Shown piece after piece: positions 1 through 64,000 of a stretch of 64,000 nt of DNA. The notes under the pieces were generated by a model. It saw nothing but the letters and a program-made list of their open reading frames with translations, ran no database searches and had not been told where the DNA came from. The translations under genes and the position numbers were made by a program. The DNA is taken from contig NC_088776.1 of assembly GCF_954871325.1 (NCBI RefSeq), positions 41,806,569-41,870,568 on the forward strand, read 5' to 3'. Origin of the DNA: Gordionus sp. m RMFG-2023. Taxonomy: Eukaryota > Nematomorpha > Gordioida > Chordodea > Parachordodidae. Numbering within the stretch: position 1 is the stretch's first letter; every line of letters starts with the position of its first letter.

Positions 1-322
1 AACTAGAAGAAAGGAGAGAAAAGTGACACCGGCACGCAATAACTTAATGGCATACTCATTGGTAGTAATGGAAACAACATCAAACAATTCATAGCGGATT
101 CTAATGCCCAAAGTACAGTAAGTGACCATTGTGACGTAAACAGCCGTAACGTTATCAAACCATAACTATTATAGTCTATTAGATAAGGTTATTGAAGCTC
201 AAACCATAATGGCAGCCAGAGCTAGGCAATGTAAACGATTCAACAACGACTTGGGATTTAAAATTCATTAGCATATTGTAACCCTTCACTAATAATAATT
301 TCTAGAAAAACACTAAAAATAG
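1..322. other. Flanking DNA, no gene recognised
   Basis: No open frame or repeat that I can identify. The last eight bases (315-322, aaaaatag) are the left target-site duplication of the hAT element that follows. Confidence 0.5.
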
Positions 323-1065
323 TAGTGCTGTAAAGTAACGTCGTCACTAACTTCGTTACCTTTTTTGAAGAAAAGGAACGTCATTCGTTACCTTTCTCTA
401 GAGGTAACGGTAACGCGTTTCTTTTATTGAGTAACGGTAACGCAAAACGTTACTCGTTAATTTAAATTTTTTCTTAAAAAATATTTAAAAAAAAACATTT
501 TATTATACTATAAAATTACTTTTATTTATTTTTTAATATAAATAATTTAAGCCGAGTTTTTAATTCATATCAAACCACCATTCCTTCATTTTTTATTTAA
601 ATTCTCGTTAAATTTTCATTCGAATGTTAATCTAATTAATATATAATCAAAATTCAAAGTAAATGTAGCAATAATATTATTATTCTATTTTATAATTTTT
701 TAAGGATATTATGTCTATAGTATACTTACTTCTTCAGATGAAGATGATTTAACCCTTCTCTGGCCCCAATTTGAAACATATTTTACACCAGTAAAGAAAA
801 TTAGATACAAAGTCTACACTTTGTAAATGTAAATTATGCCTCAACGCAAATATTTCAACCACAATGTCCAGCAGTTCAAACTTTAAAAAAGCATATGAAA
901 GTAAAAAGATGAATTAATACATTATTTTTTAAAACATTACTTTAATAATAGAATATTAAATCATGGCTATTATAAAATAACCAATAAAAGAAGTATTCTT
1001 TCATAATATTTTGAAAAGTTTAATCATGAAATTAAAATATAAGCAATTAAATTATACTATAGTAT

Positions 1066-1150
1066 AGGGCTGCGAACCAACATTAAAAACCTAGATTAAC
1101 AAAATATTGGTATTGTTTTAAACAATATTTTCTATTTCTTTTTTTTAGTA
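1066..1150 (+). repeat. Left copy of an inverted repeat (agggctgcgaaccaa end)
   Basis: The stretch starting agggctgcgaaccaacatt matches the reverse complement of 3865-3983 over about 80 bases, including the cctagattaac-aaatatt core. It looks like the terminus of a MITE or hAT end lying inside the 323-3504 element. The matching end lies outside that element, so the two are probably independent copies. Confidence 0.5.
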
Positions 1151-1644
1151 TGCTATTGGTTTAATTTCAAATTGTTTATAAATTTATAGAATAAAATAGT
1201 TATTTTAAAAATTTTTGTTTAATATATATATATATATATGGAATAAAACTATGAAACAATATTGTTTTAGAGTACTGAACTAGATATTTTTCTTGATCTT
1301 TTTTAAAGGATAATTCTGAAAAAGATAAGAAATTGAAAAATGATCTTTGGAAATCATAATTTTAATTTTTAATGTTTTCCTTGACAATAAGATTAGTGAG
1401 GGATTAATAGCAATTAAAATTTTTTAAAAGATATATCTTCAATTATTAAGAGGCTAAGTTATTTTTAATAAAAAATTTAGGTAATAATATTTTAATTAAA
1501 AAATTATAGACTGTACATTCCTCAAAAATGACAGAGATTAATGAACATTTGAATAGTAATAAAAAGAAATTGAAGCCAATCAACTCACACTCATTTAGAT
1601 GCAGAATCCATCTACAACAATTATAAAAATAGCACAATTCGCTG

Positions 1645-3278
1645 TTGATGATTTAATTTTGTAATTGAAGAATTACAACCATTTACAATTGTAGAAAGCA
1701 GCATTCATTAATGTCATCAAAAAATTGCAGCCAACTAAAATATATGATGTCTAGGCCTACCCCCGTATTAAAAATTAACGAAGCGTATGACACCATGGCA
1801 AAGAAATTAGTAGATTTGTTGTGTATCCCAAAAATTGTCTGTACAACTGTAAATTCTTGGTCAGCTTATCATCGGTATATAAAATATATATTTTATTTGA
1901 TAATATTGTATTTTAAAAAAGTTCTTATTTAGGGATGTGACGGTACACTTGCTACAACCAGACACTCTTGAGAGTATTTCAACCCCAAATACACACATTT
2001 GATCTAGCAAAAATAATCTTTGAAGTTTTTAGAACATATAAGATACAAAATAAAGTTGTCAAATGCATACCGAGCTAGAAATTGTATAAAAGCTTTCAAG
2101 TAAAAAAATTGTAATATATTTATTAGAGTATATGAACAAGGAGAGGAATCGGATGATTAAATAGTTCCTCTGTCATTATTTGATCTACTGAAAATCAAAA
2201 TACTAATGATAATATTGTATATTTATCTAAGCATCATTCCTGTTCAGCACTTACTCTAAATCTCATTGCAAGTGTTGACATTGAAAAGGCAAAAATTACA
2301 TTTTCTAATATAAGCTATTGTGGAATAAACATAGGGAATCTTCAAACAGTGCAGCCATTTTTAAGGAAAACATGGGAATATATCTGATTAAACAGTTTAT
2401 AATAAGATGGAACTCTTTTAAAACTATGTGAAATTAATAAATAGTCTTATTAAGGAGAATTGCTAAAAATTTGATCTAGTGATAAAACTGAATCACAGAT
2501 TTTCAGATAAGGACAAAGTCGTTCATGGTTGAATATTGTATGGTTAGTATTAATTAATAAATATGATATATATATATATATATATATGATTTTATAGGTT
2601 ATGAAACCGATTGCTACGGCTCTTTCAATTTTAGAGAGAGAACAAAAAATGCATTTTGGATATCTCACTCCCACGATAACTATTATTATAATATTAAAAC
2701 TTTAAAAAATGGCTTTAAATAATTTCAAGTTTTGTAAGTCGCTTATTAATTCAATCCTGGAAGGCATAAATAAAAGGTATAAAGTTCAAATATTGCTTAC
2801 AATTTATATTTTGATTATCTTTTATTTTCAATAAATTCAAACACATCTATAAAAATGAATATATACTATCCGTAATTATTCACCCGCTATTTTAATTGGA
2901 TTGGCCCTGGATAAAATTAGAGGTCAACAAAGGAAGAATGCTAGAACTTTGAAAAAAGATCTTGATAAAGAATGAGCAGACTTAATTCTTTTATCAACAC
3001 ACATACCAGAATATTTTCTGATAAAGATAAAAAAAAAATTTGATAAGGAAATGAATGAAGATCCTTGTGAAAATGATCTATTAAGCTTTCAAAATAAAGT
3101 TAATTATTTTAATATTTTTAATAAATTCCCTAATTAAAATTTTTATTTATTAAATATAATACAACTCTCCCATCTTTTGCGAATTGAACGTGTGTTTAGC
3201 ACGGTGAAAGCTGTGTTAAGCACCAAGCGCTCTTGTTTGTCTGATCAAAATTTTGAAAATCAATTGTTGCTAAAATAA
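1645..3278 (+). pseudogene. hAT transposase pseudogene (BED/hATC type)
   Basis: Remnants appear in order. A stretch near 1650-1700 reads FVIEELQPFTIVES, matching the 'F.ve...PF..ve' motif of hAT transposases. 1711-1932 contains YDTMAKKLVDLL...VCTTVNSWSAYHR, the part of the catalytic domain where family members read 'TTD.WtS'. 1970-2090 contains THFDLAKIIFEVF. Near 2880 is an HPLF-like segment. 3180-3278 encodes RIERVFSTVKAVLSTKRSCL and ends LLLK-stop, the hATC dimerisation domain. The pieces lie in different frames with stops between them, so no intact protein is made. It belongs to the element at 323-3504. The assignment to hAT is firm; the subfamily is not. Confidence 0.75.
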
Positions 3279-3864
3279 ATAAAAAATTGTTACAAAAAGA
3301 TGTTATCTTATATATAATATATTATTTTTGTATAATTTTATTTATAGTATAATTAAATATATGAAAATTGTTTTTATTAAAAGATCTTATCTTATACATT
3401 CATTTTGTATAGTTTTATAAAAAAAATATTTTTTTTTGTATAAATGTTTTAAGTAACGAGCAATGATAACGCGTTTCTTTTTTGTAGTAACGTTTACGGC
3501 ACTAAAAAATAGTGATTATGAAACAATATGCTCATTTAATAATCTAAAATCTTTACTTTAAAACATTACGTCTAAATTTTCCTTAACAGAGGACATATGG
3601 TCCTCCGCAAATAAAATACCCTTTATGGGCATAATAATTTATTATATTGATAATGACTTTAAATTAAATAATCATTTATTAGATTTTATTCCTTTTAAAT
3701 CAGCACATAATTCTATTAATATTTTTATTTATGTATTAAAAGTAAAATTTGAAAATGATTATGTATTACATTAGACACAAGTAATAATTTAGCATTTCTA
3801 AAAATTTTAATCAAAAGGATAATTTTAATTTAAATCTTGTTTAAACTAATACAAATATATACCA

Positions 3865-3983
3865 ATATACGCTAATACCAATAAAAGAAATAGAAAATAT
3901 TAATTAAACCAATACCAATTTTAGACCCAATACAAATACAATATTTCGTTAATCTAGTGTTTTTAATATTGGTTCCCAGCCCT
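3865..3983 (-). repeat. Right copy of the inverted repeat at 1066-1150
   Basis: Read on the minus strand it begins agggctgggaaccaatatt and continues through ctagattaacgaaatatt, matching 1066-1150. No target duplication could be assigned. Confidence 0.5.
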
Positions 3984-5700
3984 AATCACAATGCCTGCAC
4001 ATACCAAGTGCCTTATAATTTCTTAACTATTTATTCATTAGGATCGCTATGATCAGCCTTTCTTACAGAAACTTTTTCGAGGATCGACAAAATGCTTGGT
4101 GAGATCCTAATCTTTGAAGAAGGAGGCAAGTTTACCGAAAGAAATTAAGGTAGTGAAAATTAATGGAATAAAAGACATGATCTTTTGAAATTTCGAAATA
4201 TTTGTAACCTTTGAGCCGTTTGCTTTTGCTCATATGAGTTGGGTGTTTAATTTGGGGGTCAATGGATCTATATAGGAATCTCAAACAAGAAATTGGCTCT
4301 TTTTCGGTTGAACCATTTCCGTCAGGCCGCTTCTTACTATAGGATTTAAAGAGTGTCTGGATAGTTTAACTGCAGATATTTGGGCATTTTAATGCTTGTT
4401 GGACCAGGAAATTGCGTTGGTGATGCTGAGAATTCGACCTTTACATGATCAGTAGCTTAAACTGTGCCTTTCTTTGCTGTCTATGGGGGTTCTGCAGCCA
4501 GGAAAGATGTGAGGAAAGGTTATCATACTATTAAGGCGAATTCCTATAGCCCGTGTAAGCTAATTATTGTGAGTTAGGGCTGAAGCTTTTTAGAAAAGTT
4601 AAATCAAAAATTCGTATCGGGATTCATTAATTAAAGAAGTGAAGAAGGAATTGATTGATAGCTCCTATATAATAGAGATTTAACGCACCGAGCTACAGCT
4701 GGCTTATGCCAATCCTTCTATCTGTTAAATTCAGGTGATGAGACATTAACGAAACGCGTCTTCCATAACACAATAGCGTAATATAAGTTATTTTTTGAGT
4801 TATGAGAGTTGATAATAGGCTAGAAAGTAGACTGTTCGAAATAAAGGCAACGAGAACAAGATCATGGGAAGATATAATCCTAAAACCACTTTTTGGCGGA
4901 TTATAAAGCCTAAGCCCATGTAGATTCATTAAATTTTAGGTTCAACATATTATCGATTAGATATTTCATTCCCTTTCATAAATGTTAAGAGGGATGAGAA
5001 ATTTAAAAATAGGAGTTAAGTGCAAAGCATAAAAGATATGTGGAATGCTAAAGAAGTTTTTCAGGGTATAGTAACAAGTCAAGAAGGTCAAACTTATGGA
5101 GAATATCAAGAGAGGAATAAAGGAAGGCATTGTTTGCAGTAAATTCGCCTACTGGGAAGCCTAAATGTGTTAGTTCCTCCTTGGTGGTTATTTTGAAATT
5201 GTGTAATAGGAAAATTTTACTTGAGCAAATTCGGAATGTCTGGGGTTGAGAATGAGATCAACAGTGCATACCATTTCCTTTATAATGCTTACAGCCTAAT
5301 TGATTTCCAATTGAAATCCACTAATGATTCTGTCGTCTATATACCAGACATGGAGTGAAAGGGAGCATTCTGAATTAACGTTAGGATTATCTTATTTTTC
5401 CAAGGCAAAATAAAAAAAATCCTAGGGGATAATTTTGTTGGATGCCTCAGTTGAGAATACTTTCTGATAGTTGAATTGCAAAATTGAAGGAAATGCAACA
5501 CGAATATAGGAATTTGGCATAATAAGGGATTAATTGTAAGAATGAGCAAGGAAGAGGATGTAGTGCATTAGCAAAATCAATTTGGATAAGTGCCTTTCCT
5601 ACTTCATCTGAAGTGAAATCGGAAGCACAATGAAAATGGTTGTTGACTGATAGATTCTAAAGTACAGGAGTTTTATGTAGGTCTCATAAGAGTTGTCAGC
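3984..5700 (+). other. GC-richer unrecognised segment, left part
   Basis: This block is visibly less AT-rich than its surroundings and has a purine-rich, once-coding look on the + strand (for example 5041-5160 and 5180-5340). All frames are broken by stops and I found no domain. It continues at 7468-7860 on the other side of a hAT insertion, so it was one block of about 2.1 kb. It may be an old retroelement, an old gene or a foreign fragment. Confidence 0.35.
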
Positions 5701-5708
5701 TAGTGAAT

Positions 5709-7459
5709 CAGTGGCGTAGCCAGGATTTATCATGGGGGGAAGGAGGGGGTTAAAACTTTTTTGGGGGCTTCGCCCCCCAAACCTCCCATTTTTTTGAACA
5801 TTTAATTGCTTATATTTTTGGATTTGTTAAAATTGTTTTATATTTTCATATAACAAAATTTTAAGGTATTTTATTATATATTTTACATTCCTTTATTTAA
5901 TCATGTATATATTTTTATCAATTAAAATATTTTCAAAATGTTGATATTTTATATAATACAGATTTTAATATTAGAAATTATAATGTATAAAGACTCTATT
6001 TTTTAAAAAAGTATTTTTTTACAATTATATAAAATATGTGTAATTCTTATGCAAATAATGGTATTTAAAAAAATATGATGATATTATCTTATAAATAATA
6101 CTTTTTTTACAAAAAAAAATTGATTATATATTAAAACTAATAAAATTTTATTGCTATTTTTTGATTTGAATTTAAAAAGAGAGGTCTACTTTTCTCTGAG
6201 ATTTTGCTAATTTCATCTAGAATCAAATTTTTATCTAAAATAATCTCCTTATAAATATTCAATAGGGCTAATCCATTTAAACGTTTTTCACCGGTTGTGT
6301 TTCTTAAATAGGTTTTTAACCTTTTTAAAGTTGAAAAAGACCTTTCATTAGTGCAGTTGCTAATTGGCAAGGTAGCTAAAATAATTTAAAATGTTTTGAT
6401 ATTAGGCAGGGAATCTAAAATGCAATTACACACGGAAAGGGCCTGCAGAGCCTTTTTTGGTCTCAAAGAACACCCTATTCTGTCAAGATTTTTATGCCAA
6501 AATTCGACATCACAAAGTAACTTATCATATGAACCTACTAAATCATCAGCATAAACTGAGATTTTTTTAATATTCTCTCGTGTTTCAAGTGTAATCTATA
6601 GTTTAGACTCAACCGGCAAAAGAAAATAAAAGCTTTTTAAAATATAATTATGACTAATAAATCTTTCTTTTAATTGAAATAAAAATGTATCATTAAGGGG
6701 AATAAAAATGTTTATTTTATAAAAATCCTCAATCGTAGATGCATCAATATTTGATCGATTGGATTATCTAGAGTCTACTCTAAGTTTAAAAATTTCAATT
6801 CCAAACTATTAGCAATCTCCTTTACTTTTTCATATATTTTATGAAATTTTTCATCCACATTCTCTGTGATATTTGTTAATATTTCAACAATATCCTTTGC
6901 TCTATTCATAATCTCCCTTAAATTTAAATCAATTTTTTGTAGCATTTTGCTAAAATCATATGTATAATTAAATAAAAAATAAACACATTGAATTGAAATT
7001 AAAAACTGTGGCTTAATAATAGCCTGCAAAAGATTTTCGGCATCTGCTGAATCTTTTTCCTTGCTTGATATATAAAATTCTAGTGTTGCAAAGACAACAT
7101 CATATGGTTCAATAAAGAGTTTCACTGACTCTTGTCTTTCGATATATCTGGTCGGACAAAATATCTTTAGTTTTTTTTTTTTGATTTTTTGAGTCAATAT
7201 CATGATGTTTGAATAAATAACTCCCTTTTTTTGGGTGGTGTGAAATTCATATTGAAAATGAGAAATATATATTTTAATAAAATAGAATATGAAATGCAAA
7301 ATAATATAAAATTTATTTAATAAATTTAAAAAAAATCAAATGTGTTTATCTATTATTATTTAAAATAAATTTAAAACATAAAAATCAAGCGTTTCGTTTA
7401 TTAAGAATTTATTAAATTAAAATTAAAAAATAAAAATATCCCCCATACCTACGCCACTT
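5709..7459 (-). mobile_element. hAT transposon with TIR cagtggcgtagccagg and 8-bp TSD
   Basis: The left terminus is cagtggcgtagccaggattt. The right terminus, reverse-complemented, is aagtggcgtaggtatggg. An exact 8-bp duplication, tagtgaat, lies at 5701-5708 and 7460-7467. A G-run and the gggggcttcgccccc hairpin follow the left end, as in the other elements of this TIR family here. The minus strand carries broken transposase pieces. Length is 1751 bp, shorter than an autonomous element, and the reading frame is broken. Confidence 0.88.
6137..7299 (-). pseudogene. hAT transposase pseudogene (ZMYM1-like)
   Basis: On the minus strand, 7299-6775 encodes a 174-residue fragment of the middle of the transposase (…FSKMLQKIDLNLREIMNRAK…). 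6370-6137 encodes the C-terminal dimerisation domain with CTNERSFSTLKRLKTYLRN followed by RLNGLALLNI, which is diagnostic of ZMYM1-type hAT proteins. The 400 bp between them has matching low-similarity frames interrupted by stops. The N-terminal zinc finger and DUF4371 region are absent. Non-functional remnant inside the 5709-7459 element. Confidence 0.8.
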
Positions 7460-7467
7460 TAGTGAAT

Positions 7468-7860
7468 CATAAATAGCAATTTGAGAGCATCTTTAATGTT
7501 TAGACAGTCGATTTTCTTTAAAATAAGTTTGGCTTTAAGCTCAAGAGGTGTCTTTTTATTATAAAAAAATCGTGGGTCCTTTAAACTCTTGGAGATGGGG
7601 AGAAATGTTGTGGCGCATCTTCAATTTGTTACGTTAAAGAATTCTTGTAGGTTGTTAGATAGCCTGAAGGTGCTATATCCAAAGTATGGGAATTTAAGCC
7701 ATAACATATCTTGTTTAGCAATTCTTGATATGATGCTTGGTTTTGTTGTTGAACATTATGTTCGAGAAAGAGTTATTAGAAGCAAGGGAGTTCTGTGAAT
7801 GGACTAGGAAACAGGCAACCGTTCTGGAAGAGAGGTAATTTACGTTATTTTATTTATAAA
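7468..7860 (+). other. GC-richer unrecognised segment, right part
   Basis: Continuation of 3984-5700 after the hAT insertion. A 69-codon open frame at 7589-7798 (…LQFVTLKNSCRLLDSLKV…) has no family I recognise and may be part of the same ancient coding block. No splice structure is evident. Confidence 0.3.
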
Positions 7861-8339
7861 GTGGCGTTGAAGGTCTTGTATGAGGGCACCTGTTAATAAT
7901 ATATTCATAATCGCGAAACTGTCATTAACAGGTCCATAATCAGAAATTTCCCTCTGGGGGAGGGCAACTGTTTATTTAGAAAGGCCAATATTTTTTGAAA
8001 TAAAACAAATAGTTAGGCGCTCAGAAATATTTTGCTATTTTAATTGAAAATTTGTAAGTATAAATATATAAAATATAACTGACTTTGTTAAATTTTAACA
8101 TAAGTGAATAAAAAATAAATTTTAGGTTATTATTTTTTCATTTGCCATTAAGACTAAGTTTAGTTTTCTTTTATTTTTCATTGACTCTCTAACTTGGAAG
8201 TAGATAAATATGAAAATATTGAATAACTTACGTTATATTCAAATATGTTAGGTAGAAATAAGTAATATGTAAGGTCTGCCTGAGTGCCTTTCGGCGCCTG
8301 GGATCGGTTCAGTTACACTCCATTAAACAAATTAGTATC
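7861..8339. other. AT-rich DNA, no gene seen
   Basis: No supported gene. A short GC island (8275-8310, including cggcgcctgggatcggttc) stands out from its surroundings but matches nothing I can name. Confidence 0.4.
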
Positions 8340-8655
8340 TTAAAAGAATATTTGTCCTCTGAAATGTAGAATATTAGTTCCCTTTTTAAAAATCTTAGTC
8401 CTCTTAAAATATTTTATATAATATTATTATATTTAATATGTATTGGTCTATAATACGTTTAAGTGTAATCTCATGATAAGCAGGAAGTAGTTTTCCATTT
8501 TAAATATCACTAAGAAAAGAGTTATTTGGAAAAAGTATTCGACCCCTTATAAATATTTGCCCTCTTTCTATTTTTTTTAAAAAATATAATATTAATAGTT
8601 GACATGTATTGGCCCAATTAACGTTTAAGTATCATCGAATGATATGCAGGAAGTA
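8340..8655 (+). repeat. Diverged direct duplication, ~165-bp unit
   Basis: Two copies, about 8340-8495 and 8530-8655, share atgtattgg…cgtttaagt…gat-a-gcaggaagta in the same order. They look like an old tandem duplication. Confidence 0.5.
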
Positions 8656-8760
8656 CAGTGGCTTTGCCAAGATATTTCAGTGGGGGGGGGGGTCTTTAAA
8701 TTTTTTTGGGGGGCTTCAACTCCAAATTCCGTATAGCCAGGCATTCCATCAGGTCTTTCC
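8656..8760 (+). mobile_element. Degenerate hAT-like terminus
   Basis: The sequence cagtggctttgccaagat is followed by a G10 run and ggggggcttc. This is the same layout as the left end of the element at 5709 (cagtggcgtagccaggat, G-run, hairpin). No matching right end or target duplication was found, so this is a truncated or decayed copy. Confidence 0.45.
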
Positions 8761-9182
8761 TATAAAAATTATATATTATTGATTTATTTGTGGTTATCTT
8801 TATATCATCTCCGATAAAGTTGGCTGAACAATTCTCTAATTCCAAAATATGGCAATTTCTTGCGATTAATCTAAAAGGATAAGTCAAATGTATTCCAAAA
8901 GTAAGTGAATGAATAAAGTTGAGAAACATAGGCGCAAACAATATATTTATCAAATATGACTCGGATTAACCGAAAGAACTACCATTAAGTTATAGGTCGG
9001 CGAATATAATGGCGTAAACTGGGGTAACTATCACCAAAAATGGACTCAAGTCTGCAGAATATGGCTCATAGCGTGAATGAATAAAAAAAATGACCCAATA
9101 ATGGTTAAAGCTGAAAAATATATCCATGATGCTAATAAATTGATAAGAAAAAAACACGTGAATAATAAATAAAAATCTGAAA

Positions 9183-9826
9183 GAGAGGTCAGCAAAGCCC
9201 GGCTTAGGCCTGTTAAGAATTTTTGCACGAGTTATCCAGCCCGGCCCCTAAAAATTTTACTAAGGCCCGGCTCGGCAAAGTTTTGCGAAAAGTCGGCACC
9301 GGCCCATTAAATTTTTTTGTACGAATTTTCCGGCATGCGCATTTTTAATATCTATATATTTCCCAATGTCCGTTAAGGTATATAGCTCTTCTCTATGGCT
9401 GTATATTTTTACAACAACCGTTTTATAAATCAATTTTATTTATATCTGTATTATGCATTTTTAATAATTGTATCATATCATAGATAAATTGTTTAATTTT
9501 TTGTGAATTTATATTTACTATATTATTTATTTTTAGTTAGAAATACAAAAAAAAATCATATTACAGTTTATTTTCAAATAGGATTAATAAAAATAAAATA
9601 CTATCTTGAAATTCAAAAAAATCTATCAAAATTTTAATGCCAGAGCTGGCCTATTATAATTTTGCGAAAAATTATATATTTACTAGACTATACCTGATAT
9701 TTTATGTATAAATTGTCGAGCCGGGTCATAAAATTTTTTATGCACGAATTTCCTAACCCGTTATATTTTTAAAAAAAATTTCCAGGGCTTGCGAGATGTC
9801 GGGCCGGCCAGGCATTGCAGATCTCT
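9183..9826. mobile_element. Non-autonomous element with GC-rich termini
   Basis: The left end is agaggtcagcaaagcccggc and the right end, reverse-complemented, is agagatctgcaatgcctggc, both followed by CCGGCCC-rich subterminal DNA. The same terminus (tagaggtctgca) bounds the elements at 42606, 43241 and 54437, which have hAT-type 8-bp duplications. No clean duplication is visible at this copy. Confidence 0.55.
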
Positions 9827-12800
9827 AAATAAAATATCATAAAGCGCTAATGAATAACGTAAAATTTAAGCAAATAGCGTCAAATATTAAGTTTTTTATA
9901 TTTTAATAACTTTGAACTTTGTACTTTATTTTTGAATCTAATTTATATATTTTCTACACTAATTTTAAAAAGCTTATATATTTTTATATTTAAAAAAATT
10001 CCAGGGGAGAGGATAGACCAATTTAAGAAATGGATGCTTATGTTTTTTAAATTGCTTGTACTAGACTATATTAATATTGTAAATAGGAAATTTTAATAAA
10101 AATATCTGTTTGAAATTATATATTTTTTAGATAAACAACCCAACCTTGTACCGGAATAAAATTAATTATGTAAAATATGATGACGTTTTTGGTAAAAAAA
10201 AAATTTTTTTTTAACACAGTATAAATTATGTGATGATATGATTTCTCTTCATTTATAAAAAAAAAGATCAATCTAAAAATTTAACTTTTCTACCTAAATG
10301 TAAGTTATGCATAAAATAGACATTTTATAATCTCTAAACAAAGTAGGAAAAAAAATTTACCTGATTTTTATTTATGTAAATTCATGGTTATTACTATAAC
10401 AAAATATAATAATATTTAATTGAAATTAGGACTTTTCATTAGACCTATTTTTCTAATCTTGTCAGGCCTTTGAGAAAATGTTGCTATCTAACCCTGCAAT
10501 CAGAGTTAGAGCGAATTCGCGGCGAAGTATATATAGCTGCGAATTCGCGTTATCTACTCCCTGAGATCGGCACATGATGATTCTAAAACCCGTCCATGAT
10601 TATTAATTAATTTGAAATTTAGAAATGTTGAAAATTATTTAATTTCGTCGCGAATTATGCCGGGTAACCAATCTGGTCCTGCTTTTTCCTAAGGTCTGAG
10701 CCCCTTAGTCTCATAGATCCAATTTTTCAAAGAAGTTACGAAATACCATTCATTTGCTTTTAAAGAAAGCGCGAAAATTATAAGCAACTGAAGAAATAAT
10801 ATGATATAATTTTATAGATAAGAAAATTTTGAAAAATAATTGATTAAAATTTTTGCAGAAGTTCGAGTCCTTTCCCAAATAAAGTTTCCAACCCAATCCG
10901 CCCGACTGAGTCTTAAGAGAGTTATTTCCGGAGGTTCAGGATGGGATTGAATTTGAAATCAATTTATGTATTGTTTTTATTTCGAACATTTTATTTGTTA
11001 AAATTATTTTTAGGCATTCAGTACTATCGTGGGATCTATATGAACTTATAAATTGTTAATTTATTAGGATCTTAAATCTTATTTACTTTAAATATTAACT
11101 TTATAAAATGCCTGAGTAAAAATAAAATTTCCCTTTTAGAAAAGTTTGACATAAGTTATAACTATTCTCATCTTTTTTATTTATCATAATAAATTAAAAT
11201 AAATAATTTTATAAAGTTTAAGGTTGGAGTTAATTATTAATAAAAAAATTTACCAGATACGTACAACTAATATTTATATCGGTTACGGCTATTAGCCATA
11301 GTCTTCTTTATGGTCAAAGTTATTTAATTCAATCTTAGCCATTTTTCTTGACTTCTATTAGGTTAAACTAAGCCGTTTCCCCATTTATATATAATACGCT
11401 TAACACTAATAATCACCTTTTAAATTCTTATTTTAATATAAGTTGAGACGACAGATGTAATCAATTGTTGGGTTTTTAAAATAAAATTTCAAATACATTC
11501 GAAACATTTAATTCTTCCGTTCCAAATCTGTAGAAAAATAATTTTCTCTCCCACTTAAGAATATTAAAAAGGATATATTAGGTTAAAAATAAATTTTATA
11601 TGTTTTACCAATCACTAATTTGTATTGAGGCTTTATTATAATTTCAGTAGCACTCTACTACATAAATAGGGCATTGGCTTTTTTAGAATTTACAGTAAAA
11701 ATAATTTTTGGGTAAGGAATGTAAGTGCAATTCATTTTTCTTTCAGTACAGTTTTTATTTAAATTTTAAATATATAAAAAAAATATTGATTGATGAATGA
11801 GATTTACTGTTGCATCTTTCATGTGAAATAGTCTGATTATAATATCAGTGATAATATTTAAAAAGGGTTGTTTTTTATACATAGTATAGCTTCCGTTTAT
11901 TTATTTGTATTATCATTTTATTATTTCCAGGATTAATTTTTCTTTTTTAAAATTTAGGCGCGGATATTTATAATATAACATAATAAATAATAAATTAGAT
12001 TCTTTAATAAAAGATAATTAATAATTATTAATTTACAACTACATTGCCTAAAAATCGGTGTTATCATTAATATTGCGTATGAAGATAAAAAAAAAGAGGG
12101 TATGTTATTTGAATTATAATTAATAATGATATTAATTAAAATGTGATTATTAATTACCTCAGTGATATTAAAATCATCTTGTGTTTTTATATTGCGTTCA
12201 AAGCATTCATCATTTTTATGCTTAAGAGCTTCGGGGAGTTTTGGAAGACTCATGTTCTTCATTGACATAACAAATGATACCGCTATAATTAATTATCATT
12301 TTAATTATAAATTTTGTGTAATCAAATAATATGTAAAATTTATTGAAATATGTAGAACTTAGATCACACTCATTATCCTTGGATACAAATATTGTATAAT
12401 TAATTCTCCTTTTTTGAAACTTTTTCTAAAATATTCATTAAAATAAATTTGATCAAACAAAATTTTTAATAAAATGTTAGAACTTAGAAATGAATATTAA
12501 AAAAAATATAAGTTTTGAACACTTTTTTCTTCTTATAAATCTTGCAAATTTGGAGTTTTCAAATTTTAAAGAAAACCTAATAAATATTTATCATAAACAT
12601 TTTAGTCCAAGTTCTATTAATTATTTTTTTAATTCCTTAATCATATTGATAAAGTCCACTATCTCGACTCATTTGCAGATTTAAAAATTTATATTTTATT
12701 GACCTATTAAATTACGAACAAAGTTTAAAAGATAAAAAAAAAGTAAGTTATAAAATAGATATAAATTTTTAAAATTTGCATAACTTTTGAGACTAATGAG

Positions 12801-14087
12801 TAATAATATAATAGAATATTAATTAATTAGACATGATGCTTATTTTATAAAATAATATCTAAAAAATGATATATAATAAAATTTTGCAAAATGCTATGCT
12901 GGAGAACTAACATAAATTTAGCCTTACCTAGGCCAAAGAAACCTTTGTTTTGGTTAATTTGAGCGATTAGGTAAAAAGAAAAATTAACACATTTATATTA
13001 AATAAATTGATTATTTGACGGATTTAAATGGTGTTGAACACTCAAAACTACAACGGGGCCATAAAGTTAGAGCCAATATAAAGAAGTATAAATTAGATTA
13101 AAGAGATAGCATGAATAACATAAAGTGGAGAGAGATATTGAATGAGCTTACCACCAGAAAAGGTGAAAGCTAAAATGGGGAAAAAAAAACTCACTTCAAT
13201 TTTAAACAACATGCCCCAACCCATCAATTTTTCTAAAATAGATATTCCAACTTATTAAAACTATATATAATATTTGCTTTTAAATGTTATTGAGGAAATT
13301 TAAAATTTCAAAGTTACTTATAGGATATCATGTTTTGCCTTTAGAAAAATTCGAATTTAAAAATTAATATTTTGTGAATCACGAGGTAAAAAATTAACCA
13401 CCAGTAGTTAAGTATTTTTGGTAAAATAATATGGCACCATTCAAACCCAGTTTTATACCATATCAGCAGTCTCTTCTATTTATGTTAAGGTGGCGTCCCT
13501 TAACTCATCATTTAGGAGCTTTAAAAAACCAAAAAAAATTGACTCAGGTGTGTTTAAATTTAAATGCGGGCGTGCTAAACAGCACGCTTTTGACATTCCC
13601 TACCACGAGGCCACTGGTATTAAAAAATTATACAATATATTAATAATATATATTTCATAAGCATTAATAATTTGAAAAAAAAAAAGTAAAAATCATTTAG
13701 GTCAATTTATAAAAAAATTTATTTTAACAATTTTTTTCTGTCTCAAAAACGGACATAAATATTTTTAAAATTATATGTGACTTGAATATTTAATTGTTAA
13801 TATTTAAGAAAAAAATTGTACATAGTCATTGAAAGTAAACTAAACCCTACATTCAAGTTTCTCATTTTTTTAAAAAATTTTTTGTCAAGATCTTTATTAA
13901 AGCTTATTGTGAATGTTATAGCTTGAAAATAAAAACTTCTTTTTCAATATCATTATTATTTTGAATTTGAATAATCTTTGAATTTAATTATATAGAATCT
14001 AGTAGAAATCACTCTACCTTATTTTTGATTCAAAGAGAACATTTATTTACGATGACTAATTAGTTTAATTAATTCTTAAGCATCCAT
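9827..14087. other. AT-rich DNA without recognisable genes
   Basis: Only short random-looking open frames were seen. Two perfect gcgaattcgc palindromes 18 bp apart (10511-10520, 10539-10548) and a GC-richer patch at 10450-10960 stand out. Around 13431-13643 a short frame and a hairpin (gcgtgctaaacagcacgc) occur without a family match. Confidence 0.4.
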
Positions 14088-14422
14088 CAATGACATATAT
14101 AATACCCAGACTGACGATTCATTCATTAAAAGTGTACATCAATGCATATCAGCTGGAGACGCCTTTTTGGTTACACTAATCATTATTAAAATTTTAAACG
14201 AGAGCCTAATTTATTCCTATATCTGATGCAAACTTTATTAAAGAATTACTGGATCATCGAAATAATAAGGAAGCAAGTTATCAATTTAATAGTAATTTTT
14301 AACATGAGAATAATTACTATATGTGTTACCAAAATGGCGGGTCCAACTGATTTGCTTTTAACGACCCTTAAAAATGCATTTTAATGAATGAATCGTCAGT
14401 CTAGGTATTATATATGTCATTG
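14088..14422. mobile_element. MITE with ~45-bp terminal inverted repeats
   Basis: The left arm caatgacatatataatacc then agactgacgattcattc is repeated, inverted, at the right end with one or two changes. The interior is unique and non-coding. A TA lies just outside the agactgacg core on both sides, which would fit a Tc1/mariner-type origin, but the inverted repeat extends beyond it, so the class is uncertain. Confidence 0.6.
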
Positions 14423-14576
14423 GCGTCCATATAAAAATTATCATATAAAATATTATATATACTTCTAATTAGAAGCGTAAAAATTTTTTTTAGCCCATTG
14501 TTTGTAAAGAAATCTATATAAGAAAAATTTTCAACACACCAATAGCTATTATTTAGACATGTTAAAAAGTTTTATT

Positions 14577-15018
14577 TAGGTTGCGTCCATGTTAATTTCC
14601 AAATCGCTTGTATATGTTAGTGTTAATGGGTTATTTTTTCAACTTTAAAATTTTGAAAATCTGATTTTACCGGAAATGTCAGCGGTCATGTTTGAAATAC
14701 CTACCCTATAAATTTCAGACAATTTTTTCATGAACTTTTAAACTTAATATAATTTATATTAAATTTTCCATATATTTTTTATATAAATTAAAAATGATTC
14801 AAAGGTTAACAGCAAAATTGTCTACAATTCATAAGATAGGTATTCGAAACATGTCAGAAGTATTTACGGTAAAATCCGATTTTTAAATAAAAAATGATTA
14901 AAGTTGTAAAAATAACAAATTGCCGGAAAAAACAAATTGACGCTAACATATATATGTATATACAACATTGAAATTTATTCACCGAATAGTTGAAACGCTC
15001 CAATCAGGACGCAACCTC
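14577..15018. mobile_element. Foldback MITE, nearly full-length palindrome
   Basis: The left end taggttgcgtcc and right end ggacgcaacct are the outermost parts of inverted arms of roughly 200 bp each. The inner landmarks gattttaccgg…catgtttgaaatacctaccctat and its diverged complement near 14820-14880 pair across a short centre. No coding capacity. Confidence 0.65.
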
Positions 15019-15170
15019 AAAAGAGCTAGAAAAAACGTTTGAGTATCTTAGACATGTTGAGCGTACTTTTGTCTCTATCTCGCCACGTCACAGATGACAT
15101 AATATAAATGCGATTCAAGCTCATTTTTCTATTCAGAAAAATTATTATAAAATATTAAAGTAAAATCCCA

Positions 15171-15315
15171 TTTATATAACGTTCCTATTTTGGGTTCTGC
15201 TTTCGGGCCCCAGAAATCTTATAATCTACAGTCTACATGTTTCTAGTTTATAACTTCCCACTTTTTAATTAAATTTCTGGTGCCATAAGGAACGTTTATA
15301 AGAGGGATATGCTGT
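15171..15315. mobile_element. Small MITE with atccc…taacgttcc ends
   Basis: The left arm aaatcccatttatataacg and the right arm, reverse-complemented, atccctcttataaacgttcc form imperfect terminal inverted repeats around a short unique centre. Class not assigned. Confidence 0.45.
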
Positions 15316-16999
15316 ATTTATTATATATTTTTCAAATTTACTTTTATCTATTGAAATGATGAACGTTATATGGATCATTACTTTTATTAGAGGTTGGAAT
15401 AAAGACATTTTTTTTCAAATAAAAGTAAAAAAAAGGTTTAAAATATTAGCCAAAATATAAATCTAAATTTTTTTAAAAAAATTTGTAAAAAAAAATATTT
15501 GTGTAGTGAATTTTTATTCTTAAAAATATTATTTATGTTTTTTTTTCTTAAAATTGTTAGAATCATAAACAAAAATTTAAAAACATGATTTTCATGTCAT
15601 TAATGCATTTGGTACAATACATTATAAAATATATAGCTATTTTATTTTATGTTATATGAAGAGAAGTGAACAAAATATTTACACGAATAGTAAATTTGTT
15701 TTAAATTTTTTTTTGAAATCTAAAAAGGTAGTTTTATCACGTTCAATCACGTTTATAACATTTTCCAGTCCTCTTTTCCCTTGAATCCCATATTTTAAAT
15801 AGGGGCCTGCAATTGGGGAGTGTTTTATCCCTTTCGTCCATATATTAAAAGTTTAGATATTGGACGGGTGGGTTAAAAAATATTTTTAAAACAATGGGCA
15901 GGCAGATGAATTGAAAATATTTTTCGAGCTAAATGAACAAAACAGGCTTATAATTTATTTAAAAATAGCTATCAAAATGTTTTATTTTATATATAATATT
16001 TTATACAGCTTATAAATTTATCACAAATGACCATTAAAACAAACAATGTTATTAAAATCATATTTACATAAGAAATCTGCAATGGCAAATTTTTTGAAAA
16101 AAATTATAACGGGCTAGGCAACTAGAAAATTTTTTTAACGAGACGAGTCGAACCAGACAATTCATACATAAAAAATCAGCACAGGCCTCGTAAATATCTG
16201 ATTTTGAATTTTATTAATATTCTTTGAAATAACAATTAATAACAACAATGAGCTTATATCCTTTCATTTTATTAAATCTGCTTAACTTAACTAAATCTAT
16301 GTATAGAATTTAAAAAAATATTTCCCATTTTATAGAAAATTATTGGCCTCGGATATTTTGTATTTTAATTAATATGCTATTAGTACTATGAAAATTAATC
16401 ACAATATGCTTATTTCTTTGTCTTTTAAAAGCGATCTAACTAGAATACTAAATCTATAAATAATAGTTACAAATACACAATAACGATATCAAAACATAAT
16501 TGATTTATGAAACATTGTTATTAAAAAATTAGATAGCCATAGAATTAAGATACAAGAGCCTTAATTGACATTGAAGGAAAATTAGATATAGATAATTTAA
16601 AATATGATGGCCTGAAATTCGTTCCAGGAAATATAACGGGGCGAGTAAAACTTTTCATAATTTTACGGGTAGGGTTTTTTTTCGTAAAATTTTAAAAGGC
16701 AAAGCCGGGAAATTAGTAAAAAAAAAGTTATCGAGTTCTGACCAGCCGTATAAATATTTAAATAACGGCTTCATTTAAGAACATCAAAATTTTACATACA
16801 TCGTAATTTATAATCCGGACATAAATGTCCTAGTCAAAAATACCTTAGGATAAAAAGACACCAGACAAATATAACCATCTAATAAAAAGATTTAAATGCT
16901 TTAATGGGGGAATATTTTTTTTTAAATTAATTTATTTTAGACTTAGGTCTCAAGGGTAAAATAAATCAAATATTTGATAAATTTATGATAGTCTGGTAC
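15316..16999. other. AT-rich DNA with old repeat fragments
   Basis: No gene recognised. Isolated GC-bearing snippets at 15855-15905 (gggtgggtt…gggcaggcag), 16107-16190 and 16620-16745 resemble worn ends of the GC-terminus family seen at 9183, but boundaries cannot be set. Confidence 0.35.
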
Positions 17000-17895
17000 A
17001 ATCTTTGTTTTTTATATGTTCATATTATAATTTTATAATTTACCCTAACAATGATTAAATTTATTTTTAAATATATATTAATCTTAACCCTGTAACTGTG
17101 CTAAATTTACTAAATAATTGCTAAATTATATTAAGCCCAACCACAGTATCCTCGCGTGCATACACAAGGGATATCTCCGATGTATTCACCTTGCACCTAA
17201 CAACATATACCACCAGGATGCTTTTAAACATAAAATATTAAGTATTTATTTTAAAAATTTAACGATTAAATTTAATTAAATCTTTCTTTTAATATATTAA
17301 CCCTACCCCTGAGCTTGCTGCAATTTCTCTTACCTTCAGCTAACTGCTGCTGATAACTTGATTCAGAAAAAAAGATTCCTGAAAAATATATTGGCCCATA
17401 TAACTCATGAACAAGAGATAGTGGAGATGCCTTAACTTAGCTTATCGCCCATTATACCACTAGGTTGCTTTAAAATATTCATAAAAAATTTTATTTTAAA
17501 ATACGATTAAATTTTATTAAACTCCTTTTCAATTATGGATTAATCCTACCGCCTTATTCGTGCTGGCCAGCTACCATCTCTCTAAACATGCGCTACTTCA
17601 CGTGCGATTAGGTTCATAAAAGGGGGTCACATAAAATAAATCTTGCCGGAAAGAATTCATAAATATAGGATTGTTCAGCTACACCACTTGGATGCTTTAA
17701 AATATTAATTATTATTTGAGTATTTACTTTAAAAATGTAATGACCAATTTTAAACAAACCTTTTTTAAAATATATATTAACCCTACCCGTATATGTGCTT
17801 AATAGCTACTATATTTTGAATTCTTAGCTACCTGCTCATGTGGCTAAATTCAAAAAAGGGGTCCCAAAATATAATTCCCAACAAGAATTTAACAG
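17000..17895 (+). repeat. Tandem satellite, ~230-250-bp unit, about 3.5 copies
   Basis: The landmark taccac(c/t)aggatgctttaaa recurs near 17207, 17455 and 17681. Each time it is followed by an AT-rich stretch (attaaa…ttaacccta) and then a more variable GC-richer part. The first copy is partial. On the minus strand the landmark region contains a gtggtataatgg-like box that resembles a tRNA A box, so the unit may derive from a SINE; this is weak. Confidence 0.6.
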
Positions 17896-19245
17896 GAGAC
17901 CTTTCACTTAAATTTATATCCCTCAACCCAATAGTTTTTTTTGTCATTTACATTCATGAAGAAAAAAATTTTTTTTAAGCAGTAAAAGGATTATTGGATA
18001 ATAATTTTCGTTTATTTAACTCTTTTCACTTATGGAATAATAAAAATTAGTACCATTTGCTTCAAACTACTCCAAGAGGTTTTTAAAAACTCATCTACTA
18101 CCCAAAACTTTGTATTCAGTCCGAAAACATATTAAAAAATTTAGTTTACACATACTATCGATCTTAAACTAATTCCAAAGGTTTGGAATACGATTCCTAT
18201 TGCCTTAAACGTTTATCAGGACAAAAACCGATTTTTCAAAAATGGTTTACAATTTAAAAGCTCATTTGCGCCAACTTACTTTAAAATTATATTAAAATAA
18301 AATAATAATTCAAATTTACAAATAATTTTTTGGTTATAAACTAAATTAAGAACTATTCTTCTAATAAAGTATTTTCTCAATAAAGCTTCGACAATTTTCA
18401 ACGTTAAATTGGTAGACATTTTTATCAAAAAAATGATAATTCTTGATCATTCAAAGGTGGATGGATCTATTATCCTCATCATTTTCAGAAAATCAATAAT
18501 GAATGAGCAGTCTATGTTTATTAATCTTATGAGCGTAAGTAGCTCGATTAAAAGTATGTAAAATTTTTGGTTCACTGAAAAGAATGTCCGAGACAATAAG
18601 AAAAGGACAATAATGGCTCAATTATAACGAAATATCTGAAATTTTTAAAAGGGGAATTTTAAAATGTATAGTAGTTTTAATTTACTTTTGATGTATAAAT
18701 AAATTGGGATATTTTAACAGATATTTTTACATGGTGTCTTTTAACCCAAAAGTTTATATCCGTGAATAAACCTTTTTTATAGTATAAGTTCGAAATAATT
18801 GAGCATTTATTAAGGTTAATAAAATATTAGATAATGAATTAAAAATAGAAACCTATTATTTTTACAAAAATATTAATTTATATTTATAACATGAATAATG
18901 AATGATATTTATAAATTATTTTATATTTTAAACTCTACTAAAAAAATTATCCTTTATATTTAGTGGAGATCAACAATCAATGCCAAACCTTGGTCCAGGC
19001 CGTTCTTTGCCATCGGCCTTTTAACCATGGTGGTTTATTGCATTCTCTTTTTATTTGGTGCTCGCTACGATCTGTTGACAAACAATATTGAATTATTTCG
19101 ATTCAAATAAAACTGGTTATATCACCCATTTTTTAAAATATAAACTCAGCCTTAATCCATGTTAAATTAAGTCTTTTCATAAGGAAACAAAGTGTTTAAT
19201 ATTAAATAAGCTTCCAAAAATAATTGACCTAAGAAAACGATCCTT
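17896..19245. other. AT-rich DNA, no gene seen
   Basis: No supported gene, RNA or repeat. A GC-richer patch at 18965-19080 has no recognisable domain. Confidence 0.4.
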
Positions 19246-19250
19246 ATAAC
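19246..19250. repeat. Target-site duplication ATAAC, left copy
   Basis: The five bases ataac abut the 5' LTR. The same five bases, inverted as gttat, abut the displaced end of the 3' LTR at 31150-31154. Confidence 0.8.
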
Positions 19251-19720
19251 TGTTATATATATCGTTTTTTATGTAAAGTGTAGTCATTTTTATGATAAAT
19301 TGCAAAGTCATTTTTTGTTTGTGAAAAATTTTTTTTTTGAATTTATTTGCGCAGTCATTCTTTTAATATATTATTAAAAAGGATTTATATATAAATTGCT
19401 ATTTTTAGATTAATTATATTATTAATCAATTTATATTTATTTTGCAATAGATATGTATATATAGATAAAAAAATAAAATAAAAGGGAGTTGTCATTTTTT
19501 TTCAGATTTTTTTTATTTTTTTTGATTTCTCTTCTTGGAAAAATGTTTTGGAGAAAAATAAGGAATTGAAAGAAAAGTAAAAAGAATTTATTTTCTGTAA
19601 ATCCTTCATTAAGGTAAAAACAATATTTGATTAAAAATTAACAATTAAATATATATAATTAATAATTTTTGGAAATACAATTTAAAAATAAAAATAAAGA
19701 TCCTTGGTGTAAACATTACA
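19251..19720 (+). repeat. 5' LTR (470 bp, TG…CA)
   Basis: Begins tgttatatatatcg and ends aaacattaca, the canonical TG…CA. It matches 25636-25930 over its first ~290 bp and the reverse complement of 31155-31330 over its last ~175 bp. Confidence 0.9.
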
Positions 19721-19745
19721 TTGGTGGCCAAAAAAACTCGCGACC
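19721..19745 (+). promoter_or_regulatory. Putative primer-binding site
   Basis: Directly after the 5' LTR comes t then tggtggccaaaaaaactcg. A TGG one base inside the LTR is the usual start of a tRNA-complementary primer site. Which tRNA cannot be decided here. Confidence 0.5.
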
Positions 19746-19757
19746 TTCTGTGTGAAC

Positions 19758-20290
19758 AAGCGATTAAGAGTGTATTTACCTATTTGTTGGGCGGTTATAG
19801 TCAGCAAGAGTTAGTTAAGAGTGTATTTATTCATTTGTTGGGCGGTTATAGTCAGCAAGAGTTCAATTAGGAGTGTATTTCCCATTTGTTGGGCTGTTAT
19901 AGTCAGCAAGAGTCAATTAAGAGTGTATTTGCCCATTTGCTGGGCGTAGTCAGCAAGAGTTCAATTAAGAGTGTATTTACCCATTTGTTGGGCGGTTATA
20001 GTCAGCAAGAGTCAATTAAGAGTGTATTTGCCTATTTGCTGGGCGTATCAGCAAGAGTTCAATTAGGAGTGTATTTCCCATTTGTTGGGCAGTTATAGTC
20101 AGCAAGAGTCAATTAAGAGTGTATTTGCCCATTTGCTGGGCGTAGTCAGCAAGAGTTCAATTAAGAGTGTATTTACCCATTTGTTGGGCGGTTATAGTCA
20201 GCAAGAGTTAGTTAAGAGTTTAGTACCCATTTGTTGAGCAGGTTTCATTGAGAAAGCGATATTTAAGATTTTGTTTGCCCATTTGTTGGG
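19758..20290 (+). repeat. Minisatellite in retrotransposon leader, ~45-60-bp unit, ~9 copies
   Basis: The motif taagagtgtatttaccc…atttgttgggcggttatagtcagcaagagt is repeated head to tail about nine times, with variants gggcgtagtc, gggctgttat and gcccatttgc. It fills the space between the primer site and gag. Part of it is open in one frame (19886-20098), but the frame simply reads through the repeat and is not evidence of a protein. Confidence 0.85.
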
Positions 20291-20299
20291 TTTTAAGTA

Positions 20300-20575
20300 A
20301 AAGGACTAATTATACGGAAGTGCTGCCCAAATTTTTGCGAAAATAAACCTATTAGAAATTTGCGCAAATTTTTACTAAATAAGCCTAGTACACGGAAGTG
20401 CTGCCAAATTTTTGCAAATATAAATCTATTAGACAAATTTACTCAAAATTATAGTGATTAAGCCAGCTACACGGAAGTGCTGCCCAAATTTTAGCAAATA
20501 TAAAATTGTTAGACGAAATTTGCCAAAAATTGTAGTGAATAAAACAGTTACACGGAAGTGATGCCCAAATATTTT
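20300..20575 (+). repeat. Second leader repeat, ~75-85-bp unit, 4 copies
   Basis: Units begin acacggaagtg(c/a)tgccc and continue aaattttt-gcaaatataaa…ttag, at about 20313, 20391, 20469 and 20550. A different repeat from the one before it, also untranslated in appearance. Confidence 0.75.
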
Positions 20576-20737
20576 TAAACAGATATTTACAAGAATTTTG
20601 TCATCCATTGACCTATTAAGTGTGCATGTATATGTGCATCATTGGCTTATTTACGCTACTTATCATATCTTACTTGTTGACGTTACAAATAACCAAGATT
20701 TTTATTTTGAAATTAATCACAAATTTTTTATAACGCC

Positions 20738-21477
20738 GTGATGAAAAGTTTAAAATTTGTTAAATACTGGGAGGTGCAGTATAATATTTTTGGAGCGCTG
20801 GTTATATTATTAATATGGATATGTAGTTTAGTTTGGGGCAGGAGATTGAGAAGGAGTCGCAGCGTAAGGATTAATGGACAAACTTTGACCATTGATGGAC
20901 ATAATGGAGAGGAGGATATGATGGGTAAAGTTACTTGGTTACCAGTTCAAGAGTTAATTAAAGGGTGGACAAATAGCGATGTAAACAGTAATATATATGG
21001 TTCTGATAAACAAAGTTTCGGAAATAATCAAGTGTTGAGACCGTATAGAGAGCCGAGAGAAAATTCTCGGGGAAGGAGAGTAGAAATAAGACAAAATTTG
21101 GAATCTCGGGGAAGAGGGGTAATGAGTTGTTATAATTGTGGTAAACTCGGTTATATGCTCAGAGATTGCCGTGAGGGGAAATGTTTCGGTTGTAGAAAAT
21201 TAGGACATATAGCCCCTTATTGTCCGTTTGGGTAAACAAGAGAGATTAAAATGTGCGGGTTGTGGTAGGTTTGGGCATAACAAGGAGGAATGTAATGCGA
21301 ACAATTACAATAACAAAAGTGGTTTCCCACAGTCCGAATGCTTTAAATGTGACGACTATTGAGCGGGAGAGAATGGAAGAGGGGTGGGCAGTTAATGTTA
21401 AAGAGTTGGAGGAGAAAAATATAGAGTGTTTTCGATGCCGAAAGGGTGGGCATGTGGCGAGGGATTGTGAGAATTTG
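20738..21477 (+). pseudogene. gag: Gag of the Ty3/gypsy element, with CCHC zinc knuckles
   Basis: The frame at 20738-21235 (165 aa) opens with a hydrophobic stretch (FGALVILLIWICSLVWG), has an Arg-rich middle, and ends in two knuckles: CYNCGKLGYMLRDC, where the usual His is Tyr, and CFGCRKLGHIAPYC. After a frameshift two more follow: CAGCGRFGHNKEEC at about 21255 and CFRCRKGGHVARDC ending near 21470. Nucleocapsid knuckles bind the element's RNA during packaging. The part before the knuckles is short for a Gag, so the capsid region may be lost or replaced by the leader repeats. Not intact. Confidence 0.8.
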
Positions 21478-21599
21478 TGACTATATGATAGTGAAAAAAT
21501 GGCAGTAGAGGTCGGGGCGAGACGGTTAAGAGGGGCAGAGGAGGGATTTAATCAGCGAAAAACAAATAAGAAGGAATGCGTAAATATGTTAAAGAAGGG

Positions 21600-21925
21600 A
21601 TAGTAAATATGCTACAAGAGGGGATAGTACATGATCCTTGTCCTAGAGTAATGATAAATTTGGGGGGAAGAATGGTTTCCATGTTATTTGATACATGACC
21701 TGCCATTTCGGTAATTGGATATAGTGGATATCAAAGTATTTGGCTTTGGGAAAGGATGGAGAATGAGGGTTTGGGAATAAGGCAGTTTAATGGAACCTTG
21801 TTGGCAGCCATGGGTAGGGTAGAGATAGGGGCGACATCGGAGGAAAGGGTAAAAATATTAGATTTATGGATTATTATTCGGACTATAGAAGCGGTGATGG
21901 GGTTGGGATTGGATCACTAGAATTG
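21600..21925 (+). pseudogene. Retropepsin-like protease region, stop in active site
   Basis: The frame from 21609 reads PRVMINLGGRMVSMLFDT, then a TGA stop, then PAISVIG. Hydrophobic-hydrophobic-Asp-Thr-Gly is the aspartyl-protease signature, so the stop replaces the glycine of the catalytic loop. Downstream residues (…VEIGATSEERVKILDLWIII…) fit the rest of the fold. The protease would have to dimerise and cleave the polyprotein; as it stands it is dead. Confidence 0.6.
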
Positions 21926-21985
21926 GTCCATGGTATAGTTTTTGGGGAGTATTTTCATGGTGGGGAATATTTATACCAATAACGA

Positions 21986-22590
21986 GTGAGGAAGACATTG
22001 AGAGAGAATGTGTTGCCTGGAATTGAGACCATGTTGAATGAGGGAACCATCGGAAATCTTCCTAGGAGCGAAACTAGGAGCGATAATTTAAGGAGCGAAA
22101 CAAGGAGAAATAACTCTAGGAGCGAAACCAGGAGCGATAATTTAAGAAACGAAACAAGGAAGAAATTCCAAGAGCGAAAGAAGGAGCGTTAATTCAAGGA
22201 GCGATAATTCAAGGAGCGAAACAAGTCAAAATAAGTCAAGGAGCGATAATTTAAGGAGTGAACTAAGGAAAAATAATTCCAGTGGGGTAACAAAGAGCGA
22301 TAATTCAAGGAGTGGAATAAGTGAAAATAATTCGAGATGCAAAATAAAGGGAGGTAATGATAGAACGGAAATAAAAGAGAATAACTCTAAGGGCGAAATA
22401 GGGAAGAAGAATCCTAAAGGTAAAATAGGGGAAAGAAATTCCGCGGGAGAAGCAGGAAATAATGATTCAAGAGAAGAAGTAGGTAAAAATTACCCGGGGC
22501 ATGTTGAAACCGCTAAGAGGGGTCGTGATATTATAAGGAGGGAGGAGGAAGGAAAGGTGAAGGAAAGGAAGGAGGAATCACAGCAAGAAA
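21986..22590 (+). repeat. Low-complexity charged linker between protease and RT
   Basis: A 12-15-bp motif, (a)aggagcgaaac / aggagcgataattta, repeats imperfectly from 22060 to about 22340 and then degenerates into gaa/aag-rich DNA. In the 21986-22192 frame it reads RSETRSDNLRSETRRNN and so on. Such long Arg/Glu/Ser-rich linkers are not standard between protease and RT. Confidence 0.7.
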
Positions 22591-22787
22591 ATTGAGAAGT
22601 GATGAATACCATCACGCAAGAAAATCGAGAATTGATGTATACAAAGACGAAAGAAAATCGGGAGGTAATGAAGGAAGGAACAATGCCCAGGGAAGAAGAG
22701 TTGATAACTAAAGAAGACGAGGGAAGAAAATTGGCTATGACCCGAGTGCAAGAAGGAGTACGGAGATTAGTACTTATCGAGAAATTT

Positions 22788-23645
22788 TCAACGAAGACTT
22801 GGGATGGCTCAGAGATTATGAAGTAGACATTAAATTAAAGGATGGTTGCGTTTCGAAGTTTTGTGCGTTACGGAGGATACCGTTTGAATGGAGAAAGGAA
22901 GTGGAATTGGAGTTGGATCAATGGGTACGGAAAGTTATCTATGTTCGGTGGAATACAGTGAATTGGCTACTCCGTTAGTGCCTGTGAAGAAAGCCAATGG
23001 GAAACTTCTTTTATGCGCAGATTTTCGAGTTACAGTAAATCCGTGGGTAGTGGAGGTTAAATATCCCTTGTCGAGAATTGAAGAAATACTGGCTAGTAAA
23101 AGGAAGTGTTTATTTTTCAAAAGTGGATTTCTCTAATGCATATCTGCAACTACGGGTAAGGCCGGAGGTAAGGAAGTTATTAACGATTACTACGCCGAAA
23201 CGATTGTTTGCGTTTTGTAGATTACCATTTGGACTTAGTGTTTTAGCTCCCATTTTTCAGCGTACGATGGCTGCGGTTTTCCAGGGAATGGAGGGAGTTT
23301 TCTACTATATGGATGATGTCTTGGTGACGGGGAGAAATCCCGAAAAACATGAACAGAGATTGGAGTAAGTATTTAGAAGAATCAACGAAAAAGGTTTGAG
23401 AGCCAGCGGAGAGAAAAGTGTGTTGGGGGTTACCAAAGTGACTTATCTGGGGCATAAGATCACAGGGAAGGAGGTGCGGCCTGTGGACAGAAATATGACC
23501 GGAATTAATAGTATGATAAGACCCAGTAATAAAGCAGAGATACGGGCATTTTTGGGGATGGTAAATTATTATCATCGGTTCGTGGAAGGATTTGCTCAAA
23601 TAGCAGCGCACTTATATCAATTATTAATGAAAGGAAGAAAATTTG
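22788..23645 (+). pseudogene. pol: Reverse transcriptase of the Ty3/gypsy element
   Basis: Palm and finger motifs appear in order. FNEDLGWLRDYEVDIKLKDG and ALRRIPFEWRKEVELELDQW mark the N-terminal part (22790-22915). YSELATPLVPVKKANGKLLL and CADFR follow at 22960-23030, then KVDFSNAYLQL and LPFGLSVLAPIFQRTM, then the catalytic YMDDVLV near 23310. The last part, TYLGHKITGKEVRP and AEIRAFLGMVNYYHRFVEGF, is at 23440-23600. Frameshifts near 22830, 23095 and 23370 divide it among frames. The catalytic YMDD is intact but no continuous protein is possible. Confidence 0.9.
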
Positions 23646-24248
23646 ATTGGACAAATGAATAAGGAGTCCTTCAAAGAATTAAAAGGTCGAATAGGAAAGG
23701 AACCCGTTTTAGTGTGTTTTAACAATGAATTGGAGGTGATATTGGCGGTGGTTGTGTCTAATAAAGGTGTAGGAGGAGCGCTGTTGCATTCTATTGATGG
23801 GGTAGAGAGGCCGGTGTTATTTTTTTCAAGAATTTTTAGAGCGGCAGAGACCAGGTGTTCAGTGATTGAGCAAGAAGCATTGGCCGTTATTTTCGGGTTA
23901 ACGAAGTGCCGTGAATATCTGATTGGGCGCAGATTTATTATTTACACAGATCATAAGCTGTTGGTGCATCTATTTAGGAAGGACAACAAAGAACTAATGC
24001 TGTCGCCTAGGCTGCAGAGATGGCTATTGCTCGTGGGCAGTTTTGATATCCAAGTGAAATATCGACGAGGGAGGGAAAATTATTTACCGGACATTTTATC
24101 CAGATGCGGGGCTGGGGAAGATTTAGGGGAGAAAGAACAAGAGGAACGGGAGGAAGAAAATGAACAAGGACTGATTCGGACTATGGCGGGAGTATCTAGA
24201 GGCGGGCCAGTAACTTGGGAAGAGATTAAGGGTGACTTTGAAAGATAA
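23643..24248 (+). pseudogene. pol: RNase H domain of the Ty3/gypsy element
   Basis: A 201-residue open frame continues pol after a frameshift. VVVSNKGVGGALLHSIDG carries the first region, where an Asp is usual in place of VSN. SVIEQEALAVIFGLTKCREY has the catalytic Glu, and FIIYTDHKLLVHLF has the third acidic residue. It ends RGRENYLPDILSRCG, the usual junction into the integrase linker. The domain degrades the RNA template strand. The first acidic position appears altered (S rather than D), which I read as decay. Confidence 0.88.
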
Positions 24249-25270
24249 GGAATTGAGACGGATCAAAGCGTGCCTTAAGGGACAGAAAACGTGGCGGGAT
24301 AGAGACAAGACCTGTAAATATGTACAGAAGGAATTAGCGATAATAGATGAATGTTTGGTGCGAGGAAATAGGAGTGTTATACCGTCCAAGCTAAGAGAAG
24401 CGGTAATGGCGATGATTCATGCTGGACATCAAGGAGTGGAAAGAATGAAACAGTGGGGACGGGAATATGTTTGGTGGCCAGGAATGAACAAGGACATTGA
24501 AAATATCAGTCGAGCTTGTGTTAGATGTAATTCCTGGGCTCCGATGCCTCGAAAAGATAAGGAAAGTGTGTGGCCAAAGGCAACGCAGCCTTGGGAGCGC
24601 ATCCACTTGGATTTCTTTGACTTTGAGAATAAAATATATATATTGGTGGTAGATGCTTTTTCAAAATGGGTAGAGTATGAGGAAATGAAAGGATTAACTA
24701 ATCAAGTTGTGATTAAAGTATTAAAAAATCTATGGGCCAAATTCGGGGTAGCTAGGACTATAGTATCAGATGGAGGTCCTGCCTTCATTAGTAGACAATT
24801 CAAAATCCTTTGTGCAGAAACTGGAGCGAAATACATTTTAGCGCCGTCTTATCATCCGAGTTCGAATGGACAAGCAGAGAAGATGGTAGCTGTGGTCAAG
24901 AATTGGTTGAGAAAGTCAAAGATGGAGGCGGAGGCGGAGAGATGTGAGTGGCCGTGGCGTATTATAACAACAGTAGAAAAGGAGAGGAGTCATCACCGGC
25001 GGAGAAGTTTTAGGACGGAGAACTAGAATTTGGTTGGATTCGTTGAAACCGACAAGACAAGGAAAGAAGCTGTCTGAGGCCGGGAATGAAGCAGAATTTA
25101 AGGTAGGGCAGGCAGTATGGACTAGGATATTTGAGGAATCCGGGGTGATCGTGGAAAACATGGAACAAAAATTAAATCGAGTGAAATTCACCCACGGAAG
25201 AGAGGGAGTACGGCATCGAGATCAATTGAAGAGGGGCGTGGAATCTGGGAGGTTACCATCGGGAGTATGA
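24232..25270 (+). pseudogene. pol: Integrase of the Ty3/gypsy element
   Basis: The HHCC zinc domain is visible: the His pair lies in MIHAGHQGVERMKQWGREY and the Cys pair in ACVRCNSW. The DDE core has its first Asp in HLDFFDFENKIYILVVDAFS, its second in IVSDGGPAFIS and the Glu in YHPSSNGQAEKMV. After a break near 25026 the C-terminal domain resumes at 25034-25270 (FKVGQAVWTR … KFTHGREGVRHRDQLKRG). No chromodomain is seen. The core triad is present, but the frames do not join. Confidence 0.9.
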
Positions 25271-25625
25271 ATTGGAGGATATACTTGATCAAAAATTCAT
25301 AGTGGAAAAATATTCATTTCAGTATGGTGCTCAATATATCTGGTAAAAATTGAAGGGGGTAGTTAAACCATAGGTATGCTAACTCATTACCGGGGTGATT
25401 GATAATAATAATAAAAAGGGAGTTAGACATATAGTGGTTAAGGGGACAAAATGGTTAATGGAAGGTGCAAATGATTAAGACGTGATTTCTACAAGGAATC
25501 GTCAATAGCGGCACACTAAGGGAGGAGACTCGATGAGCTAACCACCCTTTAAATTTGTCAAAATACCATAAAGAGACGATAATTATGCCGGGCGCGAGGT
25601 GAAGTGTGAAGTTTGGTTTTCAATT
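25271..25625 (+). other. Retrotransposon 3' untranslated region
   Basis: Between integrase and the 3' LTR there is no frame with envelope-like features (signal peptide, Cys pattern or membrane anchor). Confidence 0.6.
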
Positions 25626-25635
25626 AGTGGGGGCG
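25626..25635 (+). promoter_or_regulatory. Polypurine tract
   Basis: agtgggggcg lies immediately before the TG of the 3' LTR, where plus-strand DNA synthesis is primed. Confidence 0.65.
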
Positions 25636-25930
25636 TGTTATATATATATCGTTTTTTATGTAAAGTGTAGTCATTTTTATGATAAATTGCAAAGTCATTT
25701 TTTGTTTGTGAAAAATTTTTTTTTTGAATTTATTTGCGCAGTCATTCTTTTAATATATTATTAAAAAGGATTTATATAAAAATTGCTATTTTTAGATTAA
25801 TTATATTATTAATCAATTTATATTTATTTTGCAGTAGATATGTATAAATAGATAAAAAAAACTAAATAAAGGGGAGTTGTCATTTTTTTTCAGATTTTTT
25901 TTATTTTTTTTGATTTCTTATCTTGGAAAA
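25636..25930 (+). repeat. 3' LTR, first 295 bp
   Basis: Near-identical to 19251-19550 of the 5' LTR up to tcttggaaaa, then abruptly becomes hAT sequence. The missing remainder is at 31155-31330 in reverse. Confidence 0.9.
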
Positions 25931-26632
25931 TTTCGATACATCATATGTGCCATCAACTATAATTGAATAGCACCTGTTGAATTCAATCTCCTTTTGAATT
26001 TTTTTTATAACCATATTTTTCATGGTTTCAATAAGAATATTTATGTTATTATATGATAACAGATTTGAATATAATTTAGATTTTAATCCCTTAATTTTTT
26101 TCTCAATTCTTATTTAATAAAAAAAATTATTTTGCTATTTGTCCAATTTTGAGAAATATTCTTAAAAGCCACTATTTCAAAGCTTTTCTTTATATCGTGA
26201 AAATTAAGCCCACCATGTCTTTTTCTAATATGATCTGTCCATTTATCATCTCTTATATTATGATATGTACAATTTTTAATCAAGCATTTATATTTTTTTT
26301 GGTTAATATTTTTGGGCATATTTTGACAATGATCTAAAAATTATAAATGATTATATATAAGATTTAATATTTAAATTTTTACTATTCCCTTTGATAAAAT
26401 TTTAATTTTGCGCCAAATCTTGAAAGTGGAAAAATAATTTTATGATAAGAAATATCGGATAACAAACTAATTTGCTAAACATCGACCATAAAAATTTTTA
26501 AAATAAAAAATTAAAAAATTTTTTTTAAAATTTTAAAATAAAAAATAAAAAATTTTAAAAAAAAAAGTACCCCCATAGAAATTTATAGAAGCAGTTGCTT
26601 CGGACCCCCCCCCCCCGTTGTAGGGGTCACTG
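25931..26632 (-). mobile_element. 5' part of a ZMYM1-like hAT element, inverted
   Basis: Read on the minus strand from 26632: terminus cagtgacccctacaacgggg, a G13 run, then the start of the transposase, which stops at the breakpoint at 25931. The 8-bp duplication ataatagg is at 26633-26640 (as cctattat). Its other half is 31331-33198. Confidence 0.85.
25933..26319 (-). pseudogene. N-terminal part of hAT transposase, zinc finger and start of DUF4371-type domain
   Basis: The minus-strand frame 26319-26110 starts MPKNINQKKYKCLIKNC and has a Cys-x4-Cys…His-x4-His finger (CLIKNC … HIRKRH), as expected for the DNA-binding N-terminus of this hAT group. Nearer the breakpoint another frame reads KEIEFNRCYSIIVDGTYDVS. 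Relatives have 'SIILD.TpDvS' there, just before the 'LIVRYV' motif that is now found 5.4 kb away at 31333. Separated from its C-terminal half by the inversion, so it cannot be expressed as one protein. Confidence 0.75.
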
Positions 26633-26640
26633 CCTATTAT

Positions 26641-26730
26641 GACTACCTTATCTATTGTGACTACCTAATCTACTGAGATGACTATCTAACCTATGGAGAC
26701 TGCGTAACCTATGGAGATGACTAAGAAGAA
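26641..26730 (-). repeat. Minisatellite block 1 (target of the hAT insertion), inverted
   Basis: The minus strand reads tagtcatctccatagg…gcagtctccataggttagatagtcatct…gattaggtagtcacaatag. These are the same units, in the same order, as 36500-36720. Confidence 0.8.
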
Positions 26731-28034
26731 AAGTTATTAAAAATTAAAATTTTATGCCAGGATAAAGGCATGTTATAAATTTTTAAAATCACTAAAATGT
26801 AAAATCATAATGGATATATTTGAACACACAAAAAGCCTTTAAAAAATTATTTACTTAAATTCTTAGTGAAATATTATTTTTTGATTTCTTGAATGATGAC
26901 CAATTGTTGTAAATTAACAACTAATCCTAAAAATGAATTCTTAGATATAATTAAATATAAACCATTATAAATCCTAAACAAGAAGATAAAACTTTAATTT
27001 TAAATATATTAAAGTGTAATTAAAACATATGAATTAAAAGGGATTGATTTAAATAACCCTTATAAGTAAAAATGTTTTTGAAATAAAGCTTTTGAAGACA
27101 ATGTAAAAATTAAACATCATTATTTTAAAAAAATTTTTTGTGAAATTTAAATTTTTTTTTACTAAATCTTAATCTGCAGTTTTTAAATTCTACCCAAATC
27201 GGGCTTTTAGCAACACAACTCTTCACCTTTGACTTCCCTTCCACCCTTTTCCTACACCCCATCCTCCACTCTATCTCATCAAATTTTAGTGACAATCTTG
27301 CGTCATACCCCCTCCCCACCTTTTGTGGTAGAAGTGTCTGAAACTATACCTGATGTCAATTATTACCATATGTTATTCAATTATTATTTGAATTGTCTAA
27401 ATCGAACCTCTGTATAATGTTAATGCCCCTTGATACTTTTACTTCAAAATTCTTCTTTCTTTTTTCAATTCTCAATTTATTTATTTTTATATGCAACTTT
27501 TTCAATTATATTTTATTTTAATTTCTGATTTTTTTTACCGTTCATGGGTTACCTTATTTGAATATTTACTGATTGTATCAATTTTGATGAATTCTAATTT
27601 CTTTATATTATATAACTTATCAGAATAGATTTTGATTTAATGCTATTATGATAAACCCAAAATAAATTTTTAAAATGTTATCTGACTAAAATTCTTTAAA
27701 GATGGTACCTATTATCCTGTAAATTTTATTTTATGATAAAAAGAACCACCCGAAGCCCCTTAAAATTCCTGATAAAAGCCAGCATTCACTTTAACTATGG
27801 TTTTCTAACTTTGTTAATTTATTAAATTTCATTTTCAAAAACTTATTTTTATTTTAACTTAATTTGATCAATTTTAATATCCCATTCTGATCGCCAATAA
27901 TGAATCTGATATTCTTAAATAATCATTTTATATAAATCTAATATATATAATCTCCATAATCAAAACATGATCGTTTTCGTATCTTCCTAATGTATTTAAA
28001 ATTTAAGGAGACTATATAGTGTAATGTTTTATTT
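26731..28034. other. AT-rich DNA, no gene seen
   Basis: No convincing coding region. 27220-27330 is unusually pyrimidine-rich on the + strand (a C/T tract with ccctccccacc) but has no assignable role. Confidence 0.4.
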
Positions 28035-28104
28035 GCTCTCTACGAGAGTCGAACCACAAACGTCCCGTTTCAAAGCATATGTTTTAAGCATGCACCAACT
28101 TGAA
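28035..28104 (-). tRNA. tRNA-Leu-like pseudogene or SINE head (anticodon TAA?)
   Basis: The minus strand contains an A-box-like agttggtgcatg, an anticodon-arm-like gcatg-cttaaaa-catatgc, a small hairpin aaacgggacgttt where type II tRNAs have their long variable arm, and a good B box ggttcgactc. The acceptor stem does not pair and the anticodon stem has an extra base. I therefore read it as a tRNA-derived relic and not a working gene. Confidence 0.35.
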
Positions 28105-28182
28105 TATAATTAAATTTAAAATATTAATTATATATATATTAATTAATAGCTGATATTTTTAAAATTTTGTCGTTTATTACCA

Positions 28183-30760
28183 TAATAGCTGACGGGGTTG
28201 GGGTAATTATTTAGTTTGTGTGTATGTTGCTAAATATACTTTATTAATAAATTTTATATAAATATTAAAATTTAGGAGAAAAAGAATGAAAATTGTTGCA
28301 ATGTATACCATGTTAGAAATATCAAAATTTAAATTTGTGATGGAAATCATATTGGATAAAATTTAAAATAGAGATGCTCTAAGATTTTTGAATTTTAAAT
28401 ATGGGTTATACATTGGCCTGAAAAATTTTTTTTTGCAGACATAGCAAGGCCTGATCAAAAAACCAAGTCCCATGCAACTTTCATAAAATTTTGCCATTTA
28501 TTTTTATTTTAATTTAATAAAAATGTCTTAAATTTAATTTTATATTTAGAATAAAATTTAGATTTGTAATAGAAATAATATTGGATAAAATATATAATAG
28601 AAATGCTTGAAAAATTTTTAATTTTAAATATGGGCTAGACAGGCCTGAAAATTTTTTTTGCAGAAATCGCCACGCCTGATTAAAAAACTAAACCCATGCA
28701 ACTTTCATATTCTGATTTTATTTTTAAATGAATTATGACTTATATATATTATTTCAGTTCTCAACTAACAAAGTTATTATGGTCTTTGGCGGGCTTGAGA
28801 AAATTTTTCCAACAATATAGTATTCAGAGATTTACCTATCTCCAGGCTTGGGAAAAAAATTACAAAATTATCATGGGTTGGCCAGGTTTGAGAAAATAAA
28901 TTTTAAGCCAATGTCTGGTCCATATTTAAAATTAAAAAATTTTCAAGCATATCTATTTTAAATTCTACCCAATATGATTTTTATTACAAATTTAAATTTT
29001 ATTATAAATATAAAATTAAATTTAAGATATTGTTATTAAATTACAATAGAAATAAATGTAATATAAAATTAAATTTAAGACATTGTTATTAAATTACAAT
29101 AGAAATAAATGGCAAAATTTTATGAAAGTTGCATGGGACATGGTTTTTTGATCAGGCCTGGCTATGTCTGCAAAAAAAAATTTCAGGCCAATGTCTACCC
29201 CATATTTAAATTTAAAAAATTTCCAAGCATTTCTATTTTAAATTTTATTCAATATGATTTCTATCACAAATTTAAATTTTATTCTAAATATAAAATTAAA
29301 TTAAAGACATTATTATTAAATTACAATAGAAATAAATGGCAAAATTTTTGAAAAGTTGCATGGGACGTGGTTTTTTGATCAGGCCTAGCTGCATAGGCGT
29401 AGCCAGGATTTTGGCGGGCCTTTGGCCGGGTTACCTTAGTTTATATATAGTCATAAAATATTTTTATAAGATAGGAGATTAATTTAATAAAAAAAATAAA
29501 TAAGCCTGGAACAAAAAATATGAATTATATTTTTATTAGTTTATATAAAATATAATAAATAACTTGTATTTTATTCCAAACAAGTATAAAAAATTTATTT
29601 ATAAAAAGTAAGTAGACATATAGTTGATATTTCTCTATTATATAAAATTAGTTACCAAATATTAGGTAAAATTCCACTTTAACAGACATATTTGACAGTT
29701 AGGGGTAATATTACAGCTAATATTTTAACAAATTTTACTTATCAATGCTCTTGATAATAAATATAGCAACAATTTGCATTCAATTATTTAACGCCATCTA
29801 TTTATTTTAAATAAAAAGAGATATTAAAATTAATCTTCATATTATTCATCCCACAATGTTTTTAAAAGATATTTTCTGATGTCCTTATCAATATTTTATA
29901 GTTTTCTGTAAAATATCTAATTTGCTATATTGGTAAAATTACATGATTGTCATATGATAATTGATAAAATTAGATATACTGTAAATCAACCACATTCAAT
30001 ATTCCACTATTTGTATTGTGCTTTAATTTTTTTATTTAATTTATGATTTAATTTTATCAATAGTTAAGATAAATAAATTAAAAATACTCACTTTATAAAA
30101 AATTATATTTGATATAATATATTATTTAGTAATTTTATGGATCTATTATTAATAATTATAATATATTTCACTTTTGTCTTAAGACTCATATTTGGCTATA
30201 ATCTATTTCTTAAAAAACATTTTTGGTTCACTTTTTTTATATATAAATGCTTTTTCCAAAAATGTATAAATTATGATGAATAGTTTTATAAAAAAATATC
30301 AACTTACAATCTTTCTTTCAAATTATTGTTTAAGATATATACATACATTTTTGGGAATCAGGAAGTGGGAATAGGACTAAGGGGGATATTTTTTATTAGC
30401 TTAAAATGATATTCAAAAAAAGTGATAAATTTCTAAAGGGGGGGGGGAATTTCCCTTTGCCCTCTCCCCCTGGCTACTCCTATGCCTAGCTGTGTCTGCA
30501 AAACAAAATTTTGAGACTAATGTCTAGCCCATATTTAAAATTCAATAATTTTGAAGCATCTCTATTTTTCATTCTACCCAATATGATTCCTATCACAAAT
30601 TTAAATTTTGATATTTTTAATACCCTTAATGCTCACGGGTTACATTGCAACAATTTTATCTCTTTATATCCTAAATTTTAATATAAGCATATTTAGTACC
30701 ATATACACAAACTAACTAATTACCCCTCAACCCCGTCATTCTTGACGGGCTATTAGCTAG
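28183..30760. mobile_element. Inverted-repeat element with hairpin/CTAG end, interrupted by a hAT insertion
   Basis: The left side reads taatagctgacggggttggg…ttagtttgtgtg. The right side, reverse-complemented, reads ctagctaatagcccgtcaag, then tgacggggttgagggg…ttagtttgtgta. Between them lie several inverted and direct copies of a block with landmarks caaggcctgatc-aaaaaacc and catgcaactttc (28430-28700, and inverted at 29105-29380 and 30485-30610). The right end has the hairpin cccgtcattcttgacggg followed by CTAG, shared with 38609-38636. A Helitron-type non-autonomous origin is an inference. The hAT element 29392-30484 sits inside it. Confidence 0.5.
29392..30484. mobile_element. Non-autonomous hAT element with 8-bp TSD
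   Basis: Ends cataggcgtagccaggat and (reverse complement) cataggagtagccagggg, flanked by exact cctagctg at 29384-29391 and 30485-30492. Subterminal cgggcctttggccggg hairpin and a G11 run near 30439. No transposase frame. Its region 29600-29850 matches the reverse complement of 57300-57580, so the two elements share internal sequence. Confidence 0.88.
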
Positions 30761-31149
30761 TATTCATATATAAATCAATATTCTAAAATACAAAATTTTA
30801 CTATTCAAAATCCAAATTTTATAATTATAATAGCGTTTTATAAAAATTATATAAGGGTTCTACTCAGCGGCGTTAACTTCTTCATAAGGCTCACTTTTTG
30901 AAAATTTCAAAGATGAGGGAGAATAAAATAGGCAGTTTTATCATAATGAGCAAAAATAAGGTAATATTTTTATAAAATTAAGAAAAAAAGGTGATTCTAA
31001 ATAAAAATTGCAAAAATATTTCAAGGGGCTCTCCAAAGTTTTTAAGGGGCTCCCTGTGCGCTGCAACCCCCTTAACAACGTTATGGGTTCTACTAATAAT
31101 AAACACACGTATAACTAAATAATATAGCCTTAATTTTCAATGACATATT
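30761..31149. other. AT-rich spacer, no gene seen
   Basis: Pre-inversion flank of the LTR retrotransposon. No coding signal. Confidence 0.4.
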
Positions 31150-31154
31150 GTTAT
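31150..31154. repeat. Target-site duplication ATAAC, displaced and inverted copy
   Basis: gttat here is the complement of ataac at 19246-19250 and sits exactly against the end of the displaced LTR. Confidence 0.8.
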
Positions 31155-31330
31155 TGTAATGTTTATACCAAGGATCTTTATTTTTATTTTTAAATTGTAT
31201 TTCCAAAAATTATTTATTATATATATTTAATTGTTAATTTTTAATCAAATATTGTTTTTATCTTAATGAAGGATTTACAGAAAATAAATTCTTTTTACTT
31301 TTCTTTTAACTCCTTATTTTTCTCCAATAG
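31155..31330 (-). repeat. 3' LTR, last 176 bp, inverted
   Basis: Its reverse complement matches 19550-19720 (…gaaaagtaaaaagaatttat … aaacattaca) with a handful of differences. Confidence 0.9.
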
Positions 31331-33020
31331 CTTTGATAGTGAGATATGTTGAAAATAGCGAGACACCTAAGCCCGTTGAAAGGCTGATAGACATTTATTG
31401 TACGGGAAATACAACGGGCCTCGATATTAAAGAGAATATAATATCCAAGCCTGGCTCCATGAATCTACCCCTCGAATTCCTAGTGGGGCAAAGCTATGAT
31501 GGCGCCTCAAACATGAGTGGAAGAATTAATGGAGTGCAGGCTTTGATTAGAGCGGAGGCGCCAAAGGCAGCTTTTATTTGGTGCTATTGTCATCGATTAA
31601 ATTTAATAGTTGTTCAATTATGCCAATCAGTAAAAGAGCTGCCAAATGTCTTGGGAATATTAGACGAAATTTACGTATATTTTAATGGTGTTAAAAGATA
31701 TGAAGTGCTCAAAACATGTCAGAGTGATTTACTGACAAAATCACATAGATTTTTACGCATCAAGAATACCACTCGGTAATATTATCTTAATTGTTTCGAT
31801 ATATAATGTTTATTTTATATTTATAGAAGCTGGCTAACATCATATAAGGCGATTGTAAATTTTTTCCTACTTTATGATGCTTTGAGGGCAGCTTTGGCAA
31901 ATTTAAAGGATTCTGAAGATCCTGCCACTTCCACTATGGCTAGTGCTATAGTCTATAGAATAGAAAAATTTGATTTTATTTTATCACTATGTGTTTTGGA
32001 TAAAATATTGTTGATAACTAGCTTGGCTTGTACAAAATTGCAAACCATTTCGAAGGATATAGGGTTTGCAATAAATTAAATTCAATTGGCAAAAGATTGC
32101 CTGATTAATATGAGAAGTATAATTTAAATTATTATCTTTTATTATTTTATAATCCTAAAATAGATAATAACACTGAATTTTTGGATGTCTTTTTAAAGGC
32201 CCAAGATTTTATGAAGAAGAGAAATTTACCTTTTGATTTTGAAAGTTCAAGACTTCAAACATTACAATCCAAAAATGAGAGGTATATATATACTTTCATC
32301 ATTAAATATAATATTTTATTTTAGCTTTAAAATCAGTGTGTTTTATGCTGCACTTGATTTAATTATTATGCAGTTTAGTGAAAGATTTAACGATGAATCG
32401 ATAAAATTTTTGAGTCAAACATCATTTTTTACCCCAAAGGGAATGGCGGAAAAGGCAATTGTTAAAGATGATATCAAGGATATCTGTGAATTTTATCAAT
32501 TAAATACAAGTCAAGTTTTTGAGGAAATGTTGATGTTTAGAAATATTTATAAAATGGCTAAAACGGGGGACGTAATTATTACTCGTGACCTAGAGGTTAA
32601 AGAAGATTTGTCAGATTCTGAGAATTGTAAATTTATTTTATTAAAATATTTTTACTAATACATTATTTAGCTTCTTCTGATGATGATAATAATTTTGATA
32701 TGAATGATTAAGAGTAAGACTGGAGAAACTATTCATTTATTTTACCTTATCGTCTGCTTATAAATTTTTCTGCTTTCCCAAATTTAACAATTTTATATAA
32801 ATATTTATTAACTATTCTTACTACATCATGTAATGCCGAAAGGGTCATGAGTAAAATTAAACTAATTAAAACAAGACTTCGTAGTGTCATGAAAGATCCA
32901 TTTCTTAATAATTTAACCATTTTATCAATGGAAAATAATTTATTTAAACAATTAAATATTGATGAAATTATAAATTCTTTTGCTTTCTCTTCCCCTAATT
33001 TATCTAAATTATTAATTTAA
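31331..33020 (+). pseudogene. hAT transposase, catalytic and dimerisation part (ZMYM1-like), with introns
   Basis: Begins LIVRYVENSETPKPVERLID. Then come VGQSYDGASNMSG, with the catalytic-domain Asp, and FIWCYCHRLNLIV, the 'CyaHrLNL' motif. A small intron fits at 31776-31827 (cg|gtaata…ttatag|a) and restores NTTRSWLTSYKAI. A second, about 32283-32326 (gag|gtatat…ttttag|c), restores the frame into FKISVFYAALDLIIMQF. The C-terminus near 32830-33020 reads SCNAERVMSKIKLIKTRLRS and ends LSKLLI-stop. An in-frame TAA near 32077 and the loss of the N-terminal half by inversion make it non-functional. The introns indicate it was once expressed as spliced mRNA. Confidence 0.8.
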
Positions 33021-33198
33021 AAATAATATTTTTAAAGCATATATTTTTTACATTATATTTATATTATAATAAATATTGATGCAATAAAAATTATTTTTGA
33101 AATTTATTGGTGTCAAAAAATAATTTACAATGGGGGGGGGGGGGGGTACTTTAGGGGGGTATTCTGCTTCTATCCCTCAAAAAGTGTAGGGGTCACTG
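31331..33198 (+). mobile_element. 3' part of the ZMYM1-like hAT element
   Basis: Contains the rest of the transposase, a G16 run at 33132-33147, and the right terminus gtgtaggggtcactg. This is the complement of the left terminus at 26632. The duplication ataatagg follows at 33199-33206. Together with 25931-26632 the element was about 2.57 kb. Confidence 0.88.
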
Positions 33199-33255
33199 AT
33201 AATAGGTAGTCATCTCCATAGGTTAAGCAGTCTCCATAGGTTAGATAGTCATCAC
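33199..33255 (+). repeat. Minisatellite block 2, between two hAT insertions
   Basis: ataatagg, tagtcatctccatagg, ttaagcagtctccatagg and ttagatagtcatcac. Identical in order to 36640-36690, so two transposons landed within about 60 bp of each other in one array. Confidence 0.85.
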
Positions 33256-33301
33256 CAGTGGCGTAGCTACGGGGGCGGGGGTTTCGGGTTTGGACCCCCC
33301 C

Positions 33302-34196
33302 CCCAGAGCAATTAATTTTTTTTTTTTAGAATATTCGTTTAAAAGACTCAAAAGTGACTTTATATCAAATAAATACCATGAATATTTATATTTTTCTGGT
33401 TTTGATGTTTGTGGAAGGATATTATTACTTTTAATTTTAAATATATATATATAAATTATTCTGTATATTATTTAAAGTCATTGATAATAATCTATTAATT
33501 TTAATAATATATTATTGATGCATTTTTAAAAAAATATTTATTATAAATTATCCAAGATATGGTTCGAAAATAATAATATGAAATAAAAAAGTGCATAATC
33601 TACCCCCCCCCCTCCCTCAGAGAAATTTTTTTTAGATTATTCGTTCAAAAGATTCAAAAGTGACTTTATATCAAATAAATACCATAAATATTTATATTTT
33701 TCTGGTTTTGATGTTTGTGGAAGGATATTATTACTTTTATATATATATAAATTATTCTGTATATTATTAAGTCATTGATAATAATCTAATAAATTATAAT
33801 AATATGTTATTTATGCATATTTAAAAAAATATTTATTATAAATTATCCAAGATATGGTTCGAAAATAATAATATGAAATAAAAAAGTGCATAATCTACCC
33901 CCCCCCCCCCCCTTAGAGCAATTTTTTAGATTATTCGTTCAAAAGACTCAAAAGTGACTTTATATCAAATAAATACCATGAATATTTATATTTTTCTGGT
34001 TTTGATGTTTGTGGAAGGATATTATTACTTTTATATATATATAAATTATTCTGTATATTATTTTAAAGTCATTGATAATAATCTAATAAATTATAATAAT
34101 AGATTATTTATGCATATTTAAAAAAATATTTATTATAATTTATCGAAGATATGGTTCGAAAATAATAATATGAAATAAAATAGTGCATAATCTACT
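33302..34196 (+). repeat. Three tandem copies of a ~300-bp unit with a signal-peptide-like frame
   Basis: Copies at about 33302-33606, 33607-33906 and 33907-34196, each starting agagcaatttttt…ttattcgtt and ending gtgcataatctac with a C run. Copies 1 and 3 have an ATG starting MNIYIFLVLMFVEGYYY, a hydrophobic run of signal-peptide type; copy 2 has ATA instead of ATG. Each would supply a promoter-proximal first exon, but I could not find a donor in the phase needed to join the mini-exons downstream. Confidence 0.75.
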
Positions 34197-34262
34197 TTCT
34201 CATGCTTTTGAGGTTAAAAAATATTTAATCCAGTGTACTAATTAATATCTTATGCATTATAG

Positions 34263-35826
34263 GCTCTATTGAAAATAATAAGGATGATGTAAATACACCA
34301 GGTCAAAATAACATTTAATATAAAAAATATTTAAAATTAATAGCTAACTATTTTTATTTTAGAATTTAAAATTAAACACCTAGTCATAGTTTTAACTAAA
34401 TTAAAATTGCCAGTACAAACCACTTTGGGTAATTTATTATTTTAAATAATTTTGGCTAACCAAAATATTTTGACATTTATAAGATATACCCAAACGTAGG
34501 AGGGAAGAAAATGATCTTGATACACTCTTTTATATGCCCAAAGACCATATAAAATCACTACCTAGTACAAGTAATATAATCTATTAAGATTTAAATATTT
34601 TTTATTATAGATTTAGATATATCAAGTATTACATTTAATAAAAATGATGATAGTCAACAAAATGAACACACCAAATCATTAATTAATATAGAAAATCAAA
34701 ATTTTAATGTGAACTTGATACCATAAGCAACAATTTACCACCCACATCAGGTATTTTATAATGACCTTATTTAAATGAATCACTAATTAATATAGAAAAT
34801 CAAAATTTTAATGATGAACTTGATACCATAAGCAACAATTTACCACCCACATCAGGTATTTTATAATGACCTTATTTAAATGAATCACCAATTAATATAG
34901 AAAATCAGAATTTTAATGATGAACTTGATACCATAAGCAACAATTTACCACTCACCTCAGGTATTTTATGAACTTATATGACCTTATTTAAATGTATTCA
35001 TTTAAATTTTAGAAATACCTAGATACTCTATAAAAAATTATGATAAAAATAAGCTAAATACACTTGATCACTTCAAATCTCTACCTAGTAAAAGTAATGT
35101 TAACTATTACCTTTAAATATTTATATCATAATTTTAGGTATATCAAGTATCATATTGAAGAAGAATGATAGTAGTCAACAAAATATTATAGGCTGTATCA
35201 ATTTAGAATTTAAAGGTTATCTAATATGTTGTTTTATTTTATTTATTTTATAGGAATATCTCAATTAATATTCACACCAAGGGGTAAAAAAAATAGTGAT
35301 AACAAACAAAAAAATACACTAAGTCACAACAAATCACTATCTAATAAATGTAATGTAATCAATTACTTATTAATATTTACATTAAAATTTTAGATATATC
35401 TAAAAAATCTAGGGAGAATTTAAATGGAAATGAAGTTCCACTCATGTCAGGTATTAGTCTTATTTAAATTATATTTATTTAAAATCTTAGCAATTCCCAC
35501 ATACTCCAGAAACCTAAGGGTTAATAGAAAACCAATTATACTAGATCATTTAGAACCATCACCTACTACAAGTGATATAGTCTATTACTTTATACTTATA
35601 ATAATCAAAAGTTGGTTCCAAAGCTAACATGTCATCTATGATTATTAGCCTAGGTTTCTCAATATTAATTTTAAACATCTATCATATATTGGTAAAAAAA
35701 TATTGCCAACACAATTTTGATTTTTTCACTTTGAAGAATATCGACTTAAATTTACAGTTTAAAAAAAACATTTATTTTTTAATCTATATTTTTAATGTGT
35801 TTACTAATTATAAAATATATTTATAA
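34263..35826 (+). CDS. Modular mini-exon gene, predicted repeat-bearing membrane protein
   Basis: Unknown family. Twelve candidate exons are bounded by ag…gt: 34263-34301, 34363-34428, 34484-34570, 34611-34750, 34796-34855, 34901-34960, 35013-35093, 35138-35215, 35254-35349, 35394-35450, 35491-35571 and 35612-35826. All internal ones start and end in phase 1. All are multiples of three except 34611-34750, which is one base short (a missing a in aatgtgaac against aatgatgaac). Two modules alternate. One type starts IP or IS and ends KSLPSxS, for example IPRYSIKNYDKNKLNTLDHF. The other has ISSI..KND..QQ or ends ELDTISNNLPPTSG. The last exon encodes a membrane segment. Introns are about 40-60 bp. 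The start exon is unresolved, perhaps in the upstream 300-bp repeats. The frameshift may mark decay, unless that exon is skipped. Splice calls are inference from sequence only. Confidence 0.55.
34751..34960 (+). repeat. 105-bp tandem exon-plus-intron duplication
   Basis: gtattttataatgacc…aattaatatag then aaaatcaaaattttaatgat…acatcag recurs with few changes, duplicating a 60-bp exon together with its intron. The acceptor is created inside what is plain exon in the first copy (34611-34750). Confidence 0.8.
35612..35826 (+). CDS. Terminal exon with transmembrane segment
   Basis: After acceptor …caaaag, the phase-1 frame reads GSKANMSSM followed by IISLGFSILILNIYHILV, a hydrophobic span long enough to cross a membrane. 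A basic, aromatic tail follows (KKYCQHNFDFFTLKN…), ending at TAA. It is in the same frame as the preceding mini-exons when spliced, suggesting a single-pass protein with the repeats outside the cell or in the lumen. Confidence 0.5.
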
Positions 35827-36005
35827 TTAAGGCAATATAATATTTATAATTAAAGCAATTTATATGTGTAATACTAATATTTATAATTAAGGCAATATAA
35901 TATTTATAATTAAAGCAATATAATATTTATAATTAAAGCAATATAATATTTATAATTATAGCAATATAATATTTATAATTAAATCAATATAATATTTATA
36001 TTTTA
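35827..36005 (+). repeat. A+T minisatellite, 23-bp unit
   Basis: ataattaaagcaatataatattt repeats about six to seven times with small changes (ggc, tagc, atc variants). Confidence 0.8.
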
Positions 36006-36073
36006 AATAATCGCTTTTTATTTGTAAATAACTTCTAAAAGTATAATAAAATGAAACGTATATCAATAAAATT

Positions 36074-36130
36074 GTGTCAATGTGTTATTTTAATTAAAAT
36101 TATGTCAATGTGTTATTTTAATTAAAATTA
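36074..36130 (+). repeat. 28-bp tandem duplication
   Basis: tgtcaatgtgttattttaat then taaaatta occurs twice in direct succession. Confidence 0.75.
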
Positions 36131-36314
36131 GTGGTTAATGGCTCAATTTTAGCCGATATGGCTAACTCAATATATTAGCCAGAAAATTTTGCTCATGGAG
36201 ATACAAGTTTTATATTATTCGAGAAATCTCTAGGCTTGAACAATATTTTTTGGCAAAAATATTGAGTTAGCTGTTTATAAAAATCAGCTCAAGTCGAGCC
36301 GTTTAACAACACTA
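36129..36314. mobile_element. Small hAT-type MITE with 8-bp TSD
   Basis: Ends tagtggttaatggctcaa and (reverse complement) tagtgttgttaaacggctcg, flanked by attaaaat at 36121-36128 and 36315-36322. A related terminus lies at 47889. Nested inside the 33256-36497 element. Confidence 0.75.
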
Positions 36315-36381
36315 ATTAAAATAATTAATAATTCTAGGACTTTTATATTATAAGAAAAACCAATATAATTTTTAAGATAAA

Positions 36382-36457
36382 CCCGGCCGAAGGCCGGGCA
36401 AAGGGCCGAAGGCCCGTAAAAGGGGGTCTGGGGGGCGAAGCCCCCCAGGCTTTTATA
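36382..36457. repeat. GC-rich hairpins near the hAT-like right end
   Basis: acccggccgaaggccggg, gggccgaaggccc and ggggggcgaagcccccc follow each other. Each can fold on itself. Equivalent hairpins sit next to the termini at 5765, 29420, 55435 and 59455. Confidence 0.7.
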
Positions 36458-36497
36458 TGTGGACCCCCTCTAAGGTAAATTCCTAGCTACGCCACTG

Positions 36498-36905
36498 GTC
36501 ATCACAATAGACTAGGTAGTCACAATAGATTAGGTAGTCACAATAGATTAGGTAGTCATCTCCATAGGTTAAGCAGTCTCCATAGGTTAAATAGTCATCA
36601 CAATAGATTAGGTAGTCACAATAGATAAGGTAGTCATAATAGGTAGTCATCTCCATAGGTTAAGCAGTCTCCATAGGTTAGATAGTCATCACAATAGGTA
36701 GTAAATTGGTAGTCATATAAATAGAGTCATCTCAATGGATTAAACAATCGTCACAATAGGAAGTCACCACAAAGGTAGTCATATAAATAGAGTCATCTCA
36801 ATGGATTAAGCAATCGTCACAATAGGTAGTCATATAAATCGAGTCATCTCAATGGATTAAACAATCGTCACAATAGGTAGTCAAATCAATAAATAAGGTA
36901 GTCAT
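36498..36905 (+). repeat. Minisatellite block 3 (main array)
   Basis: Mixed units of 18-36 bp built from gtagtca: tcacaataga(t/c)taggtag, tcatctccataggttaagcag, tctccataggttagatag and tcatctcaatggattaa-caatcg. Blocks 1 and 2 are parts of the same array separated by insertions and the inversion. Confidence 0.85.
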
Positions 36906-37640
36906 CAATTTCAAATTTAATTTAATTTATACTTTTTTATTTTAATTTTAGGCAAATTTTCTATATTTTATTCTTTTTTTTTTTACAAAAACGTAACAGG
37001 GCGCCATAAAAGAAACAAGAAGTTAACAAGTTATATTTATTCTAAAAAAAATTTTTTTTTTACCTTTTATAATTTTGTAAATTTGGATAAAATTTTGACT
37101 ATCGAAAAGAAAAGTCAAAAAAAATTTTATTTTGTCCTTTTATCATCTCCAATATCGAACGACGAATTTGATAAGTAATTCGTTTACTTTTTATTTTTAC
37201 AAAAGAAATCATGGTAAGGATATTTTTTTTAATTTTTTTTTTTAAACTTTTATCATTTAACTTTAATTTAAAACGAAAAACGTACCACCGTAACCGGGGC
37301 ACCATAAAAGAAATAAATATAAAACTAAAATAAACTATTTAAATTAATTCTCTTTAAATCAAATTTATTATATATTTTTTATAAAAAAGTTAATTTGAAC
37401 ATATTAAACAATCAACGTTAATATATTTTAAAAATAAACAATATTCAAATAAAACTAAAATTTATAATATAAGATTAACTATTCAAATTTAAGATTAATT
37501 CTTTAAATTTATTTAAATATATGATCAATCAACACATTATTAATGGGAAAATATGCGGTAGTTTTATCATGGCCTTTATAACAATACTTACGACCGTTTT
37601 ATGGTTGAGTTGACAATGTCGTTCATGATTCTATTTTAGA
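36906..37640. other. AT-rich DNA, no gene seen
   Basis: Only short frames, including a lysine-rich one on the minus strand (37305-37099) without any family signal. Two ggcgccataaaagaa / gggcaccataaaagaa boxes (37000, 37298) repeat. Confidence 0.4.
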
Positions 37641-37685
37641 GGGGGATTCCAAAACTGACACTTTGGCAGAAATATCATTTTGCGT

Positions 37686-37885
37686 TCTTCTTTTACCAGT
37701 AGCCCAAGGCCTCAGTTTTATCAGGACGCAATGGGTGTTGTACACTGCTTTGGTAATCCGTCATTATTCACTACTTTCACCTACAACCCTAAATGGGATG
37801 ATATTATACATTAATTATTTCCTATGCAGACGACTGCCCAGATTTATTTTGTCGCTTTTTCCATCAAACAAAAATTAAAATTTCA
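37686..37885 (+). pseudogene. Helitron Rep/helicase fragment
   Basis: In the frame of 37686 the sequence reads SSFTSSPRPQFYQDAMG, then VVHCFGNPSLFTTFTYNPKW and DDI. This is the conserved block of Helitron transposases whose relatives read 'SPRnm.q.YQDAMaiv...GkPdlFiTfTcNPkWpeI'. After a stop at 37817, another frame gives YADDCPDLFCRFFHQTKIK, matching the following 'dRPDlv.RvF..K' motif. The HUH nuclease and helicase parts are absent. A short, broken relic of the rolling-circle transposase. Confidence 0.75.
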
Positions 37886-38608
37886 TAAAGGATTTGCTCT
37901 TAATTTTATCAGACACACAAAATAATAGTTAATCCTCATCATTTTTTTAAAAAAATTACCTAAATTTATATGGCAATAAAAACGAATTTCTTAAAAAATA
38001 TATAAATAAATTGCATATAAGTTTCATTAGTATTGAATGGTATTTTTGTAATTTAAATAAATAGCATTTTTTTGTACTTAAAATAAAGATATAGATAGCC
38101 CTTATCAAATTTTTGATAAAAGGAGTTAACCCACTAATTGGTAAATCCGAGATTTCCCCTTCATGCGATGATAAATTATTTAGAAATTTAACTATCTCCG
38201 GGTTTGGGAAAAAGTTTTGAAAATTAATATGGGTTAGACTGGGATTGGAAAATATTCCTCAAGATTAATATTTGCTTGCACCTGACTTGGGAATATCTTT
38301 TACAAACTATTATTTGCTGGGCTAGGAAAAATTTTCAAAATACCTGGCTTTAAATTTTTTAATGTTAAATGTTAGTCTTATGTAATCAGTAATATATTTA
38401 CAAATAGTTTTGATATTAAGCTCATTTAAATATATTTAGACTCAAAAAATAGTTTCCACTCTTAGTCTTAATGGGCTGGACTCAATGACATTGGTTGGGC
38501 TTGACCTAAATGGGGAGGGAAGGGGGGTTTAAAAAAAATATAAATTGTATATGATTTTTAAATAAAAGGTAACATCTTTCTTAAAAAAACGAATAAAATT
38601 CTCATTCT
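37886..38608. other. AT-rich DNA between Helitron fragment and hairpin end
   Basis: Holds a segment (38190-38340, tatctccgggtttggg…) resembling 28810-28880 of the 28183-30760 element, supporting a family link. No other coding signal. Confidence 0.45.
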
Positions 38609-38636
38609 CCGTCATTTTTGACGGGCTCTCTACTAG
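38609..38636 (+). mobile_element. Helitron-like 3' terminus
   Basis: Hairpin ccgtcatttttgacgg, a short spacer, then ctactag before t. A stem-loop about 10 bp before a terminal CTAG followed by T is the classic Helitron 3' end. The same hairpin ends the element at 30760. Confidence 0.55.
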
Positions 38637-39183
38637 TATATATATAACGAAACTCCAACGGGGTGTTTCTTCACTTAATAGTTGCTAATTAATAAAATTG
38701 GTTAAAGCTCGATTACTTCCTAACAAATTATAGTGCACGTAGTTATCACTTATTCGTAGGCGCGTACTCTCAGATAGTCTCAATTTTTTTAATAATATTC
38801 CTTAGAAGAAATGATATAGATTATTTGATTCTTGAATTTAAAAATTAATACCAATAGCAACTTTACAAAATTTGATAAAGAAATAAAAACAATTTATTTT
38901 AATGTTGATTCCAACCTAGGGTTGAGCTATGATGTTCATCTAAAACCCTATTATAGGAACAGAATGAATTAAAATAGATACTCCAATCTATTATTAATTA
39001 GATCGGAAATAAATCTGGTAAATATTTTAGAAACAAAGGCAAATTCCGCTAATTTATAAATCTTATTCAAAAAAAATCAATTGCATTCCTTGAATTTCTT
39101 TATGTATGCATTTTTATTATATATTTTCCAGATCGATCGACTTCGGTAACGTAAAGCATTTACCTGATAAACATGAATTATAG
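38637..39183. other. Upstream region of the first visible LRWD1 exon
   Basis: No earlier LRWD1 exon could be recognised. An acceptor-like tattttccag at 39122-39131 opens the frame FGNVKHLPDKHEL, which then meets a TAG, so I do not use it. Confidence 0.35.
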
Positions 39184-39492
39184 TCACTTTTCATCTCATT
39201 TAAACATGTGAAAATGATCTTACCTCATTATAAACTTAGGCATCTTATAAGGTGTCATTCCTATCAAAATGATCCTGAAGATGATTATTCTCAGATATGG
39301 GATATTAAATTTGAGCCAGATATTGAAGATATAGGTACTAGAATTTATGGAAAGCGTTTAATACATAAAATTTTAGATAAAACAACATCTAAATGCGCAA
39401 TTGTTGGTCAAGATTATTTAAATATTGTTGACTGTGAAAATGGTAATATTGATATGAAATTTAAATGTCCGAAGAGAAACGATAAAGATGAA
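39184..39492 (+). CDS. LRWD1: LRWD1 exon a (first recognised)
   Basis: Encodes …LRHLIRCHSYQNDPEDDYSQ, IWDIKFEP and CAIVGQDYLNIVDCENGNI, the first propeller blade, ending KDE before gttttt. The 3' boundary fits the next exon in phase 0. The 5' boundary is uncertain (aattatag at 39183, or aaacttag at about 39238). Confidence 0.75.
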
Positions 39493-42400
39493 GTTTTTTT
39501 TAAAACTCTTAACATGAATATTTAAGTTAAATTTAAAATTAAAACTATTTATAAAATAACATATATAAAAACTATTAAGATAATACTATAAAGACTAAAT
39601 TTAAAAGAATTTATAATTAGTTATAGATTTAATAATTGAATTCCAAAAAAGAAACCATAATTATATCTAAAAATTTTAATTTTTTATAAATAAAAATTCC
39701 TTGACCTTGTTTCAGTGTCTAATTTTGCCACCTATATTTTATAAAAGCTTGAATTTTATTGGTAAAAAGAGCCATTGATGTATGTGAATATAGGAATAAA
39801 AAGGACATTGTTATGATCTTTACTAGCTGATAGCCAGTCAAGAATGATGAGGAATCCGAATTTTCTCCTTTATTTAATGATGGATAAATAATAAATTTTA
39901 CCTTTATTTGATGTATGAATCAGAAATTTTCCAATCTTATGAGGTGTGATTCAGAAATTTATATTTATTTAAATAAGGGGTTATCTAAAATTTCCCATTA
40001 TTTTTGATAAAATATGCATATGATGTATATATTTAGTTTATGTGCACAATAAAAAATCTTTTAAAATAAGTTTCTATTCATTTTTATTTGTACCAGAAGA
40101 GTTTTGTTTCTTTTAACAATTTTTTTACATCCAGATGTGATGGTTTTCATCCTTCTCAAATTTCGTATAAAATCTTAAATTTCAAGCAAATTTTAAAAAA
40201 ACATATTCTTAACAAAGCCATTATCTGCTTCCATGATAACAATTACATTGATTTATTGAGTTGGAAAATTACAGACCTATGATATTTCATAAAAGTGATA
40301 ATACATAAAACATGGCTCAAAATTATAAATAGTTGTCTATTTTCTAATTTATCCATCAATAAGAGGAGAATTTTTGTTTCATCCATCATCAAATTAAGGA
40401 GAAAATTGTAATTCTTTGTCAATCTTGATGATCTATTAGCTAGTAATCATAAATGCAAATGTTTACTTATGCGTAAAAATTACCTTATTAAAAGATATAA
40501 TTGTATAAAATTTAAATATTTATTAAATTGGGGGATTGGATCCTTCCTTAAGAGTTTTATTAATAGAAGGCACAAAGCACTCCTTGGTCAATTGTTCTCC
40601 AGAGTTTTGAGTAAGTTTGCATAAATTTTAATTTTTTGTCAATCTTGATGATCTAGCTGCTGCTAGTAATCAAATAAATGTAAATGTTTACTTATGCATA
40701 AAAATTACCTTATTAAAAGATATATAATTGTATAAAATTCAAATATTTATTAGATTGTGGGATTGGATCCTTCTTTAAGGGTTTTCAATAATAGAAAGCA
40801 CGAAGCACTCCGTAAATTTTTCTCTAGAGTTTGAGTAAGTTTGTATCTTCTTATGACATGGATCCATTCTTCAATAAGATCTTTATTGTAAGAAAATATA
40901 TTTGATAATTTAAACATTGATACTGTGAAATCTAAATTCTAACCCTCTGATGAATTGGCTAGGCTATATTTCTTAATTTGATAAATTTCCATTTATTGAT
41001 AATTTATCTAAATGTGAGGCACCTTGAGTATACAATGTAAATATTTATTAAAATAAAATCATCTGTAACATAATTACCAATATCTTTAACATCTTCTGGT
41101 GAGGTATCTTGGGTATTATATAAAATCATCTCCATTAAAAATAAAATATAAAATCTAGCATCACATGATAGAAATTAAATTATTATTGCTTAACATTTGC
41201 ATGATGATTTTTTATTGGGCGAATAATTTTTAAAAGATTACTGTTGGCTAAATTTGATTTATGTTGTGACATGGCCTATATATATTATAGATATTTTTTA
41301 ATTTTTTGGGTTAGTGGATTGATGTTGATGCTTGGCATGCAGACACACAAGTATATTCTCATATTAATGATTTGCTAAGGGATAGTTGTCATATATCAGG
41401 CCTTAATTCATCTAAGTTTTTATGTTATTTTATAAATAGTTTTAATAAATAGTAAAAAAAAATTAACATATTTGGTTTTATTATTAAATATGAATAAATA
41501 TATAATGTTCATTTATTGGAATTCATATGATAAAATTTTATGCAGGATTTAATTTTTTAAAAAATATTTGCCTGTAATTTTATTAGGAATTATATACTCT
41601 CTGCTGGTCAACTGTTCAATATAAGGAAAATATGACACAATATACTAATATACTGGCAATGGCAGGTGCACTAAACCATTTAATTTATTATCATTATAAA
41701 ATAGGTAAACTTAGAAGTATTTATTTAATCCAGCCATCTCAATTATCATGGTATGAAAACCTAAGAGGGCATAAGGGTCCAATAAAGGCTCTCACTTTTC
41801 ATCCTATCAAACATAATTGGCTTTTCAGTACTACTTAAATTTTTGAAATTTATTATAAACAATATCTTTAATTTGATTATTATAATTAAATAACAATCAT
41901 TATATATTATATTTGGTTAAGTAATCACCAATTTTTTTTTAACTAAGGCTAAACCATAGCTTTTTTGGCAAAGACTAATCCCAAGCCCAGTGCTGTGCCA
42001 AAATATTGGCCCTTGGGAAAGAATGGAGATTTGTTGGAAAACATGATAAGGGATGTGCCTTTAGACTTAGGGTATGTTTCATGCCATGTCATTCAGTCTC
42101 CATTTCATATACTGGTTTTAAATTATAATTATAGGTTTACTACCCCTCCACTTTTTATACCACCCTTAGACAAGGCCTAACTAAGCCTGGTGGATTGCCA
42201 ATCCAATTCTTTTGACTAAGACTAAGCCGACATCCACATTTGAGTGCAAATGCAAAACTGGCTAAGTAAAATCTCGCTGATTATTTGCTAGCAAAATGGC
42301 AATCATATTTGAACACAAAATTTTTATTTTTTTATGAGATATATTTAGTATATTAAAAATCAATGTATAAACAAAAAAATGAAGGAGAATTTTATGTTCT

Positions 42401-45400
42401 TTATCCATGGATATTAATGAAATTTTATAATGTCTAAACAATATTATGCTGGAATAATTATCTATTAACAATATGTTAATTCAATTATTTAATTAAATAA
42501 TATATGTAAATTTATCATAAATAATTATTTTAAATGTATATATTTCTTTAAATATATCTATTTTATTAATTCAATTATAAATTTGAAACTCTATGATATT
42601 AATACTAGTGGTCTGCATCGGGCCTAATTTTTCAAGCCCGGCCTGGCCCGAAATTCTTTTAAAAAAATTTTGCCGGCCTGCTCAGTCCGAATTTATTTAA
42701 ATATAATTAATTTTTATAATTACTCAAAGTAAACGATATATGTTATATGGGGTCTACTTTCTATAAATAAAACCACATATTTTTATTTTACATAAAAAAT
42801 TCAACATAAAATTGATAAATTTAGATGTATTTTAAAAAATTTCTAAGGCCCGACCCAACTCTGCCCAAATTTTCTTAAAAAATATTAGGCCCGGCCTGGG
42901 CCTACTTTTGCACTAATTAATACACTTAAAAATGAAAATACAAATTCTTAATTTTGTTAAAAAAGGAACCATAATTATATCTAAAGATTTCTATTTGAAT
43001 TTTTTGACGAATATATAAAAATTCCTTTGCTTTGTTTGTAAAATGATGAATTTTGCTCTCAGGAAAGAACAAAAGAAATAAAGTTTCAAAAACTTATAGG
43101 TTAAGAGCTAAGAATGGCCGTTTTTGTTGAATAAAAAGGAATGAGATTTTTGTATTTATTGATCTTATTTGTTTTGCTTGGGTTAGTGGATTAATGTTTG
43201 AGAGAAATGATTTGCCGAGGGTCCAACTTATAGTTGTCATTAGTCATCTACATCGAGTCTAATTTTTCAAGCCTGTTATAGCCCGGCCCGATCCTGAAGA
43301 AATTTTTTTATTTGTCCCGAAAAGCCCGACCAGAAAATAAATTATTTGTCCGCCCGGCCCTTCCCGAATTTATTTAAATATAGAAAAATTTCGTTTTTTT
43401 ATTATTGTATAAAAAATATACTATAAATAAAAAAATATTACCCCCTTGTTTCTTGCAAGAATTTTAAAATATGTATTTATTTGACAAAATGTAATGATAT
43501 CATATTTAAAAATTAAGCCCAGCCCGACCAGAATTTTTTAAAAAATATTAGGCCCGAACCGAAATAATTTTTTTAAATAGACCAAGCCCGGCATGAAATT
43601 CTTTCGGGCCGGGTACGGGGGCCGTGATTTGCAGATCTCTAGTTGTCATACCACCAGGTCTTAAGATATCTACGTAAGATAAATTTATGAACTCAGGATG
43701 ATTCGGAATCTGGGCAGCTGTTAAATCTCGATTTATTGCATGATTTGTTGCTGTGTGGTATTGGTGTCGCTTTTAACTGTATATAAATTGAGGGCGGGAA
43801 CTGGTGATTTGCATTTGATACAGGCATGCGGCTATACGATGTCACAACCTAGACGTAAACCAATGGAAATTCTGACAGTTTGGTCTCCATTAGCTAGTAA
43901 AAGCAAGTCTGAAAACTTCATAATATTTTTATAATTTTTCACAACATTGAGTACATTTTATGCCGTTTACCGGCACATCAAAACTTATTTTCAAGCGTAA
44001 ATGTCTATACATACCAAAATTTGCATATTTTCCGTTCATCGTCCTTTTTCAAAAACAACAAATTCTAGCCAAAATTCAGGACAAATTCAAAATATTTTTG
44101 GAAAACATTTTAATCATTAAATACCCACTTAATTGGTCACTCGCTCAGTTATCTTCTAAATTGGGTTGTCGACTATTTTGCTATCAATCTATTATCTTTA
44201 GCTTCATTTTTATGATCCAGATTAACAAACAACTCAATGATCTCAGGCTTTATATGACCCTCCGATCGTTTATTAGTTGGAGCTACTAGCGTTGCTAGGG
44301 GGCACGGGGGCTCAGCCCCTTATGTGCATCTTCACTCCCCTTAAACATCAACATCAATCCACTAATCCAAGCAGAAACAAAAAAGATCAATAACATCCCT
44401 TTTATTCCAATAGTTACTTTTACAAACGACCATCCTGTAAGTTTTTAAAAATTTTAATATAATTTTATTTGTAATATCTATTAATTAGACCAATAATTTG
44501 ATTTGTTTTATAACATTTCCATATTATGTAAAAACATTTTTATATATGGTTATTTTACTTTCCGTAATTATTGTAAAATCATTTTGATATAATTTTAAAA
44601 AATTATATTATTAATAATAAAAGTTTTAAAAAGTTAAAAATGTGAAAGTTTTAAAGTTTTCGAATATAGTCTTATGTTTTGGACGCAAGTTGAAGTAGGA
44701 GAATGAGAATTAAAGTATTATGCTAAGTGGTAAAAATATGATATTTGGATAATTTTCACCATTTTTCCTCGTTCGATGAATTGGAGCATTATCCATTATT
44801 AGCAATGAAAAATTATATATAATTTATCGAGGTATATTTTGAATTTTATGGCAATGAAAGCCTCATCTATAATTATGAATTTTTTCAATCCACTTATTCC
44901 TTTTGTGCATAGGACTTGTATATTTTTCCTTTGGAAGGGAGTGACTTAACAGATGGTCTATATTCCAAGGGTGCCCACTTATAGTGCGAAATAATGTCGA
45001 TATTAAAACCTGCCACTTTCAGGAAGAATACATTTTCTAAAGAAATATTTTTTCTCTTGTCACAATATTCCTTTCGAATTTGAATTACATCTAGAGCGCT
45101 TCTTCTATCGGGTTCTTTCCCAATCCTTTTCCTACTCTAACTTATTAATTCAATACATTTTGATATGGCCGACTCGCTCATTCTTAGATATGGCGGTTAT
45201 GTTCTAATTTTTGGTGATGTAGCCGTTATTACCAACAATACAGTTATCGAATAATTAGATAAAGGGCCATCGTAATATTTGGAGAAAGCTTCCCGCTCAA
45301 AACGATAAACTAAATATTTAAATCATGGATAATTGTCTTTGTATTGGGCTGCATCAAATGGTTTGCTCCATATTTTAGCCAATTTAATTTTTGCTTCCCA

Positions 45401-48400
45401 ATTACCATTTTTTCCACAAACGAATAATAAAATAAAAATTTAGTTGCTTTTGAATAAATGGTTTTCACATCGATTTATAATGTTAGACATCAATTGGTAT
45501 CTATTTATTTAACCCCTCGAGAGAATATGATGTTTCATTAGGTGTATCTTAAATTATGTATATAGTTAGTAAATAATCATATATTATATTAACAAACCTG
45601 AAAATGGAGATAGTTTCAAAATACTAGCCATAGAATTTGACATATAAAAAAAATAAATAAAGATTTTTAATTGGAGAAAAAAATTATTAGAAAATTTAAT
45701 TTAAATTGCAAAAAAATTACCGGAAGTTTTTATCTCAACATTTTTTTAATAGTTTTTTAAAATAGAATATCTTTCTCAATAGGATTTTATAATAATTACG
45801 GAAAGTAAAAGGGTCAGTTTATCTTTTCAAGCTGGAAACTTTCCCTGAATTTTACGATAACCCTTTATCAAATTATATAATAAAACAACGAAGTCGGAAG
45901 AAAATAGATAACACAGAACTTCAATTGAATATAATTGAATTGTTTATTAATAATAACGGCTATACCATCAAAAATATAAACACTTACGGCCACATCTGAG
46001 AATAAGCGAGTGGGCCATATCAATACATCAATGAAACCCGATATAAGAAATGTTCTAGATGTAATTCAAATTCGAGGAGAATATTGTGACAAAATGAAAA
46101 ATATTTCTTTTGAAAATATATTCTTCCTGGACGAGACAGGGTTTTATACCCACATTATTTTCACTATGGATAAGCATCTTTGGTAAAAAGGTCATCAGTT
46201 AAATTACCCCCTACCAAGGGGACAAATATATCAGTAATATGCAAAAAACTAATAAAAAGACTGAAAAAATTGCAATATAGATGGGGCTTCCACGGCCATA
46301 AAATTCAAAACCTACCTCGGTTAATTATCAAATTTTTACCATCAAATTAATTATTAATAATGGATGATGCTCCTATTCATCAAGCAAGTATAATAAATGA
46401 AAATTATTCAAATATCATTCTTTTACCATCTTACCACAATTGAATCCGATCGAAAAAATTTTCGGAGTTCTTAAAAATTAATACCGATCCTCTTAAACCA
46501 ATTAACAGAATAGAAGTTATGCTACTACCACGCATATTTTGAATTTCAAATTTTTATTCTCACACCACATTGAAGATAAAATTCGATGCATTCCTTTAAA
46601 TGATTGAATTTATAATTGATTTATATTGTATAATATTTTATATACTTTGAATAAATAATAAATTATTTTGGCATCTCGAATTGATCATAAAAAAATCTAA
46701 ACAAATAAGAATAAACTGAAAACTCATTCGAATTTTCCTTCATGTTTTTTAAGAAGTTATTTTAATCATATCCTGATTTCCAGTCTAAAAGTAAAATTAT
46801 AATACTACCAGGGCTGTGCCGATATTAAATATCGGATCAGATCGGCACCGATATCTCGAGTTTTCCAAAAATGTCGGATCGGGCCGATACCTGCAAAAAC
46901 CCGATCCGATCTTTTTACTTTTCTTTTTTTGTTATTTTATGTACATTTATTTTACATTAATAATATTTTCTAAATAATTTTTTTTAAACAATGCAAATGC
47001 ACAACACCTCTTAAATTTTATTTATTTTTTAAAATAGATTTATAGTATTTTTAAAGTTTTTTTATAAAAATAGAAAGGAACACCCAATTATTTATTTTAA
47101 ATCTTTTTAAATAATGCCAATTTTATTATTTATACTTTAAATAAAAGAATTTTTTAAAATATGTTATCTGAATTATGGAAATATTTTACAAAAGACAAAG
47201 ATAATTTTGCAAAATGCATTATCTGCGGAATTCTAATTTCACGGGGAGGAATAATGAAAACTTCATTTAATACTACCAATATCCGGTGTTTTAAATTATT
47301 TTAGAAATCAAAAAATTAAATTAATTGCTTAATTTGTTTTTTTGCATAAAAAATATTGATTTCTTTTCGAAGTGGGGTGGTGAAAAATCAATATAAATAT
47401 CGGATTGGTTTAAACCAATATCGGAGTATTTTTATAGAATTTTTTTTAAAATTCTCATTCCCCCTACTTGAGTCCAAAACATAAAAAAACTATATTCGAA
47501 AACTTTAAAACTTTTTACATTTTGAAAAATCTTCATAGCTTTAAAGCTGTTAGTTTTATTAGAGTTTTAAAGCTTTTATTATCAATATTATTTTTTTAAA
47601 TTATATCAAAATGTTTTTTACAATAACTACGGAAAATAAATTAACCATATAAAGAATGTTATTCCACAATATGGATATGTATTACAATAAAACCATATTA
47701 TTACTGTTATATATAAAAAATATTTTTTAAAAATTACCTTGATATTTTTCCATTTTCCTCAGATGATTTGATGAGTTCTTGATGTACCAAGTGCAATAGG
47801 TTACAAATGCAATACAAGTAGAGAAATCGGAGAAAGACTAAGGAATAAGATTACACTAAATTATATTTAGTTTAATTTTTTCTATTTCTAGTGTTGTTAA
47901 AGGCTTGATTTTTAAAAACGGTTATCCCAATATTTTAACAAAAAATACGTAAGCCTCGAGATTTCGTTGATAGATGTCCAAACTTTTCTGCTATCTATGA
48001 ACAAAATCTCCAGGCTTGCATAATATTTTTAGGATAAAATATTGAGTTGTTTTTAAAAATTTACCTATTTCTTCCATAAAAAAGTTTTAAAAATGACAAA
48101 TTCTCGCTCATCTGAATTACATTGGCAATCATCGAATATATGATGCTAAAGCATATTTAAAAATTAATTATATTATCTATTTTAATTTCTAAAAGTAAAA
48201 AAAATATTGTAAAATTACGATGATATTGTCATATTTCTAAGCTAAAAGAAAGGGAAATCTCGGTGAAGCCAAAAAAAATTAATTAAGCCTGAACTTAACC
48301 TAGAAAATCTGCGATAGACCTAACCAAATAATTCCTCCTAGCCATAAATCAAAAAAAATCGACTCATGATTAGTCTTACTCTTAGCCAAATTAAATCAAG

Positions 48401-51400
48401 CTTGGTCTTAGTTGCCTAAAAATCGCCAATCTTATTACCCAGCTATAATACACATACATATTTCAAAAATGTTTAATTTAATAAAATATTACATTTATCA
48501 TTTTTTTTAAAAAAAGGTGGTGACATGTTGGGTCAGATCATAGTGTGGGATATTGCCATCCCAACTATACTTAAACCTCGTTTAAAAAGTAGGAAAATAG
48601 GCGAATTCAAAACTCCAGTTGGGGACATATTACAAATGTGTGTATCTTCCAGTACCGATACTCTTGTCGTAGCCACACAAAAAGGATTATATTTTTGGAG
48701 CGACCTGTCTGATGATAGAAAAATTTTAACTTCTAATCTCACGTTTATACTTTCGAATAATTGTTTTTAGCTCCCCCTACCCCTCCCTTTTGAGTAAAAA
48801 AAATATATAAAGATTATTTTTATGATTATCAAAAGTTTTCGGGTTTTTTAAATATATTTTATTTATTTTTATAGCTAACAATTCCGATTTCAAATATTCC
48901 CGGGCCGGGTTTAGGGCCAGGCCTGCAGGTCTCTGATTTTAATTATCCGAGTTAAAAATTTATTGATAAACTATATTAAATAGCTAAACAATATCTTATC
49001 GATTTAGGTCACAAAAAATATTTTTAAAAATTACCCTGTCCAGAAATGGTAATCCTTTTAAAAATTTTGATTTATATATTTAAAACAAAATTGATTTATT
49101 TAATATCTAGGCGCTTAAATATAAATAATTTTTAAAGAATAATGATTTTCTTTTCGAAATTTAATCTATTCCTTTTTTTCGGGTAATCTTGGCTCTCCTG
49201 GTTATTACCTATGCCTTTAAATACTTTATCAGACATCAAAGTTTTTTTTAAAATATCCTATCCTTAAAAAAATAATATAGTCAAGCTAATTTCAAATCGA
49301 TAATAAATTGTTATTAACAGAGAGGGGGGGGGATGCAATATATTTTGCATTATCATAGTTTATTTTGCTAAATTTAAAAAGAATGTTTAATGATATATAT
49401 ATAGACCCACCCGTATTATTCTTCCCTTTTCGCTCGACCCTATGTCCGATGATGTATTAGAGATCGTGGACGGATTATGCTTGGTTTCGAAAGAACTTAT
49501 AGGTTTCAAATTATTTACGACTAATTATGAGTTATAGAATCTTGTTAAATATACTGATAGAAAAAAGAAGAAATTGGACGTTCTTTGTTGCTTTAAGAAG
49601 ATGGCCACTGCAAAAATTTGTTATTTTAATATTTGTAACTTAACAAAAAAGAAAATATAAATGATTTTTCTGCTAAAAATGTTCTTACTAGATTGAAATT
49701 TGATCTAAAATTTACTAGATATTTTTTTATTTGCTAAAATATTTAGGAAAGTTAATTGAGAAAAATATTTTATATTGTTGATTTACAGAAAGGATAGGGG
49801 CTAGAACATCAATAGTAGTGGAACGTGACATTGATGAATGGTATATGAAAGAATTTAAGAATCAATTTTTTTATACCAAAAATTAATTCATGTTAATTTT
49901 CAACAAAAATAATATTCAAGTGATAAATGAAAATTAATGCGAATTAATTAATTTATTAAAACTTAATATTAGAATGATAAATATAAATTAATACGAATTA
50001 ATTTAGTTAATAAAACTACTATTCAAAAAACGCATATTAAAAAAGAATAATAAAATAAGCGGAATTAATAATATAACACTTAATCGGTTGTAATATCGCT
50101 TTCTTCGATTTTATTCCTTGAAACTTCCACCTAGAGAAAATAAATCGCTGTTTGTCAAAAGACCGCTACCCTAGGCACAGTGCGATAAATTTGATTGCCA
50201 AGGTCCTAAAATAGGATAATATACCAAACTCTTTTCTACTTGTTGGTCTAATATCGGTGTCAAAAGGCCGTGGATTAATGCTTATCCCATATGTGATCCT
50301 GAACTTTACATGAATATACATAATCGCCAGATCGAATTTCCGTTAAAACTGCCTTTAATTGGACAAAAACCTTAAACGAAACAAATATTCCTTCTTAATA
50401 ACGTAATTTTTGTCCGTTGCTAAACCCTTTCCTTTTTAAAAAAATTACTGGAAAAATTATTCGCGATCTATGCTGACCCAAAGAAATATTTTCACTTGAG
50501 AAAAGGCATAGAGAAATAAATATGTAAATCGAATCTATTTTATAACGACGGTTCTTTTAGATTAATATGGTGCATTATTTTTTTTAGTATGTATTTCTTA
50601 TTTTTAAATAGTACATGTAATTTTATTATTTATATTGAATTATTAAAAAGAAATTGCATAAATAACCAAAAAAACAAATATATATTTTAAGATTAATAAA
50701 TTAATATAAAACTTTCCATTTTTGAAGATTCTTTATTTTGAGGAATAATCCAAACTCAAACCCAGCTATGGATGTTACTAGCTCCTATAATTTAAGCATG
50801 CTAAAGAGTATTTTATTTAGGCGTGCAGAGCACTCATTTGCTCCTCACTACTATATCATTGCATATAATTATAAATAAATATTTAATCAGTAAGCATTTA
50901 TTATATATTTCATTTTTTTCAAAAGCTTCCAGAAGTTCTACAGATAGAAATATATATATTTGGAATTTACATTCACTGGGAAACGGGAAATCGCACTTGG
51001 ATCATTTTGCGGAAGATAAAGTAAAGCCAGCCATTGTAGCGATCATCGAAGGACCGAACACTAAAGAATATTTTATGAAAATGTCATCTTCCTACAATTC
51101 TAGTAATGTTATTTAGTGTTAAATATTCGTTTTTTTTGTAATTGGGGGTTAGGTTGGAAGAAAATAAACTCTCTTTAAACATGATTTGTTCATAAAGTTC
51201 AAAATATCAAAGCTATGATATACAAAGTTTTATTATAGAATATGAACGCGCGACATATCATTATAAAAATTACATTTTTAATCCAAAGTTGAAACGACTT
51301 CTTGAATATAAAATTTGTTCCATATAAATATATAAATTTATATCTATTGACGTGTTGGTTAAATAGATAAATAAAATTTTAAGTAAAATAAAATGTATTA

Positions 51401-52749
51401 CCTTAGGCATATAAAATTTGGAACGAAAGTTGCGTTATAAAAAAAAATAACTAAAAAAATAGAAATCAAAGTTATAAAAAATTGAAACTATTTAAATTAA
51501 ATAATTAAGTTACAAAAATAAAAACAAAAATCCATATTATCAACATTCTCATTTTTAAAAATTCTAAATAATTTAATTTGCTTAAAATAAATAGTATTTT
51601 TTTAATAATTAGTGCAATGAGAATGACGTAATATAAAATTTTAATTTGATTTATTTCATAATTATAAATGTAATATTTAATGCCATTCATAAATATTCAT
51701 TTTTTCTCATTAATTCCAGTTTGCCTCACATAACAATATAACAACTCATTAAATATTATTATCTAATTTAAATTTAATATTATAAAGAATTTTTTTGAAA
51801 AAATCAAACTTTAATTTTTAATGTTATAATAATATTATATAAAATAAAAGGCTTTAAACTTTAATGAATTTTTTTTTAGCAAGTTAGTGTTGAGAAGTGT
51901 TTTTTTTGACACTCACAATTATATAATACTACCGGGCAAGTATAAATGATAATTTATTGGAGAATCCCTTAATTTATAGTTAATTAAGAGTAATGACAAA
52001 AGAAAATAGAAATAAAATTAGATACAATTTTTAAGGAACGCATTGGAACATAATTTGTTGTCTAGAATATAAAATAATATATGAATGAATAACCTATAAA
52101 TGTGTAAATAAATTAAACCATACTATTTTATTGAAAAAAAAATTATGCTAATAAATTTAAATAAATATCTTTAATTTTAGGATTCGAATTATCGAATCTT
52201 CAGAAATTCTAGAAATATATAATTATTTTGCAAGTCATTCAAAAATGTCTTCAAATTTCAATAATATATATACCGTTTTGATTAATAATTATAATATTTT
52301 TAGTGGTACCTAACGAATTACCTATTTACCTTATAACTGGAGATGATTTAGGCAATATATGGATTTATGATGTGACAAAAGTAGTACGCGAATATACGAC
52401 ATCACTCAAAAATGGGCCTAATCTTTTTTCTACGCCCATTAATACAATAGTTGTTTCGGAAGTAATTACAATTTGTTTATCAATATTTTAGTACCTTGAT
52501 ATATTATGTTTCAGACATTAAAATGGAATATGGATTTAGAAGTAAACTGCTTAAATAAAGGTAAACTCGATAATCACAAAATTTTGCCTAACTGGAAAAA
52601 TTTATCAAAAGTAATATTTTATTTGATGTATCATATAATAAAATTTAATCATTTAGATTGTTAATTGTGTTAGTTCTTCTTCAGATTTGAAATATATAAC
52701 TGGAGGGATGAATAATAATATTCTTACAATATGGCAAAATGACGACTGA
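39184..52749 (+). CDS. LRWD1: LRWD1/ORCA-like WD40 protein, C-terminal exons (seven recognised)
   Basis: LRWD1 (ORCA) binds the origin recognition complex and marks heterochromatin and replication origins through a C-terminal WD40 propeller. The exons here follow the vertebrate protein's propeller in order: HLIRCHSYQ…IWDIKFEP, then ELYTLCWSTV…ILAMAGALNHLI, GHKGPIKALTFHP, GQIIVWDIAIP, NIYIWNL, YLITGDDLGNIWIYDV, TLKW and IVNCVSSSSDLKYITGG ending LTIWQNDD-stop. Junction phases agree: 39492/41587 phase 0, 41827/48517 phase 1, 51102/52304 phase 1, 52461/52515 and 52610/52657 phase 0. Only the exon 3/4 join is unsure. The N-terminal leucine-rich repeats are not in the window as far as I can see. 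Frames are open, so the gene is probably functional. Identification rests on remembered family sequence, not a search. Confidence 0.8.
39823..40443. mobile_element. TIR element in LRWD1 intron, CTAGCTRATAG ends
   Basis: Left ctagctgatagccagtcaag and right (reverse complement) ctagctaatagatcatcaag, with inverted ggagaaaatt/aattttctcc further in. TA flanks both ends (39821-39822, 40444-40445). The termini equal the hairpin/CTAG ends at 30760 and 38636. It may be a two-ended Helitron derivative or a TA-inserting MITE. Confidence 0.6.
40405..40850 (+). repeat. 220-bp tandem duplication including an element end
   Basis: gtcaatcttgatgatct…agctagtaatcat…ggattggatccttc…agagttttgagtaagttt occurs at 40418 and again at 40638. 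The duplication copied the last ~25 bp of the 39823-40443 element together with intron DNA. Confidence 0.8.
41587..41827 (+). CDS. LRWD1: LRWD1 exon b
   Basis: After acceptor tttattag the frame reads ELYTLCWSTVQYKENMTQY, NILAMAGALNHLIYYHYKIG and GHKGPIKALTFHPIKHNWLF, the second WD blade with its G-H dipeptide. It ends one base into a serine codon (ttca|gtacta), which the next exon completes. Confidence 0.85.
42606..42915. mobile_element. hAT-type MITE with GC-rich ends, 8-bp TSD
   Basis: Left tagtggtctgcatcgggcc and right (reverse complement) tagtgcaaaagtaggccca, flanked by attaatac at 42598-42605 and 42916-42923. Interior gcccggcc-rich near both ends, AT-rich centre. Confidence 0.8.
43241..43641. 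mobile_element. Second hAT-type MITE of the same family, 8-bp TSD
   Basis: Left tagtcatctacatcgagtc and right (reverse complement) tagagatctgcaaatcacgg, flanked by gttgtcat at 43233-43240 and 43642-43649. 330 bp from the first copy, same general structure, separate insertion. Confidence 0.82.
44700..45330 (-). pseudogene. Tc1/mariner-like transposase pseudogene, minus-strand copy
   Basis: The minus strand reads EEYCDKRKNISLENVFFLKV, then a PSVKSLPSKGK segment, mirroring the plus-strand copy at 45930-46560 at DNA level. The catalytic Asp region is altered (FFLKV against FFLDE) and stops interrupt the frame. Confidence 0.6.
45930..46560 (+). pseudogene. Tc1/mariner-like DDE transposase pseudogene, plus-strand copy
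   Basis: Catalytic motifs are visible across frames. ENIFFLDETGF has the first Asp. KGHQLNYPLPRGTNISVI is the conserved spacer. LLIMDDAPIHQASI has the second Asp. ILLPSYH then NPIEKIFGVLKN has the final acidic position. This DDE spacing and the 'GhrL..lPrG.nisvi' spacer are typical of IS630/Tc1/mariner. In-frame stops and a frameshift after SYH show it is dead. Confidence 0.72.
46809..47304 (+). mobile_element. 5' part of a BED-finger hAT element
   Basis: The terminus cagggctgtgccgatatta is followed by alternating cggatc/gatcgg subterminal repeats, then an AT spacer and the start of a BED zinc-finger frame. No right terminus with a duplication was found; similar atatcggat repeats recur at 47390-47440. 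Confidence 0.65.
47161..47304 (+). pseudogene. BED zinc-finger fragment of hAT transposase (47 codons)
   Basis: MLSELWKYFTKDKDNFAKC, then IICGILISRGG and SFNTTNI. This is the BED finger core (W-x-Y/F-F…C-x2-C…) that binds element ends. It stops before the paired His residues, so it is truncated. Confidence 0.7.
47889..48060. mobile_element. MITE fragment, tagtgttgtta end
   Basis: tagtgttgttaaaggcttga…aatattttaacaaaaaatac…tatgaacaaaatctccaggc matches, in diverged form, the complement of the right half of 36129-36314. The other end is not found. Confidence 0.5.
48517..48762 (+). CDS. LRWD1: LRWD1 exon c
   Basis: Starts GT GGT GAC, completing the split serine and giving LFSGDMLGQIIVWDIAIP, a WD blade ending in W-D. 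Then come ILQMCVSSSTDTLVVATQKG and LYFWSDLSDDRK. The end is either 48762 (phase 1, fits the next exon) or 48742 (phase 2). Confidence 0.8.
48763..50925. other. LRWD1 intron, ~2.2 kb
   Basis: Holds one end of a GC-terminus element (48895-48935, …ggcctgcaggtctctgat), a possible hAT end near 49190-49220 (tctcctggttattacctatg) and a G10 run at 49325. 50130-50420 is somewhat GC-richer and unassigned. A short propeller exon may be hidden here, since the protein is about 15 residues short of vertebrate LRWD1 at this point. Confidence 0.5.
50926..51102 (+). CDS. LRWD1: LRWD1 exon d
   Basis: After ttcaaaag the frame reads SRSSTDRNIYIWNLHSLGNG, then KPAIVAIIEGPNTKEYFMKM, matching the propeller blade with W at NIYIWNL. 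The donor at ttcta|gtaatg leaves one base, completed by the next exon. An alternative acceptor is at 50932. Confidence 0.72.
51103..52303. other. LRWD1 intron, AT-rich
   Basis: No element or gene recognised; long A+T tracts. Confidence 0.5.
52304..52461 (+). CDS. LRWD1: LRWD1 exon e
   Basis: Completes a Met codon across the junction and reads VPNELPIYLITGDDLGNIWI, then YDVTKVVREYTTS. The GDDLGNIWIYDV core matches the vertebrate GDEEGNVWLYDV blade. Ends TIVVSE before gtaatt. Confidence 0.85.
52515..52610 (+). CDS. LRWD1: LRWD1 exon f
   Basis: After atgtttcag the frame reads TLKWNMDLEVNCLNKGKLDN, then HKILPNWKNLSK before gtaata. Matches the short 'ILKWP' stretch that precedes the last blade. 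Flanking introns are only 53 and 46 bp. Confidence 0.8.
52657..52749 (+). CDS. LRWD1: LRWD1 terminal exon g
   Basis: IVNCVSSSSDLKYITGGMNN, then NILTIWQNDD and TGA. The vertebrate protein ends with an equivalent 'MVNTVV…YLTAL.DSNIVAIWG' blade, so the C-terminus is complete. Confidence 0.85.
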   Translation: MVNCVSSSSDLKYITGGMNNNILTIWQNDD

Positions 52750-53737
52750 TATATATTATTTTTATTTATCTCTAATATTTTATAGTATATATAATTGTGT
52801 AAATAAAATTGTAAATATTTATATGATAATGTAATTAATGAATCCATCTAATTCATATTTTGGTATAAAATGGTTTAAATTATAAACTGCAGAATCGAAA
52901 TTCTTGGTACAATTTCACCCGTGGATCAGCTAAAAAATTTAGACCTGATATTTTAAAAATAAGCATAAATATGAAAGAAATATCAAAGTCAGAATATTTA
53001 GTTTATTCTCTATTTTTAACTTTATGCAACAAGTTTAAATATTCAGCTATGACTTTGTTAATTTGAGAATTTTTATCTAATTTATTCTATATATTTACAC
53101 CCTGACCTATTTTTTTAAAAAAAAATTATTTTCTCAATCAGGCAAAGAAATAAGAATAGGAAATCAGTATAATAACATTTTTCAGGCCAGGGTGGTCTAT
53201 ATTTTATTGATGTTACTTTTGTCCCGCAGACCTAGCTAGCTGCAGAATTTATTTATATTTAATATAATTTAAGTTGTAAAAGGATTATTATATAATAATA
53301 TATATTTATTAGTGTCCTTGAATAGCCAAACCCACTAAATGGTTTATTTTACAAGTTCTAGCTAAAGGGAGGGGAATTATTAGAGGCTATGGTTCCCATA
53401 ATTTCTATTGTTAGACGGTCAACTTACTTCAGGCCTGAAATATTTTCTTTTTCCAAATATATTTAAGGTTATTACGACCGAACCCGAATTTTTTAACTTT
53501 ATATGATTGATTTCTAGAAAACAAGAGTAGAAAATATAAGGTTGCGCAAACTTTATTTATTTGCTTTTAATATATTAAGTTATAACTGTCCTAACTTGAT
53601 TACTGCATTTTTCAAAAACCAGTAAAACTTTTAGATATAATAATTTTTTAACTCTTATTTTTACAAAAACTTACATATCTCATTCTATTAGATTGATAGC
53701 TTCTGTAATTTACTAGTAATTTGTATTCATGTCGATT
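52750..53737. other. Downstream of LRWD1, no gene seen
   Basis: AT-rich. 53330-53480 has a slightly GC-richer patch (aggcctgaaatat…) like the middle of the 28183 element. Confidence 0.4.
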
Positions 53738-53808
53738 GGAGTGAACTCGAACTTGTGATTTTCTTGATCAAACTAGACCCAACAGTAATTTTTTGACCAC
53801 GCTTCCGC
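53738..53808 (-). tRNA. tRNA-like pseudogene
   Basis: The minus strand has an A-box-like agcgtggtcaa and a good B box aagttcgagttc about 45 bp apart. Stems do not pair well. Probably a SINE head or tRNA relic. Confidence 0.28.
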
Positions 53809-54428
53809 CAAAAGTATAGGCGATTATTTCGCCGCCAAAAATTTTGTATGGCCTCATGATATAGAGTTTTGATTATTACAGAAAATTTATTTAACATTAA
53901 CAATATAAAGATATTTTTGTATTAAAAATGCGATATTGTTTTATAATTGAATATCAACCGAGATAGGTTAAATTGTTATTAAAATAAATGTTATTACATA
54001 AAAATTTATAAACAGGATTTATATATTTGAAATGATGATTATATTTTATTTCGTTTTAAAAATAAAATAAAGAAAAACCCATATTTCAAATTACTAAAAT
54101 ATTTTTAATATTATATTATAATTATAAAAATATATTATATTTATCTTGACATAATAAAGAATAAAGTTTATATATATTGGAGCAGGCTTGTAAACGGTAA
54201 CATTTAATGTGAGGGGGGGGGGGGGATGGGGTGTATATTTTGAAATAGATCAAATAGTCAAACATCTCGTAAATTTTTTATTGAAAAATTATAAATGCAA
54301 ATTTTTATATTTTAACAATATATTAAAAAAAAATATGGGTTTTTTTTCCTAAACCAATAGAACTAAATAAAAATTTATTTTTCATCAATTATCTGATGCT
54401 CAATAAACCCTCTTAATACAGAATGAAG
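53809..54428. other. AT-rich DNA, no gene seen
   Basis: A G13 run at 54214 resembles hAT subterminal runs, but no terminus is visible. Confidence 0.35.
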
Positions 54429-54436
54429 ATGTTGAT

Positions 54437-55186
54437 TTAGATCTGCATTGGGCGGGGTTTCGGCCCACTCGCTTATCTAAGTGGGCTGGCAAATAAATTT
54501 TTAAGAACGGGCGGGCGGGTTAAAAAAATTTAAAATCATTTAAGTAAATAATAAAAAATTGTTCCTATGAACTTTTTTGGATATTAAAAATTAAAATGTC
54601 CTTTTTTGGTATCATAAAAACTTTTAATAAATAAACTTTTTTGTATATTTAAAACTATATTGGTGGAAACGACAAGAAAGAGATTGCCAAAGTTATGAAG
54701 ATTAACAAGAAAAATATTGGCAATTCCTGCAACTAGTGCTTCTTCTGAACGAGAATTTAGCATTGCTGGAAGGTTTTTAGAACAAAGAAGAACGTGTTTG
54801 AATCCAGAAAATGTCGATTCATTATTAATTACATATAATATCAATTTTATATTTATATTATTTTCGTAAATATTTTATTTGATGAAATAAATTATCCATA
54901 ATTTAAATTGAATATTTTTTTATGCTTAATATAGTAACCAAAAAACTTTTTGTAGAGATGTAAGGTAATTTTTTTTTCTTAGATGCTTAAAAAATTGAAA
55001 GAATGGCCATTAAATTTTATAATAGCGGGCTTGGGTTAAAAATTTTTTATAAATAATGGGTGGGCGGGTAAATAATTTTAGATTAATGGACGGGCAGGAG
55101 GGTATATTTTTTCGGACGGGTTAATTTTTTATAAAACATTGGGTGGGCGGGCTTATGGTCCAAAACCCGCCCAATGCAGACCTCTA
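54437..55186 (+). mobile_element. Internally deleted hAT element with 8-bp TSD
   Basis: Left ttagatctgcattgggcggg and right (reverse complement) tagaggtctgcattgggcgg, flanked by atgttgat at 54429-54436 and 55187-55194. Ggcgggcggg repeats lie inside both ends. It keeps the end of a transposase gene, which identifies the tagaggtctgca MITE family (9183, 42606, 43241) as hAT derivatives. Confidence 0.88.
54655..54850 (+). pseudogene. hATC dimerisation domain of hAT transposase
   Basis: The plus-strand frame has WKRQERLPKL, then ILAIPATSASSEREFSIAGR, then TCLNPENVDSLLITYN, the most conserved C-terminal motif of hAT transposases ('iPATSasSERvFS.aG…R..L.pe.v..L'). The catalytic domain is gone. Confidence 0.82.
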
Positions 55187-55507
55187 ATGTTGATATCTCA
55201 ATGATTAGTAGCTGCTGCATTTATATAATTATTTAAATTCAATATAATAATTCTTTTTATACATAATTTTAAATGCCGCTAATAATCTCTTAACGATTCT
55301 CATTTCATGCTTCAATATTAAGGTTTAAAAACAGAGGTGTCACTATCCTTTACAATATCAGGGGGAAGCTCCAACTAAAAAAATTTTATGGGGGGGGGGG
55401 GTAACCTAACACCTCCTAATTTGCGGACCTTCGACCCGCTTTTGCCCGACCTTCGGCCGAGTTTTATATTAATATATTATATTTTTTTAAAATTTGCTAA
55501 CTGTGAA

Positions 55508-56382
55508 CATTCATTTATTCATCACCCACCAGGAGTTGTAGCGTGCACCATGTATATTCACTAATATATAGATCCTATACATGATGTATACCCGTTTTAT
55601 TATAGTGGACGGTGCCACTATGTAGTCAGCTAGCATAGTGAAGAAGAGAGAAATAAAAAATCCTATGTCAGGTAAATATATCCTTGGAAGATAACACTAT
55701 GTCTATAGAGCGTGTCCTGTTCCAGAGGCATCTAAGTTTTCTATAATTGTAAAATTAGTCCATGAAACCCATTATCCTAAGAATCCTATTATCCTTTGTT
55801 TGTTTTTTCCTGTTTCCATATTTCCTATTTGTTTTGTTTATTTTTTCCTTCATTACTCTATGTCATTAATTGGAGTCAATATCTTGTGTCCCCATAAATC
55901 CTTGTCTGTACTAAACAAGCGATGCTCGGGATCCTCATTATATTTATAACATTATCATTATTTTTATAGTGAACGCGAATCATTATTATTATTCGATCTT
56001 CCATGATTATCATTGTCGTTCGTCCAGTAGAAGAAGAATAAAGAAAAAGAAAAGATTTATCAAAAAGGAAAAATAGAAAAGAGAAAAAAATACCATCAAT
56101 CTCTTCATACTTCATTCTATCCATAGTTTCTAAGATAACCTGTGCCGAAAGCATAAATTGTCATTCAACTCCGGGAGAAATGGATAAAGGAAAATCAGGT
56201 GCGAGAGTAGTCTCATTCCTCCTAACGATTCCTGCTCTAGTTCAGCCCATGTCTAGGCATGTATTGTAGTTCCTTTAGATGTTTTTTGTTTTTACTGAGT
56301 GCCAAAAATCTGTAAACGAAAGATTGATCAAGTCCATATCCTTAAGACATTTTGCAAGGCAATAATATTTGGGAGCGCTCTG
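55508..56382. mobile_element. 875-bp unclassified insertion with 9-bp direct repeats
   Basis: Absent from the sister copy at 59379, which reads straight through, and flanked by aactgtgaa at 55499-55507 and 56383-56391. Composition is less AT-rich than its host. No terminal inverted repeat and no poly-A. A 92-codon minus-strand frame (56154-55876) has no family. It could be a solo LTR-like or SINE-like insert. Confidence 0.55.
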
Positions 56383-56935
56383 AACTGTGAATAATTATTC
56401 TGAATTTCATATTTTGTCATTTATTATATTATGCATACATAAACTAGCATATAAATAATTAAAACAATACAAGACATCTCTAAAAATAATCTTTTTTAAT
56501 ACAAAATCTATTTATTACAGTATAAAATATTTTCGATTGCTGATATAAAAAAATTTTGCGTCTAAAGAATTACAAGTGATAAAAAGGTTAATTAATTCAT
56601 ACATATGGCTCAATTAATAATGGTTAAAACTAATATAACTCTATTACCATTTTAAACAATGTTTTATAGAATGGAGTAATAAGGAAAAATTTATAGGCCT
56701 AACCAAATCAACAATTCTTGAAGAAAATAATATAAACGGCCAATCCAAATTATTAAATTTCTAAAAGATAATTTTCCATTTTTAGTGAAATATAAACGAC
56801 TACACAGTTGACCATTATTTATCTAAAATATGCAATCATATGCTCTCAGGTGCTGTAGTAATAATCTTAACTTGTATAGCCACACAAATAATAGATGCTG
56901 GTTAATTTGCAGTCATAGCCATGACACTCACGATG
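56383..56935 (+). repeat. Copy 1 of a shared ~600-bp block
   Basis: aataattattctgaatttc…ttatgcatac…gcagtcatagccatgac is repeated at 59540-60207 with small differences and a few small indels. Confidence 0.8.
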
Positions 56936-57582
56936 TTAACTAATATCAAAATTTATTATGTTTGAAAAATTGATAAAACAAAAACACCAAAAATCTTTAG
57001 AAGAAATTATGCAAATATATCGAAGCCTTAAGTTATTTACACGGCAAGGATGCCATATTAGAAATAAAACATTTTGTAACTATAAAATAAGAACCAGTGT
57101 GATATGATGAAAGCAATTAAGATTTTATATATTATTGTCGCACCATCTCTAGTTGGTATATTATATCTTAAAATAATAGTAGTTTGTAATAATATCAAAA
57201 ATATACTCGTATTAAAAATTTAACTCAAAACCATTTTCCAAATAAGAAAAAATAGCTTTTCCAAAAACACGTAAAAAAAGAGAAGAAAAGATATTTTATT
57301 TATTACATCTATTGTGGGATGAATAATAAGATGTTTTATTTCTAATAATATTTTTAAATAAATAGATAATAGATGGCGTTAAAGAATTGATTACAAATTA
57401 TTACTTATATTTATTATAAAAAGCATTTATTAGTAAAATTTATTAAAATATTAACTGTAATATATTATGTAACTGTCAAATACGTCTAAAAATGGCATTT
57501 TACCTAATATTTTATAACCAATCATATATAATAAAAGATTATAAACTATAGGTCTACTTACTTTTTATAAAGAAATCTCTTA

Positions 57583-57941
57583 GGCCACTTCCAGACAGAA
57601 CGTTTTTTCAAAGCGGTTTTTAGGTAATGTTACTAGCAATTTTTTTATTTATTTCCGAACAAATGATAATAATTTCTGGAATTAATATTTTATATAATAT
57701 AATATTTTTAATCGACTTTCAGACGCCATTTAATCATAAATCTAAAACAAACTGGTTTGATTTTTATTAATGATTAAATGACGTCTGAAATGAGGTCGTT
57801 GAAAATTTTTTTTAAAAAATATTTTATTATAAAAAATGAATTCTAGAAATTATTATCTTTTGTTTGGAAATAAATAAAAAAAATTGCTTGTAATATTACC
57901 CAAAAACCGCTTTGAAAAAAAGGTTCTATCTGGCAGTGGCC
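57583..57941. mobile_element. PIF/Harbinger-type MITE with TTA duplication
   Basis: Ends ggccacttccagacagaacg and (reverse complement) ggccactgccagatagaacc, with long inverted arms (tttcaaagcggtttttagg), flanked by TTA on both sides (57580-57582, 57942-57944). A 3-bp TWA target and GGCC-starting ends are typical of PIF/Harbinger. Confidence 0.7.
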
Positions 57942-58460
57942 TTATGCTTATTTGGAACTTGAAAATATTTTTAGGAAGAGGCATGGTAATTAAATTTAAA
58001 AATGAATAATATAGTTGAATAGTGATTTTGAACTCAGCTAATTACAATATTAAATTTGATAATTTTCAATTAATAAATGATTATATTTATTTAATTAGGG
58101 TTTTATAATAATTTAAATAATAAAAGTCAATTAAGCTTCAACTGTTAATGCTAAATTAATATTTAGTGACTAATATTGATATTCTATTTTTAACACAGAA
58201 TCTGATTGCAAGCTGAGATAGTAAAAATATAATTTATATGTATTAATCTAATCTAATAATTAAAATAGTATTCATTTAATAAAAATTTAGTGTTATTAAT
58301 TTTCAAATAATAAAATTAAATCTTACGTAATAGAATTATAAAAGAAATCGATCAGGGGGGCAATCAAAAAAATTTATTTTAAAAAATTTTTTGCATAAGG
58401 GGGCCATTCACATTTTTCAAGGGACTCAAGCCCCTGCGCCCCATCCCTAGTGACGCCACC

Positions 58461-59378
58461 ATTTAAGGATGATATTGGAGCCATTTTATCTCAAATAAGA
58501 TAATTTTGGTCAAAGGGGAATGTGTATTAAAACAAGCTAAATAATAATTTGTAGTAAATCTTTCTAAAAAAAGTCAACAAAATAATCAATTATTTTATAA
58601 TAATTTCCACTAAGAGAACTCTAATTAGAGTGCTTTACACAATCAAATTTAAATTTGGCATTAATATAAATAGAATATTATTCATCCACATAACACATAA
58701 AAATAAAATGCAGGATGTAACAATATATAGTAATCCGGAGGGTGTTAGATAGTTAACAATACCCAATATTATATAAAATCATGAATATATATAATCATAA
58801 CCATATCTAATTGACGAATATAATAATTCATAATTGTATAAATAATATATTACAATATATTTCTACATTACCACAGATATCAACCAAAAAATTATTTAGA
58901 TTTTTGAAGTTTTACGAATCCTTGATAGGGCGTCAGATTAAATTTTATTTAAAATTTCCAGCATTAATTTTTATGAAGTCGAATGATTTTCACATCTATA
59001 AATTATTTTAATATATTAGTTATAAAGTCAAGACAATTTTTAGCATAACTAAATTAGTATCTGCTAACTGAAAAGACTAATTTAAGTGACACAAACGATC
59101 AGTGGTTTCAACTGAATCATTAGTGGAAATTTCCGTGCAGAATTCTATTGGAAAAGTAAAATAATACAACATCTCTAGCATCAAAATTCTCATAAATGAT
59201 TTGATATAAGATGTTTACAAACGACCAACCTATCACTGGTCTAGAAGTCTCTTAAGTATATGGCATTTAGATTTACAGGATAGATAAATAAAACTACTAA
59301 AAATATTGTACAAGTGCTGAATTAAAAAAATCAAAATTTTTACAAGTTTATAATACCAATTATTAACACCAAGCAGCG
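58461..59378. other. AT-rich DNA, no gene seen
   Basis: A 66-codon frame (58811-59011) has no family resemblance. Confidence 0.35.
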
Positions 59379-60207
59379 CAGGGGCGTCGCTAGCCTACAA
59401 TCTCAGGGGGCTCAACTAAATATTTTTATGGGGGGGGCAAAGCCCCCATACTCCCTAATTTGAGGGACTTTGGCCCTTGCCCGGCCTTTTGCCGGGTTTT
59501 TTATTTATATATTTTATTTTTTAAATTTGCTAAACTCTGAACAATTATTCTGAATTTCATATTTTGTCATTTATTATATTATGCATACAAAATAAACTAG
59601 TATGTAAATAATTAAAACTATACAAGACATTTTTAAAAATAATATTTTTTTACAAAATCTATTTATTACATTATAAAATATTTTCTATGGCTGATATAAA
59701 AAATTTTGCATCTAAAGAATTACAAGTTATAAAAAAGATTAATTAATTCATACATATACCTCAATTGATAATGGTTTTAAAAAACCATAATATAATATAA
59801 TTCTTAGAAACTTACATTGACAAAAGGTCATGAAACTAATATAATTCTCTGTTACCATTTTAGACAATGTTTTATAGAATGGACTAATAAGGAAAATTTT
59901 TTAGGCCTAACCAAATCAACAATTCTTGAAGAAGAGAATATAAATAACCAATCCAAATCATAAAACTATATGGTGGTTATAACTTCCTCTTAGATGACAT
60001 GATGGAATTTTAAGTAATCAAAAAAATTATTGTGAGATATTAAATTTCTAAAAGATTATTTTCCATTTTTAATGATATATAAACGACTAGACAGTTATTG
60101 CTCATTTAAATCATGCAATCATATGCTCTCAGCAGCAGGAGTAATAATCTTAAATTACATTGTCACACAAATAATAGATGTTGATAATTTGCAGTCATAG
60201 CCATGAC
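59379..60207 (+). mobile_element. Second copy of the 55332-type element, 5' part
   Basis: Terminus caggggcgtcgctagcc, a hairpin ggggcaaagcccc, cccggccttttgccggg, then colinear with the first copy through 60207, where another insertion begins. The right end is not recognised. Confidence 0.6.
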
Positions 60208-60475
60208 CAGGGTTGCCAGGTCAAAATTTTCAAATTGCGGGAGAAATTTGGTATTATGCGGGAGAAATATGAAATTTGCGGTAGAAATATAAAAATTGCT
60301 AAAAAAAATTTTTTTATTAAAAATATATTAATTTATAAAAAAAACCAACGATCTTTTTTAAATATAAAAGAATGTAAACAAGATAAAATTTTATAAAAAA
60401 AATGATTTTAATTTTACAATTGAAAATATATTTTAGAATGTCCCGCAAAACAACCGCAATTGGAAATCTACCGTG
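60208..60475. mobile_element. MITE with cagggttgccagg end
   Basis: Left cagggttgccaggtc…tttcaaattgcggg; right (reverse complement) cacggtagatttccaattgcg. Similar but diverged ends; ttgcgggag repeats inside. It interrupts the copy-2 block exactly where copy 1 continues. No duplication visible. Confidence 0.5.
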
Positions 60476-60689
60476 TGTGTATAACATTATAGGGATAGGT
60501 TATCACGTATCACGTTAAATACATAATAAGGTACTCCAAAAATAAGAAATAATACAGATGCAACTACAGATGCGGCAATTATAATCACTTATCTTGTAGT
60601 ACATCATTCACAGAGATACTTATCATCACAATGTTGGTAGAATCTTTTTCCCATAATATTTAACAACTCTAATATAAATGAAAACTATA

Positions 60690-61260
60690 CTTGTAGAACA
60701 AAAATTAGCAAGACTATCATCAATGTTTTAGGGCCTAAATCCAAAAGGTCAATTCTTGACGATTTGAAAGATGGGCATACATATACAATTCTAACAGATG
60801 CATCTAGTCCTTGATCCTCCGCTATTTCAACAAAATAAAGGCCGTTTCAATAAAACTATTAAATTTTTTCCCCTCAAATAGTGAAAAATTTAAAGACATA
60901 GCTAACCATATAATGGTAAATATAGCAGATTCGAGATTATCAATAAATTGCATGTCAGCTTTCTGATCTGATAATGCCTCAGTGAATTTCGTAAAAACAG
61001 AGTGTATTTACAGAATTGAGTCAGCACAATATTGGTTGAGATATGTTCCTAATACCCGCCATCGATAAAATTTTATATACCATTAAAAAAATATTTTTTA
61101 AATAAAGATTATAAAAGCTGTCCCAACATTTTGAAAATTTTTTTCAATAATGAATGGCAGAGGTATATTTACGAATGATTTCACATGTAGAAAATCTACT
61201 ACATGCTGTTAATGTGTAGTTACAATCAGAAGAATCTTAACAAAGATTCACAAAATTATA
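60690..61260 (+). pseudogene. hAT transposase pseudogene, plus-strand copy
   Basis: Broken frames read ILTDASS (relatives: 'STDASN'), LNFFP, SDNASVNF (relatives: 'SADNAnvNFGG') and then KKYFLNKDYKSCPNILKIFF, with HVENLLHAVNV at the end. The last two blocks repeat in the opposite-strand copy at 62130-62020. No open protein. Confidence 0.65.
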
Positions 61261-61459
61261 GAAGATGTGTTCTTCTTTACAGTTAAAAATTGACAATAAA
61301 TTTTATGGCGCCATTGCTAAAACTTAATTAAATTTTATTTGAGATTTAAATAATAGAACTAAGTGTTTACCGTCGTTATTGAGATATTTATAAAATTCCT
61401 AGCATGACATATTATATATTTGTTTAACCATTAGCTCAGCCTCTAATGTTGTTATAGTA

Positions 61460-62335
61460 ATCCAATTTCTCTCCTTTTTCCAGGCAGTCCTTATCAGGCT
61501 AAAAAATGCGCTCGGATGAGGCATTAGAATGAGGTAAGGAGAAGACATACTCGCATATTTTTTCCAAGCATGGGGATTTATCGTTATTACGAAAAAATTC
61601 TACCCATTTCTCCTCTGCTTTTAGACCTTCTAACTTTAAGTATTTTGGCGAATCATAAAAAATAGAGAGAATTACAATCTCCTCAAACAAGACATCAATG
61701 TCTTTCGGTATTTTTAATATATTTATTAAATTATAAAAAACCATCAATTGATGGTTTCTGTTCCAAGGTCATAATAATTATACATTTGTAAATAGAGTTA
61801 TTAATATCAAATTTTGATTGTAAATATTCTAAAATTGGCTTAATAAAAATATCTACTTCATTTAAAAATTTATTAATTAGAGTATTATTTGAACATTTTA
61901 ATATAATATTTTTAGCAATAGCGCCATAAAATTTATTATTAATTTTTAAATGTAGAGATGATCAGAGCTGTAGCATGATTTTGTGAATCTTTTTTAATAA
62001 AGAATATTCTGATTGCAACTAAATATTAACTGAATGAAGTAGATTTCCTACATGTGAAACGAATCCCAAATATGCTTCTGCCATTTCATACTCGAAAAAA
62101 TTTTTCACAATTTTAGGACAGCTTTTAAAATCTCTATTTAAGAAGTATTTTTTTAAGGGTTTGTAAAATTTTAAAATTCTATTGATGGCAGGTATTAATG
62201 ACAACCACATGATAGGTATATATCGCAACAAATCACACCATTTCAAGTCAGACCACTTCACCAACTCTTTTAATATATTAACTCTTTTAGTTGATGAACT
62301 AAATTCGTTAAAATATTTCATCACAATTATTTCGA
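61460..62335 (-). pseudogene. hAT transposase pseudogene, minus-strand copy
   Basis: On the minus strand 62324-62019 encodes CDLLRYIPIMWLSLIPAINR, then PLKKYFLNRDFKSCPKIV, the block in which relatives read 'LLrhv.TRWLSLlPai.ril'. 61747-61499 encodes ICEYVFSLPHSNASSERIF, the C-terminal hATC motif. The intervening 270 bp holds frameshifted remains. It faces the plus-strand copy tail to tail, so the two form an inverted pair about 200 bp apart. Confidence 0.72.
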
Positions 62336-62371
62336 CATACTAGTACATTCATTGCCTTCTTGCAAGAATTA

Positions 62372-62672
62372 TGTAGTATATGGCATATACTGCTGTTGCG
62401 TTATTCTAATTTCTTAATCTTATTATATATTTTTATAATCTAATTTTTTGTTATTTGTTATAATCTAATTTTATTTTATAAACGGCGTAACCTTACTTTT
62501 TTAATATTATTTTACTTTTTTGTATTTCGTTTATATTCTAATTTGGACCTATAAAAAATGTATATAAGAGAAGTGTGAAATGAAAAAGTTAGTTAATAAA
62601 ATATATTTTTTATTTAATAAAGTTAATAAAACATATTTATTATTCACCGGCACATATTCATGTTATTCTACA
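62372..62672 (+). repeat. 5' LTR of a second LTR retrotransposon (301 bp)
   Basis: Starts tgtagtatatgg and ends atgttattctaca, with complementary TGTAG…CTACA ends. Contains a TATA-like cctataaaaaatgtatataa near 62549 and aataaa signals near 62597-62620. Boundaries rest on the TG…CA rule and the primer site that follows, because the 3' LTR is outside the window. Confidence 0.65.
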
Positions 62673-62695
62673 TGGTGCCTCCAGTTTTGGCAAAA
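62673..62695 (+). promoter_or_regulatory. Putative primer-binding site of the second element
   Basis: tggtgcctccagttttggc follows the LTR directly, beginning TGG. The nearby aaaagaaactcgcc resembles aaaaaaactcgcgacc after the first element's LTR, so the two elements are probably related. Confidence 0.5.
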
Positions 62696-62845
62696 GAAAC
62701 TCGCCTTATGGAAAATTTTTTTAAAAATAAAATTTTTTTCCCTTTGTAAATATGGTTAATAAAAAAAATTATAAAATGGTACAAACAATTCTATATAAGA
62801 TGGATAAAAAAAGGGTAAGTCATTTCAAAATTATTTTCATCAATT

Positions 62846-63082
62846 ATGTTCGCCTTCAAACTACTAAATGTACCCCATCAAATCTCCATCTACGATATTT
62901 TGTTTGAGTTAACCTATAATTCCGATGTCAACTTTTATAGGATAGACGGTACGGAGGACGTGTTGTTTGAATTTATGAACTTAAGAGATATGATTAATTG
63001 TTTCGAATTGTTAAATGGGAAACATTACATTTATGGTGACAATGATTTCATTGAATTAATCTGTATATTTACCAAAACATGA
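62846..63082 (+). CDS. Small ORF in the leader of the second LTR element
   Basis: 78 codons starting MFAFKLLNVPHQISIYDILF and ending ICIFTKT. It is in a different frame from the gag that follows 76 bp later. No family recognised. It could be a separate leader-encoded peptide or a 5' exon. Confidence 0.4.
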   Translation: MFAFKLLNVPHQISIYDILFELTYNSDVNFYRIDGTEDVLFEFMNLRDMINCFELLNGKHYIYGDNDFIELICIFTKT

Positions 63083-63158
63083 ATAGCTATACCAAAAATT
63101 TGAATTGATAAAATAATAAATGTTATAATTGCTTATTTATGTGTCTTATTAATTAAAT

Positions 63159-64000
63159 ATGGAAATTAAACAAGAATTTACACATAAGATCCCTAAGTTA
63201 GTGGGTCCTCTTACTGAAATTTATTTAGACAGAATATTAAATTACTTTTCGACCAGTACATTATCGGACTCTATTAAAATTAATACTTTGCTTAATAATT
63301 TATCAGACGAAGTTTTTGACGACATTAAGGCAATTTGTTCTGATACCGATATTTTAGATCTTAAAATTGTGATTAAAAAGTTAACCTATCTTTTACCAGC
63401 GCTAAATTTAAATACTTTAATTAATAAATTTAATCTTCTTCAACAAAACTCATCAGAGAGTTTTATGCTGTGGTACATTAGAGTATCGAAACTTCATAAG
63501 AAATGTAATTTTTTGGACGATAGTAGATTAAAAGAGAAGTTACGGACATCTACTTTAAACGATAAAATTAAATACAAATTCTCCAAAAATTTTGACCTTA
63601 CATTGAATCAGATGGTGGAATTAGGGGTGAAACTGGACTCTAGTAATATTAAGTCTGAGGATAATGATATAAGTTATATAAATAATGACAAAAAGTCCGA
63701 TAAAGATAAAAATTTTTGCAGTAGAAATGATAATAATTTTAGAAATAATTTTAGAAATAATTATGATAATAGATATAGAAATGGGAATTACAATAATAAT
63801 TTTAGATACAATTATGGTAATAATAATTCGCGATACCACGATAATTATAACAATTATAACTATAACAATTATCGCTATAATAATAATAATCAATCGAATT
63901 TTGGTAGAAATAATACATGGTATGATTATAATCAAAGAAAACAAATCCAATACGGTGACGGAAATCGTAACAATTACCAATCTTATTACAACAACTCAGA
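63159..64000 (+). CDS. gag: Gag of the second LTR retrotransposon (partial, runs off window)
   Basis: An uninterrupted frame of 280 codons from MEIKQEFTHKIPKLVGPLTE to the window end. Residues about 40-180 have the capsid pattern of Ty3/gypsy Gags: helices around ILDLKIVIKKLTYLLP, then FNLLQQNSSESFMLWYIRVS, LHKKCNFLDDSRLKEKLRTS and FSKNFDLTLNQMVELGVKLD (relatives: 'F….eesv.dy..rlr.la..Cnf….lr..l..gl….'). From about residue 185 it becomes almost purely Asn/Tyr/Arg (NNFRNNFRNNYDNRYRNGN…), with no Cys knuckle yet. Unlike the first element it is intact as far as visible, so it may be young. Confidence 0.8.
   Translation, partial: MEIKQEFTHKIPKLVGPLTEIYLDRILNYFSTSTLSDSIKINTLLNNLSDEVFDDIKAICSDTDILDLKIVIKKLTYLLPALNLNTLINKFNLLQQNSSESFMLWYIRVSKLHKKCNFLDDSRLKEKLRTSTLNDKIKYKFSKNFDLTLNQMVELGVKLDSSNIKSEDNDISYINNDKKSDKDKNFCSRNDNNFRNNFRNNYDNRYRNGNYNNNFRYNYGNNNSRYHDNYNNYNYNNYRYNNNNQSNFGRNNTWYDYNQRKQIQYGDGNRNNYQSYYNNS

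Follow-up and report, generated by a model that had tools for sequence, protein, structure and literature searches.

Mini-exon array of a Gordionus hAT element as the probable 5' part of its family's own transposase gene

Results

The element and its features

The DNA analysed here, called the window throughout, is a stretch of 64,000 nt from Gordionus sp. m RMFG-2023 (Nematomorpha; Gordioida), within an assembly of 287 Mb. The region is 79% AT and rich in repeats. It holds an element with a run of small exon-like blocks, and the terminal inverted repeats of that element, CAGTGGCGTAGCTA, which are present in the window copy and in its relatives, are taken by us to be of the hAT type. An earlier note on this DNA had reported hAT-type ends and an 8-bp duplication, and both are borne out in the window copy, the duplication being GTCATCAC. 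The features, in window positions, are as follows.

33248..33255, unstranded: left target-site duplication GTCATCAC, identical to 36498-36505
36498..36505, unstranded: right target-site duplication GTCATCAC, identical to 33248-33255
33256..36497, plus strand: non-autonomous hAT element, 3242 bp, with ends CAGTGGCGTAGCTA and complement
33298..34195, plus strand: three direct repeats of ~300 bp adjoining the left end (repeat families D3 and D4)
34209..34229, plus strand: internal deletion junction (approximate), with start exon E1 and exon E2 removed, placed by a jump in the alignment with the longer relative L029
34263..34301, plus strand: mini-exon E3, 39 bp
34363..34428, plus strand: mini-exon E4, 66 bp
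34484..34570, plus strand: mini-exon E5, module A, 87 bp
34617..34750, plus strand: mini-exon E6, module B, 134 bp, frameshifted by a 1-bp deletion
34796..34855, plus strand: mini-exon E7, partial module B, 60 bp, inside a 105-bp repeat unit
34901..34960, plus strand: mini-exon E8, partial module B, 60 bp
35013..35093, plus strand: mini-exon E9, module A, 81 bp
35138..35215, plus strand: mini-exon E10, module B, 78 bp
35254..35349, plus strand: mini-exon E11, module A, 96 bp
35394..35450, plus strand: mini-exon E12, 57 bp
35491..35571, plus strand: mini-exon E13, module A, 81 bp
35594..35771, minus strand: antisense transposase remnant (the hydrophobic exon of the earlier note), with transposase matches on the minus strand
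35814..36011, plus strand: 23-bp minisatellite (repeat families D1 and D11)

At window 34209..34229 the coordinates of L029 jump from ~2051 to 2314, and the E1 and E2 strings are absent from the window; a second internal deletion junction lies at ~35594. The window copy is without start exon, exon 2, exon 14 and transposase exon. Judged by its sequence, it is unable to make the protein as it stands, because it has no start exon, a frameshift and no transposase exon.

A minisatellite of the ATAGGTAGTCATC kind lies on both sides of the element (33199-33255 and 36488-36903), and the element appears to have been inserted into it. Just before the element, at 32500-33020, we read by eye a remnant that is similar to the C-terminal portion of a further hAT-type transposase. 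Farther off, two overlapping open reading frames in different frames (23631-25026) look to us like the reverse transcriptase/RNase H and integrase of an LTR element.

The mini-exon array

The ag-gt blocks described in the earlier note are present: 11 of them, of 39-134 bp, lie at 34263-35571 and are separated by introns of 38-61 bp. Their lengths are multiples of three with one exception, as had been stated; 10 of the 11 are open in phase 1, and the exception, 34617-34750, carries a 1-bp deletion that was not seen in 22 other aligned copies. Public gene models start this exon, E6, six bases earlier than our annotation. The 105-bp repeat unit containing E7 is missing from 4 of 23 aligned copies, and 14 of the 23 have in common a 2-bp deletion in E12, from which the window copy is free.

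The existence of two homologous module types was also upheld. With exons 5, 9, 11 and 13 taken as type A and exons 6, 10 and 14 as type B, six of the nine within-type peptide pairs exceeded z 3 against shuffles (z 4.1-7.7) and three did not; no other pair among the nine exon peptides tested rose above z 3. An exon-chain finder for phase 1, run with settings of our own and with 60 dinucleotide shuffles as controls, recovered 909 nt in 11 exons from the L029 array and 525 nt in seven exons from the window array. Neither chain was reached by any of the 60 shuffles (best 207 and 255 nt, respectively), and the reverse strand of the window gave a chain of 51 nt, equalled by 55 of 60 shuffles.

Copies in the genome

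A DNA search of the assembly with 34263-35826 (1564 bp) as query, in which 40 of 83 candidates were scored, gave at least 59 matches, of which at least 25, the window included, cover essentially the whole query at 95-100% identity. Identical 8-bp flanks were found at 21 of the 26 loci examined, again including the window, with one flank pair being a run of C; the flanks differ at L017 and L029, and the sequence examined for L037, L039 and L040 stops before the right end. Since the flanks vary from locus to locus, the copies are separate insertions, and from so many near-identical insertions we infer that the element family has transposed. The earlier note had asked whether exon number differs between copies, and array mapping shows that module number does vary among the mapped loci. 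Intron phases in other copies, also raised there, are not random, decayed copies excepted.

The alignment of 23 copies used here comprises 21 enzyme-less copies with L029 and L037 (24 were chosen, and L039 was left out for its length). Loci L002-L008 overlap L011-L017 and were counted once, and L028 lies outside the analysed set.

The array upstream of a transposase

Longer relatives place the array in a gene. A 6.5-kb relative at C1:36029807-36036330, with the same kind of ends and a duplication, AATAAAGT, contains the array and, after it, a transposase exon that is open (377 aa of which were used as query) and a second piece. In L029, on C2, the array is 97% identical to that of the window over the shared part, and profile matches identify DUF4371 at 3963-4967 (E 2.3e-25) and Dimer_Tnp_hAT at 4992-6098 (E 1.8e-8). 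Transposases of the DUF4371 hAT kind are often annotated 'zinc finger MYM-type protein 1-like'. The L029 start exon has 25 nt (MDIRKYLL) and is followed by 13 mini-exons of 39-135 nt and then by the transposase exon. With borders set by hand, all 14 annotated exons are open, all 13 internal ones are multiples of three in phase 1, and the introns upstream of the transposase exon, of 25-61 nt, are all in phase 1. In the longer relatives the array thus stands, in frame, between the start exon (MDIRKYL) and the zinc-finger-region exon. The earlier note had described it as a cassette carried by a transposon; in the longer relatives it is instead the 5' part of the transposase gene itself.

Array modules lie upstream of the transposase in six of the eight loci of this family with a transposase match that were examined (the C1 copy, L029, L030, L031, L032, L037, L040 and L041), L030 and L041 having an array fragment only. 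Both long copies are damaged. In L029 the transposase exon hits a stop and continues in another frame, and in the C1 copy the 3' end is rearranged and the array decayed. When exons of the C1 array were modelled without any constraint on phase, 11 of the 16 mini-exons came out with incoming phase 1, four with phase 0 and one with phase 2; the decay confused this model, and we set it aside in favour of the hand annotation of L029.

The L029 and C1 transposases are 75-100% identical per 100 columns, with lower identity in one end block. Identity is 75-91% in the first part of the exon and 95-100% in much of the last part, and the two copies may be mosaics with mixed histories.

The hydrophobic "last exon"

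The earlier note took the last exon to encode a hydrophobic span. The stretch in question, ~35594-35771, reads piecewise as transposase coding sequence in reverse complement: three pieces, 35596-35674, 35671-35705 and 35702-35771, give minus-strand matches to transposase regions at 87-97%, and the reverse complement of the 35594..35771 remnant reads KINIEKPRLIIIDDMLALEPTFDYYK. Over 124 bp, window 35594-35717 shares 97% identity with sequence that lies downstream of the C1 copy's transposase, and for 35594-35684 there is a 91-bp match at 99% in L029. None of the 10 public array models contained any of four hydrophobic or tail strings sought in them.

A membrane-anchored protein, as had been proposed, is not supported, the hydrophobic span being antisense transposase sequence and the 19-residue hydropathy mean of the array parts being at most 1.08. 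The top 19-residue means among the 10 public array models are 1.56 (P0123), at a peak in the part traced outside the element, and 1.28 (P0128), at a peak in the N-terminal part, which has no array module.

An inverted duplicate of part of the element's own transposase coding sequence is seen near the 3' end of both long copies, at 82-92% identity (L029:5476-5904 versus 6313-6651; 4440-4690 versus 5030-5253 in the C1 long element). A transcript containing such a duplicate could form a hairpin.

Other transposase groups and the N-terminal motif

Related transposases, ~45% identical, form one group consisting of L033 and L034 with the subtype L044 and L045, and L042 and L043 form a further group. 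Both groups begin with MDIRKFF, MDIRKFL or MDIRKYL/F, followed by ~3-4 phase-1 mini-exons before the zinc-finger-region exon. Borders in these groups were placed by eye, with sequence, homology and two public models, P0016 and P0065, as guides, and scans also give unrelated short open stretches, in other phases too. On the reverse strand of L034, at ~1070-2230, the block of first exon and mini-exons occurs twice in tandem upstream of one transposase. Since the same plan is found in two other groups, an N-terminus built of phase-1 mini-exons extends beyond the window's family; that family has the longest array among the groups examined, and with only ~3-4 mini-exons in the others, tandem exon duplication is the probable route of its growth.

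Across the genome we counted 130 occurrences of the first-exon pattern and two of its reversed control. A same-strand transposase match lies no more than 4 kb downstream at at least 39 of the 100 first-exon sites listed, three transposases among the 39 each being counted for two first exons. DUF4371 matches in the genome number at least 151, with 150 of 1225 candidates scored.

A PIP-box-like motif, [LIVM]xx[FY][FY], was present in the first 35 residues of 23 of 37 full-length DUF4371 hAT proteins, compared with 4.3% of control windows; the 37 are those of 119 homologs that passed the full-length filter, and three of them are Gordionus proteins. This frequency suggests that a PCNA-binding N-terminus may be widespread in DUF4371 hAT transposases. 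MDIRKFF fits this motif, and MDIRKYL and MDIRKFL fit it only in part. Exon 1 of Gordionus occupies the same place as the PIP-box-like motif of homologs from other animals. RFC1, with MDIRKFF, offers a parallel. Module A was also considered as a repeat of the PIP-like N-terminus of other hAT transposases and rejected: against 34 homologs, eight of the nine exon peptides fell within 1.2 SD of shuffles, and the E11 peptide reached z 2.6.

Public gene models

The peptide spliced from the L029 array had 10 matches among public proteins at E up to 10, all of them from Gordionus, and no protein outside Gordionus matched it at that limit. Public names on the array fragments include 'homeobox protein 3-like'. 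Six models, which are predictions, were traced, four of them near-exactly (P0124 to L035, 248/251 residues; P0125 to L036, 267/269; P0123 to L027, 325/333; P0131 to L031, 191/195); the best matches of P0122 (258/262) and P0126 (207/258) were at loci other, or less exact, than their own. The four near-exact models use nearly the same exon borders as our hand annotation, with a difference at exon 6 and in some joins. The P0131 model joins the array to the transposase, and P0122 and P0124 begin with MDIRKYLL and contain the array without a transposase.

Two models, P0125 (L036:771-851) and P0123 (L027:6726-6905), splice array exons to sequence outside the element, which may be exon capture or a prediction artefact. 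No Pfam match was found in P0122, P0123 or P0126. The predicted structure of P0122 has a mean pLDDT of 30, which agrees with disorder, on single-sequence input of the kind that often gives a poor model.

Constraint in transposase-bearing and enzyme-less copies

Among the 22 enzyme-less copies mapped, 11 keep the start exon, mostly fused to part of exon 2, and 11, the window included, are without it. Against L029, dN/dS of the array is 0.74 for the C1 copy, 0.57 for L031, 0.54 for L032 and 0.92, on few changes, for the window, all values except that of the window including the first part of the transposase exon. For the transposase exon against the C1 copy it is 0.20 for L029, 0.21 and 0.27 for two orientations of L030, and 0.99 and 0.53, both on few changes, for L031 and L032. 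Changes confined to a single one of the 23 copies were 16 synonymous, 42 missense and five stop on 166 and 668 sites, a plain rate ratio of ~0.7, with 24 changes on 479 intron sites. Of nine short exon indels specific to one copy, eight are frame-shifting. We read these values as pointing to weak constraint in the gene and little or none in the enzyme-less copies. Exons diverge by 12% between L029 and the C1 copy, and introns by 8% and 17% in two segments.

Discussion

Origin of the array

We consider it very likely that the window holds an internally deleted, non-autonomous hAT element, that the array is the 5' part of the family's own transposase gene, enlarged by exon growth, and that such copies are mobilised in trans. 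In the longer relatives that gene reads, in order, a start exon encoding MDIRKYL, which is PCNA-box-like, a run of phase-1 mini-exons, an exon for the zinc-finger region and DUF4371, and an exon for hAT dimerisation. The mini-exon stretch, if spliced as predicted, would encode a repetitive and probably disordered linker, and the array would lengthen that linker between the PIP-like motif and the zinc-finger region. Its growth probably came about by tandem duplication of A and B exons, a kind of copying that frame-neutral phase-1 exons should tolerate. The window copy has lost start exon, E2, E14 and transposase and gained a frameshift, and it would have moved with transposase supplied by another copy. 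Some observations weigh against this reading: both long copies are damaged, and the phase-free model of the C1 array gave other phases as well; L030 and L041 have array fragments only; dN/dS of the array is high, at 0.54-0.74, among transposase-bearing copies, and that of the L031 transposase against the C1 copy is 0.99 on few changes; introns are conserved about as well as exons; and MDIRKYL is an imperfect PCNA box.

One could suppose instead that a hAT element took up a host micro-exon gene, coding for a secreted or surface protein, and now spreads it as cargo. The symmetrical mini-exons do resemble those of the schistosome micro-exon genes described in PMC4350168, and some public array models, such as P0122 and P0124, are without transposase. 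However, the array leads on into the transposase in frame, the plan is common to related transposase groups, and the protein search to E 10 matched the array in Gordionus only. As to a parent gene outside the transposon, which the earlier note had thought worth seeking, all array loci among those mapped fall within the element family. We therefore find capture very unlikely. That the repeats are non-coding satellite, with an exon pattern arising by chance in AT-rich DNA, is scarcely credible: the base composition and the repeats would suit it, as would the comparison of L029 with the C1 copy, in which intron divergence is about as low as that of exons, but none of 60 shuffles reproduced the observed phase-1 chain, the frame runs from the ATG to the transposase, and the plan recurs in other groups. 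The mini-exons are thus not the satellite that the earlier note named as the outcome that would overturn its reading.

Another thought is that those enzyme-less copies which retain a start exon are under selection for a protein made of the array alone, such as one that represses transposition. Half of the mapped enzyme-less copies keep that exon, and P0122 and P0124 have just such a form; against this stand the spectrum of single-copy changes with its raw ratio near 0.7, the preponderance of frame-shifting indels, the exon 12 deletion common to most aligned copies, and a window copy that has no start exon at all. We regard a selected array-only protein as improbable.

To return to the array as the 5' part of a transposase gene, a wider proposal would be that in this lineage the transposase N-terminus grows and shrinks by frame-neutral exon duplication, and that enzyme-less copies scatter exon cassettes usable by host genes or as array-only regulators. 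We give this only a small chance. If it were true, array exons could be spliced into host genes that have phase-1 introns, where they would add disordered segments, and start-exon copies could yield array-only peptides with a part in regulating transposition. The joins to outside sequence in P0125 and P0123, which may be prediction artefacts, would be examples of such use.

Comparison with known systems

On sequence grounds, the gene layout described here is real and unusual, and the element that carries it is of a known kind, with a deletion derivative as the window copy. Where runs of symmetrical mini-exons are discussed, it is mostly as a trait of host-interaction genes. Here the layout sits inside the enzyme gene of a selfish element, in three transposase groups of one genome, and the numerous natural copies, which have grown and decayed to different degrees, offer a series for studying the expansion of a mini-exon array. 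A caution also follows: transposon fragments can turn up when fast-evolving secreted proteins are sought by gene structure. Our literature search, with few term sets and with most subscription journals outside its scope, found no paper on mini-exon arrays in transposase genes.

P elements of the KP type are internally deleted, keep their ends and part of the transposase gene, and need the enzyme in trans. The window copy likewise keeps its ends and part of the transposase gene and would need the enzyme in trans; unlike in the KP type, the part that it keeps is a repetitive linker of mini-exons from which the zinc-finger region is missing.

The resemblance to flatworm micro-exon genes noted earlier is one of layout and fails for the membrane or secretion character, a search by hydropathy having found no hydrophobic N-terminus in P0122 or P0124. 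As in the schistosome genes described in PMC4350168, small symmetrical exons come in runs. In contrast to those genes, the Gordionus array has no N-terminal hydrophobic stretch and, by hydropathy, no sign of secretion, and it is part of a transposase gene, with exons of 39-135 bp; in the full gene, most of the coding sequence comes from the transposase exons. The aphid bicycle genes, as presented in PMC9168663, share with it many small internal exons, nearly all starting at codon position 2, but belong to another phylum and show no sequence match to the Gordionus array. A bicycle-like effector gene was rejected, since the published classifier gave a P0124-like exon set with approximate borders a probability of 0.003 against a cut-off of 0.72 (PMC9168663), and a loose C-Y-C pattern of our own occurred in none of the 10 array models.

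A close parallel in the element itself is with BuT2, a hAT of the Tip group whose transposase gene is given as five exons and 643 aa, the exons being of 133-500 bp by the coordinates in PMC3942097. In common with BuT2 and DUF4371 hATs as described there, the Gordionus family has an 8-bp target duplication, DUF4371 and hAT dimerisation domains, the latter found in the relative L029 (the window copy having no transposase exon), and an intron-bearing transposase gene. What sets it apart from BuT2, by the same account, is an N-terminal region laid out in 13 internal mini-exons with phase-1 borders and recurring modules.
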